The notes below the pieces were generated by a model. That model made no database searches and was not told the DNA's origin. It was given only the letters and a program-made list of their open reading frames with translations. Below are positions 1-64,000 of a stretch of DNA of 64,000 bases, piece after piece. The stretch comes from Cordilura impudica (Eukaryota; Arthropoda; Insecta; Diptera; Scathophagidae), in NCBI GenBank assembly GCA_963682025.1, contig OY821519.1:97677585-97741584 (forward strand), in the 5' to 3' direction. The translations under genes and the position numbers were made by a program. How positions within the stretch are numbered: position 1 is the stretch's first letter; every line of letters begins with the position of its first letter.

Positions 1-243
1 AATAATTCTGCTGAACATTAGCACAATGATTCTGATTTTGATATGAAAATAAGAGTTTTTATTTTTTTGAATCTCTCTTATTTATTAAAACATTTCATAA
101 ATATGTGGGTAAAAAAGCCTTTAAAAAAAGCTGCAATAGATTTTAATAGCATTTGTAACAATAGGAGGTTCTGTTTATTATTGTTTTTTTTAATAATACT
201 ATATTTTTCGTACTTATAATTATTTTTCATGCATTTATAATTA
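1..243. other. AT-rich flank, no gene seen
   Basis: AT-rich sequence with homopolymer runs and no convincing coding frame. It abuts the CTAG end of the Helitron at 244 and may be the far side of the RAG1-like remnant that the Helitron interrupted, but no motif proves this. Confidence 0.4.
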
Positions 244-610
244 CTAGCAGATTCCAGCACTCGAAATTCGACTGCAATTTCTAGGCAGATTTATTTTGCA
301 ACTTAGCCAATTCACAAACCAACACTTTTATGGTTTATTATTATTGTGAATGAAGATAACAAACTCATTAACAAACACATTAACAAATTTAATAAAACAC
401 ACATAGCATATTTATAATTTTATGTATGTGTTAGTAAGAACTTTAAATGCAATTTACTCAAAATAAAGGAAAAAATTTTAAAATCTGTATATCTACAAAA
501 CGGCTAAAAAGAAATACCTTTCAAATAATATACGTTTGATCAAAATCAGGATTAAACGGTAGAACAAAACATCGGTCACAAGAAATCGCCTAGCCTGTTA
601 ATATTATAGA
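244..610 (-). mobile_element. non-autonomous Helitron, family HINE, copy 1
   Basis: Read on the minus strand the 367-bp element begins TCTATAATATT and ends CTGCTAG. A palindromic hairpin core close to CTCGAAATTCGAG lies about a dozen bases before the CTAG end. It sits between an A and a T (A at 243 and T at 611 on the plus strand), the classic Helitron insertion preference. Three further copies with the same ends lie at 40656, 48624 and 54073. It contains no gene. It appears inserted into the 3' end of the RAG1-like pseudogene that begins immediately beyond 610, which now ends in Helitron-derived codons. Confidence 0.8.
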
Positions 611-1862
611 TTATTTATTAGATTCAAATATTGATTGCAAATATTCCATATTTTGTTCTGTGTTATTTCTGTTCTTAGTAGTTTTTTGACTTCCTCATCT
701 AAATCCCGATGTTGCACTTTCCATTGATTTCGAATACTGGAGATGAACAGATCTGACGTTGCCAATAATATATTAAATAGATCTTCATTTGTGGAATTTC
801 GTGAAATTTTTCTAGTATTGTGCTCTCTATGAAATCTGTAATCCTTATTCCTTTTTTCCTGAGCCTCCTCAGATAGATCTCTAAGTAGCACCAAATGATA
901 TTTAATGACATCTTCTACATGATAAACGATTTTGTGAACTGTTGCATGTTGCAGACATATTTCTGCATGGGTACTTGGTTGTATATATTTTTGCAGTTTC
1001 CCTATAATCTCCAAATTTTCTAGAGTCAATTTCTTCATTACACGCAAGTACTTCTAGGATTATTTTAAATCTGGAAATAAGGTTTAAATTCACTCCTATT
1101 ATTTCAGATGCTATTCCTGGATTTGAAAATAATCCTCTTGCTGTATTGCCATCATTTGTATTATCTGACCCTTATTTTGGCTGATCTATAATCAATCCAA
1201 ATTTGCGATATTCATCTTAAACATGTTCCTTTTTTGAACTTCTTAACTCTTTGTTGGTTTCGCTGTCTCTTATTGATCCTGAAGACCCGAAATCCAAGTC
1301 ATATTTGATTTTTAGTATGTGTTCCATAAGTCGTATTCTTGCATGTAGTGGTGATAATCCGAATTCATATGCATCAGTGCTATTTAGTGATTTTTCGGGA
1401 CTTGATTGCTTGATGTTGCTTGTCATATAATGCAGCTGGATTCAGCCTTCGTGTTAATCAAAGCCTGGCCTACTTTTTCATCTATCATTGTCAGCATTAA
1501 TTGGTAGCTTACTGAAATTTGCTGCCTATCACACTGTAATTTTAATGGCTGTAGTGTTGAAATTTGGTCCTTGATATCAGTAACTTATTTGTTAATGACA
1601 TCATGAGTTTCTTTTTTTAATTCAAATTTGATTGGCCTGCAGTATTTCGTAGAAGATGGTGTCTCTTTTTTCCAAATATCCATTGTTTGCGTTGTACTAG
1701 TCGAAGGCTCTGAATATTCCAAAATCTTTTTCAATCGCAATGGTACAAATGATACCATGAACATATCTGAGTCCGAAATATTTTCACATACTACTTGTTT
1801 GTATTATTTTTTCGCGAAGAACCATCACATCCCCATTTACAAAAAAGAATTTACTTTGTGCT
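611..1862 (-). pseudogene. RAG1/Transib-like transposase remnant, copy 1
   Basis: Minus-strand translation in several broken frames resembles the better-preserved relative at 22288-24316. In order from the amino end: a KWGCDGSS block near 1830 (site of the first catalytic Asp in RAG1-family transposases), a DIKDQIST...LQPLKLQ block near 1550, YEFGLSPLHARIR at about 1370, RFKIILEVLACNEEID near 1050, and HKIVYHVEDVIKYH...SEEAQEKRNKDYR at about 850-950. The last block contains the Glu that aligns with the third catalytic acid of RAG1. The N-terminal third is missing, cut off where the tandem array begins near 1890. The C-terminus is cut by the Helitron at 610. Frameshifts and stops separate the blocks. 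RAG1/Transib membership is inferred from motif order; no terminal repeats of this copy are visible. Confidence 0.65.
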
Positions 1863-1914
1863 TCCATATCTCTTTAACTCATTTCTTTTTAAACTCTTTC
1901 TTTTAACTCATGCT

Positions 1915-2775
1915 CTCTGTCTGTCTGTCTGCCTGTCTGTCTGCCATAGGTAGACCCCATACCCCCTCATCCAATTGATTTGAAACTTGGCCCATAGGCT
2001 TGTCGTGACTACAGATTAATTTTGGGATAGTCACGCACAGTCACGCGTGGTCACGCACATTCACGGAGTCATTTCCCCTCATCCGATCGATCTCAAGCTT
2101 GGTCCATACACTTGCTGTGAAAAAAGATTAACTTTGACTTAGTCACGCACAGTCACGCGTGGTCACGCACAGTAACGGAGTGATCTAAATGTCATTTTCC
2201 CTCATCCGATCGATCTCAAACTTGGTCTACACACTTGCTGTGAAAAAAAGATTAACTTTGACTTAGTCACGCACAGTCACGCATTGTCACGCACAGTCAC
2301 GGAGTGATCTAAATGTCATTTTCCTCATCCGATCGATCTCAAACTTGGTCTACACACTTGCTGTGGAAAAAAGATTAACTTTGACTTAGTCACGCGCAGT
2401 CACGCATTGTCACGCACAGTCACGGAGTGATCTAAATGTCATTTCCCCTCATCCGATCGATCTGAAACTTGGTCGATATACTTGCTGTAAAGAAAGATCA
2501 ACTTCGACATAGTCACGCGCAGTCAATCATAGTCACGCACAGTCACGGAGTGATTTAAAACCCATTTTTCCTTATCCGATCGATCTAAAACTTGGTCGAT
2601 AGACTTGCTTTGAAAAAAGATTAAATTTGACATAGTCACGCACAGTCACGGAGAGACTAAAACCCCACTTCCCCTCATCCGATGGATCTGAAACTTTGTA
2701 CATAGACTTGTTTTAGCCAAAGATTAATTTTAAGATAATGACACTCAGTCACGGAATATTCAAAACTCATATGCA
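1915..2775. repeat. tandem array of ~120-bp units rich in TCACGC motifs
   Basis: About seven units start near 1964, 2086, 2200, 2325, 2447, 2571 and 2675 (spacing roughly 106-124 bp). Each has a CCCCTCATCCGATCGATCT block, an AACTTGG(T/C)C block and a GATTAA(C/T)TTT block. The units then run into short internal repeats of AGTCACGCAC and GGTCACGCAC. The left edge is a CTGT/CTGC run (1915-1945). The same unit recurs as about four copies at 33405-33870, so this is a dispersed satellite-like family. No coding function is apparent. Confidence 0.85.
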
Positions 2776-3441
2776 TAAGGAAAGAAAGAGTTTTAATAAA
2801 AACTTTGTATTTATGGCTTAGATTATTATTGATTATAGCAAGCGTTCGGCTATGTGATCAAGTAGAGATTGTAGTTGTACCTCTGCCGAAATTGGTGTGA
2901 TTAGTTATGATAGTATCCTTTGATGGCAAACAGTCCATTTTTGCAAATATATGAAAAGGGTGATGTATTTTGTAAGCAGATTTCATTACTGGTAATAGAA
3001 CAAATAATTTAACACACCATTGTATACTTATAGGGCTGTTTAAATTACCGTAATTTGAAAGAGTAATTTCATTAAAAATTAAAAAAGTGTTCTACTCGCG
3101 GATCGTCACGCGTGCAAAAGTAAAGGGTTAAAGAAGATACTTTCACCTTTCTCTGGGTGGTATACGTTTCTTGTTCCCTTTTGTTTCCTAGAAGTTCTAT
3201 TCTACTAAAGTTGAACTTTGACACAAATATAGTAGTTTAGTAAATACTTCAGAACACCCCTAATATTAAACGGTAGAGTTGTGACCACCTATTCGGTTAC
3301 CCGATGGCGTTAGTAGAATTAAATCCATATCATTTTTAAGTATTACCTTCAAAAGATACGTGTATAAATTTGACAGCTGTGTGATTATTTGTTTGTGAGA
3401 TATAGCATTTTGAGAGAAGCAACTTTAGTGCTTGTAAAAAA
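2776..3441. other. unassigned, partly mariner 5' flank
   Basis: No gene is seen. The bases just before 3442 are probably the 5' untranslated part of the mariner. An exact terminal inverted repeat could not be matched by eye with the 3' side near 4550-4640; only a TCTACTCGC-like match is hinted on both sides. Confidence 0.4.
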
Positions 3442-4490
3442 ATGGAAAAAGAAGAATTTCGTGCGTTGATAAAACATTATTTTTTGATCGGAAAAAATGC
3501 TTCTGAAGCCAAAAAATCGCTTGATAAGCATCATCCAACATCTGCTCCCGATTATTCAGTCGTAAGATATTGGTTTGCGAAATTTAAAACCGGCCATATG
3601 GGCACCAAAGACGATGAACGCAGTGGACGTCCGAAAGAGGTTGTTACCGCAGAAAACATCAAAAAAATCCACAAAATAATTTTGAATGACCGTAAAGTGA
3701 AGTTGTTCGAGATAGCTGAGACTCTGAAGATTTCGAAAGAGCGTGTTGGACATATCGTGCATGAATATTTGGGCATGCGAAAGCTCTGTGCAAAGTGGGT
3801 GCCGCGCGAGCTCACAATTGACCAAAAACAACAACGTGTTGATGATTCTGAGCAGTGTTTGGAGATGATTAAGCGTAATAAAGCCGAATTTCTGCGTCGA
3901 TATGTGACAATGGATGAAACATGGCTCCATCATTACACTCCAGAGTCCAATCGGCAGTCAGCGGAGTGGAGAGCGAGCGACGAACCGAATTTAATGCATG
4001 GAAAGACGCAACAGTCGGCTGGCAAGGTTATGGCGTCCGTATTTTGGGATGCACATGGTATATTTTTCATCGACTATCTTGGGAAAGGAATAACAATCAA
4101 CAGCGATTATTACATAGCATTGTTGGTGCATTTGAAAGACGAAATCGCGAATAAACGGCCCCATATGAAGAAGAAAAAAGTGTTGTTTCACCAAGACAAT
4201 GCACCGTGTCACAAATCATTGAAAACAATGACAAAAATGCATGAATTGGGCTTCAATTGCTTCCGCACCCACCGTATTCTCCAGATCTGGCCCCCAGTGA
4301 CTATTTCCTGCTCTCAGACCTGAAGAGGATGCTCGCTGGGATGAAATTTAAGATCGATGAAGAAGTAATCGCCGAAACAGAGGCCTATTTTGAGGCTAAA
4401 GACAAATCGTACTACAGAAATGGTATCGAAAAGTTGGAAGATCGTTATAATCGCTGTATCGCCCTCGAAGGCAACTATGTTGAAAAATAA
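3442..4490 (+). pseudogene. mariner (DD34D) transposase, one frameshift
   Basis: A cut-and-paste transposase of the Tc1/mariner superfamily. Translation starts MEKEEFRALIKHYF and continues for 293 codons in one frame. The N-terminal half has the paired-type helix-turn-helix region, ending in VGHIVHEYLGMRKLCAKWVPREL. The catalytic domain shows the first Asp in VTMDETWLHHY and the second in LFHQDNAPCHK. Near 4250 one base appears to be missing. After the break, the frame resuming at about 4257 encodes HPPYSPDLAPSDYFL, with the third catalytic Asp, and runs to GNYVEK and a TAA. Combined length (about 345-350 codons) is normal for mariner. A single frameshift means the copy is inactive as read but decayed little; a sequencing error is the alternative. 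Neighbouring DNA is unrelated repeat. Confidence 0.9.
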
Positions 4491-5099
4491 AATTGCATTT
4501 TGCCAAAAAAATGATTTATTTCTTTGTAATGTAGAAGACTTTTCAGCCCAACTGTTACAACAACTAAAGACTGTAATCCAACCAACCTTGTAAAGAAGAC
4601 CGCAGTTATCGACGATAACTTGCGAGTAGTAACCATTTATTTTTCATAAAAAAACAAAAAAAAAAATCACCTTTTTCTGAAATTAAAAAAACTGTTGATT
4701 TTGACAACATGCCACGACCACAATTAGCAATAGTTTAACCTAATTTTTTGGCTGCATTAATTTGGATATATTAGCTATGAAATGGACTATAAAAAAATTG
4801 GACTTTTGGCCAATGAAATCATAAATTCAGCCACAGTACTGCGGAGATTCGCTGTCACGGAATTATTTATACAAATTTTTAATTGAAAATTTTTTCAAAG
4901 ATACTTAAATTTTATACTACAACGTGTATATGCAATTAATAATCCAACATTATTCATATCTTTAAAAAAATTTGCCTTTTTTTCGCCTTTAAAACCTTGC
5001 CCCCCCCCCTCCCCCCCTTAATTTCATCACTTAAAAGCTGCTTGAAGGTCCCATAATACTTGCCGTTGATTGTTTTTTCTTTTTTGAAGATAATCAACA
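4491..5099. other. AT-rich spacer, no gene seen
   Basis: Contains the mariner 3' side and A/T runs, plus a short C-rich run near 4998-5017 (CCCCCCCCCT type). No coding frame or RNA gene could be supported. Confidence 0.4.
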
Positions 5100-5335
5100 A
5101 AAATTATCACTTATGCATCCTGAATTACAGACGCCATAGCCTTGTATCAGAATCACTTTCTGAGTCGATTTAGCGATGTCCGTCCGTCCGTCTGTATGTC
5201 CGTCCGTCCATCTGTCCGTCCGTTCGTCCGTCTGTGTGCCCATTTAAACCTTTTAATCAAACTATGTAATCGCAAGCATGAATATATTTTGATGAAATAA
5301 ATTTATTTTCTGATTCGGCTTGAGGTCATCAATTT
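5100..5335. repeat. INE-1/DINE-1-like fragment with CCGT run
   Basis: Contains CAGAATCACTTTCTGAGTCG followed by TTTAGCGATGTCCGTCCG and a CCGT/CTGT run, then AACTATGTAATCGCAAGC and ATATTTTGATGAAAT. The same order of blocks occurs in the full copies at 28671, 38408 and 41701. Truncated fragment without either hairpin end. Confidence 0.65.
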
Positions 5336-7080
5336 TCAATAAAATAAAAACGAAAGGGGTTTTTTCCCCTTTAATTTAATTATCTTATTTTAGTTTTTCT
5401 CAATATTTCGGTAAACATCGTTTACCGTCTTCAGGGGATCTATTTCAAAAATATATATAAAAAAATTTATATAAAAACAGAATTATAAAAAAACAAACAT
5501 TAACAACATTTTTCTTATGTAATTACTTTTAAAAAGTAAATAATCCACTTAAAAAAAAGAACCTTTCACCACTATAGTGTACTGTCCAATGTTTTTTCAT
5601 CGTTTGTTTATTTTGATCTGTGTTTCGCTATTGTGTGTCTGTAAATTTGGGCACATTTTCAGTGTCACTTTTGTAATTAAGTCTCTTTTCTATTGGCACT
5701 TCAATAATATGGAGAATTTCAAGTGTGTATCTATTTTTATAATTATTTTCACCCAGTAATGCTTGTACGTTGTCAAAATTTGCCTTATGACCAGTCAGTG
5801 TACAGTGGGCTGCAAGAGCAGTTTTTTGCGCTAGGGTTTATCAGTTGCCTTATGTTTATGATTTATGCGACGACATTCTAAATAGTTTCAAGTTGATTCC
5901 TGGTTGTGCCAACCTTATGACACGTATTGGAATCATCACAATTAGAATTAATTTTGTAGACCTTTCGTCTCTTTCTAATTTAGATTTAGTTTTACGAAAT
6001 CTTTGTCAATTGTATTATCAGTTCTAAGGGATAATTCAAACTTTTCTGTATTATAAATATTAGAATTTTTAAGTCTTTCCGACAAACCTAGAATGTATGT
6101 CATGGACTTAGAGATTTTAGTACGTTTCTCTCCTCTAAATATCTTATTGTTCATCTTCGTTTTCACCCGTTTAATTAACTCAATAACAGTCTTGTTAGGG
6201 AAATCGTTCTTATGTAAAATACTTCTAATCTTATTGACGTTGTTCCCGTGAAAATCTTCATCACTTATACTAAGAACTCTGTTTATAAAATTTACTGCTG
6301 TGTTGATGATAATATTCCTCAGATGTTCGGAATGAAAATTTATTCATCTACCAGATGCTATTGGTTTTTGATACCAATCAAGTTTTAACAGATTACCTTG
6401 TCTTATAATAATCGAATCGAGATATGGTAAACTGTTGTTGTATTCATTTTCCATAATAAATTGAATCTGTCGATTGAAAGAGTTCAATGTCTTCAGCGTT
6501 TCATTTATTTCATCTGTCTACGTATTTGGTTACGATTCTGGGTTTATTAGTAAACTTTTCCAATGACACGTTTATTAGTTCTTCCATGACAATATTTGCA
6601 ATTACAGGAGACGCTGGAGAACCCATTGGCATTTTCTTATATTGATCAAAGGATTTGTCTGAATATTTAAAATATCTGCTTTCCTTTATGCAAAACGTCA
6701 AAAGTTCCAGAAAAATATACTTTAGAATGCGGGTAAATTTTTCCAACATGTTCCATTTACTCTCAATAATTCTCAAAGCTAAATTTACTGGAATACTAGG
6801 GAACAGGGAGATAACATCGAAGGATATTAGAGTTTCATCCTTTTCTATGTAAGTTCTGTTTATTCTATTCTTAAAATCTTAACCATCCTTCACATTATAT
6901 ATAGAATCCTTGGTAATGTTCTTTAAAACTTCTATTATGTATTTGCGTAACCCACAATATTGTGAGTTGATGGATAAGCAAATTGGGCGTAGGGGTGTAT
7001 TATATTTATGTATCTTACGAAGACCCTAATTCCTAGGTGTTGTGGCCACTTTTGTTGTTAATTTATTCTTCTGGTCCAAG
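5336..7080 (-). pseudogene. Penelope-like element (reverse transcriptase + GIY-YIG endonuclease), decayed
   Basis: A retroelement of the Penelope group, which couples a telomerase-like reverse transcriptase to a GIY-YIG endonuclease. Minus-strand blocks from the amino end: GLRKIHKYNTPLRPICLSIN (near 7020-6960), LISFDVISLFPSIP with the first polymerase Asp (near 6830), YKKMPMGSPASPVIANIVME (near 6640), a YVD block that goes out of frame before the second Asp (near 6520), LPYLDSIIIRQGNLLKLDWY (near 6430), then a connector. The downstream endonuclease remnant has a CDDSNTCHKVGTTRNQLET-like start (near 5930) and a KTALAAHCTLTGHKANFDN block (near 5820). Stops and frameshifts are few but scattered. 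The 3' end is probably near 5336-5460, where CCTGAAGACGGTAAACGATG matches the usual tail region. No terminal long repeats seen. Confidence 0.8.
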
Positions 7081-7084
7081 TCAA

Positions 7085-7300
7085 TAAGCCTATACACTAA
7101 ATTTCATCAAAATTATGCGTGTAGATAGTTGTAGATATGGAAAACTTCAAATCTAATGTAATTTTTATATCGGGACTAGGTTAATGAATAACCGATCATG
7201 ACCATATGTAGTAAAGTCAATTACTGTTCTCAAAAACATATAAACCAAATTTGAAAAAAATATATGCATTGTTCTTGTTTCTCGATAGATTTGAGTGAAG
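7085..7300. repeat. INE-1-like fragment
   Basis: Blocks such as CACTAAATTTCATCAAAATT, ATATCGGGACTAGGTTAATG, ACCGATCATGACCATAT and GATAGATTTGAGTGAAG match the order found in the complete INE-1-like copies at 38408 and 41701. Both ends are missing. Confidence 0.5.
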
Positions 7301-7339
7301 TTTGGGAAACAGCATTATATGGGGACTATGACTAACAAT

Positions 7340-7780
7340 GAATTACTCAATATGAGACTCAATATCATGACAGGGAGAGCTTTGATACTTTATGTTATGT
7401 CATTTGTTATTAGTGTAAGTACACCTGACGAAAATAGGCTGGATCGTATAATGGGGCGGGGTACATCCCCTACAAAGTACTAATTAAATATTATGTACAT
7501 ATACCGAGTTAATGATAGGGAGAGGTTTGCAAGTTTGTGTGAGTTCATATATTATTTCTGTGATTAGCCCTGGCGAAAATGGGCGGGATTGGACAATTGG
7601 CCGTGTCACCTACCGTATAAAATAAATTTTCAAAATAATAAAAGTATCTTATATAATATAAAAGGGAAACTGAAGATAATTTGTGTGAGTTCATAGGTTA
7701 TTAGTATGACTTATTAGTGTGAGTGTAAAAATGGGCGGAAACGGATAAATGGGTGGAGTTACTTCCATAAAAGTAATTAT
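7340..7780. repeat. degenerate ~130-150-bp tandem repeat
   Basis: Three diverged units share TGTGTGAGTTCATA..ATTA, GTGTAAGTACACC-like and GGGCGG-A blocks. The GGGCGG blocks lie near 7452, 7583 and 7732. No reading frame is shared across the units. Confidence 0.5.
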
Positions 7781-8122
7781 TGAGAAATTTAGTATATTGA
7801 ATCGTTTTGAAAGAAAATGTTTAAGGGAAATGCCAATTTCAGCAGCATAACAAAAATTTAAACTTCCGCAATTTTCATTCAAGTTAATTGCTACTGCGGT
7901 AGTATAAGATGAAGGAGTGAATTTATCAAAAGACTTTTTAATCTACTTCATTTGCCAGGTCTTCCATCACATAATTTAAAAGTTGGATCTTAGAATAATA
8001 TACTTAAATTTAAGCTTACATAAGCGCTTTAATTTCAAAAAATTGGTCTATTATTGTATAACTGTTTCTTTAAAAACATATATTCTTTTGGACTTTCGCA
8101 TAATTTTATCATTTTTATTACG
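7781..8122. other. unassigned spacer, possibly 5' part of Helitron
   Basis: No gene seen. It may hold the 5' terminal region of the Helitron whose coding remnant starts at 8123, but a TC start cannot be fixed without a second copy. Confidence 0.3.
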
Positions 8123-9020
8123 ATGCCAAGAAGAGTTCATGGCAACATTGGCCGGCGTTCTTAGAATGCAACGCAGCACCGAAATGTTGCAACACGTCGA
8201 ACGGAAGAGGAACGTGCTACTGGAAGGGAATCAGTTCGACCAGAATGGTTGGAAAACGTGCGCGACATTTAGAAGAGATCAACGAAGCACACAGTGAGCA
8301 ACAGTGATTGAGAAGAAGAGAAGTTCGTGCTCGGCAATGTGATAAAGCCAGATCACAATGTTCGAGTTTTGAACGGCAGCGTAGGCTACAACAAATTATT
8401 CAGGTGAACATTGAGCATCCACTCCTTCGATATGAGTCCAACATTCAATACAGTTCGCACACATCGGCTCAATTCGTCCAGATGTCTGTCGAGTGTGAGA
8501 ATTGCAATGCAGTAAAATTTGAAAAAGAACCGCCTGGATTGTGTTGCGAGGGCGGAAAGGTGGAATTGGAAAATTGCTTCCACCACCGGAGCCATTATGC
8601 ACGCACCTTTACGGTGAATCTCCTAATTCGAATTAAAGTTGGATCTGTCATCCTTATGCACCGAAACTATGCAATGGAACCCGAATGATTGTGACGAAAT
8701 TAATGAGTAATGTGATAGTGGCAAGGATTTTGAAAGGTTCAAGTGAGATGCTTAATTCCACAAATTCCCTTGACTTCAACCGATATGACGTTCCAGTTCA
8801 AAGGTGTTCAATTCCCAGTGAAACTTGCATTTGTGATGAGAATAAACAAGTCACAAGGACAGTCCCTGGAAGTGTGCGGCATAAATCGGAAAATGTTATG
8901 CTTTTCACGCGGCCAGCTATATGTTGCGTGCTCCCGAGTTGGGAAACCATCCTCACTATTCACTTTCGCTCCGGAGCAGAAAATAAAAAAAATGTTGTAT
9001 ATCGTGCAGCACTAAATTGA
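8123..9020 (+). pseudogene. Helitron Rep/helicase remnant with internal deletion
   Basis: The frame opens MPRRVHGNIGRR at 8123, typical of insect Helitron proteins. After stops and shifts, a zinc-finger-like block follows near 8490-8560 (VECENCNAVKFEKEPPGLCC and GKVEL). The large Rep domain and most of the helicase are absent. The sequence passes directly to the C-terminal helicase end: GTRMIVTKLMSNVIVARIL near 8690, then FPVKLAFVMRINKSQGQSLE and GQLYVACSRVGKP near 8820-8950, ending at about 9015. This head-to-tail joining shows an internal deletion of more than a thousand codons. Several frame changes make it non-functional. The Helitron 3' end lies at 9202-9205. Confidence 0.8.
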
Positions 9021-9201
9021 CGAAGACCGTCGGGTCAGCTTATAATTATAGGATATTGAATTCAACTGAATTTGAAAAGTGTTGTATTCAAATTATATTA
9101 TTGCGTTATCTGTTAACGGTCGATAATTTTCGATAAAAAAAATTTCAAAATTATTTCAATCAAAAAACATCTTTTGGACAAAGCGAAGTTTGCAGGGTCA
9201 G

Positions 9202-9205
9202 CTAG
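9202..9205 (+). other. Helitron 3' terminus CTAG
   Basis: GCAGGGTCAGCTAG ends the Helitron that begins before 8123. A T follows, as expected for insertion between A and T. Four bases later the next Helitron starts with TC at 9210. Confidence 0.65.
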
Positions 9206-9378
9206 TATATCTATATAAATAAAAATGAAATGCTGTGTGTTGCATCACTTGAGAACGGCTGGTCCGATTTGGCTAACATTTTTTGTAAAGTGTGGTTTTT
9301 GTGAAAAGGAAAAATGTAAAAGTTTCACGGAAAATTGGAAAAATTAAGGAAAAATAAAATTGTTTTTTCCTAAGGGAT

Positions 9379-10099
9379 TTGCGTATGATTTTTTTATTTT
9401 ATAAAAAGTTCCTCCTCCACATTGGCAATGGAAAAATGCCCGTTGACATTTCGACTGGCTGCATTAAACTCCCCGTTGATTTTTGCCAGCTCACCAAATC
9501 AAAGACTGAACTCATCCGAAACGTATTCCCAGGAATTGCACAAAATTACAAAAATCATGTTTGGTTGAGCATACGTGCTATATTGGCTCCGAAAAACATT
9601 GATGTCGACGAATGGAACTTTCGAATTCAAAGTGAAAGGGTGACATGCGAAAGGGTGACGTGCAAATCGGTGGATTCCATTACCACCCAAGAAGATTTCA
9701 CCAATTATCCAACCGATTTTCCAGTATTACCGCCTCACAACCGCCAACTGAAGTCGGATCGATAATCATAATGTTGTGAAATATCAACCAACCACGTCTT
9801 TGTAATGACACCGACTTGCAGTGCAAAAACTGATGCACAACGTCATCCAAGCAACAATTCTTAAAAGAAAGTACAAAGGAGGAGACGTTTTGACGCCACT
9901 TATCCCAATGTTTCCGACCGACATGCCATTCGACTGTAAGCGCTTAAAGTTCGTGGTGCGGCTTACATCCGCAATAACAATAAACAAATCGCAAAGACAG
10001 TTATTGAGTGTTTGCGGCAATTATACCATCCTCTTTGAATATGTTCGCAATATAGTCCATGGCCCCCCCGATACTCTGAGGTCCTTTGCAACTGCTTGA
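9379..10099 (+). pseudogene. Helitron helicase C-terminal remnant (second element)
   Basis: The enclosing element starts TCTATATAAATAAAAATG at 9210, then GAGAACGGCTGGTCCGATTT, a common Helitron 5' region. The coding remnant shows LHIGNGKMPVDISTGCIKLP near 9420, LIRNVFPGIAQNYKNHVWLS near 9510, RAILAPKNIDVDEWNF near 9580 and PPHNRQLK near 9735. After a frame break it continues KLMHNVIQATILKRKYKGGD and IPMFPTDMPFDCKRLKFVVR. It then shows a degraded TINKSQRQLLSVCG where a working helicase has TINKSQGQ. Only the last part of the helicase is present. The element is followed, or interrupted, by the MULE starting at 10202; no CTRR end was located downstream. Confidence 0.8.
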
Positions 10100-10192
10100 T
10101 TGCTTTTCCCAATTTTATGTGGGGAAATAATATGGCAATGAGCTTCAATTGAAATCCCCACAGTTTTAGCCATAATTTCTTTTAATTCAATC

Positions 10193-10201
10193 AAATATTT
10201 T
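10193..10201. repeat. 9-bp target duplication, left (AAATATTTT)
   Basis: AAATATTTT here is repeated exactly at 10946-10954, directly flanking the MULE copy A. Nine-base duplications are characteristic of Mutator-like transposons. Confidence 0.8.
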
Positions 10202-10945
10202 GATTTGTGGAAAATTTTCCGAAAACAATTTCCCGAAATTACAATTTCCCAAGCACAATTCCCCGAAATGACAATTTCCCGAAATTACAATTTCCCGAAC
10301 ACAATTTCCCGAAAATACAATTTCCCGAAATTACAATTTCCCGAAATACAATTTCCCGAACACAATTTCCCGAAACTAGAATTTCCCGAAATTACTATTT
10401 CTTCAAATAGCTTGTTGATGGCATTTCCGAAACAATACCATCAGAAATTCCGGCCGAAGCGCGAGCAATCAGTGCATGACCACTTGATGTAGTGGTCCGG
10501 GCAAGATCTTTCAGCTCATTAACGATTTTTTCTTTAGCAGTGAGCGTTATCCGTCGGGAGGTCTGAATACCGAAGTGTTCAAAGTCACAATGAAAAAATA
10601 AGTGTATGACACTCCAATGAATATGTCCGGATGACGAGGGAGGGTGGAAGAGGAAGGGCGCGGTGCGGGGTGGGGGAATTATTTTTTCGAGAAGTCGTAT
10701 ACTCGGGAAATTGTTTTTTTCGAGAAATCGTATGCAGCAAGTTTTTTTTATGGTGGAAATCAAGAATATATGGGAAGTTGTAAACTAAAAATAGGGAAAT
10801 TGTAATTCCTCGGGAAATTGTTTTTGGGAAATTGTAATTTCGGGAAATTGTTTTCGGGAAATTGTTTTCGGGAAATTGTAATTTCGGGAAATTGTTTTCG
10901 GGAAATTGTATTTGGGAAATTGTTTTCGGGAAATTTTCCGCAGAG
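10202..10945 (-). mobile_element. MULE-like non-autonomous element, copy A
   Basis: 744 bp between perfect 9-bp duplications. Both ends carry G(C/T)GGAAAATTT followed by an array of roughly 8-12 motifs CAATTTCCCGAAA spaced 14-15 bp. The arrays are in inverted orientation at the two ends (10208-10400 and about 10800-10940). Between them, on the minus strand from about 10540 to 10395, is a coding remnant AKEKIVNELKDLARTT...SEMPSTSYLKK. This also occurs in copy B at 58686-59755, where it follows a FLYWCH zinc finger. Copy A lacks about 270 bp that include the finger. The long open frames through the arrays are repeat artefacts. Confidence 0.85.
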
Positions 10946-10954
10946 AAATATTTT
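10946..10954. repeat. 9-bp target duplication, right (AAATATTTT)
   Basis: Exact copy of 10193-10201 directly beyond the MULE end GGGAAATTTTCCGCAGAG. Confidence 0.8.
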
Positions 10955-11240
10955 ATATTTTCACTTTCATGGGTTACGTCTTACTTACGACCTAATAACT
11001 CGGCCGCATTTTAATATGTTGTAATTTACATTCTTTCAATTATTTGTACTTGCTTTTGGGTGAAAAATTAAAATAATCCTTTACCCAATAAGGAAATTAA
11101 AAAAAAGCCCTTTACACCAAAGTTGCTACTCTCTGTTACCTGATAAAAAAACAATGATTTTATTGCACTTAATAAAATATTTACTTAATAATGAATGAAA
11201 AATTTCATCTGTAATAATTTGATGACTTTTAAATGGAAAC
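10955..11240. other. unassigned spacer
   Basis: No gene seen. It ends in AAAC (11237-11240), the left target duplication of the Gypsy element. Confidence 0.4.
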
Positions 11241-12295
11241 TGTAACGACGCAAAATCTGCTCTTGCCAGGGTGAGCTCAGTCGCGTCCAGGGTCGTTACA
11301 GAAAAGAAATTTCGAAGTTATTTGCAGGGGGAAAAAAATAGGCGTCAACTTCAACGTTATAAAACTTAATACTTTATTATGTAGACAAACTCGTTATAAT
11401 CGTATGGTATAGCAACGTGTTGCACCCGGAATAGAAACGAACAAAAAAAAACTTTAAGGCACCAATTTTAAATTGAACATGGGAACACAGACAAGCGACT
11501 TCAGCATCTATTCTTGCTGCTTAGATATGTTAGACCAGTGTACATGTATGACTTCAGCATCTATACATGTAACCAACTCTAACATAAATATTCCCTATGT
11601 ATCAGTTTAATGGTAAGTTGCCAGCCAGCTAACTTACCTTGGTGTCTATCACACGACTGATCATTTTCTGTTTGCTGTTTGGCTTTTTATAGTCACAGCA
11701 TGGTGTGATAAACATACGCGAATGTATAAGTACATACAACGAACCCTACCGACCAATCAGAACGAAGCTGACGTGTCATAGTTAGCGTCACTTAGTTGTT
11801 AATTTATGTATGCAACCAACTGGGTTTACACAAGACGTACAACTCTTGGTTGAAATCTTTACTGTCACTGGTGGTGTTAGAGGTCGTTGTATGTAACTAT
11901 TAAAATCATACCGTAAGTACCGGGTGCAATTATAAACAATGATAAACATAAATGTAGGTGAACTAAATATACATATAAGGGAAAAATAATATAAATATAT
12001 AATATATGAACGTAATATTAATATAAATATAATAATATAAATATAAATAGAATACAAGACTATAAATGTTCATTTATAATATGCTGTAGGTATATAGTTT
12101 AAATATACGAGGGTATATTATAAATGAATTGGATACATGAATTTTATATGAATGTATAAATGAAGACAAAATATAAATATACAGCAAATATAAATATACA
12201 GATGATATGACGTATTTTGAATATACATATGCCGGTCGGGATCGGTTGAGAGATAAATGTGGGGACCAAAACGAGTGTCGACTTTGGTCCTTACA
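11241..12295 (-). repeat. 3' LTR of the Gypsy element
   Basis: Begins (plus strand) TGTAACGACGCAAAATCTGC and ends TTTGGTCCTTACA; same length as 17754-18808. The small open frames inside it (for example 11788-12057) are repeated in the other LTR and look like AT-rich chance frames. Confidence 0.95.
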
Positions 12296-12843
12296 CGCCC
12301 TCCCTTCGTCGGGGTCGGGTGCGGTTGCCTGTTTGGGTAGGTTGTCGTTGTTCGTTCCTCGCGTTGACGGTGGTGGTGGGGGTTGGTGTTGTCCAGGTCT
12401 TCGATGGAGAATTGTAGTGGGTTGGTAGCGTTTGTTGGGAGGCCGAGTTCCTGGAATGGGTGAACTGTCCTTGGAGTGGCCGGTAACGGGCTGATGATAG
12501 CCGTGATCGGAATTAGATGCGGCATTCGGATGGTGACCGGTATGCATCTGCCGATGTTTCGCCACTGGGTTTCGGTGATGGGGATGATGTCAGCAGTTGG
12601 CCCGAACGTTGGTGTCCCCGATGGAGTCGTTAGTGTGACTGCGGTCGGATTGGGGGTAGCCGGTATTAGTACTGTTGTTGACTGGGCTGGTACTGATGAC
12701 GGTGAGGGTGATGGCGAGGCTATCGATGACGTTGAGGATGATGATGCCGATGATGATGAAAGCGTTGGCGGAATCTCTCTTTTGACATATGATAGCGTTC
12801 TTCTGACATCATGGATTTCTCTGATTGTTATGGTAGTTTAATT
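12290..12843 (-). CDS. putative small ORF3 downstream of pol (Ser/Thr/Pro-rich)
   Basis: Between the end of pol and the 3' LTR one minus-strand frame is open for about 180 codons. It begins after a TAA near 12841 with TTITIREIHDVRRTLSYVKR, and the only ATG is at 12525 (MPHLIPITAIISPL). It contains a run of Ser/Pro/Thr (near 12760-12640), then a His/Arg/Thr-rich tail. There is no signal peptide, membrane segment or zinc finger, so it is not a recognisable envelope protein. Translation would need a spliced or alternative start. GC content is higher than the surroundings. It could be a relic of a third gene or a chance frame; the antisense strand is also open for 121 codons (12476-12841), which weakens the case. 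Confidence 0.35.
12296..12310 (-). promoter_or_regulatory. polypurine tract
   Basis: On the minus strand GACGAAGGGAGGGCG stands directly against the 3' LTR. A purine-rich tract at this point primes plus-strand DNA synthesis in LTR retroelements. Confidence 0.75.
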
Positions 12844-12930
12844 GAATGCGTTAACGAAGTCTATGGAAGATATAAAATATAGGTGGGCATTAGACTAAAT
12901 CTATAAAGAATTTTATTGTCTGTTAAATAA

Positions 12931-15900
12931 TTAAACATTTTGTAGCAATTTGTCGGATTCGTCGTTGGCCACGAATGGCTTTAGTTCGCTAATGTGTGCC
13001 GTTCGTATGTCGTTCTTTTCTTGGCCCATCAGTTTAACTATAACTGAGGATGGCAGGGCGGTAATGGTATAGGGTCCAACAAACTTTGGCGCTAACTTCG
13101 CCGCGAAGTTTTCAGACGCCTTCGACAGTTGATGTTGTTTGACCAAGACTCGCTGTCCAATCGTGGGTTTCCATGGTCTCCGCCGCAGATTATAGTACCG
13201 TCTCTGATCTTGAGCCGCACGGACCAGGTTGTTTCGTACAATCTTAAAGACGTCACGTAATTGCAGACTCTTTTCGGTGGGGTTCCACTTGGTGGATCCG
13301 GTCCCCACGGTGACTTCGTCATATAGTGCACGTGGCAGCCTGGGTTCGCGACCTTGGGTAAGGAAAGCGGGTGAATAACCAGTAGATTCGGATGCGGCGG
13401 TGTTGATGGCCAACGAAATTTCGGGTAGCAGGTCATCCCACGTGACGTGTTTATTCTTGGTGAACTGAGATATCATCGTTTTGATGACGCGGTTTGTCCT
13501 TTCCGTCGGATTTTCTTGGGGGGTGTATGGTGCTGTAAGCTGGTGTTCGACCCCAAGATCTTTTAGGAAACTTTTGAAGATTTTACTGGTGAACTGGGAT
13601 CCGTTGTCGGTTATTGCCATCTTTGGTACACCGAACCGTGCCAGAATTCGTTCCCGGAACGCCTTTATTAATCCCTCGGAGGTGGCTTTACGTTGTGGTA
13701 TCAGCTCCGTCCATTTAGAAAAGCGGTCGACGATAACCAATAACATTGTGTTGCCGTGTTTCGATCGGGGTAGTGGCCCCACGAAATCTAGGCAAATGGT
13801 GGTCCATGGCTCCTCAGGTACCCTGGTAAGCATTTCACCGGCTGGCTTCTGTTGACAGACTTTGTATTGTTGGCAGGATTGGCAGCTTCGTACATAGCGG
13901 CTGACATCTCGGAAGAGTCCCGGCCAGTAATACCGATTACAGATCCGATTTATGGTTTTTCGGATGCCGAGATGCCCTGCGGTGGGGTCATCGTGATTTT
14001 CCCTCAACACGCGTTCTCGTTGTGGGGTTCCTACACAAAGTTTCCACGGTTGGCAGTCTTCGTCGTTGTGGTTCCTGGGGAAATGTCTGTAAAGCTGATT
14101 GTTAATTAACGAAAAGTCTGAATATTTTTGAGGGTTATTTTTAACCGCATTTATTTGTTTTTCCAACCATACACAATTCGATGGGTTGTTACCTGTAACC
14201 AGTCGCTGGAATGTTTCTAGGGGTTGCCGCGATAATGCATCGGCCACGGTGTTTTGTGCGCCTTTCCGGTATTGAACGTGGAAGGTATATTGCTGGAGCT
14301 CTAAGGCCCATCGAGCCAACCGGCCTGTTGGTGTCTCTATTGAATTGAGCCATTTGAGGGATAGGTGATCGGTGATGACGGTGAATGTATACCCCTCTAG
14401 GTACATCCTCATTTTCCTTATGCCCCACACTATGGCCAAGCACTCCTTTTCGGTCGTGGTATAATTTTTTTCAGCTTGGTTCAGGTGGCGGCTCGCGTAC
14501 GCTATGACTCGTTCTGCTCCGTTCAGCTGTTGGGTGAGGACAGCACCAAGGCCAAAATCGCTAGCGTCGGTTTGTAGGGTGAACGGCTGGGAGAAGTCGG
14601 GGCAGGCCAATACCGGGGCTTCTGTCAATTTTGCTTTCAATGTTTCGAACGCTTTCTGTTGATCGTCTGCCCACTTAAAATGTTTCCCCTTCTTCAGTAA
14701 GGAGGTTAGTGGCTGAGATATTTTGGCAAATTCAGGTACGAATCGTCGGTACCAGGAGGCGATGCCTAAAAATCGTCGAACGTCGCGGACATTCTTTGGT
14801 GGGGCCATCTTGGTGACTGCGGAAACTTTGTCGGGGTCGGTTCGGATTCCATCTCCACATACAACATGACCCAGGTATTTAATTTCCCGTTTGAAGAACT
14901 CACACTTTTCGGGGTTTATTTTTAAATTCGCCTTTCTTAGACGCTGGAACACCTCCTTCAGGTGCTTGATATGTGCCTCCAACGTTTGGCTGGTAATGAT
15001 GATGTCATCAAGATACGCAAACGCGTGGGGTTCCATATCCGGGCCGATAACGTGGTCGAGAGCACGTTGGAATGTTGCCGGGGCCGAGTGGAGTCCGAAT
15101 GGCATAACCTTCCACTGATAAAGGCCACGTCCCGGAACGGTGAAAGCGGTGAAGGGTCTGCTCTCTTTAGCCATGGGAATCTGCCAGTACCCATTTTCTA
15201 AATCGAGGCAGCTGATATAACGCGCTTCTTTAAGACGGTCGAGTATGTGGTTGATACGTGGTAGTGGGTATGCGTCGGGGATGGAGCGTGCATTTAGTTG
15301 GCGAAAGTCCATGCACAGTCTCCAGGAGCCGTTCTTTTTCTTGGCTAGCGTGATGGGGAAACTGTACGGACTATTTGAAGGTTCGATACATCCCTTGGCC
15401 AGCAGATTATTTATTTCGGCGTCAATTACGGCTTGCATTGCCGGATTCCGGTTGGCGTACCGAATTTTTATCGGTCGGTTGTCTTTCATATGAATCTGAT
15501 GTTCGGTGAGCCTAGTCGGACCCTTCACCATTTTGAACGCCTGTAGTTCCTTTTCTAAAAAAGCATCAATTTGAAGTTGCTCTTCCGAGCCGGAATGAGT
15601 AGGTGGGTAAATACAAGAATTGACATTGGATACACTTACCCGGTCCGAAACGGTCGTGGTTGGGCCTTGGGCATTGTCCCGGCTGGTTGCCATACAGGGA
15701 TGGTCCACATGGATATGGTCGTCTTCCAGGCAGAGTGATAAATGTCCAAATGAGACGGTGGTTTTAAAACGCTTCAGCAAATCCAACCCTATGATCATTT
15801 CTTCGAGGGCTGCTGGCATGATTAAGAAAACAACTCGTTGGATGGCCTGATCGACCATCACTTGGCACTCGATGGCATACCGGATTTGATTCGTTGATCC

Positions 15901-16983
15901 ATCGGCGAGTACGACTTCCAGCTCTCTAGGTGACCGTGGGTGGTTGGCAAAGGTGGTGTCAGCCAGGTCTTTGCTGATGTAGTTACTGGTTGCTCCCGTA
16001 TCGATCGTGGCTATTATGGCAATGTTCCCAAATTGTACATCGGCACTGAGCCGATTATCTTCACACCGTAGGCCGATTACTTTTATATGTGGGTGGCTTT
16101 GCTGTTTAGAGACACGACTCACCATCATTCTGTGTTGTTCATTTCGTCCGCCGCGTGAGTTGTTATCGTTGGGGATGCTTTCGAGATCGTCGGCCAATGC
16201 TAATAGTTCTGCGAGGTCAGAGAAATCCCTTCGGCGAATGTACCATAAATAATTTGGATGCGAATTTCTGAAAATCCGCTCAAGCTGTTGGGCTTCGGTC
16301 ATCTCCGTATGGCGCATCAGGTTTTGGAGCGCTAGGACGTAATCTTTGAAAGGCTCTCGTGGCCGTTGGCATCTTCGTCGGATATCATCTTCTAATTTCT
16401 CAAAGAACCGAGCTGGAAGGAAAAATTTTAAAAAGTCTGCTTTAAACGCTCCCCAGGAGCCCCAATGCCTGTTGTTGCTACGGAACCATATTAATGCTCG
16501 TTCTTTAAAAAACTCTGGCATGGTTCCCGGTAACAACGATTTATTAACGCCATACATCACGGCCATCTCTTCAACTCTTTCAATGAAAATTAAGGGGTCC
16601 TTGCCACCATCATACCTGACTCCCCACTTGCGTACACAATCGATTATGCTCACCATCTGTAGGTTATCCCGTTCAGCTGAGCGAGCTTCCGGTGTGGCAA
16701 TGTCTGCTTCGGATTTAGCCTGACTGTGTGCGGACTTGGCTGGACTGTTGTCTCCGGAAATGGTGATCTTGGGAATTTTAGCCGCTGGTTGGTTGCTGGC
16801 GGTGTATTTCTCCTGTAATTCAAGGAGTCGTTTCATCCGGTCGGATGAATGTTCGCCACCTACAAATTGCGCCAGTTGTTTTCGCATCTCCTCTACCCCA
16901 CTTGCCGGTTGAATGTCGAATTCGTGCAGGCAGGTCAATAGATCATCCTTCCGCAGCGAGTAAGCCCACGAGATCCGTGACAT
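12931..16983 (-). CDS. Gypsy gag-pol polyprotein, intact
   Basis: 1350 codons, no stop, starting MSRISWAYSLRKDDLL. Residues about 8-42 look like a SAP-type helix-turn-helix. Residues about 110-270 are a retrotransposon Gag capsid region (LIFIERVEEM...FKERALIWF). A protease with DTGAT is at 328-332. Reverse transcriptase spans about 500-700, with LDLENGYW at 593-600 and a YLDD box at 657-660. RNase H is at about 800-915 with TDASDFG. The integrase has an H2C2 zinc-binding site (H997, H1004, C1034, C1037) and catalytic D1066, D1126 and E1161. No CCHC zinc knuckle is visible between capsid and protease, which is unusual for a nucleic-acid-binding Gag. Gag and Pol share one frame without a frameshift, so Gag:Pol ratio must be set by another route. 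The open frame and matched LTRs suggest a potentially active copy. Confidence 0.95.
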   Translation of the reverse strand: MSRISWAYSLRKDDLLTCLHEFDIQPASGVEEMRKQLAQFVGGEHSSDRMKRLLELQEKYTASNQPAAKIPKITISGDNSPAKSAHSQAKSEADIATPEARSAERDNLQMVSIIDCVRKWGVRYDGGKDPLIFIERVEEMAVMYGVNKSLLPGTMPEFFKERALIWFRSNNRHWGSWGAFKADFLKFFLPARFFEKLEDDIRRRCQRPREPFKDYVLALQNLMRHTEMTEAQQLERIFRNSHPNYLWYIRRRDFSDLAELLALADDLESIPNDNNSRGGRNEQHRMMVSRVSKQQSHPHIKVIGLRCEDNRLSADVQFGNIAIIATIDTGATSNYISKDLADTTFANHPRSPRELEVVLADGSTNQIRYAIECQVMVDQAIQRVVFLIMPAALEEMIIGLDLLKRFKTTVSFGHLSLCLEDDHIHVDHPCMATSRDNAQGPTTTVSDRVSVSNVNSCIYPPTHSGSEEQLQIDAFLEKELQAFKMVKGPTRLTEHQIHMKDNRPIKIRYANRNPAMQAVIDAEINNLLAKGCIEPSNSPYSFPITLAKKKNGSWRLCMDFRQLNARSIPDAYPLPRINHILDRLKEARYISCLDLENGYWQIPMAKESRPFTAFTVPGRGLYQWKVMPFGLHSAPATFQRALDHVIGPDMEPHAFAYLDDIIITSQTLEAHIKHLKEVFQRLRKANLKINPEKCEFFKREIKYLGHVVCGDGIRTDPDKVSAVTKMAPPKNVRDVRRFLGIASWYRRFVPEFAKISQPLTSLLKKGKHFKWADDQQKAFETLKAKLTEAPVLACPDFSQPFTLQTDASDFGLGAVLTQQLNGAERVIAYASRHLNQAEKNYTTTEKECLAIVWGIRKMRMYLEGYTFTVITDHLSLKWLNSIETPTGRLARWALELQQYTFHVQYRKGAQNTVADALSRQPLETFQRLVTGNNPSNCVWLEKQINAVKNNPQKYSDFSLINNQLYRHFPRNHNDEDCQPWKLCVGTPQRERVLRENHDDPTAGHLGIRKTINRICNRYYWPGLFRDVSRYVRSCQSCQQYKVCQQKPAGEMLTRVPEEPWTTICLDFVGPLPRSKHGNTMLLVIVDRFSKWTELIPQRKATSEGLIKAFRERILARFGVPKMAITDNGSQFTSKIFKSFLKDLGVEHQLTAPYTPQENPTERTNRVIKTMISQFTKNKHVTWDDLLPEISLAINTAASESTGYSPAFLTQGREPRLPRALYDEVTVGTGSTKWNPTEKSLQLRDVFKIVRNNLVRAAQDQRRYYNLRRRPWKPTIGQRVLVKQHQLSKASENFAAKLAPKFVGPYTITALPSSVIVKLMGQEKNDIRTAHISELKPFVANDESDKLLQNV

Positions 16984-17734
16984 GGTGATTAATTTGGACG
17001 GGAAGGAAATTCGAAAGCTTTGAAAAGATTGATTAGTATTAAAAATTTATTATTATAATTTTTTTCAAAATAAGCAGGGTGAAATTTAATCCTCCACAGT
17101 GATGGTAGTTCCTTTCCACGGTCGCTGATTAATTTTTCTTCCCGGCCACTTAATTCACGGAATAATAAAAAAAAATTTTAAAGTTTTTAAATTGTCCTCG
17201 ACCTCCAAATTCACGATATTGGTTTTTTTTAATAAAAGAAAACAGTTTTTTTTTTTTTTTTTTTGTAAGTGTTCTAATTTACCGCGGTCACTAAATCCAC
17301 AAGGTGAGATATTTTTCCCGGTTTATTACACGCCGACACGTCACAACCTTCACGGGCAGGTTCTTTTATTTCCGTCGGTAAATTCACTTTATGATTTCCG
17401 TTGACACTTTGGAAACTTAATATTGTCCCACACTCTCACGAGGCCGTATTGTACTGTTCAGGTTTATTATTTTATTTCCGTAATTGTCTACCGACGGCAC
17501 CTCACTGTTTTTTTTCACGGGTCACTTTGTGGCTCTATTGCTTATTATTTATTTTGTATTTTTAGACTTTAGTATTCCGGTTAAACTGCCATTTACAATT
17601 TCACGTTACACACATTTACGTTAACAATTAAAATTTTTTTACTTCAACAGTTTGTTTTGTTTCACGACACAACTTAGGTTGTTTGGACTCGATTACCCAA
17701 AGTTTTGTTTCTTTTATTCCGAAATTTTTAGAGA

Positions 17735-17752
17735 GTCCCTGCTCAGGCGCCA
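17735..17752 (-). promoter_or_regulatory. primer binding site, tRNA-Lys-like
   Basis: On the minus strand, one base after the 5' LTR, the sequence reads TGGCGCCTGAGCAGGGAC. This is complementary to a tRNA 3' end ...CAGGCGCCA. It differs at two positions from the familiar Lys-type primer site TGGCGCCCGAACAGGGAC. Confidence 0.8.
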
Positions 17753-17753
17753 C

Positions 17754-18808
17754 TGTAACGACGCAAAATCTGCTCTTGCCAGGGTGAGCTCAGTCGCGTC
17801 CAGGGTCGTTACAGAAAAGAAATTTCGAAGTTATTTGCAGGGGGAAAAAAATAGGCGTCAACTTCAACGTTATAAAACTTAATACTTTATTATGTAGACA
17901 AACTCGTTATAATCGTATGGTATAGCAACGTGTTGCACCCGGAATAGAAACGAACAAAAAAAAACTTTAAGGCACCAATTTTAAATTGAACATGGGAACA
18001 CAGACAAGCGACTTCAGCATCTATTCTTGCTGCTTAGATATGTTAGACCAGTGTACATGTATGACTTCAGCATCTATACATGTAACCAACTCTAACATAA
18101 ATATTCCCTATGTATCAGTTTAATGGTAAGTTGCCAGCCAGCTAACTTACCTTGGTGTCTATCACACGACTGATCATTTTCTGTTTGCTGTTTGGCTTTT
18201 TATAGTCACAGCATGGTGTGATAAACATACGCGAATGTATAAGTACATACAACGAACCCTACCGACCAATCAGAACGAAGCTGACGTGTCATAGTTAGCG
18301 TCACTTAGTTGTTAATTTATGTATGCAACCAACTGGGTTTACACAAGACGTACAACTCTTGGTTGAAATCTTTACTGTCACTGGTGGTGTTAGAGGTCGT
18401 TGTATGTAACTATTAAAATCATACCGTAAGTACCGGGTGCAATTATAAACAATGATAAACATAAATGTAGGTGAACTAAATATACATATAAGGGAAAAAT
18501 AATATAAATATATAATATATGAACGTAATATTAATATAAATATAATAATATAAATATAAATAGAATACAAGACTATAAATGTTCATTTATAATATGCTGT
18601 AGGTATATAGTTTAAATATACGAGGGTATATTATAAATGAATTGGATACATGAATTTTATATGAATGTATAAATGAAGACAAAATATAAATATACAGCAA
18701 ATATAAATATACAGATGATATGACGTATTTTGAATATACATATGCCGGTCGGGATCGGTTGAGAGATAAATGTGGGGACCAAAACGAGTGTCGACTTTGG
18801 TCCTTACA
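17754..18808 (-). repeat. 5' LTR of the Gypsy element
   Basis: Equal in length to 11241-12295 and apparently identical to it. It holds the promoter and RNA start for the minus-strand transcript. About 770 bp of untranslated leader separate it from the gag start at 16983. Confidence 0.95.
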
Positions 18809-20289
18809 AAACTTTTAGTGAAAAACCATAGCTTGGCTTTAATGTTGGTTGGACTGAAACCTTTCAAATGAAATTATTGAATTACATAACGGTGACCAAT
18901 ATTTTCCACATTTACAAATCCCTTGAAACTTAAAACATATTTTTTATAACGTTGTCACTTTCCATACCTCTGTACTATCGATATGATAGTACGGATTGTT
19001 CTGGGACCGTCGTGGTACTTTCTCGTCTGTGGAATAAAGGAAAGACCTAAACAAAAACTGTAATACGGCCAAGTCCAAGGAACCGTCATCTACGTCCGCT
19101 TTGGCTTTTTGAAAGTAGCTCGGTAACGAAATAAAAACTTTTTTTTAAAAATTTCATCACTGTGTAGGGTATTCAAAGCCCATAAATAAATAAAAAACTT
19201 TTTCGAAATATGTATGTACATGTTCGTAGCTTTTGCCTTTAATTATGTGCCATAATACTTATTTTGTATCACAGTTTCAACAAGATTTTGGTTTCTGCCC
19301 TAGAGACATGAGAAATTCCAATTATTACTAACTTGCATAATCATGATATTTTTAACATGATTTTTTAAATGTCTTCAATAAACAAACGCCATTAAAATTA
19401 TGGTTGACATAAACAAAAGAAGACAAAAACAGACAAAATCCACACGTCAGTTGTTGTGTTGTTTATTTAAATGAAACATTTTTGGATAATAAAAATTTCT
19501 GTTGATTATTTTGCCCGTATTTAACACAAACAATTTCTATTTTTGTATTTTTTTTTTTGGCAAAAAAAATGTATGTATAAAAAATATTGTATGTATATTT
19601 CTGTTTAAGGGCCTTTGTAAGTAAACATGTACCATAAGGTTTTTTTTTTTGCTGTGGATTTGAACAGTCTTATCTTATCAAAACCCCCATTGTCTTTTAT
19701 TTGCTATTGAATTTCTACTGTCTGTTGGTGTTAACTATAATAAAGTAATAATCTTTGACTAACATTTAAATTTTGAGTGTGGATATGTTTTTTTTTCCGT
19801 TTTCATTTTTGCAAATCAATATTTGTATTATCAACGACACGAAATGAAAAAATTCATAAAACACACACAAAGTATTTGTTATTAAAACTCGTATGTATGT
19901 ATATAATTTTGTTCAATGATAAGATTAGATAAAATACTCTAGATGCTTTTAACTTAAATGCCAATAGATTGTGGAGTGTAGATTTTGTTGAAACATTTAA
20001 AGAAAAAAAAAAACTTGTTAAATAAAAAGCTGGTTTAAAATATCGGCAATAAATATTTGTGAATATAAAACAAAATATAGGGAAATGTCATTATTTGTCA
20101 TTAGGCCTCTTCCCTTGCCGATATGACTTTTTTATTTATGTAAAATCTGTTTCTCTAGAGTCGCCTTTTAAAATTTGCGAATAAGTAACAGTTTCTAGAT
20201 GTCAATTCTGGAGAATAAGTGAGTGCAGAAGCAATTTACATGGAGTTTAATTTTCTATTGGTTTTCATTCCAAAAAGCGTTGAAGACAA
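18809..20289. other. AT-rich spacer, no gene seen
   Basis: Begins with the right target duplication AAAC. Contains homopolymer tracts (A and T runs near 19550 and 20000) and no frame with recognisable homology. A spliced host exon cannot be excluded by eye. Confidence 0.4.
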
Positions 20290-20465
20290 AAAGCGCCCGG
20301 ACGAAAAAACATTAACACGTCAAATCAAATAATTGATGTTGAAAAATCGTCGATTGCCAATTAAAGATATGGCTGATACTGTTGATATTTCAAAAAGATC
20401 TATCAGCACTATTTGATAAGATATCTTGGACTAAAAGCGTCAAATCTCGATTTATTTAAAAAAGT
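20290..20465 (+). pseudogene. mariner transposase N-terminal fragment
   Basis: Translation gives EDKKRPDEKTLTRQIK, a stop, then LMLKNRRLPIKDMADTVDIS and KRSIST. This is the second helix-turn-helix part of a mariner-type DNA-binding domain (compare LNDRKVKLFEIAETLKIS in the copy at 3442). The catalytic domain is absent. Confidence 0.65.
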
Positions 20466-20659
20466 ATACCTTGTGTTTTCTCAAAAATGCTGATAATTTC
20501 GATATTTCCCTTAATAAAATCAGCTCTCTATGCCGCTTTCTTTGGAAGAGAGATAATCCTAAAAAATTTCAATGAGACCAAAAAAAAATAAAAAATGTAA
20601 GTACATCACAATTGTACCACCAATGCATTTTAAAGCATTTTATTGCTGATCATTTTCTT

Positions 20660-21545
20660 AGTCGAGTGTAGAGTAGAGTGGTCCTTAAAAATGAAAATGC
20701 GATTTTGGGGATAGACGGAGTCCAGTTTGTTACCTTTCAATATAAAACTAATAAATGTGAAGTTTGGGGACAATCGGATAAAGAAAAGTCAAGCCGGAAA
20801 TCGATTGAAAATTTCAAGTGTGTTTATATGGGGAAAATAATACTTCTTTTGAGATTTTACGACAAATTGTTGTAAGAATCGGGATCAGTATTAAATTATC
20901 TTTCCAAAAAGCTATAAAAATTCGAAATCGAATAAAAATTCGCCAAGAACTAGCAAATGCCCCAGACCACTTTTGTGCAAAAAAAAACTAGATCATGAAA
21001 TTTGATAGCATTTTTTTCAACTCTGAAAAATTGATTAAAGCCATAATTTTTTTCTCTATACTTATAACTAATAAGATATGAAGTATTGTTTTATTACCAC
21101 GTTGTTTGCGTATTAAGGCCGAAAATGGGAAATTTTTTTGATAAAATTTTGAAAACTCCTTTTTCAAGTTTGAAAAAATTGTCTTAAACAAAATTTAAAA
21201 ACAATGGACCTGGCACTTTAAGGTTTTATTAAACACATATCAGAGATTAACTGTGTGAATTTTTAGGTAAATCCATATGCCAGAATTTTTTTTGACAAGG
21301 ATTTTATTTTTGTGGATTTCGAGATAAATGGGGTTTTTTAAAATATTCTGTAAATATACTCTTCCTAAATTCTTTATATATTCTTTATGTTCTCTACTTT
21401 TAAATGCTATATGCTTTATCCGATTGTCCCCAAACTTCACATTTATTAGTTTTATATCGAAAGGTAACAAACTGGAACCCGCCTATTCCCAAAATCGCAA
21501 TTTGATAAATGTTCATATAACGTAGGGCCACACTAGTGTAGAGGT
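20660..21545. mobile_element. inverted-repeat (foldback-type) element
   Basis: A segment at about 20697-20785 (GCGATTTTGGGGATAGACGG and AATGTGAAGTTTGGGGAC are landmarks) recurs in reverse at about 21415-21505. The arms are roughly 90% alike over more than 80 bp. The outer sequences (GTGTAGAG...GTGG) also pair weakly. The centre is AT-rich without a gene. Exact ends and target duplication not determined. Confidence 0.55.
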
Positions 21546-21564
21546 TACTACAAAGCCGACGAAG

Positions 21565-21856
21565 TGCGTTGAGGAAGGGAAATACCAATTGAAATAGGAG
21601 AGGCGAGATTAAAGTTGTATTCGGAAAAAAAAGTCATTGCGTGAAATTGGAAAAATTATAGAAAAAATCCACTCCAGCATTATGAATATTATTTATAAAA
21701 TGGAAACTGGAAACCATTTTGTAAACGCAGTCAAAGTTGATCGCAAAAAATCAGCATCTGAAATACGAGACGAATTATCTATAACACGAGCGTGCACCCA
21801 CAAACCATACGAAAAGATTAAAAAGGTAAATATGCAAAAATATTCAATGTTGATAC
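21565..21856 (+). pseudogene. Tc1-like transposase N-terminal fragment
   Basis: After GREIPIEIGEARLKLYSEKK a one-base shift leads into SLREIGKIIEKIHSSIMNII, YKMETGNHFVN and VDRKKSASEIRDELS. These match the two helix-turn-helix units at the start of Tc1 transposases. An internal segment is missing between VN and VDRKK. It stops where the MITE at 21857 begins, so the MITE or a deletion removed the catalytic domain. Confidence 0.7.
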
Positions 21857-21968
21857 ATCTGTAGTTTTCTGGAATAACCGCGTATTAATGTTGACCATTT
21901 CTGAGTTTTTTCTTTAAATAACGACGTAACTTAAATGTTTATTAAATTATTTTGCAGCACTAACGATG

Positions 21969-22006
21969 CACAGTGGCGCCATTTTAGTTTTTTCGTTGCA
22001 AAAATC
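21969..22006 (+). repeat. left terminal inverted repeat, RSS-like (heptamer-22-nonamer)
   Basis: Heptamer CACAGTG at 21969-21975, spacer 21976-21997 (22 bases, beginning GCGCC), nonamer-like GCAAAAATC at 21998-22006. Confidence 0.85.
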
Positions 22007-22287
22007 ATATCTTTTGAACCGAATAACATAATTGAACAGTTTAACATGCATATGATAGATAACTGTTCAGCCTATGAAATGAGCGTTTGGAAAGGGTGCT
22101 ACGCTTTGTAGGGGCCTACTTATGGGTTATCAAAGTTAAAATTTGTAGAAAAATCAATTTTATGGTAACTAAAAAAAATTATTTTTACATTTTTAGATTA
22201 TTTTTATTTTTTTTCTTTAGGGTTTTATGTTTTAAATTATTACCCAACAAATTAAAAAAAAATTACTTCTTTTTTAAATTTAATTTT

Positions 22288-24316
22288 TCAATTTTCTGTA
22301 AAATATTCATCACAATTCGTAAGAGAAGGTATATCTAAAAGACTAATCATTTCTAAACTATAATTATTTTCTAACTCTATTCGTGACTTCACATGCCGCA
22401 GGGAAGAAATAAGTGGATCGGAAGATGCTGCCAACATGTTGAAGAGGTCCTCATTTTGCCTTACCCTTGATGCTTTGAATGTGTTCTGCAATCTATATTT
22501 TTTTATAAAATTTGTTAAGAGACTCCTGTGCTTCTTCAGAAAACTCTCCAATTGGCAAAGACTGGTACTCAATTATATCTTTGCCATGCGCCAATATTTT
22601 ATGGATGGTCGGGGTCAACTTCTTCTGTGGATACATTTCTGCTAAAAGAGATGCAGTTTTCGATGCATATTCTCCGTATTTTGTAGAATTGGCATTTTCT
22701 TTGCAGTTTAAAACATTCAAGATCGTTCCCAATCTTTTCACGATTTGATTGTCAATTCCAGTGATTCTAGTTACTGCCTCATCATTTTCAAAAAATCTCC
22801 TAGAAGTGTTTCCATCGTTTGAGTTACCGTATCCGTGCTTGGGACAGTCTACTTTTAGTCCAACTTGTTTAAAAAAAGCATCCTGTATTTGCTTCTTTCT
22901 GATCTTTTCCTTTTCTTTTATTGATGTATTTTCATCGAAGTTTTCCTCCTCTTGTGGTAGGGTATACGCCAGTTTTAGCAAGGACTCCATACACCTTATC
23001 CTTGCGTGCAATGGTGACATTCCATATTCGTAATTCTCCTCGTTTGTAGAATCGTTTAAATTACCAAAGTTCTTCTGACTCTTTTTGCAAATCGGGCATG
23101 ACAATGTTGAGGTTGTTCCTGTCAGTTCGTTTACGACTTTTCCGTCAACAATGATCAGGTGGAACTCGTAATTGCATTCAATATATTTTCCTTCTCCAAA
23201 TTGCAGCTTTGTAGGCTTAATCTTGCTTATTTGTTCTTCAATGTCCTTCACCGTGGTCCTTATGAGTTCTGCCGATTCCCTTGCAAACTGAAACATTATT
23301 GGTCGGCAATAATGCACTGATGACGGACGTGGATTTTTCTAGTGTAGGGAAACATCAGATTTTAGCCGCAAAGGAACAACAGATGCCATAAACATATTTC
23401 CGTCCGATATTGTAGCGTCATCGGAAGATATCCTTTGCTTATAAACGCTTTGTCCGGATGATCCATCGCAGACCCATTTGCTGATCAATGTCAGTTTCTA
23501 AGGAAGAATTTTCACCTCATTTTCAGGAAGACTTTCCAACAACCGTTTTGCTGTATAGCCCATGAGATCCTGCAGATTGGCTTTCACAGAGACTTCCGTA
23601 AACTCCGTATGCAGTGGTCGTGAATTTATTTTGGCTTGCGTAATATGCTTGTATCCTGGTAAAGCGTCAGCCCCGTGTCGCATCAAGGATGCCCGTAGTA
23701 TCTCATATTTTTCTTTGGAAAGTTGTAAGTCCATAAACAAGGCCAAGGCTTCTTCGGAACCATACTTTTTAATGTGTGCATTTGTGGGCGTGGGAATGTT
23801 TTCCTTAATCCTTTTTAGTCGCAGTGGGCTTGCATCAGCAACAGATTTTGTAATCTGCGACCTAACTCTTTCACTATCCTTTGTATATTTAATAGACAGC
23901 GCGTCCGATAAATGCTTCCTCTTTCTTGTGAAAATTGAACACTCCTCAATACTTTTTTTTGGCCTTCCTTTTGCTCCTCTGGTTGATGTGGTGGGTTTAT
24001 CTACTGCCAATATATCGAGGATGGTGTCTTCATTAAGCCAGTCCTCGTATTTGGAGTTGAAGTTCTGAAAGATTTCACCCATTTTGCCTTAATATTTGCA
24101 TATATCAGATAAATATTATTTTTTATAATTTCGCTTCTCTCAATATTTCCGTATAAGCTATCAAGTTCTTCTAAAGCAGCTTCCGTGAAAAACTTTGGTG
24201 CGGTTGACCTTCTAAACAGTTCAAATAATTTTAAATTGTTTAACGCCATGGTTTCAGTACTTGTTGCCCCAACTTTCAGTCGTAGACTAATCCAGGCGTT
24301 ATGCTTATTTTGCAAT
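22288..24316 (-). pseudogene. RAG1-like (Transib) transposase, about 670 codons, broken
   Basis: Minus-strand order: start region MQNKHNAWISLRLKVGATS (24315), frameshift near 24078, then MGEIFQNFNSKYEDWL, a basic GRPKKSIEE stretch, EALALFMDLQLSKEKYE and VKANLQDLMGYTAKRLL. An amber stop at 23498-23500 follows. Next is SKWVCDGSSGQSVYKQR (Asp codon 23465-23467, the likely first catalytic acid), then a second amber at 23339-23341 just before KNPRPSS. After it come HYCRPIMFQFARESAELI, ELTGTTSTLSCPICKKSQ (Cys pair), YGMSPLHARIRCMESLL, VDCPKHGYGNSNDGNTSRRF and HKILAHGKDIIEY...SEEAQESLNKF. The Glu at 22523-22525 aligns with RAG1 E962. A frameshift near 22500 leads to RQNEDLFNMLAASSDPLISS. The expected middle Asp is not evident by eye: Ser precedes PLHARIR in both copies of the window. 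Length and motif order fit the RAG1/Transib family. Inactive as read. Confidence 0.8.
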
Positions 24317-25183
24317 ATATAGGCTTATGCCACCATGCCTAAAAATTTAGCTGTTCCATGCATACATATGGATTTAGGCTGAATTATGCAATTTTGATAT
24401 TATGCTCGTATCTAAATAAGATTTGTGCCTACCTGGAGGGACCATAAGTCAATATTGTTCTTGACCATTTGTACTCGAAATAATTTTTAAGTGAGGTGCG
24501 TATCTACGAATTTCAATGAGTAGTTTTTTGTGCATCCTGTGTCTGTAACAGAATATTGGGAGTAGACTTTGGCAGAGGCTCACAGGTAGACAACCGACTT
24601 AAAATGCAATTTTCATACTATTAGATCAAACTACTGTCAGTCAAAACATGTAAGGGATGCAAGCCATACAATTTCTGCAACCATGTCTTTTTAACCTTTT
24701 TTACCTCTAGAAGCCAAACGGGCTCGTACGGGCAGATAAAACCTTTTGAATTATGTAAAGAAATGATCAAGGAACATGTTTTGCAAATATGGCAAATATA
24801 GAAAAATATGGATTTTTTTTATTTTCCGTCAAAGTTGAAAAATAGTGGAAAACGGATAGTTTTTAAATAGTGATTTACCAGGAGAAACACAAAGCAAACA
24901 GTTAATTTCTTTTTTATCATTATACATTTAATAAATACAACAATCAATACAAACAAAAAATAAGGCGATTCGTTACCTATTTTTCGTGATATTACACCTG
25001 AAATCGCAACAAATTGAATAAAAATTGTGTGTTTTTTTGAAAACCGAAAGTCGGTCAACTTTGAACGGTTATATCTTCTAAACTAAAAATGTGATATTAT
25101 TAAGAGTAGCATATTTGAAATCGTTGAAAAGTTTCATATAACATGGGTTTATTCAAAACTTCATCGGCGCACATGAAAATTTT

Positions 25184-25222
25184 GATTTTTGCAACCTCGT
25201 TTGCTCTACGGGCGCCACTGTG
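25184..25222 (-). repeat. right terminal inverted repeat, RSS-like (heptamer-23-nonamer)
   Basis: Read on the minus strand: CACAGTG at 25222-25216, spacer of 23 bases (25215-25193, beginning GCGCC), GCAAAAATC at 25192-25184. Confidence 0.85.
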
Positions 25223-25744
25223 CGACGTATGTCAACCTACATTTGATCGCTGACAAATTATTTTATCAGAAAACAACACATAGCGACATACGTTGTTATT
25301 AATGAAAAAAAATTCAAAATAATTTTGGATTAGTTTTCAGTTTATAACCACTTATAAAAACTTGTGTGTCCCGTTAACTTTTTGTTGAGGAACAAAAAAA
25401 TCCATTTTTCAAGCAACAACAACTTATGTCTACATGGGTGATTGCATTGGTAGTTTTCTTTTTCAAAGAAAACGACGTTTGTCGACATAAGTTGTTTTAT
25501 CTGCACACACTTTAAGTGTTATTTACATATTGTTTTTTCGTCCTTCTCTAGGATCTATTCCTCTGAAGATTTTTGACTCAAAATTTTATATAAAGTATTT
25601 ATTGCCCATATCTGCAGGACTGTTATATAAAAAGTTCTAAAAACTTTATATCGAGCCCATAATTTCAAATGTAACGTTTTTTGGCTCCCCTGAACATTTT
25701 GATTTTATGACATACGCGGTTATTCTAGAAAACTACAGATATAT

Positions 25745-27300
25745 GAAAATGATAGATATATATGAAAAATTTTATTAAATTAGCATTTTCAAGTACAATA
25801 TGCAAATTAAAATCGATGCCATTTTATTTTACGTTTATTGATTCATTGGATATTTCCGTAAAAATATACATATAAATGCTACTAAAGCAAAATATGCTAA
25901 AATATGCAAACTAAAATCGATGACATTTTATTTTAAATTAACTGATCGAATAGATATTTGCGAAAAAAGTTCAATTAATTAGAATTCTGATAAAAATATG
26001 CATTTCAAGCAAAATATGGAAAAATGCGGAATTAAAATCGATGCCATATTGATCCGTACAGATAAATATGAAAATCGTTCATTTTTCAAAAATATGCATT
26101 TCCAGTAATATATGCAACAAAATATCAATACCATATTATTCTAAATTTCTTGATTCGGATAGATATTTTTGAAGGAACTTCATAAAATGATCATTCTGAT
26201 GAAACACTAAATCAAAATATGCTAAAATATGTCAATTAAAATCGATGCTAATTTTATTAAAAAAATAAGCAAAAATATGCAATTTTAAATCCATAGAAAT
26301 TTTATTCTAAATATATTGCTTTAGATAGATATATTAATGAAAATTTTACAAAATTAACATTTCAAGTAAAATATACAAAAACATAGCTTTCAAACCAAAT
26401 ATGCAAAAATATGCAATTTAAAATCGATGCCAAGTTATTCTAAGGTAACAGCTATTTTATATGAAAGAACATACATTTAAAGCAAAAGATGTAAAAATAT
26501 GAATATTAAAATCGATGTCAATTTTATTCTAAATTTATTGATTCAGATAGATATTCATTAAATGGCAGTTTTAATAAAATAACTTTTAAAATATGCATTT
26601 ATAGGAAAATATGCAAAATTACAATCGATAGCAATTCATTGTAAAAATCACCAAATTACCATTTTGATTCAAAAATGCATTTAAAAAACATGCATTTAAA
26701 GCAAAATATGCGGAGATATCCAACTATAAGTCGATGCAAATTTGTTGTAAAAATATCCAAAAAGATGATATAAAGAAAAATACGAAAAAAATATGCAAAT
26801 TAAAATCGATGTCAATTTTATTCTAAATTTGTTGATTCGGATAGATATTCATTAAATGGCAGTTTTAATAAAATAACTTTTAAAAATATGCATTTATAGA
26901 AAAATATGGAAAAATATGCAATATTACAATCGATGCCAGTTTCATTGTAAATTTATTGATTCTGATAGATATTGCTTGAAAAATCACTTAATTACCATTT
27001 TGATTCAAAAATGCATTTAAAAAATATGTATTTAAAGCAAAATATGCGGAGATGTCCTACTATAAATCGGTACTTTTATAAAAATATCCAAAAAATCGAG
27101 CCACTTTATTATAATTTTTTTGATTTGGCTATAAATTTTTTGAAATAATTTTGATGAAACTATGGATATACAAAAATTAAAATCGATGCCAATTTTGATA
27201 TGGTCTCTCCATTAATTTCAATGAAAATATGCAGAAACTTGCAATTAAAGCAAAATATTCAGCTACAAATCGATGCCATTTTATTGTAAATAAAAAGCGT
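25745..27300. repeat. degenerate satellite with ATATGCAAA and AAAATCGATGCCA blocks
   Basis: More than ten diverged units of roughly 90-135 bp each combine AAATATGC(A/T), TTAAAATCGATGCCA, TTTTATTCTAAATTTATTGA and TCGGATAGATATT. A higher-order duplication is visible: about 26505-26760 resembles 26805-27090, a shift near 300 bp. No coding frame. Confidence 0.75.
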
Positions 27301-27990
27301 TTGCATTGAATCGATTACAGTTACATATAGGGCGTATCTCATTGTAGGGTAACAACTAATCACCTTTGAGCCTACTGTCATTACCTAATACCATTACCCA
27401 TATTTTTTGGTGAGTGTAACACAACAATCTGTAGGTAAATTTCTGGGTATAGTAGCAATATTAAATTCGTAGAAATGCTAAAAATTCCATACAAATAAAA
27501 ATATAAAGAGTAAACACTTACTTGCTATTTATTTTACTGGTGCTTGATAAGATATTTATATCAACAATTTTCGGTATGTAGGTATATGGTCGAAATATGT
27601 AATATACTCGTACTGGTATATAAATGTAGACTGAAAATAAAACAAACAAACTAATATATTAATGGGGAAATTAATAAATCATACATTTATTATTAGAACT
27701 AACATTAACAGTATTTTTAGTTAGGGCTTAACGTCATAATGATGGGACACAGGGAAATTCTGTTGCCAATTTCAATAATTTAATAAACATATGTTATTTA
27801 ATAAACATGATTTTTCCATAATAGTTTGTATGTACCATGATTATATACCAAAAACAGTTGGTCTAAACCTATTTTTTATTACATCTACAAGGGCGGTTTT
27901 ATAACTCAGTGACTTTTTGAATAAAGGATAGTTTTGAAGCAAAAAAAGCATTTTATTTTTCAACATAGTCTTCATAGTCTTCCAGGGTAT
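27301..27990. other. AT-rich spacer, no gene seen
   Basis: No reading frame or repeat that could be assigned. Contains scattered TATATAAATG-like tracts. Confidence 0.35.
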
Positions 27991-28240
27991 TTTTAATTTT
28001 TTTTACTCTCCACACCACTGTGCAAAGGGTATATATAGGTTTATCATTCCGTTTGTAAGGCATCGAAATAAATTCCGCATACCCCAAAGCCATATATATT
28101 TTTTCGATCCTTATAACAAGACAAGTTGATTTAGCAATGACCATGTGTCCGTCTGTCTGTGGAAATCACGATCACAACCTCAAAAACAAAGCCAGACTCT
28201 TCGTTTTTACATAAAATTGTTTATTAACATCATGAAGGAG
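27990..28240. repeat. INE-1-like family 2, terminal fragment
   Basis: CTCTCCACACCACTGTGCAA, GGGTATATATAGGTTTATCA and TTCCGTTTGTAA are followed by a CGATCCTTATAACAAGACAA block and GTCCGTCTGTCTGTGGAAAT. This matches the terminal region of the 3-kb family at 51158 and 61012. Inner part missing. Confidence 0.6.
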
Positions 28241-28670
28241 TTGCTATTCAAAATCTTAAAAATCGGTCCAGAAGTCGCGAGATATGAACGAAAAGGTTAA
28301 AAATGTACTAAAAAATTAAAAATGTTCAATGTGCTTGTTGTTTTTCTGAAGATATGTTAATGTAGTCGTTGTAGTTGTTGCATTTGTATGGTTATACTGC
28401 ACGTGTCATATAAGGTTAAGCAAGTTTTACCAAATATATTTTGATAGTTAATCCGATAAAGATCTGATGATCTTGAGCCTGAATAATTTCAAACTCAATC
28501 ATTAAAATGATAAAATTAAAAATACGATAACGCTAAATGTAAGTTTAGCAAAAAGAAATTGTTTTTCTTGTTTTTTCAAGAAAAAACAAACATGTATTTT
28601 GTAGTATGCAATGTGTACTTATATACAAACATATTTGTATCAAAGTTGTTCTATATTTTAGTTGTTATAA
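28241..28670. other. AT-rich spacer, no gene seen
   Basis: Part may continue family 2 (AAAATCTTAAAAATCGGTCC block near 28250), but the rest is unassigned and noncoding. Confidence 0.3.
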
Positions 28671-29465
28671 CCTATACCACTATGTGGTTTGGGTATAATG
28701 ACTTTGTGCTGCTGTTTGTAACTACCAAAAATATTTGACCTAGACCCATATTCTATTATACAGTTCGAATAAGAATCACTATCTGATTCGATTTAACGAT
28801 GTCCGTCCGTGTGTCCGTCTGTCTGTGTGTCCATGTAAACCTTGTAATCAAACTGCAGGTCGCAAATATGAGTATATTTTGATGAAATTTGGTACATAAG
28901 CTTTTATCGGCCATAGGATGAAAGTTATTGGAACTGGTGGAAATCGGTCCATGTTCAGACCTAGCCCCCATACAAATGACCCCTATGAAATCGACATAAA
29001 TTGCCGTAAGATCCAAATTATCATATAGATCTTGCTCAAATTGGGTTTGTATGCATTCATTACATCCATCAATAAGTAGTCCAAAAATTATCCCTATGGG
29101 ACAACCCTTACTCATAGGCCCCATGTAGAGCTGCTTTCCGATCTGCACTTAAATCTATCAAAAAACAAAGATATTGCACTGATTCTTTTCAATTTTTGTT
29201 TGTATATATTTTTGCAAAATACAAGAGACTTTACCAAGCATGATCAGGATCGGTCCAATTTTAGGCCTAGTGCCCATATAGATATTGCATCCGATATGAA
29301 CTTTTTCCTATCTGCAGCCAAAAAAATTAATAAAAATCCCACTCAAATTTGGTTTATCTTATTTTTTATGTCCAGTTTATTTGGCCTAAGACATAGGGTC
29401 TCTAAACGCATGGTATAGGGTATCGTATAGTCGGTCTAGACCGACTATAATTTTCTTACTTGTTT
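28671..29465 (+). mobile_element. INE-1/DINE-1-like element, family 1, copy a
   Basis: Starts CCTATACCACTATGTGGTTT and ends with a perfect 24-base palindrome at 29426-29449 (core GTCGGTCTAGACCGAC) followed by TTTTCTTACTTGTTT. Inside are a GTCCGTCCGTGTGTCC run and blocks ATTTTGATGAAATTTGGTAC and CAAATTGGGTTTGTATGCAT. Similar full copies lie at 38408-39162 (reverse) and 41701-42502. The open frames (for example 28756-29148 minus) recur in the other copies with different breaks, so they are not treated as genes. Assignment to the INE-1 (Helentron-derived) group rests on the hairpin end and CTGT-run architecture known from flies. Confidence 0.7.
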
Positions 29466-29687
29466 ATATTGGAAGAGGCTTAAATATTATAACTTTTGCT
29501 TGACTTCTCATTTGGTTGTTTTCAACAAATATATATGAATTTAATTTTTACCAAACAAATTATCTACTGCTATTGGTTACCGATGAGGGTTGGTGGCTCT
29601 TCCCGAAACAGCTGTATAACCTGTCGTGCAGAATATAGATCAATTTTTTGAAACAAATGTGCAAATGTTTTTGCTTTATTTAAAGTA

Positions 29688-32600
29688 AAACAAGGAAGAG
29701 TGTTAAATTCGGCTGTGCCGAATCTTTTATACCCTCCACCTCGGTTTGAGTCTTGATAATAAATGTAAATGTAAAAGTAAACAATTTGTTAAACTTAATA
29801 CCAAATTATTTCAGCAAATTTTTTGGGTTGGTTTTCGTCTTTTCTATTATTTCGGATTTATTTTGGTCATCGTGGTTGCTGATCGGCATGCGTTTCCGGT
29901 TATATGACATAACTTCTCGTTTAATTTAGTTTTTGCTAATTAACTAGCTCGCCCTAACCTCCATTGTAAAGGTAATGGTTGTGTAGGGTGGCTATATGCA
30001 TTAAATCGTGCTAATTGGAGAAGGCTGTATAGTTTCTTTTAACTGGCCAAATATTTCTTCATTGCGGCCATATAGGTTGGATGGAGTAACAAAATAATAA
30101 CCAAAGAAAAAAACTATCTCAACTTTTTTATTAAAATATTGCCATATTTGGAAAACATAGAGAATAAATTTATAATAATAAATATTCAAATTAGGGATGC
30201 CAAACGCAAAAAACCAAATGTCCCAAATATTTTAAATAAAATAATTTGTTATCTTTATTTTCTGAAAAACTTCAAATTTTCATCCAAAAAAAATTGTGAA
30301 AATTTATATATAAAAAATAAAATTCTCATCAAATTGCGTTTATTTATGTAACAGTTTTTATGTTCGCAATTCTTAAATATCATTTGACGTTTTCTAAAAT
30401 TTCTAAATTTCAACGATCCGACAATCGCAAAATATATCGACAGCTATTGTTGTTTGCACTAAGGATTAAGTGATTCACTAAGAACATACATCTTAACGAC
30501 AGTCGACAAATCTATTTTTCTATTTATTTAAATTGTAAACGAGTGGCATCTCTGTCAAAATAAGCGAAAAACACAAAGAATAGAAAAAAAAACAAATTAC
30601 TTGGTGTTTGACAGGATGATTTTGTGTTTATGTTTAATATCTTTATTTTGTTTACTAATATTTCTGTTTATTTATTTGAAAATTAAATAATGAATTGAAT
30701 ATGCTACTTATTTTTTTTTATTTATATAAAAAACTTTTTTAATAAAAGCAAAATATTTTCACTATTTTATGATTTTTATTTGTGTATGACGACATTTAAA
30801 CCTAAAATTTTTTTTTATCGATTGAATAAACAACACAAAAATTGTTGTCGTTTAGATAACAACAACAACTGAGTTTAACAATAGCGAATATCGTTTAAAA
30901 TTTTACTGATAATTTTGCTATTTTCTTTTTTTTAACGATTCGACTATCGTGAAAAAAAGTTACTGAATCGCGGTACTGAAAAGCTATTAATTTTTGGTGT
31001 TTTTTTTTTTGGAATTTCAATATGTGTTTAACGAATAAAATTTATATATTAAAGATGCAATTGATGTCTTCTAAATTCAAAATTATAATTTCCACCGTTT
31101 TGATATGATTTCCTGAAATTCAATTAATTGTAATTTATAATTGGAAATTTTTAATTCCAGTTTTTAGAATTGATATTTTCATAAATTTGAATGGAAAATT
31201 TAAAAAGTGCAATTTTGTATTTATGTGAATAATAATGCTTTAGTAATTATAAACAATTTTTAAAAATTAGATGTAATCGCAATCAGATATTTTGTAGGTA
31301 AAGCAAAATAATAATTCCATACAACTATGTAGAACTGTTTTGAAAGCAAAAAACTCATTGATGAACTCGGTAACTCTATTTCGTAAAGACAACAAAAAGT
31401 TAATATGCCAAACTTATGTTCATATTTGCAAAAGAATAATGAAAAAACGTATGAAATAAAATACCAGCCCGTGTATACTCTTGACATTGTTCTGTATTAT
31501 ATCCAGTTGAAAATATTAACATTCATGTTAAAATAGAAATAACTATTGCAAAGCTAATTAGAACAAACAAAAATTGTGGCGCCATCTACTGTGGCATAGT
31601 CACGTTGAGCAAAATGAAGTGACACTCTGTTAATGCAAAAGAAATGTATTTTCCCCACAACAAAATATTGCAGAATTTTATGTAAATAAAATAATATATC
31701 GATCTATTTCTAACATGCAGTTGTTATGAATATACATATATATGTATAATACATGTATATTATTTGTATTATTTAATATGTTTATGTATGTATATGTAAA
31801 TATTACACACAAAAAATACAACATCAAACGTTATTTTTGTGTTTTTCTCTTTAAATAAATTAATATATAAAATTTTTTTTTGCTAAATTTACATTGTTTT
31901 TTTATTAACATATTTTAGCATTATTTGCTTTAGATGCTGGTGAATTTTTACTCCCTTTATATTAACTCGTAGTGTCTGCTTGTCGAAAAAATTTTGGATC
32001 GATTTTAACCCCTTTCCCGTGACCCAATCGATCTGAAACTTTGCAGCCAGGCTCGTGGCAATGACAGAAATGATCTAGTTAATTTTTTTAGTGATGCCAA
32101 AACAATGGAAACTTTTAAATTTTTTGACCAGAGTTGATAAAAAAATGTACAAAGGGTTAGTTTTTATTATATTATTACCACAACGACCACAAAAACGACA
32201 AGTCCAGCTATGACAACAATACAACATTTAGAATAACAACAAGAACACTATAGAAACATCATATTTTTCATTTTTTTTTTTTTACTTTTTCAGATATTTC
32301 CCTGGACCTGTTTCACCGATTTTAATGATTTTTGAAATAGAAATCTTTCCATGAACTTGTTGAATCATTCTCACTAAAAATGATCGCCTTAGCTGTCCTA
32401 TTGAGGGCGTGATCGTGACAAGAACAACATAGAAAATTATATTTTTTCAAGACTTTTTTTGTTCTTTGTTCAAATCTCGGGCCCTAATTGACCGATTTGG
32501 ACGATTTCAAATAGCAAACTTCTCAGGATGCTAGTGAATCATTTTTTATGTCAACGAGCATCCTATCTGCCCGATTGATGCCGCCATCGTGATTTCCACA

Positions 32601-32741
32601 GACGGACAGACGGACATCGCTGTATCAACTCCGGTTGTTATAAGGATCACAAATATATCATATATATATTTTTTCTAATTATTACAAACGGAATGACAAA
32701 CTTATATATACCCCTCTGCACACTGGAAAGGAGGGTATAAA
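29688..32741 (-). mobile_element. INE-1-like element, family 2, copy 1 (~3.05 kb)
   Basis: Left end AACAAGGAAGAGTGTTAAAT, hairpin TTCGGCTGTGCCGAA, then TATACCCTCCACCTCGGTTT. Right end CCTCTGCACACTGGAAAGGA followed by GGGTATAAA. The whole interval is found in reverse order at 61010-64000 and, with insertions, at 51150-55860. There is no significant reading frame; it is AT-rich with short homopolymers. The copies keep the same order of landmarks (for example TGGCGCCATCTACTGTGGCA near 31580), so this is one unit and not chance adjacency. A coding partner was not found. Confidence 0.7.
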
Positions 32742-32789
32742 AAATAATAAAATTTAATCCGATATAATAAAGAAAATCGCCAATGTGAA

Positions 32790-34360
32790 AAAATATAATC
32801 CCTAAAAAAGTAATTTTTTTTAAAAAGTGCCTTTCTTTAAAAAGTATTTTTTTAAGTACCTTTCCTTAAAATGTACATTTTCTTAAAAAATTAACTTTAG
32901 TACCCTTTTTTTCAAGTTGCCTTTTTTTTAAACTACCCTTTTTAAAGAAGGTATCATTATTTTAAAAAAGCACCCTTTTTTAATAAGTAATCTTTTTTCA
33001 AAAAGTAAATTTTTTGGTTTTAAAGTAACCCTATTTTATAAAAGAATTCTTTTTAAGTACCAGTTTTTTTAAAGTACTCTTTTTTTAAAAAACTAACTTA
33101 AAAAAAAATATAATTCTTTTTTTAAAGAAAGTACTATTTTTTTTTTAAGAGAGTACCCTTTTTTGAAAGTACCCTTTTTTGATAAAAACCCTTTTCTAAT
33201 CTAATAAAAAAAAGTACACTTTTAAAAAAATTCCCTTTTTTAAAAAAAGTATCTTTAAAAAAATACCCTTTTTAAAAAGTACCTTTTTATAAAAAAAAAT
33301 TACCCTTTTTATTTGAAAGTACTCTTTTTTTTAAATGTTCCTTTATTGCAAAGACTATTTTGTTTCAAAAAGTATTCTTTATTTTAAGAATTATCCTTTT
33401 TAAACTCTTTCTTTTAACTTATACTCTCCGTCTGTCTGTCTGCCTGTCATGGGGAAACCACATTCCCCTTATCCAATTGATCTGAAACTTGGCCCATAGT
33501 CTTGTCGTGACTACAGATTAATTTTGGGGTAGTCACGCACAGTTAGGGTGTGATGTAAATGCCATTTCCCCTCATCCGATTGATCTGAGACTTGGTCCAT
33601 ACATTTGCTGTGAAAAGAGATTAACTTTGACTTAGTCACGCACAGTCATGCATATTCATGCAGAGTCATGGAGTGATTTAAAATCCATTTCCCCTTATCC
33701 GATCTATCTGAAACTTGGTCGAGAGGCTTGCACGCACAGTCACGGAGAGATTAAAACCTCACTTCACCTCATCCGATAGATCTGAAACTTTGTCCATAGA
33801 CTTGTTGTGACCAAAGATTAATTTTAAAATTGTCACGCAAAATCACGCACGGAGAGATTCAAGACACTTTATTTTATGTACACTTTTTCTAAAATGCCTT
33901 CCTTAAAAAAAGCAATTACTCTAACAGTACCCCTTTTTTAAATAAATAAAATTTGGTATAAAATAGGACCCATTTTTAAAAATTTTACACTTTTTTAAAA
34001 GTACCCCTTTTCTAAGTACCTTTTCTTAAAAAGTACCCTTCTTTAAAAAAACAAACAGTGTACCTTATTTAAAAAAGTAACTTTTTGGACAATGAACCTT
34101 ATTTAAGAAAGTACATTTTTTTACGTACTTTTGTAACGAGTACCTTTTCCTTAAAAATTACCGTTCTTTAAATTACCTTCTTTAAAATGTACTTTTTTAA
34201 TAAGCATTTTTTTAAAAAAATACCTATTCTGAAAATTAATCTTATCTCAAGAGTACCATTTTTTAATGAAGTATTTTTTTTAAAGTACATTTAAAAAAAA
34301 GTAAATTTAAACAAAATTTTCTTAAAAAAATATTTTTCAACAACAAGTTGAAAGTGGTAG
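32790..34360. repeat. degenerate AAAAAGTACC/TTTTT array, split by a second repeat
   Basis: Dozens of imperfect units of roughly 15-25 bp built around AAAGTACCCTTTTTT or its complement. They run from about 32790 to 33400 and again from about 33880 to 34340. The GTAC core with flanking A and T runs makes each unit nearly self-complementary. The middle (33405-33870) is the ~120-bp TCACGC family. The same GTAC array occurs at 43400-44070. Confidence 0.7.
33405..33870. repeat. ~100-120-bp TCACGC tandem array, second locus
   Basis: About four units with TTATCCAATTGATCTGAAAC, CTTGGCCCATAG and AGTCACGCACAGT blocks. The left edge, TTTAAACTCTTTCTTTTAAC followed by a CTGT run, is the same as at 1885-1945. 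Both loci therefore share a boundary, which suggests a mobile or duplicated unit. Confidence 0.8.
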
Positions 34361-34403
34361 CCCTGCCCAACATTGGCTCTAATATTGAATTTAAGCTGCA
34401 GGT

Positions 34404-34452
34404 GTAGGGTATCAAAGATTCGTTACAGCTAATTTAACACTCTTACTTGTTT
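34404..34452 (+). repeat. INE-1-like family 2 end fragment
   Basis: GGGTATCAAAGATTCGTTAC, AGCTAATTTAACACTCTTAC and TTGTTTTT repeat the hairpin end of family 2 in forward orientation. Confidence 0.6.
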
Positions 34453-34454
34453 TT

Positions 34455-35700
34455 ATTCCTTACAAATTATAATTGGATATCGAAAATAAATATAAACTAA
34501 ATTTGAGTGGCATTGTTATTAATTTTTTTGTCTGCAGATACGGAAAACTTCATATCGCATGCCATATTTATCAAGGTTTAGAAAATACACACATGAAACA
34601 CACAATGTTCTGTTCAAAAGCAGCCAACACATATCTTTATTTTCATATCAATTATATGCGTTTCTAAATTTTCTACGGTGCCCAACACAACCATGACTGT
34701 GTTCGTTTTAATATTTCGTTATTTACACGAACATTTTTCTATCACATATTTTTTGTTTCAATCACACATAAACCACACATTTTTGAGTGTTGCTTTATTT
34801 GAAGTTCATGTTTTGGTACGTGTACTGAAAAAAAAAAACAGAACATGTACAATAAACAGGTTCGAGTTCAGTTATATTTTAAGTCGTGTTGTGGCTCGTG
34901 TTCTAAGAAAAAACAGAACATGTACAATAAACAGGTTCGAGTTTAGTTATATTTTAAACACGACTTAAAATATAACTGAACTCGAACCTGTTTATTGTAC
35001 ATGTTCTGTTTTTTTTTTCAGTACACGTACCAAAACATGAACTTCAAATAAAGCAACACTCAAAAATGTGTGGTTTATGTGTGATTGAAACAAAAAGTAC
35101 GTGATCCAAAAAGGTTCGTGTAAATAACGAAATATTGAAACGAACACAGTCTTGATTGTGTTGGGCACCGACGAAAATTTAAAAACAAACATAATTGATA
35201 TGAAAATAAAAATATGTGTGTGTTGGTCTAAGTTACGTTTGTTTACATATATGTACGAGTTTTTTATTCAGTGTGTGTTTTTTTCTGAACTCTGATATTT
35301 ATATGGGCACTAGGTCGAAAAATAGACCAATCCTGACCATATTTGGTAAAGTTGCTTATTTTTTTTGCAAAAACATATAGAATCCAAATTTGAGAATTAT
35401 CTGTACACCATTTGTGTTTTTTTTTTTATAGATTTAAGTAAAGAACGGGAAACAGATTTATATCGGTCCTATGGCCGAAGAAATCCTATATACCAAAATT
35501 CATCAAAATATATTTGTCTTTGCAACCTGTACTTTGATTACATAGACATAGATAGAAGGACAGACGGATGGACGCAAAGTGAGTCTGTGTCGATCGGTAT
35601 AATCGGTAAGATGGTCAAACATTTTTGATAGTTGCAAATATCAGCACAAACTAATTATACCCTGACCACAGAGTAGTATAGGGTACAAACATATTATATA
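34455..35700. mobile_element. INE-1-like family 1 copy d, interrupted
   Basis: Left part 34455-34571 (AAATTTGAGTGGCATTGTTA, CTGCAGATACGGAAAACTTC) and right part 35295-35690 (ATATGGGCACTAGGTCGAAA, GGACAGACGGATGGACG, ending AATTATACCCTGACCACAGA). They are pieces of one family 1 copy in the same orientation as 38408-39162, split by the foldback element at 34572-35294. Confidence 0.65.
34572..35294. mobile_element. hAT-like foldback MITE, near-palindromic, 723 bp
   Basis: Flanked by an exact 8-bp duplication ATATTTAT (34564-34571 and 35295-35302). The ends, read inward, are CAAGGTTTAGAAAATACACA and CAGAGTTCAGAAAAAAACAC. The two halves are inverted copies: CGGTGCCCAACACAA near 34676 reappears reversed near 35165, and the translated frames on the two strands share HINHTFLSVALFEVHVLVRV. 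The arms exceed 250 bp with a short centre near 34970. The 8-bp duplication and CA start fit the hAT superfamily. The mirrored frames are repeat artefacts. Confidence 0.8.
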
Positions 35701-36125
35701 TAGAAATACCGGAAAGCTGCTTTATAGGACTATAAAAAACCTATAATATTAATTGATCAAATTAAATCTAGATTTAAGGCTAATCCTAGACATACTGGTA
35801 TAATAATAGACGGATTTAACTCAAGATTCTTTGGTAGTTATAAACATCAGCACGAAGGTTATAACAATTGCCAATGTGTTGTATAACTTTTCTGTAGCCT
35901 AAATCTGAAAATAAGTGTAGAAATAGGCAAAATATTATACATTTTGTTTAACATTTACATTGAGTTTTTTTATATCACTCTCAGCTACAAGTATTAAGAT
36001 TCTGAGCCACAATGTGGTTAAGACTGCTTTTATTTAAAGCTATTAATAAAAAAAAAATATTATGTATAAAAACTAATTTTAGAAAATTATTTTATTCAAA
36101 ATTTTTATTAGAAAAACGCTCTCCG
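35701..36125. other. AT-rich spacer, no gene seen
   Basis: No frame or repeat assigned. Confidence 0.35.
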
Positions 36126-37310
36126 TTAAAAATAAATTCCTACTTTTGAAGTACTCAAATGAAAAGAGTGACGTTTGTCACCGATACAATGCACTAACAC
36201 TAAAATTATTTTCCAGTACTGAAAAGAGTTGTTATGGTCGACTTCCAAAATGGCCTTCAAAGCACGCAGCGACTCGGCCTTTAACTCTTCAACCAATTCA
36301 AACCGATGTCCGCGGAGTGGTTTTTTAAGCTTTTTGAATAGCCAGATGTAACACGTTGTCAAATGTGGCGAATACGGTGGTTGTGAAACAATATGAGCCG
36401 AAATTCGTTCGAAGAACTAATGTCGTGTTATTTGCCTATATGTCTGGCCTCTTTTTGCGAATAACTTTATGAAAACGACTCATAACACAGTAAAAAATTT
36501 TTCAGCTTATTGATTTGGGACTCAATTCTGTGAATTGCGACTGAAAGCAGCCCAAAAAATAAGAACTTCTGCATCATTAGTTTTGTCAAGTTGGCTGCCA
36601 TTATAATTTAATGGCAATACGAATTTTTTTTGCTCAAGGTGGATTTTTATCACTTTTTGTGTATTTTAACATGGTTATAACTCGGTAACCGTACGGAATA
36701 TCTCTTTTTCCCCATTGATACTTTTTGGCACAATTACCTCAGGAATCGGACGAACAGGGAGAGAGGTTCCACCATGTCAATGGAAAAGCGATTCAAAGGC
36801 AAAAAATTAGATGCATTGCTTGCGGAGGTTTTTTGGTGGAGTTCTAAAATTATGCAGTTTGAAGATTAAAGCACCGAAGTTGAATACGACACTGAAATTG
36901 GTGGACACACTGAAGAAAACATGGGAATTTTTACGATTTTTAAGGCACTGGGTGCACTTTTTTCAGTGTTACCGAGTTATAACCGTCTTAAAATATACAG
37001 AAAGTGATTGTTAGGGTTACTTTCAGGTGCAATTGTCAGAATTGAGTCCCAGAATCATGTGTTGTACTGTGATGTAATGTTATAACATTCAAGTAATATT
37101 CCTTGTTGACAGTTTGGCTCGGCGGAAGAAATTTTCAAAACACCACACCACGACAGTCGAATAAAACTATTAACATGACCTTGATTTTCGGTCTCGCTTC
37201 ACATTTACATGCTATTCGTTTGATGGATCGATTATTTCTTAGTCGTAAGCAGGGCCCCAAGTCTCATCACCCGTACTGACGTGTCCCACTTCGTTCTGGT
37301 AGTCAGAAAA
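36126..37310 (-). pseudogene. mariner transposase remnant, interrupted
   Basis: Minus strand. Catalytic-domain blocks near 37300-37080 read STGDETW (first Asp), SNEWHVNVKRDRKS and a degraded GHVN..LSWCGVLKISSAEP. After a foldback insertion (about 36510-37060) the C-terminus resumes near 36425 with HNHRIRH-like remains of the third-Asp region, then TTCYIWLFKKLKKPLRGHRF and ELVEELKAESLRALKAI, ending at 36126. The DNA-binding half and the second Asp segment are absent or unrecognisable. Confidence 0.7.
36510..37060. mobile_element. foldback MITE inside mariner remnant
   Basis: GGGACTCAATTCTG near 36520 is inverted as CAGAATTGAGTCCC near 37045. GGTTATAACTCGGTAAC near 36674 is inverted near 36975. 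It lies between two parts of one mariner gene. The exact termini and duplication could not be fixed. Confidence 0.6.
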
Positions 37311-37399
37311 CATTGTTTTAGAGATACAGGGTATGCCATTCATTATATCGATATGGAAAATATTAATAACGTTCACATTTGTCCACCCATTGACTTAAG

Positions 37400-38350
37400 A
37401 ACACATGTTTTGAAATGTCAATTCAGTACAATTTTTACCATGCATCGTTCTACACCAAAACAAGTCAACGTGCATATCGTCGAAAACATCGTAGCGAAAA
37501 AGGATCGTCTGACAGCACTATTCGTCGTTTAGTATCGAATTTTGTTGAGCACGAGACAGTGGGAGTTCGTCTACATGCCGTTCATCAACAGCCATGACGT
37601 TCCAATGAAAAGGTTGATGCGGTAAGAGAGAATGTTGCTGAGAACACAAATGAGTTGTATCGTCGCCGCTTTCAGCTTGTTGGCGTCAGTGGTACAATTT
37701 CTGAAGGATGACTTACATTTGTTTTTCTACAAAGTGCAATTGACTCAAAGAATGTTGCTGGCAGACCGGCCACGTCGCTTACAATACGCCAAAAAGTTGT
37801 TCGAATGGTTGACAGTGAACCTGACTTTTGGAAACAAATTTTGATGATCGACGAGGCGAATTTCACACCCTGTGGCGGCATTTACAAGCAAAATTGGTGC
37901 ATTTTGGGATTGGAGATCCAATAAATACAATTGCATGACCAAAAATTCACTGTTTGGACCGGCATTTGCGCCAAAAGTTCATTGCGCCATTTTTCTTCAA
38001 AGAAGGTGAAACTGTCGATGGGTAACGATATCGGTGGATGATGACTCCTTCTGTCTGCCGGAAAATGGGTGAAAGGGTCTGGACGATTACTGTTTGTAAC
38101 AAGATGGCGCACCATGCCATACTGCAAATCAAACAGTGCAGTTTCTGCAACAAATAATCACTGCACGTGTGATGTCTTAAAATACAACATCCGCCAGACT
38201 TCCTGTTGTGAGGTTAGTTGAAAAGCAAAGTGTACGTCAACAAGCCTCAGACCATTGATGATCTCAAGATAGACATTCTTGACGAAGACTCCCCGAGATT
38301 CGCCTCCTATCATTTGAAATGGTTGGCCACATTCTTTTAATTGTGGCCAA
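37400..38350 (+). pseudogene. Tc1/mariner-superfamily transposase, heavily decayed
   Basis: Plus-strand blocks in shifting frames: QRAYRRKHRSEKGSSDSTIR and RLVSNFVEHETVG (37470-37570) form a helix-turn-helix N-terminus. KVDAVRENVAENT follows near 37610. KVQLTQRM is near 37735, RPATSLTIRQKVVRMVDSEP near 37770, and DFWKQILMIDEANFTPCGG near 37840 (first catalytic Asp). KFTVWTGICAKSS is near 37950 and a degraded NKMAHHAIL block is near 38105 at the second-Asp position. This resembles the insect branch with long spacing between the second and third acids, but the exact branch is uncertain. Stops are frequent. Confidence 0.65.
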
Positions 38351-38407
38351 ATATACTTGGATCATGTAGTTATAAGCATATTTCTAAAAGAAAAAACAAA
38401 TTAAAAC

Positions 38408-39162
38408 AAAAAACAGTTAAGAAAATTATAGTCGGTCTAGACCGACTATACGATACCCTATACCGTGTGTTTAGAGACCCTATCTCTTAGGCCCAGCAAA
38501 TTGGACATAACAAAAAAGCCTAAACCAAATTTGAGTGGGATTTTTAATAATTTTTTTGGCTGCAGATATGAAAAAGTTCATATCGGATGTTGTATCTATA
38601 TGGGCACTAGGCCCAAAAATGGACCGATCCTGACCATGTTTGGTAAAGTCTCTTGTATTTTGCAAAAATATATACAAACAAAATTTGAGAAGAATCAGTG
38701 CAATATTTTTGTTTTTTAATAGATTTAAGTGAAGATCGGGAAGCAGCTCTATATGGGGTCAAAGGGATCATTTTTGGACTACTCATTAATGGATGTAATG
38801 AACGCATACAAACCCAATTTGAGCAAGATCTAGATGACAATTTGGATCTTATGGCAATTTATGTCGATTTCATATGGGTAATTTGTATGGGGGCTAGGTC
38901 TGATCATGGACCGATTCTCACCAATTTCAATTTCATGCCATGGCCAATAAAAGCTTATGTACCAAATTTCATCGAAATATATTCATATTTGCGACCTGCA
39001 GTTTGATTACAAGCTTTACATGGACACAGACGGACGGACGGACGGACGGACATTGTTAAATCAACTCAGAAAGTGATTCTGATTCGATCGGTATAATTAA
39101 AGATGGGTCTAGGTCAAATATTTTTGGTTGTTACAAACAGCAGCACAAAGTCATTATACCCA
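38408..39162 (-). mobile_element. INE-1-like element, family 1, copy b
   Basis: Reverse orientation to copy a. The perfect 24-base palindrome is at 38427-38450, then ACGATACCCTATACC, with landmarks GGCTGCAGATATGAAAAAGT and GACGGACGGACGGACGGAC (about 39031-39050). It ends CAGCACAAAGTCATTATACC. Confidence 0.7.
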
Positions 39163-39297
39163 TTTAAAATTTTTTTTTTTATTTTATTTTTATTTATTTA
39201 TTTATTTTTATTTATTCATATATTTTATTTTATTTATTTTTTTTTATTTAAAAAATTTTTTTTTATTTTATCTCAATTATCTCAAAATTTACAATCT
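39163..39297. repeat. TTTA/TTTTAT low-complexity tract
   Basis: Runs of TTTATTTATTTATTTT with no coding value. The hydrophobic open frames across it are compositional. Confidence 0.8.
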
Positions 39298-39941
39298 TTT
39301 TCGAGTAGTTGTTCCCACACGCCAACATTTTTGTCCAAATCCTTTGAAATTTTGAAAACATATCCTCTACATATACATACATATTCAGATTAAAATACTG
39401 AAAGTTTTTTCCAACTGTTCTTGAAAAATTTTTTGTAAATATGCATCAAACATATAAGAAGACCATTATTTCCATACATTTGGGTGGATGATCTTTTTCG
39501 AGTAGTACTTAGCCCACTCCATAGTTTTTATCAGAGTGCTTCAATATGGCAGGAGACTAATCTATCAGTAGAACTGACTTCAAAATACGTAAAATCATAC
39601 CATATCTTTTTGGACATTTTTTCTTAAATGACGTCAAACATCTATGAAGTTAATATTTTCATACATTTGTATGGAAAGTCGTCGAGCTTTTTCGAGTAGT
39701 AGTTTGCCCACGCCAGTGGGACACTCCGATTCAAGTGAAATTTAACGATGATATTCCTGGTATCTATACGATTCTAAAAAGTATACATTTGTTCTACTAA
39801 ATACCTATATTAAACTTTTTACATGCTTTCAAACACGAAAAAGGCTAATTTTTACTACTCGAGCTACTCGTTGAGTTCGAGCAGCTCATCAACTACTCGA
39901 GCAGCTCGAGTAGCTCGAAGCTCGAGTAATGGGGAGCCCTG
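39298..39941. repeat. ~200-bp tandem repeat with a hAT-like terminus
   Basis: TTTTTCGAGTAGT.. blocks followed by CCCAC(G/T)CC occur near 39298, 39497 and 39699, about 200 bp apart. Each is preceded, or matched at its end, by CATACATTTG(T/G). The right end is a run of short palindromes (CTCGAGTAGCTCGAG type, near 39860-39925). The terminus, read inward, is CAGGGCTCCCCATTACTCGA, a typical hAT-type end. No left terminus found, so this may be the right half of a MITE. Confidence 0.55.
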
Positions 39942-40655
39942 GTTCAGAGTAAAAAAAATAGGTTGTACTTCATTAAAGAAAGGCTTTTAGAATAAAGCCG
40001 AATATTAACAAGAAAGAATGTTATAGTTGGTCTATACCGAGTTTTATATGTCCTATAGTAAGACTTTCGGGATGTCATGATGCTGAACTCATTATAAGTA
40101 ATGGACAATAAAAATACAAGGGTTGTTATTTATGCACCGGCCATAAAAAACATGAAACATATTCAATTATCTCGAAGCGATCAAAACTCATGTAGCAAAA
40201 TGCATCCAAATATGTACTTGTAACTTGTGGTTTGCTAACAATGTTACACCATTGAGATAAACTGAAAGAATTTGAAAAACTTTCTACACTCACAGTTACA
40301 AAATCGGCACAGTCTTATTACAGGCAGACCACAAAAAAATGGAGGGCATAATAAAAAAAAAAAAAAATAGCACAATGACATCAGACCAGAGCTTTTAAGA
40401 TTGCAATTTATATTGAAGGAATTCCTTAGAAATTAAATTCGATAACATTGTTCAATAACTGAATTTACGTTGTCATAATCAGCGATTTTAAAATCATTAA
40501 CTGATCTTTTATTTAGAAAAGTTTTGACTTTTTGTAACTTCAGTAGTTAAGTCTCAAAAGAACTTAAGACAATTAATCAACAGCTTGACTGAATTCGCCA
40601 ATTATTAAGGGACTTAGAAATGTTGAGAGTATTCCATAATAAAAATGTTAAAAAA
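39942..40655. other. unassigned, with short INE-1-like remnant
   Basis: A fragment near 40008-40075 (AACAAGAAAGAATGTTATAG, TTGGTCTATACCGA) resembles the hairpin end of family 1. The remainder has no supported gene. Confidence 0.4.
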
Positions 40656-41034
40656 TCTTTATTATTAATAGGCTAGGTGATTTCTTGTGACCGATGTTTT
40701 GTTCTACCGTTTTATCCCGATTATGACCAAACATATATTATTTAAAAGGTATTTCTTTTTAGCGGTTTTGCAGATTTACAGACTTTTTAATTTTTTCCTT
40801 TATTTTGAGTAAATTGCATTTAAAGTTGCTACTAACACATACATAAAATTATACAATGCTATGTGTGTGTTTAATAAAATTGTTAATGTGTTTGTAATAA
40901 AAATGAGTTTGTTTTTTTTGTGTTGATTTGTGAATTGGCCATAATTGATTAGCATAACTTTAGGGTCCTTATTTAATGAAAAAATAAAATTTTCTAGAAT
41001 TTGCACTCGAATTTCGAGGGTTGGCATCTGCTAG
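40656..41034 (+). mobile_element. non-autonomous Helitron HINE, copy 2
   Basis: 379 bp from TCTTTATTATTAATAGGCTA to the hairpin CTCGAATTTCGAG and GGCATCTGCTAG. It is preceded by A (40655) and followed by T (41035). Confidence 0.85.
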
Positions 41035-41174
41035 TATTAATAAATCTAACTAAGCAGTTGAATAAAATAACTGTATTCGAGTGAATTCATCCGTTAAATG
41101 TTAAATCTGAACATAAAATTAAATTAAGAAATAAATTACTTAGAAGCTCTGTACCGGAGTCAATAATATATAAG

Positions 41175-41180
41175 TATAAA
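41175..41180 (+). promoter_or_regulatory. TATA box candidate
   Basis: TATAAA within AAGTATAAATACG lies 46 bases upstream of the first ATG (41226) and 63 bases upstream of the coding start at 41243. Start of transcription would be expected around 41205-41210. Confidence 0.45.
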
Positions 41181-41225
41181 TACGACAATATATAGAACAA
41201 ATAAATTAGTTTATTATAAAAAGTG

Positions 41226-41246
41226 ATGGAGACGACCGCACAATGA
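41226..41246 (+). other. upstream micro-ORF overlapping the start codon
   Basis: ATG GAG ACG ACC GCA CAA TGA. Its stop overlaps the ATG at 41243 as ATGA, an arrangement that permits reinitiation or reduces translation of the main frame. Confidence 0.4.
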
Positions 41247-41491
41247 TATTTAGAAGTTTAAATACAATATCAATAATTTTTATAATTCTTCTGTTAATTT
41301 TGGCTACGCCAGGATTGTGTAAGAGACGAATGGTTGTGACAACACGACGGACATATTACCGGCGCATTACAAAGAGGCCGGCCATTTCGAATACTGCAAT
41401 AGAACAACCAAAGATTGGAGTCAATCAAGTCTCAGCAGTAAGACCAAATTTACCAGGCATCCGATTTCCAGCACAATTCAGATATACTTAG
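41243..41491 (+). CDS. small secreted basic peptide, unknown family
   Basis: 82 codons, MIFRSLNTISIIFIILLLIL onwards. Residues 1-25 form a classic signal peptide: one basic residue, a long I/L/F core, then ATPGLC. The predicted mature part starts near KRRMVVTTRRTYYRRITKRP and is strongly basic (about ten Arg/Lys in the first 20 residues). It ends in a less charged tail with NLPGIRFPAQFRYT. It contains one Cys only at the putative cleavage site, so no disulfide fold is expected. A TATA box, a short leader and AATAAA at 41510 give a compact single-exon gene layout. Size and charge suggest a cationic effector such as an antimicrobial or accessory-gland peptide, but this is inference and no family was recognised. 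It is the best host-gene candidate here, located between Helitron copy 2 and an INE-1-like element. Confidence 0.6.
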   Translation: MIFRSLNTISIIFIILLLILATPGLCKRRMVVTTRRTYYRRITKRPAISNTAIEQPKIGVNQVSAVRPNLPGIRFPAQFRYT

Positions 41492-41509
41492 TATTAATTA
41501 TATTAAAAG

Positions 41510-41515
41510 AATAAA
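41510..41515 (+). terminator. AATAAA polyadenylation signal
   Basis: AATAAA 19 bases after the stop of the secreted-peptide frame; a second candidate, ATAAATAAG, follows near 41540. Confidence 0.45.
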
Positions 41516-41700
41516 TGTGAAAAGTTTCAATTAAAATCATAAATAAGCTTTATAGATCTCTTGAATGTTCTATTTAAGTTTACTAAGTGAAAAATGGCAA
41601 AAAGAAATGTGAAAAAAACGTTAAAAAATTCACTGAAAATGTCTAACATAATTAAATGGAACAATTTAAATTGATGTCTCATTCATACATATCTTTATAC

Positions 41701-42502
41701 CCTATACCACTATGTGGTTTGGGTATAATGACTTTGTGCTGCTGTTTGTAACAACCAAAAATATTCGTCCTAGACCCATCTTTAATTATACCGATCGACT
41801 CAGAATCATTTTTTGAGTCGAAATAGCAATGTCCGTCTATCCGTCCGTCCGTCCGTCCGCCTGTGTGTCCATATAAACCTTGTAATCAAACTACAGGTCG
41901 CAAATATGAATATATTTTGATGAAATTTGGTATATAAGCTTTCATCGGCCATGGAATGAACGCTATTGAAATTGGTGAGAATCGGTAAATGTTCAGACCT
42001 AGTCCCCATACAAATGACCCTTATGAAATCGACATAAAATGCCATAAGTTCCAAATTATCATATAGATCTCAGTCAAATTGGGTTTGTATGTGTTTATTA
42101 CATCCATTAATCAGTAGTTCAAAAATAATCCCTATAGGAAAATTCTTAGTCATAGGCCCCATATAAAGCTGCTTCCCAATCTTCACTTACATCTATCAAA
42201 AAACAAAAATATTGCACAGATTTTTCTCAAATTTGGTTTGTGTATATTTTTTCAAAGTGTAAGTGACTTTACCAAATATGGTCAGGATCGGTCCATTTTT
42301 CGACCTAGTCCACATATAAATATAGTATCCGATATGAACTTTTTCATATCTGCAGCGAAAAAAATTAATAAAAATGCCATTCAAATTTGGTTTATGCTCA
42401 TTTGCTATATCCAATTAGTTGGACCGAAGAGATAGGGTCTATAAACCACGGTATAGGGTATCGTATAGTCGGGCTAGACCGACTACAATTTTCTTACTTG
42501 TT
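41701..42502 (+). mobile_element. INE-1-like element, family 1, copy c
   Basis: Begins CCTATACCACTATGTGGTTT and ends with the hairpin near 42463-42487. Here the palindrome has mismatches (GTCGGGCTAGACCGAC). TTTTCTTACTTGTTTTT follows. A CCGTCCGTCCGTCCG run is near 41840. Confidence 0.7.
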
Positions 42503-43000
42503 TTTATTTCATTTTTCGATTTTTCCATTTACTGCACAATTTTTAAGACAAATATTAAGAAATAAAGAATTATAACTTATTGTAAAAACCTAGCTTTTGT
42601 TTAAAATACTGTAAGGAACCTCCGGTTGGTCCGGGTTTGAAGCTGGGATACTTCAGCTGTCCCAGGGTCCTTTCACTACAATTTATTTTTGCTAATGAAA
42701 ACACTTCACTTTCTCTTGCTTTCGTATATGTATTTAGTTCTAAGTTCTTTTATATGTATATAAGTATCTATTTTTACAATTTAAGTTTTATGTTGTTGTT
42801 GTTGCTAGGATCGTAGAACTGCGGTTGCTGGCATTGGGTTTTCACGATACAATTCTATCATTCCGTTTGTAATAAATCGAAAAAAACTTTTGCATCATAA
42901 AATATTTAAATGTATGTATATAGACTCGTATTCTTGATATGAATAACAAACGGAGTTGATATAACGATGACCGTCTTTGGAATCACAATCAGGGTTGCCT
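42503..43000. other. unassigned, with INE-1-like family 2 fragment
   Basis: No gene seen. From about 42855 the blocks ATTCCGTTTGTAATAAATCG and ATAACAAACGGAGTTGATAT resemble a terminal part of family 2. Around 42610-42670 a GC-richer block (TGTAAGGAACCTCCGGTTGG) is unassigned. Confidence 0.4.
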
Positions 43001-43280
43001 AATTTTTATGCAAATGTTGCATATTTATCGCATCTCGTGTCTGAGCTCTATGATATTTAAAAGCATAAATATCTGTTGATTATGACACGAGATATGGGTC
43101 ATGATGCGATTTTGATTATGACAGTAGATATACATTTTCGATGTGGTTCACGTAATTCTAATTTTTTTATTTTTAATTTTTAGTTGTATGTGATTAAAGT
43201 AATTGTTGTTGCTGATGTGTTCGTTGTAGCATTTTACTATTAGAGTTACTCTCATCACTGGCTGATTCCGTAAAGATGTA

Positions 43281-43398
43281 CAGCCGTGTTCATAAAAATT
43301 AAAGTGTACTTCAAGTAGACTTTATTATATGTTTTTCATACGAAATTTGTTGACAAAGTCTACTTGAAGTATACTTTAATTTTTATGAATGCGGCTAG
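43281..43398. mobile_element. 118-bp hairpin MITE, TA target
   Basis: Two arms of about 45 bp, nearly perfect inverted copies (TTCATAAAAATTAAAGTGTA with AGTAGACTTT, and its reverse), enclose a loop of about 25 bp. TA flanks both sides (43279-43280 and 43399-43400), consistent with a Tc1/mariner-mobilised MITE. Confidence 0.7.
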
Positions 43399-43399
43399 T

Positions 43400-44070
43400 A
43401 TACGCGTATTCTTAAAAAGTAACATTAAAGCATTAAAAAGAAGTACATTTTTTTTTTATAAATAGTACATTGTAATAAAAAAAGCACTTTCGTATAAAAG
43501 TACTTTTCCTTAAGAAAGTACATTTCCTAGAAAATTGTTCTTTTCTTTAAAAAATACCTTTTCATAAATTGGGTACACTTTCTTAAAACAGGTACATTTT
43601 CTTGAATAAGTAGAATTCCTTCAAAGAAGTTTATTTTTTTTAAAAGGTACCTTTTCTTAAAAAATAAACTTTTATTAAAAGAATACCTTTCCTTAAAAAA
43701 GTAAATTTTCGTATATATGACACCTTTTCTTAAAAGCGTACCTTCTCTAAAAGAGTACCTTTTCTTAAAACAAGGGAATTTTCTTGAAAAATTACTTTTT
43801 CTTTCCTTAAGAAAGTACATTTTCGTAAAAATGTACCTTCTCTTAAAAAATACCATTTCTTAGCAAGTACATTTTCATTTAGAACTAAATTTCTTAGAAA
43901 AGCTCAGTTTCTTTAAAAATATTTTTTCTTAAAAAGTACCTTTTCATAAGCAATTACATTTTCTTCAAATGTTACCTAAAATGTTTACGTTTCCTTTAAA
44001 AGGACCTTTTCTTAAAAAAATACATTTTCATAAAAAATTAAATTTTCATAACATTTTCAAAAATTCGATA
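43400..44070. repeat. AAAAGTAC/TTTTCTT degenerate array, second locus
   Basis: Roughly 30 imperfect units of CTTAAAAAAGTACATTTT type, with periodicity about 20-25 bp. Similar to 32790-34360. The open frame at 43527-43856 (minus) is a translation of the repeat. Confidence 0.7.
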
Positions 44071-44196
44071 CAGGGGAGTTTAACACTTTGACTTGGTTTA
44101 TATTGCAGCCGATGAAGAAGCTCTCGTGGCCGTGTTTCTATATTTTAGCTTAATAAATGTTTTAACCCATAAAAAGATGTTACCTATACCCTATAC

Positions 44197-46576
44197 CATT
44201 GGTTCCACCTTTTGTGGTAATCGTAGCCTTCGGTAACAATTTGGAATCTTACGTACCCCTAACTTTTATAGATATTTATAAACAGAAAGAAAAAAAACAA
44301 TATTATATATAAAAAAAAAATTATTCACCTTATATTTAAAAGTAATTAATTAAAAATGACAAAAAAAATTAAATTTATTGTTCTATTCGTGGTACGGTGT
44401 TTGAAAGAGCCAACCGCATGTTGGCCTTTAGTTTGTTCCTTAATTTTGTTTTTATGAACACAAGCACTGAAAATCCAAATTCGCAAAGGTAAGTAGTGAC
44501 AAACGGTATAAGAGCTTTCAACGCCCCTTTGACCAAAACAGGATATGCCTCACTTTGTTTACACCAGAATACATCCAACGCCATTGTTTCAAAGTCACTG
44601 CTTATTTTTTTGTTATTCTGCAATTCAATGAGCTCATCTTTTGCGTCATCAGCATCACTAATTTGATCCAATGAAATGGTGAAAGGGTTTCTTATCCATA
44701 TATCAACTACAAATGTGCAAGGAATAATTCCATCGAAAGTTATTTGAAAATTTTCCAGATGCATTTTAATACAGTCCAGAACCTTGATATCAATTTCACG
44801 TTTAACTTGCAAGGAAACTATTTCATCAAAAAGCTAAAAATTGGCGTAATTTTCACTTTTAACTCTTCTGCCATAGAGAGCCAACTTTTCTTGAAATGAT
44901 GTACTTTTCTCATCGGCATCTAATATATTCATACCTCTACCTTGGAGTGATATATTTAAGGAGTTTCGATGGCTAAATATATCTGCAAGGTAAGCTAAAG
45001 AGAGCAAAAAGCTGGGATCCATGAAGTGAAGCGAAAGAGTTGATTCTTTGTCACGTAGAAATGTCTCAAAATGCAAAAGAAGTACGGTATGTACGCACCC
45101 AACTTCTTCGCACAACACTTTAAATAGGCGGTGATTCAATGCCCTTGATTTGATAAAGTTTACGGTTTTCACTACAATATCCAATACCTCTTTGAAATAA
45201 GAAGGAACAGTCTTTGATGCCAAAGCATGACGATGAAGAACGCAATGACTAGAAAAAACATTATGGTTTATCTGTTTCATAAGAGCAATAAATCCAGAAT
45301 TTTTGTCGAGCATAGCTAGAGCACCATCAGTACAAATAGCTCCCACATTATTCCAAGAAAGCCCATTGGCAACAACACAATTATTCATAATTGACATAAT
45401 ATCCACAGCCTTTGTAGTTTCTGTCAGAGGTTCACAAAAAAGAAAATCTTTGATTTCGTTTCTATACACAATTTAACAAAAACGATAAGTTGAGCACGGT
45501 TAGTAACATCAGTGGATTCATCCAATTGCAACCCAATTTTTGTTGAACTTTCTTGTATTTGCTCCAAAATCTGCTTTAAGACATCTTCTGACATATCTTT
45601 AATTCGGTCGTGAATAGTATTGTTGGATAGTGGGATTTGTCATTTGTCCGCCATTTCTATCGCACATGTCTAATCAAAGTTTCTGTGATTGTATGAGGTT
45701 TTTTATCTTTCGCAATCCTCAATGCCACACGATAACTTGCTTCTAAAGCTGCTTTTTTATCGGGAACAAATCCGTGATTGGTGAGCTTTTCGCTTGTTTC
45801 AAATCGGGCTCTCTTAATTTTGAATAGAGCTTCTGTGTCATTAACGTTGTTTGGATGGACTACTTGCAGATGTTCCTTAAGTTTGGATGGTTTCATATAA
45901 ACATTACTAAGTACTTTCGAGCAAAGTATACATTGTGGCCTTTGCAATCCATCTTTGTCAACTAAGAAAGTGAAGCCGAATTGAATATAAGAGTCCTGAT
46001 AACAACGCTTCTTTGACATTGTGATAGTATGGGTTACCTGTCGATAAGAAAAAAATAATTATTTCTGGAACCTAAAACATAAAATTATGCACTGGTTTAT
46101 TTATTGTACTTACCAAAATAAATCGAAAACCGTTATATATATTTATTTTTTGTACACGTTTTCGTAGTAAAAACAATAACAATTTGATAATTAAATTACA
46201 TCAATAGTGCACAGAGAACCGAAAAATATTAAAAACTCAGAATTTTAATAATGAATCTTCTTACTATTTTGCTACTATATTGCTATATGTCGCTTTTCTA
46301 TGAAAACCAAAATTTCAAAGCCTACAAGTGCTTTTTCATGCAACGGCTTATTTCAAAAATAAGAAATACTCGTATTTAGTTTTAGGAAATTTACTTTAAG
46401 AAAACCAAACTGTGTTCAAAAAAATTTAGATTTTTGTTTGTTACAAAATTTTAAAACAATGAGATATTATCAATAATTGGAAAAAAAAATTTTCTTACCG
46501 GCCGCGCTTCCCGTACCCCCGAGAAGTGCTCCACGTACCCCTATGGGGTCCATAGATCACCGGTTGGGAACCCGTG
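44197..46576 (-). mobile_element. hAT transposon inserted in INE-1-like repeat
   Basis: Exact 8-bp duplication CCCTATAC at 44189-44196 and 46577-46584. Inward ends CATTGGTTCCACC and CACGGGTTCCCAACC are short imperfect inverted repeats typical of the hAT group. The duplicated bases belong to the ACCCTATACCACTAT start of an INE-1-like family 1 copy that continues at 46577. Confidence 0.85.
44375..46019 (-). pseudogene. hAT transposase, ZBED5/FAM200-like, decayed
   Basis: Starts MSKKRCYQDSYIQFGFTF (46019). A BED-type zinc finger follows: CILC then HLQVVH with spacing H-x4-H. Next is KLTNHGFVPDKKAALEASYR. After a frame break, LQLDESTD (acidic site near 45540) and a further shift lead to CTDGALAML. 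The conserved stretch ending SSHCVLHRHALASKTVP follows, then KSRALNHRLFKVLCEEVG. A segment with the usual RWLS motif is deleted between LLLHFET and FLRDKES. The last part ends in the dimerisation region KALIPFVTTYLCEFGFSVLV. At least three frame breaks plus the deletion make it inactive. It resembles the hAT lineage that gave rise to vertebrate ZBED5. Confidence 0.82.
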
Positions 46577-46960
46577 CCCTATACCACTATAAGGTCAGGG
46601 TATACTGAGTTTGTGCTGATGTTTGTAACTACTTAAAATATTTTTCCTTGACTCTCATTTTATTTTAATGATTGATTAATTAGTGTCTGAGTCGATTTAG
46701 CGGTGTCTGTCCGTCCGTCCGTCTGTCCTTCCGTCCATCTGCCTGTCCGTCTGTCTTTGTTTCCATGTAAACCTTGCAATCAAACTGCAGGTCGTTAATA
46801 TGACTATATTTGGTTGAAGTTCGGTATATAAACTTCTACCGGCTGTAGAACGAGCGCTGTTGAAATTGGTGGATATTGCTGCGAGTTCAGACCTAACCCC
46901 TATACAGACCGACTAAAACTGTCCTATGATCCAGATCTTCATATCAAATGAATCACATCA
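46577..46960 (+). repeat. INE-1-like family 1 fragment (hAT target)
   Basis: CCCTATACCACTATAAGGTC, TGTTTGTAACTAC, a CCGTCCGTCCGTCTG run and AAACTTGCAATCAAACTGCA-like blocks in the order of family 1. The remainder of the element is missing. Confidence 0.65.
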
Positions 46961-47106
46961 TGCATAAATAAAAAAGAGTATGAAAGACAGTAAATGAGAA
47001 AAAAAAAATAGGCTCAAGTGCTCTCATAAAGATCGCATCTTAGATGCGACTGCTTTATTCCGTTGAGCAAAGAATTATTGTAAAGAAACTAAAATAGTTT
47101 TTGTAG

Positions 47107-47353
47107 CAAAGAGGATTATGAGGCAACATTGAAAACACTGAAGAGCAGATTCGATGCTGCGGTAACAATCGATGGCACCGCTCAATACCGTGCTTTGATA
47201 CAGCTTGTCGATGGGATACCCATGTTTTATGCCTCCACTCAATACGATTTCTTTCCAAAGCCTAAAAAGAAACCAGCAGCGAAATCAACAGCTGAACTTA
47301 GTAACGCCAAGAAAAGATTGGCAAAAAAATCAGTAAATAAAGGCGATAAATAA
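47107..47353 (+). CDS. possible 3'-terminal exon of an unknown gene
   Basis: A frame opens after a good splice acceptor (TAGTTTTTGTAG, ending 47106). It reads KEDYEATLKTLKSRFDAAVT, IDGTAQYRALIQLVDGIPMF, YASTQYDFFPKPKKKPAAKS and a Lys-rich tail ending NKGDK with TAA at 47351. It has no TE motif I recognise, balanced amino-acid composition, and AATAAA follows at 47412. There is no proper ATG at the 5' end, so upstream exons would be needed. The tail could be a nuclear basic region. A fragment of an unrecognised element is the alternative. Confidence 0.35.
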
Positions 47354-47417
47354 GCTGGGTGAAACACTGTGTATTTTAAAATTTACAAAACTTAAATACT
47401 TCATCAGCTACAATAAA

Positions 47418-47508
47418 TTAATTTAAAAAATAGTTATGTTATAAATAGATCTAATGTGATTAAGATTAAATTTTATTACATTATTTATTTTTATATTATT
47501 ATTGTTAC

Positions 47509-47560
<52 letters not shown>

Positions 47561-48623
47561 TAATTTAATTAATCAACATTTCTATAGAAAAAAGTGATTG
47601 TTTTCTTGAGGTTAACATATTGCGGTTATTACAGTATCGAAGGTATGACATTTTAGTTAGGTATGTTATATACCGTCGGAAAGGTTAATTTGTCTAGTTT
47701 CTCAGTATACGCTTTATTTTTAAGGTTTAAGCAACACTTGCACACTAATAGGAAAAAATTTAAATTAGTGCTCGTAAAGGAAAAACCTAAGCTTTCTTTG
47801 AAGCAAAAAAAGGTGTTTTTTGAAAATAAAGTCAAAAAATTTTTGATTTAGCAAAAAAAAAAAAAAAAACGTCAAAAATTTTGTTATATTTTTTTAAAAT
47901 TTTTTTCCGAAAGATTGAAGAAATAGATATCTAAACTATTTGGGACAAACTTTGCTAAGGACAATAGGTAAAAAGTTACATGGATGAGAAAAAACACCTG
48001 TTTGGCCATAATGTCAAATTTTGCCCCCCCCCCCTAACTCGGAGAGCTCATGACCGATCTTATTGAAAAATTTTGTGTAAACTTCTATCTAATATTATTT
48101 ATTTATATATATATATATATTTTTCATTTTTTATTTTTCTTTTTTCATTTTTAATTTTTCAGTTTTTATATTTCATTTGTTATTTTTCAGTTTTAATTTT
48201 TTATTTTTCATTTTTAATTTTTCATTTTATATTTTTCATTTTTCATTTTCAAACAGGTTATTACATACATTTCACAATTTTTACATTTTTTCACCAATAC
48301 AATCATAAGTCACACCGATTTTATCTTAAGTCTTACATCTTACGCTATTTTTGTAATTGTATTGAGAAATAGAAATTTAACCCCTGCGCGTATAGATGTT
48401 TACACATCAAAAAGAATCCAATTTTGAAAGGAAGAACAATTTTTTATAAATAACTTTAGAAACAAATGTAACTTCATATTTATTACCATTTTTAAAAACT
48501 GGAGTAATGGTCGTTGATTTCCACTTGTCAATGAAAATTCCTTCTTTTAACGATAAATAAAAATATATTTAAGTGCAAAATTTAAACTTATTAAACTATA
48601 TGAAATTGATTTCTTTAACTTAA
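47418..48623. other. low-complexity and spacer DNA
   Basis: Holds an (ATT)n microsatellite (47507-47556), an A-run (47852-47869), a C-run near 48026, and a TTTTCATTTTTAATTTTTC repeat (about 48110-48255). No gene supported; the 60-100-codon frames here follow the composition. Confidence 0.6.
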
Positions 48624-49001
48624 TCTATAATATTAATAGGCTAGATGATTTCTTGTGATCGATGTTTTGTTCTACCGTTTTATCCCTATTTTGAACAAAC
48701 GTATATTATTTGAAAGGTACTTCTTTTTAGCCGTTTTGCAGATTTACATATTTTTAAATTTTTTCCTCTATTTTGAGTAAATTGCATATAAAGTTGCTAC
48801 TAACACATACATAAAATTATACAATGCTATGTGTGTGTTTATTAAATTTGTTAATGTGTTTGTAATAAAAATGAGTTTGTTTTTTTGTGTTGATTTGTGA
48901 ATTAGCTATAATTGATTATCATACCTTTCTGGTCTTTATTTAATGAAAAAATAAAATTTCATAGAATTTGCACTCCAATTTCGAGGGATGAAATCTACTA
49001 G
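48624..49001 (+). mobile_element. non-autonomous Helitron HINE, copy 3
   Basis: 378 bp, TCTATAATATTAATAGGCTA to AAATCTACTAG; A precedes (48623) and T follows (49002). The hairpin CTCGAATTTCGAG of other copies is here CTCCAATTTCGAG, with one arm mutated. Confidence 0.8.
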
Positions 49002-49009
49002 TTAACATT

Positions 49010-49330
49010 ACTAGGTAACATATCATAACTATCACCAATTTGTGACCACAAAACATTTTTAAGGTTAAAATCACCCAAAATACAGATGCAGAGTTAACAG
49101 CCAAATTCGCATCTAGAAATGCTAAATTAGATACATGGGCCTCACATAATCCATCAGAACTTTCTGGTGGAATATATGAAACACAAACGAAAAAATTTAA
49201 TTAAAATCAAAAACAGATACGAACAGTTGATCCAGTAAACCATTTTTGTCGTCAATAGCATGAAAAGATGAACTAATAATTATTATTTTTGATATTAACT
49301 TTGACACAACTTCCGACAACATATACATAA
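49010..49330 (-). pseudogene. non-LTR retrotransposon endonuclease fragment (Jockey-like)
   Basis: Minus-strand translation gives FVCVSYIPPESSDGLCEAHV, SNLAFLDANLAVNSAS, and after a one-base shift LGDFNLKNVLWSQIGDS. GDFN is the conserved motif of the apurinic-type endonuclease of non-LTR elements. Only about 100 codons of the domain remain; no reverse transcriptase is attached. Confidence 0.7.
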
Positions 49331-49339
49331 CAATACTTA

Positions 49340-49480
49340 CTAGTGTAGCCCAGCACTCGAAATTCGAGTGCAAATTCTAGGATATATTATTTTTTCATTC
49401 AATTATAAATACTTCTATAGCCCAGAACTCGAAATTCGAGTGAAAATTCTAGGGAAATATTATTTTTACATAAAATTTTT
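49340..49480 (-). mobile_element. two tandem HINE Helitron 3' ends
   Basis: CTAG at 49340-49343, then GTAGCCCAGCACTCGAAATT and the hairpin palindrome. About 80 bp further TAGCCCAGAACTCGAAATTC repeats the same end. Both stop short after roughly 60 bp. Confidence 0.65.
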
Positions 49481-51149
49481 GTCTTCCAATGTTTTTTTAA
49501 TCTATATATATAAAAAATTTATGAATATTTAAATGAACCTAAAGGTATGTTAATCAATTTTAGCGATTCACAATTCAACATAGAGCGTCTGATATATAAT
49601 TTAAATCATTCGCATTAACAGCGTTTAACGAATTATTATAAATATTTTATTTTATTTATTTAATATAGTTTTAAGACAGATTTAACATTAATTTCATCAT
49701 TCTCAGCTTTTCCTCCATATGAACTATAACTATGCCAATTTTCACACTCCTCCGTGCCCGCGTATTGCTTAAAAAGGGAACCAAAAATTTACCTTCACGT
49801 ATTAATATATAGATGACCTCACCCAGTATGGGTAACCTCAGGTTCCTTTCCAAATATTATGGCATAGAGAATCATAGAGTCATCTAAAACGACTTTAACT
49901 ATCTTGATTATTTCTGCTGCTTTGATTCCTTCTTAATGATTTCTTTCAAAAGGTTTTGAGCATTTTGTTTCAAAGTAGAGTAGGTAGATATTATCAGTAA
50001 CTAAAACAAAATGAAAATAAATGATGTAGCGGTCATATTTGTTAGCTGGGAATATTTTCATTGTACGCATACAAAAGTGTTCCGTAATCGTATTGATGCA
50101 GCAATTGATGTAATAGAAACATTTTTGCAGTCGACAATAAGAAAAACACGCATTTGCCGGAACATTATCTCTGCTATCATTTACAAATGTTTCCCCCTTA
50201 GTAAAATGTGTGATGATGTTTCGTGATGATGACAATGTTTTAATTTTGAAATACCATGTGGTTTTGTAATTTTATCTCTCTGACACATATGAACGACTAG
50301 ATACAGTTAACTGTGGTGGTGGTGGTGCTGGTGTTGATGATGACGTTAATGATGGTGTTGGGATTGGTTGTTGGTTGTTTTTTAATGGTTGACATCAAAC
50401 ACCGCTATTGAACAGAAATTGTCTATATAACAATCTTATTGAATTTCATATAAAAACATTTTACATCATTTCATAATTCAAATGATCAGTTTTTTACATT
50501 AATATTTAATAGTACCATTTAATATTTAGTTAAAGTGATTTTAGATTCATATTACTATACCATTTCCATTAGTATTTCAGAATTTCTTGAAATTTATTTC
50601 AAAATTTGGCGAAGTGAAAGGAATTCGAGAAATGAATATTAATTTTTGAATCGGTTGTCACAATCATCATTATTTGAATCAACATAATCAATTTTTCCTT
50701 CGAAGATTGTGTTCTACAATTAAAACATTTTATTTTATGTATTTATATTATTTTATTTCAATGATTGCTGATATACAATATCAAATGTTTTTTCCTTTAA
50801 ACAAAGCAAAACACATTGGCACATTAGTTTCAAAAATTGATCGATATTCTGCATGACAGGTTATACAGCTGTTCCTGGTCGAGTCCGAACCCTCATCAGT
50901 AACCAAAAGCAGTAGATGGTTGAGAATCCAAGCAAAGAGTTATACTATTAAACCTTCTCCAATATACAAAACTAAAATATAAAACAACTTTGAAACAAAT
51001 GGTTTTGTACATGTGTATACATTGTTTTTTCATTCGATGTAAAAAATATCGTATTTTCCGGCGTTCCTACTCTGGAAGATACATGAATTTTCCAAATTAA
51101 ATCCAGCAACACTTAACAATTGGGCTTTAATTTAGAATATTATATGGCA
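49481..51149. other. unassigned, includes a segment repeated near 29460
   Basis: About 50640-50985 resembles 29460-29690 in reverse (landmarks CATGACAGGTTATACAGCTG and CTCATCAGTAACCAAAAGCA). A GGTGGTGGTG/GATGATGA tract lies near 50310-50360. Small frames at 49671-49853 (minus) and 50011-50226 have no recognisable homology and are not called. Confidence 0.4.
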
Positions 51150-52181
51150 TTTTTGTATACCCTCCACCCCATTGCGCAGAGGGTTTGTCATTCCGTTTGT
51201 AACAATTCGAAAAAAAATTCTGGACCCCCAAAAATATATATATTTGTGATCCTTATAACAAGCGGAGTTGATACAGCGATGTCCATCTGTGGAAATCACG
51301 ATGACAACTTCAATCGGGCAGCTAGGGTGCTCGTTGGCATAAAAAAATGATTTACTAACATTCTAAGAAGTTTGCTATTTAAAATTGCGCAAATCGGTTG
51401 ATTGGGGCCCGAGATTTGAATGAAGAACTAAAAAAAGTCTTGAAAAAATATGATTTTCTATGTTGTTCTTCTCACGATCACGCCCTAAATAGGACAGTTA
51501 GGGTGATTATTTTTTTGAGAACGATTCACAAAGATCATGGGAAGATTTCTGTTTCAAAAATCATTAAAATCGGTGGAACAGGTCCAGGGAAATCTCTGAA
51601 AAAATAAAAAAAATGAAAAATATGATTTTTCGATATTGTTCTTGTTGTTATTCTAAATGTTGTATTGTTGTCATATCTGGACTTGTTGTTTTTGTGGTCG
51701 TTGTGGGAATAATATAATAAAAACTAACCCTTTGTACATTTGTTTTTATCAACTCTGGTAGAAAAATTTAAAAGTTTCCAGTTTTTTGGCATCACTAAAA
51801 AAATTTGTTGGATCATTTTTTCTATCACCACGAGCCTGCTTGCAAAGTTTCAGATCAATTGGGTCACGGGAAAGGGGTTAAAAATTGATCCAAAATTTTG
51901 TCGACAAGCAGAGAAGCAGACACTACGGGTTAATATAAAGGGAGTAAAAATTCACCAACATCTGAAGCAAATAATGCTAAACTACCTAGTTTTTAATAAA
52001 AAAAAACAATGTAAATTTACCAAAAAAAAAAAAAAATTATGTATTAATTTATTTAAAGAAAACAAAACAATAACTTTTGATGTTGCATTTTTTGTGTGTA
52101 ATATTCACAATACATACATATAATAAATAAAAAATGTATATAATATATATAATAAATATCAATATTCTGGGATTTTTATAA

Positions 52182-52607
52182 CACGGTGTCTCGACTAGCT
52201 GTAATTCATGGCAATGTTCATGTTCAAGTCAGAGAAATATAATAACGTCAAAACACGAAATGGGCAAATTATGTCTAGACATTTCATTTCAAAAATGTCT
52301 TTGAACTGTAAACACTTAAATTTGTGTCCAATTTCCTCCCATGCTTTTCTTTTTAACTCCGTTTATTATAGTTTTCACTTTTGTAGTTCCATAAACACTC
52401 ATATTCGCGATACATATTAATGAAATTATTAATTTGGCTTTTATTTGATTTAAGTTGCGCCATTTTAAAAACTTAAACATCAAAATCGAATGAAACTTCA
52501 AATTAATGGCAGGGTTTAAGCAGAATTTATGTCATTTTAATATTAGCGGTCTCCACTAGCCATTGACTTATTCATTGTCATGAATTATAGCTAGTCGAGA
52601 CACCATG
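52182..52607. mobile_element. PIF/Harbinger-type MITE, TAA duplication
   Basis: Inward ends CACGGTGTCTCGACTAGCTG and CATGGTGTCTCGACTAGCTA continue in agreement for about 35 bp. TAA stands on both sides (52179-52181, 52608-52610). A 3-bp T-rich duplication is typical for Harbinger. No gene inside. Confidence 0.65.
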
Positions 52608-53159
52608 TAACATCGCAAGTTTTGCAAATATCAAAATAATCTAAATAATATATATCTAATATAATATACATATACATGAAAAGCATTTAGAACATTGCTG
52701 AACGACACGCTACGTTACTGTTACGTGTGGTTAACTAGGCCTTAAGTTAGTTCTATCATTAGTGCTTGCTGCCACTAATGATGAATAATGTTACCCTGTT
52801 AAAAACGTAATGCAAATTTACTGGATTGCTATAAAATTGCAATTAAGGTTTTAACTTGTTAAATGTATTATTATGATTTATTTCTTGAAATGCGCATATA
52901 AAAACGGAAGTTTGTTAATTATAGAGCATAAATATTATTAAAATAATACTAATGATAAAAATGTTAACCGTTTCCCCAAAAATATGCATATATGATGACC
53001 TCGGTAACTCTATTTTGTAAACACAACAAACTTATGGTCATATTTGTAAAAGAATTACGTATGGTTTTTGATTATTATTAAAAAAGTAATATTTATTTAT
53101 TAGCTAAAAAAAAGTAATATAAAATGCATTGATGTTGATTTTGTAGAATTTTGGTGTTG

Positions 53160-53345
53160 ATTTTTGTATGTAATGTTTACATATACATACATATATTAAA
53201 TAATAAAATAATATACACATATTCTATATACATATATATATATACATATATATCCTACATATATATATCTATATATATATATATATATATTCTATATATG
53301 TATATCCATAATAACTGCATTTTAGGAATAAATTGGTATATTATT
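53160..53345. repeat. TA/TATACA microsatellite
   Basis: ATACATATATATATATACAT-type simple repeat; the 68-codon frame through it is compositional. Confidence 0.9.
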
Positions 53346-53689
53346 TTATTTATATAAAATTCTGCAATATTTTGTTTAAGGGAAAATACATTTCTTTTGC
53401 ATTAACAGTGTCACTTCATATTGCGCAGTGTGACTATGCCACAGTAAATGACGCCACAATTTTTGTTCTAATTAGCTTTGCAATATTTATTTCTATTTTG
53501 AAATGAATGTCAACAGTTCTACATAGTTATATAAAATTATTATTCTGCTTTACCTGCAAAATATCTGATTGCGATTATATATAATTTTTAAAAATTGTTT
53601 ATAACTACTAAAGCATTATTTTTTTCACATAAATACAATATTGCATCCTTTAAATTTTCCATTCAAATTTAATAAAATAATAATTCTAA

Positions 53690-54515
53690 AAACTGGAATT
53701 CAGATTTCCAATTATAAATTAGAAAATATCAATTCAATTTCAGAAAATCATATTAAAACGTCGGAAATAATAACTTGAAATTTTTTTTATTCTACTTTCG
53801 AACAAAGCGACTTGTTCATCTTCTGCATCCTTCTTCCTATTACTTCAACTCACGCTTAATCAACTATTTAACTCAACATTTGAAAGAAAAGAACATGAGG
53901 AATTTTTTTTTTTTCTATACGAGGGTTAGTACAAACAAACTCGGCGTTTTTTCTCCTTCTCCTTTTTCACATTCCGAGACCTGTAATTGGTTAAAGTGAT
54001 GATAAGGTAGAGAAAGCTTAAAATGGGGGGGAAAAAAATCAGCTATTAATCTGACAACGTCATTAATAATAACTAGCAGATTCCAGCCCTCGAAATTCGA
54101 GTGCAAATTGTAGCAAGTTTTATTTTTTTATTAAACCAATTATAGCCAATTCACAAATCAACACAAAAAAAAACTCATTTTTATTACAAGCACATTAAAA
54201 AATTTAATAAACACACACATAGCATTGTATAATTTTATGTATGTGTTAGTAGCAACTTTACTCAAAATAAAGGAAAAAATTTAAAAATCTGTAAATTTGC
54301 AAAAAGGCTAAAAAGAAATACCGTTCAAATAATATACGTTTGGTCAAAATCGGAATAAAACAGTAGAACACAACTTCGGTCACAAGAAATCGCCTAGGCT
54401 AATAATATTATAGATTAGTAATACAATAAAATTTCAAGTTATTATTTCCGACGTTTTAATATGATTTTCTGAAATTGAATTGATATTTTCTAATTTATAA
54501 TTGGAAATCTGTTTA
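53690..54515. repeat. inverted duplication inside family 2 copy
   Basis: 53705-53784 (CAATTTCAGAAAATCATATT, AAAACGTCGGAAATAATAAC) recurs inverted at about 54432-54512. The interval between contains unrelated DNA and Helitron HINE copy 4. Confidence 0.7.
54073..54414 (-). mobile_element. non-autonomous Helitron HINE, copy 4
   Basis: 342 bp, minus orientation, CTAG at 54073-54076 and TC (as GA) at 54413-54414. Flanking A at 54072 and T at 54415 are the expected A|T site. Hairpin CTCGAAATTCGAG intact. Confidence 0.85.
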
Positions 54516-54796
54516 CATTTAAAAAAAATATTGCCGTTGAGGAGACATTAATAGCATTTCAGGATAAGAAAAATTTAATTTAAATTCAATGAAGTTTAGA
54601 AAACTTCAAATGATATTTAAGAATTGCGAACATAAAAAGTGTTACATAAATAAAGCGTAATTTGATGAGAATGTTATTTTTATATTATTTTTCACAATTT
54701 TTTTTGGATGAAAATATGAAGTTTTCAGAAAATAAAGATAACAAATTATTTTATTTAAAATTTGGTTTTTTGCGTTTAGCATCCCTAATTTGAACC

Positions 54797-55445
54797 AGTG
54801 TTCATGATGACTTCAAAATTTGACTTCATGGTATGCAAAGTAAAACCCAAAAAATTGAAGTTCGATAATAATTCCCAGGCATTAGTATTTGGAGTCAATA
54901 AATGAAAATATATTTTATTAACATAATTTAATTCAAAATCAAAAGTTGGCATCACTGGGTTAGATTTTGTATTGTATTGTGTTATTTTGTGTTACCACAA
55001 AATTTAATAGAGAAAACTCCCTAAACATATAACGGCGAGTTGCGAGTGCGAGCAAAAACTAAGCTTTTGGCATGCGAGAATTTGTGCTTTTACAAAATCA
55101 TCAAAATGCTTTCGAGCAGCTGATTGTCCTACTGTCAAACATAATTCAATTGTTAATTGTATACAAAGCTGTTCATATTACAAACAATAAATATAACAAA
55201 ATGAATAAAATCGAAATTATTAACGGGTTAAATAAAGTAATTACTATAATAGGCATCGCGTTTAATGCCTATCAGCTGATTCTCCTGTCATCTAATTTTT
55301 CTCGCACAGAAAATAGAATCAATTATATTTCCCTTGCGAGTGTTTTTTTAAGTTGGCAACGCCACACAAAAAAGCTTTACTATCGATCTCGCTTCCACAT
55401 ATATAAAAAATCATGCTGCCTCATTCTCGTTTTTTCTCGCACTTA
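54797..55445. mobile_element. unclassified insertion in family 2 copy
   Basis: Family 2 landmarks break at CATCCCTAATTTGAA (54796) and resume at TTTCCAAATATGGCAATA near 55465. The extra 650 bp include a 124-codon frame (55072-55446) that is Ile/Leu-rich and matches nothing I recognise. Ends are not clear. Confidence 0.4.
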
Positions 55446-55860
55446 ATAGTAAAAAAAATTTATTTTCCAAATATGGCAATATTTTAACAAAAAAAATTGA
55501 GAGAGCTTTTTCGCAATGAAGGTTAGGGCGAGCTATTTAATTTGCAAAAACTTTAAAGTAAACGAGAGGTTATATCATATAACCGGAAACGCATGCATAT
55601 AGGCAAATAAGAAAACAATCTTTCCTCATTGGAGCGCGAATTACTGAGAGAAAGCTTTATAGACCAATTCTTGAAATAAACAAAAATCATCTGTTAAGCG
55701 GATCAACCCAAAGAATTTGCTGAAATAATTTGGTATTAAATTTAACAAATTGTTTACTTTTTCAAATATATTGTTTACATTTATTATCAATACTCAAACC
55801 AAGGTGGAGGGTATCAAAGATTTGGCACAACCGAATATAACACTCTTACTTGTTTTATTT

Positions 55861-56772
55861 TAGCGCTTTTCGATTTTGTCGATTTTAGGTTTTGGCGATT
55901 TTTGATTTCGAAGATTTTATTTGAGGCGATTTTCGTTTTCGGAGATTTTCGGTTTGCGATTTTTGAATTTGCCGATTCCGCCCATATTGTCCACGACAAT
56001 TCACATTGGTAATTAATGTACTTGTCAAAAGTTTCAACACTTTCGATTTCATAGTGCGTCATATTTTTTATGTATGGGTGGAGCCACGCCCACTAATCCT
56101 ATCCCGTCCATTTTTTATCTGACTACTCATATTGGTATATGATGGATTCGTTTAAATTTCCAAGACTTTGCCTTTTATAGTACTCCAGTTACATGATATT
56201 ATATATTTACTTTATATGGGCGGTGCCACGCCCACTGCTCTGATCATACCCATTATGGGCTCACTCAAAGTCCAAATGCTCTCACTATTACAGTATAGCG
56301 GATCAAGAATATACACGTTTTATGGGTTCCAGGTTATTTTTTGTATTATTGCAAATGGTATGATAAACTTCTATGTACCCTCTGCACACTGGTTTGGAGG
56401 GTATAAATATTATCTGCGGTAAAAATTACGCTGTACAACAATAAAAAAAAAATTAGAGTTCCGTAGGGTTGCATGTTTTCGAAGTCACTGAAATCGAATC
56501 TAAGGTCAATGTTTTCGGGTCACTCCAGGTTTATGTCGGTAATATATATGGCCTATTACTTTTTCGAGACGAACACTTTTTTTCTTTGGGACCTATCCCT
56601 TCCGGATAGAAAAAGTGTTTTTTTTTTTTTAGTTTAGCTAAATAGAATGTTTTTTTTTATATTTTTATTATATTTCTATTATATTTCAATATTAACTCTC
56701 TCCGACCCTCCCTACTGATTTACTTAACTATAGGGGCTTATGAATGGACCCACCTGTAGCACAAAACTAATG
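55861..56772. other. GATTTT short repeat and family-2-like end, no gene
   Basis: 55865-55980 repeats a GATTTTCGNTTTCGG-like unit about every 20 bp. At 56060-56240 there are GGGTGGAGCCACGCCCACTA and GGGCGGTGCCACGCCCACTG blocks. 56378-56405 reads ACCCTCTGCACACTGGTTTG then GAGGGTATAAAT, a family 2 terminus. No coding region supported. Confidence 0.5.
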
Positions 56773-57121
56773 CCGTTTTCTTTTCTGACAAAAAAAGTCG
56801 CCCTTTTTTGCCCTTTTCTGGAAAAGTGTATTTTTTTAAATATTCTGAATTAAGAGCAACCTTATATTATATATCAATCGAAAGGTCTCCGTGCTGTTTT
56901 CATAAAAATTTTGATTATTATCCTCTTGGGGAAATATTCTCATACTACGACCTGAAAGAAGTCAGTGGCTGGAATTTTTTGTGATTTACGAGGGCTCGAC
57001 TTTGAGACCTTTCGATTGATGTATAAGATAAGGTTACTCTTAATTCCGAATATATAAAAAAATACACTTTTCGAAAAAAGGGCAAAAAAAGGGCGACATT
57101 TTTTGTCAGAAAAGAAAACGG
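56773..57121. repeat. foldback repeat with ~117-bp arms
   Basis: 56773-56889 and 57004-57121 are inverted copies (CCGTTTTCTTTTCTGACAAA outermost on both strands, CATCAATCGAAAGGTCTC innermost) with about 90% agreement. The loop is about 114 bp. Target duplication not evident. Confidence 0.75.
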
Positions 57122-57835
57122 TATAACTTCAGATACGAAGGCATTTAAAATCGTTATGAAACCCTAGGTAATTTCCACACTGTTGTGCAGTGTTATTTCT
57201 CTAAGGAGCATTTTTATGACCTTAAAAATATTTTTCACTTCGGATACATTTTTCCAGTAGGCTGGTACTCTTCACAAGTAAAAAAAAAAACACCAAAGAA
57301 AATATTAAGAAAATTTCTGTTTTATAACCTCATTTTTTGGATAAAATCAATTTCAGCAGCCCCGTATCGGCATTAAAAAAATCTGAAAGTATTCCAAAAA
57401 ATGTTTACGTGTTGCAGAAAATATTCTGAACATATCGGATAAACAGATATTTTAATAAGCATTTGGAAATGGTGTAGATTTTTAAATTTCACAATTACAG
57501 AATACAAAAAAATAACGTAAATTGTTGTTTTTATACTTGTTTTCCCTTTTCCCCAAAAAATATTGTGTAAGTGTTAACTTTTACACCAATATACCACATA
57601 TGTACAATGTACATATAACAGTAAGTATATAAAATTGTGGTAAGTATTGGAAAGTTTAAACAATGAAACACAGTTACTGCCGCAATTGAAATCATTAAAA
57701 ATTGTTTATGGCAGAAATAGTCATGCAAGTCTTTAATACTTAGAAGAACTAACTGATCCCGTTGAACTTCATTTCGCCCTAGCCTACATTCTCAAACAAA
57801 TTGTTTTATGAGTGAATTGAAAATATTCAGTGCAT
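57122..57835. other. AT-rich spacer, no gene seen
   Basis: No supported feature. Confidence 0.35.
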
Positions 57836-58583
57836 ATATCTGTGGTTTTCTAGAATAACCGCGTATGTCATAAAACCAAAATCTTCAGGGGAGCCAGAAA
57901 CGTTATATTTGAAATTATGGGCTCGATATAAAGATTTTAGAGCTTTTTATTTAACAGTCATGTAGATATGGGCAACAAATACTTTATATAACATATAGAT
58001 CCTAGAGAAAGACGAAAAAACAATATGTAAATTACACTTAAAGTGTGTGTAGATAAAACAACTTATGTCGACAAACGTCGTTTTCTTTGAAAAAGAAAAC
58101 TACCAATGCAACCACCCATGTAGACATAAGTTGTTGTTGCTTGAAAAATGGATTTTTTTGTTCGCCAACAAAAAGTTAACGGGGCTTAGGATGAGAATAT
58201 AACAACGTCTCAAGAATAATAGTGACAAAAAATAACAGAAATAAATACACAAGTTTTTACAAGTGGTTATAAATTGAAAACTAATCAAAAATTATTTTGC
58301 ATTTTTTTTTCATTAATAACAACTTATGTCGCTATGTGTCGTTTTCTGAGAAAATAATTTGTCAGCGATCAAACATAGGTTGACATACCTCGTTAGTGCT
58401 GCAAATTAATTTAATAAACATTTAAGTTACATCGTTATATAAAGAAAGAACTCAGAAATGGTCAATATTTAAAAAAAAAAAATTAACACATGTAAAGAGC
58501 GTTAAAAATTAATATATTTGGCATCGTTAACTCAAAACTGACAAAAATGGACATACGCGGTTATTCCAGAAAACCACAGATAT
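57836..58583. mobile_element. MITE, unoccupied paralogue of the RAG1-like target
   Basis: 748 bp with inverted ends ATATCTGTGGTTTTCTAGAA and ATATCTGTGGTTTTCTGGAA, each followed inward by TAACCGCGTATGTC. Body contains AAACAACTTATGTCGACA-like motifs. Near 58388, read on the minus strand, it has GCACTAACGAGGTATGTC. This is uninterrupted exactly where the copy at 21857-25740 holds the RAG1-like element. Confidence 0.8.
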
Positions 58584-58685
58584 TTAAACAACAATATTGC
58601 TAAAAGTTAATTCTACGCCTTCATTTTCTTCTAAGGCGACTCAATTGAATTGAATTTGCATTGCGGCACCACCACCTACTAGAGC

Positions 58686-59755
58686 CGTCTGCGGAAAATT
58701 TCCCGAAAACAATTTCCCGAAAACAATTTCTTAAATACAATTGACCGAAAACAATTGCCCGAAAAAACAATTCCCCGAAAACAATTTCCCGAAATTACAA
58801 TTTCCCGAAAACAATTTCCCGAAAACAATTTCCCGAAACTACAATTTCCCGAAATCACAATTTCCCGAAATTACGATTTCCCGAAAAAAAATTTCCCGGA
58901 ATTACAATTTCCCTATTTTTAGTTTACAACTTCCCATATATTCTTCATTTCCCCCATAAAAAAAACTTGCTGCATACGATTTCTTGAAAAAACAATTTCC
59001 CGAGTATACGACTTCTCGAAAAAACAATTCCCCCACCCCGAACCACGCCCTTCCTCTTCCACCCTCCCTCGTCATCCAGACCTATTTATTGGAGTGTCAT
59101 ACGCTTATTTTTTCATTGTGACTTTGAACACTTCGTTATTCAGACTTCCCGAGGGATAACGCTCATTCCATCACATCATGCCCATGCAGTAGCTGCTACG
59201 GAATCGTTACCATCTTGCATAGCGAAGTTTTTCAGTTATTTGGGTTGTAATACTCAGTTACTATGCCACTCGAATTCCTGGATAGCGAAAAAATTAAACC
59301 GAGGTTGCTTCTGAATGGTTTCTTGTATCATGACGACGGTCAGTCCGTTGATAGCGTTTATTGGCGTTGTATCCTTTATCGAGGAAAACAGTGTACCGGT
59401 AGGGTCATAACAATCACAGTGCCGAAGCGGCTTTCGTTGCTAAAGAAAAAATCGTTAATGAGCTGAAAGATCTTGCCCGGACCACTACATCAAGTGGTCA
59501 TGAACTGATTGCTCGCGCTTCGGCCGGAATTTCTGATGATATTGTTTCGGAAATGCCATCAACAAGCTCTTTGAAGAAATAATAATTTCGGGAAATTGTA
59601 GTTTCGGGAAATTGTGTTCGGGAAATTGTATTTCGGGAAATTGTAATTTAGGGAAATTGTAGTTTCGGGAAATTGTGTTCGGGAAATTGTATTTCGGGAA
59701 ATTGTTGTCGGGAAATTCTTTTCGGGAAATTGTTTTCACGAAATTTTCCGCAAAT
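58686..59755 (+). mobile_element. MULE-like element, copy B, with FLYWCH remnant
   Basis: 1070 bp flanked by TACTAGAGC (58677-58685) and CACTAGAGC (59756-59764), a 9-bp duplication with one mismatch. The left array (58691-58915, about a dozen TTTCCCGAAA motifs) is inverted relative to the right array (59583-59750). Inside is a 5' coding remnant of a FLYWCH protein. Copy A (10202-10945) is an internally deleted relative in the opposite orientation. Confidence 0.85.
59263..59583 (+). pseudogene. FLYWCH zinc-finger N-terminal remnant
   Basis: Starts MPLEFLDSEKIKPRLLLNGF, then LYHDDG..SVYWRCILYRGK and QCTGRV, the FLYWCH signature (F, L, Y, W, C, C). The closing His pair is in another frame after one shift near 59400 (HNNHSAEAAFVAKEKIVNEL). 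That frame continues KDLARTTTSSGHELIARASA, GISDDIVSEMPSTSSLKK and a stop at 59581-59583. FLYWCH fingers bind DNA and are commonly linked to MULE transposases. No transposase core follows, so this is either a captured or a truncated transposon N-terminus. Confidence 0.75.
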
Positions 59756-59989
59756 CACTAGAGCAGCTTTCTCACGCAATCGTCTGATTGGTATTTAATT
59801 TAAATTCTGTTGTCACCTTCCGGAAACACACCTAACTTTACGCTCTTCTCGCGACCTTAATAACATATGAAGTGTATATGAAGTCAGTTGGTCGAATGAT
59901 TTGACTGTGATATGGTGTCAAAGACATAAATTTTAAATATTCGCGAATTTTTTTACCAGAATATTTTAGTAAGAAAATGTCGAGTTCTG

Positions 59990-60715
59990 AACTGAATATG
60001 AGTCATTTGCGGGAACTTTTGATTTAGTTTTTCAATTTGAAAAAATGCAGTTCAGGCTTATCGATAGCTTGTAGAAACATGTAGTAAGGCTGATTTAAGT
60101 GAGAGATGTTGTCGTGAGAGCTTTAAAAAGCTTAAGAAAGGTGCATATGAAATTGAAGTCGAGGACGCAGTGGTAGGTAAAAGTGTACGAAGACGCGGAA
60201 TTGAAAGCATTATTCGATCAAGATTCTTGCCAGATTTAAGAAGATCTTGCACTTATTAGGAGTGAATCACAATGTAATTTATCATGGTGTAAAATCATTG
60301 GGAATGATGCACAAAAGAAGAAAATTGAGTTTCATATGATCTGACAGATATTTAACGATTCAACATTTACAGCTAAGCCAAATATTAATGAAAAAAAACT
60401 CTTTAGTGGGATCAAACACTCAAGGAAAAAAGATGCCCAATATTACTCCAGGTACGACAAATTTATTCTTTATCGTGACATTGCTCGTCCAAATCTATTT
60501 GGAAAAACTCAATTGGGAAGTTTCACCAGATATTGTTTCTTCCTATTTCAACGTTGTTCGATCGATTACACATGGCCTGTCTGGTCTGATTTGTGGATAG
60601 CTTACAAAGATAAACCATTCTTCCGAGGCGGTATCTGTATACTGCGAGAAAGATTGAAAAAAGTTGCGGCAAGCGATGGACAATACATCGGAAAACACAT
60701 AAGGTTCTGTTATTT
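59990..60715 (+). pseudogene. mariner transposase remnant with internal deletion
   Basis: N-terminal block SHLRELLI..FFNLKKCSSG near 60000, ERCCRESFKKLKKGAYEIEV near 60110, then broken frames. The catalytic Asp segment is mostly lost. The C-terminus is clear: YLEKLNWEVSPDIVSSYFNV (60500-60560), RSITHGLSGLICG, then DLWIAYKDKPFFRGGICILR and ERLKKVAASDGQYIG to 60700. Several stops. Confidence 0.75.
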
Positions 60716-61009
60716 CACAAAAACTGTCCAAATTTTAGATATAAAATGGAGGAAACTTCTTTGTACAATTGATATAAAGTTTAGAATTTAAGGAATTCAT
60801 TTTATATTAAGTATTTTATATTTTATAGAAATCGTTTCGCTGTCTTTTTATTAGACCGTTCGTCAGACAATATACGAACAAAATGATATGAGTCTGAAAG
60901 TAGAGAAAAATTTGATTAAAACACTTATACCTGTCCTATGATTTCGCTATCGATGTCAAATTAAATAATTGAAAACTTTCCCTGTATTTTTGGTTTCCAT
61001 ATTTTATTG
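60716..61009. other. AT-rich spacer
   Basis: No gene seen; probably holds the mariner 3' end. Confidence 0.35.
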
Positions 61010-64000
61010 GAGGGTATAACACTCCAGTGTGCAGAGGGTATATATAAGATTGTCATTCCGTTTGTAATAATTAGAAAAAAAATTTTGGACCGTCCGTCTG
61101 TGGAAATCATGATGACGGCATCAATCGGGCAGCTAGGGTGCTCGTTGATATAAAAAATGATTCACTGACATCCTGAAAAGTTTGCTATTTAAAATCGTCC
61201 AAATCGGTCGATTAGGGCCCGAGATTTGAATGAAGAACTAAAAAAAGTCTTGAAAAAATATAATTTTCTATGTTGTTCTTGTAACGATCACGCCCTCAAT
61301 AGTGCAGCTACAGTGATCATTTTTAGTGGGAAGATTTCTATTTCAAAAATCATTAAAATTGGTGGAACAGGTCCAGGGAAATCTCTGAAAAAGTAAAAAA
61401 AATGGCATATATGATGTTTCTATATTGTTCTTGTTGTTATTCTAAATGTTGTGTTGTTGTCATAGATGGACTTGTTGTTTTTATGGTCGTTGTGGTAATA
61501 ATATAATAAAAACTAACCTTTTGTACATTTTTTTACTAACTCTGGTAGAAATATTTAAAAGTTTCCATTGTTTTGGCATCACTAAAAAAATTTGTTAGAT
61601 CATTTCTGTTATTACTACGAGCCTGCCTGCAAAATTTCAGATCGAATGGGTCACGGGAAAGGGGTTAAAATTTTTTCGACAAGCAGACACTACGAGTTAA
61701 TATAAAGGGAGTAAAAATTCACCAACATCTAAAGCAAATAATGCTAAAAAAATTTTATGTATTAATTTATTTAAAGAGAAAAACTCAAAAATAACGTTTG
61801 ATGTTGTATTTTTTGTGTGTAATCTTTACATACACATATAATAATACAAATAATATACATATATTATATATATGTATATCCATAATAACTGCATGTTAGA
61901 AATAAATTGGTATATTATTTTATTTCCATAAAATTCTGCAATATTTTGTTGTGGGGAAAATACATTTCTTTTGCATTAACAGAGTGTCACTTCATTTTGC
62001 TCAGCGTGACTATGCCGCAGTAGATGGCGCCACAATTTTTGTTCTAATTAGCTTTGCAATAGTTATTTCTATTTTAACATGAATGTCAATATTTTCAACT
62101 AGATATCATACAGAACAATGTTAAGAGTATACACGGGCTGGTCTTTTATTTCATACGTTTTTTCATTATTCTTTTACAAATATGAACATAAGTTTGGCAT
62201 ATTAACTTTTTGTTGTCTTTACAAAATAGAGTTACCGAGTTCATCAATGAGTTTTTGCTTTCAAAACAGTTCTACATAGTTATATAGAATTATTATTCTG
62301 CTTAACCTACAAAATATCTGATTGCGATTACATCTAATTTTTAAAAATTGTTTATAATTACTAAAGCATTATTATTCACATAAATACAAAATTGCACTTT
62401 TTAAATTTTCCATTCAAATTCAAGAAAATATCAATTCTAAAAACTGGAATTAAAAATTTCCAATTATAAATTACAATTAATTGAATTTCAGAAAATCATA
62501 TCAAAACGTCGAAAATTATAATTTTAAATTAGAAGACATCAATTGCATCTTTAATATATAAATTTTATTCGTTAAACAAAAATTGAAATTCCAAAAAAAA
62601 AACACCAAATATGTTTACATTTAAAAAATTTTTACATTAAAAAAAAAATATTTACATTCAGGGGAAATTAATAGCTTTTCAATACCGCGATTCAGTAACT
62701 TCTTTTAACGATAGTCGAATCGTTAAAAAAAAAGAAAATAACAACATTATCAGTAAAATTTTTAAACGATATTCGCTATTGTTAAAGTCAGCTGTTGTTG
62801 TTATCTAAACGACAACCATTTTTGTTTTGTTTATTCAATCGATAAAAACTTAAATTTTTAGGTTGAAATGTCGTCATACATAAATAAAAATCATAAAATA
62901 GTGAAAATATTTTGCTTTATTAAAAAAACTTTTTTATATAAATAAAACAATTAAATAGCATATTCAATTCATTATTTCATTTTCAAATAAATAAACAGAA
63001 ATATTATTAAAAAAATAAAGATATTAAACTCGAAGTAATTTGTTTTTTTCTATTCTTCTTGGTGTTTTTCGCTTATTATGACAGAGATGCCACTCGTTTA
63101 CAATTTAAATAAATGGAAAAATAGATTTGTCGACTGTCGTTAAGATGTATGTACTTAGTGAATCACTTAATCCTTAGTGCAAACAACAATAGCTGTCGAT
63201 ATATTTTGCGATTGTCGGATCGTTGAAATTTACAGAATCGCACTACAGAAAACATTAATTTAAATTCAATGAATTTTAGAAAACATCAGATGATATTTAA
63301 GATTTGCGAACATAAAAACTGTTACATAAATAAACGCAATTTGATGAGAATGTTATTTATATGTATATAAATTTTCACAATTTTTTTTGGATGAAAATTT
63401 GAAGTTTTCCAGAAAATAAAGATAACAAATTATTTTATTTAAAATGTTTGGGACATTTGTTTTTTTTGCGTTTGGCATCCCTTATTTGAATATTTATTAT
63501 TATAAATTTATTCTCTATGTTTTCCAAATATGGCAATATTTTAATAAAAAAGTTGAGAGAGTTTTTTTGTTTATTATTTTGTTAATCCAACCGACCTATA
63601 TGGCCGCAATGAAGAAATATTTGGCCAGTTAAAAGAAACTATACAGCCATCTCCAATTAGCACGATTTAATGCATATAGCCACCCTACACAATCATTACC
63701 TTTGCAATGGAGGTTAGGGCGAGCTATTTAATTAGCAAAAACTAAATTAAACGAGAAGTTATGTCATATAACCGGAAACGCATGCATATAGGTATATAAC
63801 CTAAATGCATGCCAATCAGCAACCACGATGACCAAAAAGCAAACACCGAAATAAATCCGAAATAATAGAAGAGACGAAAACCAACCCAAAGAATTTGCTG
63901 AAATAATTTGGTATTAAGTTTATCAAATTGTTTACTTTTTCATTTACATTTATTATCAAGACTCAAACCGAGGTGGAGCGTATCAAAGATTCGGCACAGC
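61010..64000 (+). mobile_element. INE-1-like family 2, copy 3 (runs off the window)
   Basis: Starts TTGGAGGGTATAACACTCCA and GTGTGCAGAGGGTATATATA. It runs in the same order as 51150-55860 and is the reverse of 29688-32741 over almost 3 kb. The window stops inside the final hairpin (GATTCGGCACAGC). No gene inside. Confidence 0.7.

Follow-up and report, generated by a model that had tools for sequence, protein, structure and literature searches.

The original prediction gives CACWATG as the usual heptamer of Transib transposons. Most Transibs are described as having symmetric ends, HzTransib being an example, with a clear heptamer and little or no nonamer similarity (PMC8289069). The descent of V(D)J recombination signals (RSSs) from transposon ends is debated, in part because HzTransib, the Transib with solved structures, is said there to lack a nonamer. 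According to PMC8355894, the heptamers and nonamers of some asymmetric Transibs are identical to those of the canonical RSS, and PMC6941560 says the same of some members of Transib as a whole. PMC9435367 reports that both Transib subgroups have a GRP-bearing counterpart of the nonamer-binding domain (NBD) of RAG1. With regard to abundance, PMC4411706 gave, in 2015, “one or at most a few” copies as typical of autonomous Transibs; more recently, Transib1 is reported to have spread through Drosophila melanogaster between 2013 and 2016, with Transibs still mobile in flies (PMC12230796).

In the window, by which we mean the whole 64,000-nucleotide stretch of Cordilura impudica DNA analysed here, a degraded Transib transposon of 3254 bases can be read directly at positions 21969-25222 (Table 1). 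The 12-mer CACAGTGGCGCC is identical at its two ends and has no other exact matches in the window. The original prediction had described an exact RSS heptamer, CACAGTG, at both ends, a nonamer-like block after 22 and 23 bases, and a broken RAG1-family transposase between them, and all of this is found as described. The RSS-type heptamer is thus present at both ends, and the 12/23 spacer asymmetry is absent, both spacers being of the 23 type. The block GCAAAAATC matches the RSS nonamer ACAAAAACC at 7 of 9 positions, so that it is not exact; “near-consensus” is a fair label for it. CACAGTG occurs eight times in the window, both strands counted. When 9-mers were scanned at spacers of 11-13 or 22-24 bases with a cut-off of at least 7/9 matches to ACAAAAACC, only the two element ends qualified; 0.40% of all 9-mers in the window score as high. 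Given these figures and a genome-wide count of 6,097 12-mers versus 3 in the control (see below), the pairing of heptamer and nonamer-like block in the window is not due to chance.

Table 1. Features of the Transib copy in the window
Feature	Position	Strand	Remarks
Left target site duplication, CGATG	21964..21968	+	4/5 bases agree with right flank CGACG
Left end, CACAGTG heptamer then GCGCC	21969..21980	+	Read directly; heptamer at 21969-21975
Left nonamer-like block, GCAAAAATC	21998..22006	+	22 bases between heptamer and block
Degraded Transib transposase gene	22288..24249	-	Broken across three frame segments
281-residue open stretch, large part of catalytic domain	22493..23338	-	HzTransib, 1.6e-48; Pfam RAG1, 3.9e-06
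Right nonamer-like block, GCAAAAATC	25184..25192	-	23 bases between heptamer and block
Right end, CACAGTG heptamer then GCGCC	25211..25222	-	Heptamer at 25222-25216
Right target site duplication, CGACG	25223..25227	+	One mismatch versus left CGATG

The first part of the transposase shares its frame with ORF 24324-24001, the main frame (24088-22493) carries two in-frame TAG codons ahead of the terminal TAG, and the last part follows the frame of ORF 22572-22288, all on the minus strand. Because of the in-frame TAGs and the splitting of the gene over three ORF frames, the window copy makes no full protein. A single-sequence search with the transposase matched the HzTransib chain 6pqn_A at 1.6e-48 and the best RAG1 chain at 0.0018; in a profile search, the respective values were 2.4e-174 and 4.6e-12. 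These matches bear out the predicted membership in the RAG1/Transib family. The Pfam RAG1 match reached 25.7 bits, just over the 25-bit cut-off. Structure comparison of the P0003 model with HzTransib 6pqx_A gave 36% identity over 467 aligned residues, and the RAG1 core fold is common to the transposase model and RAG1. The closest matches with a named organism, at 59-60%, come from the fly Eurosta solidaginis. Features of the Transib superfamily found here are inverted ends that open with a CAC heptamer, 5-bp GC-rich target duplications (4/5 bases in the window copy itself), and a Transib-homologous transposase. A second Transib relative, older, broken, and without a Pfam match, is located at 604-1053 (minus strand), perhaps extending to ~1830; over 73 residues it is 53% identical to P0013.

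A second gene was sought with Pfam in nine of the 23 ORFs of at least 50 amino acids around the element. Nothing exceeded the cut-off except the RAG1 match of the transposase itself, which leaves one recognisable gene in the 3254 bases; RAG2L was not found in these nine ORFs. The CTT1-type motif Cx2Cx3GHx4C is absent from all 121 proteins inspected (120 of the 223 matches plus P0001), and no CTT1 can be seen towards the C terminus in another five copies.

The window contains several other repeats. A gypsy-type LTR polyprotein occupies 12931-17046 (minus strand) as one 1371-residue frame, and beside it, at 17746-17757, TACAGTGGCGCC forms a third look-alike of the 12-mer, which appears to be an LTR end that mimics a Transib end by chance; part of TACAGTGGCGCC is presumably the primer site of the gypsy LTR. 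A mariner-type transposase with a Mos1-type HTH is found at 3406-4323 (plus strand; 305-residue open frame; Pfam Transposase_1, 3.2e-19), and hAT-like transposase remnants at 44375-46058 (minus strand), where the hAT dimerisation region (2.4e-4) and a zinc finger (1.3e-4) both fall just under the Pfam cut-offs. A tandem array at 2068-2650 consists of 4.7 copies of a 123-base unit with 90% matches.

The search for further copies covered the window's own genome (1,486,481,460 bases; 1.49 Gb). The 12-mer CACAGTGGCGCC occurs 3056 + 3041 = 6,097 times, compared with 1 + 2 = 3 for the reversed-pattern control, so the ends are a family property, shared by many other copies. Neither outcome that would have overturned the original prediction, ends without further copies or a transposase outside the RAG1/Transib family, came about. 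In 4758 cases (control, 0), the exact GCAAAAATC begins 5 to 30 bases beyond the 12-mer, which leaves 1,339 of the 6,097 12-mers without an exact inner block. Among the 100 of these 4758 places listed, the spacer is 22 bases in 55 and 23 bases in 45, with no other lengths. The left core without the heptamer is found 2042 times, 1763 of them with CACAGTG (~14% not exact), and the right core 1759 times, 1560 of them with CACAGTG (~11% not exact). A sample chosen independently of the heptamer consisted of the regions in which the best 20 protein matches other than the window copy should have their ends, with ends counted by eye and those displaced by 1-3 bases scored as present. Left ends were found in 18 of the 20, 16 of these 18 having the exact CACAGTG and 15 the exact GCAAAAATC. 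Of the 20 right ends, 12 were contained in the retrieved sequence, two more ran past it, and six were not found; the exact CACAGTG is present in 11 of the 12 and the exact GCAAAAATC in 9. As the end searches and the transposase-chosen copies agree, CACAGTG is the family consensus at both ends.

Paired ends were collected from the 100 places listed for CACAGTGGCGCC itself, which reach from the start of contig C1 to 26.4 Mb. Facing plus/minus 12-mers within 6.3 kb of each other form 28 pairs, leaving 44 single ends; sequences were examined for all 28 pairs and for 32 of the 44 singles. At 28 pairs per 100 ends, a rough extrapolation from this one stretch of one contig gives ~1,700 paired copies genome-wide, counting all subfamilies with the 12-mer. 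The same family accounts for 24 of the 28 pairs (longest matching block at least 89% identical), the diverged ones being L009, L018, L034, and L036. Perfect 5-bp duplications flank 21 pairs and duplications with one mismatch flank 6; the remaining pair, L020, has four mismatches in register, due to a one-base shift. The perfect duplications are CGTCG (7 pairs), CAACG (4), CGACG (3), CGTTG (3), and four others (1 each), with C in 20 of the 21 at position 1, G/A in 21 at position 2, A/T in 20 at position 3, C/T in 21 at position 4, and G in 19 at position 5. The exact GCAAAAATC is located at spacer 22 in 23 of the 28 left ends and, among the 28 right ends, at spacer 23 in 22 and at spacer 22 in one.

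GCAAAAATC is retained, with at least 7/9 matches and a spacer of 22 or 23 bases, at 29 of the 32 single-12-mer loci; the exceptions are L052, L055, and L061. Six of the 29 (L054, L056, L059, L063, L064, and L067) have a quite different, TTTCCCCAAATAGCGTG-like spacer while keeping both blocks, which suggests that constraint acts on the heptamer and the inner block and not on the spacer; descent alone could be part of the reason for their retention. All six carry CACAGTGGCGCC and, after a spacer of 22 bases, a block of the GCAAAAAT type; they look like ends of a distinct Transib subfamily.

For 18 copies, namely the one in the window and 17 picked for length from the 24 of the same family, the mean pairwise difference is 3.0% (range, 2.1-4.3%; 153 pairs), as would be expected of a fairly recent burst. 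A protein search of the genome returned 33,402 first-look candidates, 138 of which were scored and matched. Five copies were fetched for their long open frames (L109 to L113). Two of them encode Met-to-stop frames of 667 (L110) and 698 (L111) residues with the GRP, KWxCDG, CRPI, VDGKV, and SEEAQE motifs; in L109, L112, and L113 the frames are open, yet each has at least one motif missing or altered. Judging by reading frames, the transposase is broken in the window copy and open in some other copies.

The GRP motif is present in 97 of the 121 proteins (120 of the 223 matches plus P0001) and absent from 24, some of which are short and others not (e.g., P0050, with 702 residues). In HzTransib, the solved chain sets in at profile position 172, without a counterpart of the N-terminal GRP region, so some Transibs may be able to do without this region. 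Few rows of the structure comparison cover the model before residue 169. Of those for RAG1, 6cil_A alone reaches far into the N-terminal region, from model residue 122, two others starting at 164; any nonamer-binding fold there is putative.

Taken together, the element is very probably an inactive copy of a high-copy family of cut-and-paste Transib DNA transposons with bipartite ends. Each end consists of the terminal CACAGTG-GCGCC and of an inner GCAAAAATC, separated from the heptamer by 22 or 23 bases. By analogy with HzTransib and RAG, the transposase of intact copies would pair two ends, nick 5′ of the heptamer, and form hairpins on the flanks; the excised element would then enter C-G/A-W-C-G-like sites by a 5-bp staggered cut, the duplications themselves being observed. 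The inner block would most likely be bound by the N-terminal GRP region, in the manner of the RAG1 NBD on the RSS nonamer. The window copy can no longer make its own transposase, and we infer that the family may be active at present. An exact RSS heptamer, a nonamer-like block, and a Pfam RAG1 score of 25.7 against a cut-off of 25 bits might instead point to a RAGL/ProtoRAG transposon that lost RAG2L and stands nearer to RAG1 than ordinary Transibs do. However, HzTransib gives a much stronger match than do RAG1 and amphioxus RAG1L, the Cx2Cx3GHx4C motif is missing from all 121 proteins of the set described above, and the nine scanned ORFs of the element region yielded no second gene; we regard such an origin as highly improbable. 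The look-alike at 17746-17757, apparently a gypsy LTR end, fits the idea that the ends belong to another element, or are a chance pair, with a transposase fragment between them by accident. This idea, of negligible probability, is refuted by end-to-end alignment: the whole 3254 bases with both ends align as one unit to other copies (e.g., L010, L012, and L022, at 93-96%), with duplications.

For a high-copy Transib family of this kind, the likeness to the RSS could still be coincidental beyond CAC: later heptamer positions vary among Transibs, one family would happen on CACAGTG, and the A-rich inner block would be a Transib-specific site unrelated to the RSS nonamer. Such a coincidence is a serious possibility, although it falls somewhat short of an even chance. 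It agrees with a nonamer match of just 7/9, with two spacers of the 23 type, with the A+T-richness of the window, and with the little or no nonamer similarity stated for HzTransib in PMC8289069. It is harder to reconcile with the location of the inner block at spacer 22 or 23 in all 100 matches listed, with its retention (at least 7/9) in 29 of the 32 single-12-mer loci, among them six ends whose spacer sequence differs, and with the GRP-bearing NBD equivalent that PMC9435367 reports in both subgroups. A more far-reaching proposal, that the ends work as 23-RSS equivalents, with the GRP region reading GCAAAAATC like the RAG1 nonamer-binding domain and vertebrate RAG accepting them with a 12-RSS, seems to us rather unlikely; if it is right, the family would offer an abundant and still living model, free of RAG2, of how things stood before the 12/23 rule.

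Among known systems, HzTransib (PDB 6pqn and relatives) has in common with the family a homologous transposase and 5-bp duplications (GCTCG in HzTransib, as given in PMC1852546); the HzTransib ends, as characterised in PMC8289069, have little or no nonamer similarity, in contrast to the GCAAAAATC block seen here. Transib5 of Drosophila melanogaster and Transib2/N1/N2/N3 of Anopheles gambiae, compared by description only, have an RSS-like heptamer and nonamer, as here, but with 12/23 spacers versus 22 and 23. The vertebrate 23-RSS is identical in the CACAGTG heptamer, agrees at 7/9 nonamer positions, and has a comparable spacer; unlike the vertebrate RSS/RAG1 system, however, the signals described here are transposon ends with no 12-spacer partner, no RAG2 was found in the nine ORFs scanned, and sequence similarity to RAG1 is remote. 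ProtoRAG/RAGL elements share the CAC-starting heptamer and the 5-bp duplications (PMC8289069, PMC7204232) but carry RAG2L and CTT1, neither of which was found for this family in the proteins and ORFs scanned, and PMC8289069 gives ProtoRAG a CACTATG heptamer and spacers of 27 and 31 bases, unlike the ends in the window. As RAG2L and CTT1 were not found and the 12/23 asymmetry is absent, we class the element neither among the RAGL transposons nor as a pair of RSSs. The family is far more abundant than the figure in PMC4411706, though most of the copies read here may not be autonomous. The original prediction of a notable member of the RAG1 lineage thus stands in part: the nonamer, at 7/9, can fairly be called near-consensus without being exact, whereas the element is an ordinary Transib, only remotely related to RAG1 (0.0018; profile, 4.6e-12), and Transib ends with RSS-identical heptamers and nonamers were already known (PMC8355894, PMC6941560). 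Judging from its sequences, this is an abundant, fairly young new family of the ordinary Transib kind; what is new is the family itself, the number of its copies, and the retention of the inner block by ends whose spacers differ. The exact RSS heptamer, the conserved inner block, the ~1,700 extrapolated pairs, and the open frames in some copies make possible direct tests of heptamer-spacer-nonamer use by a RAG2-free transposase.
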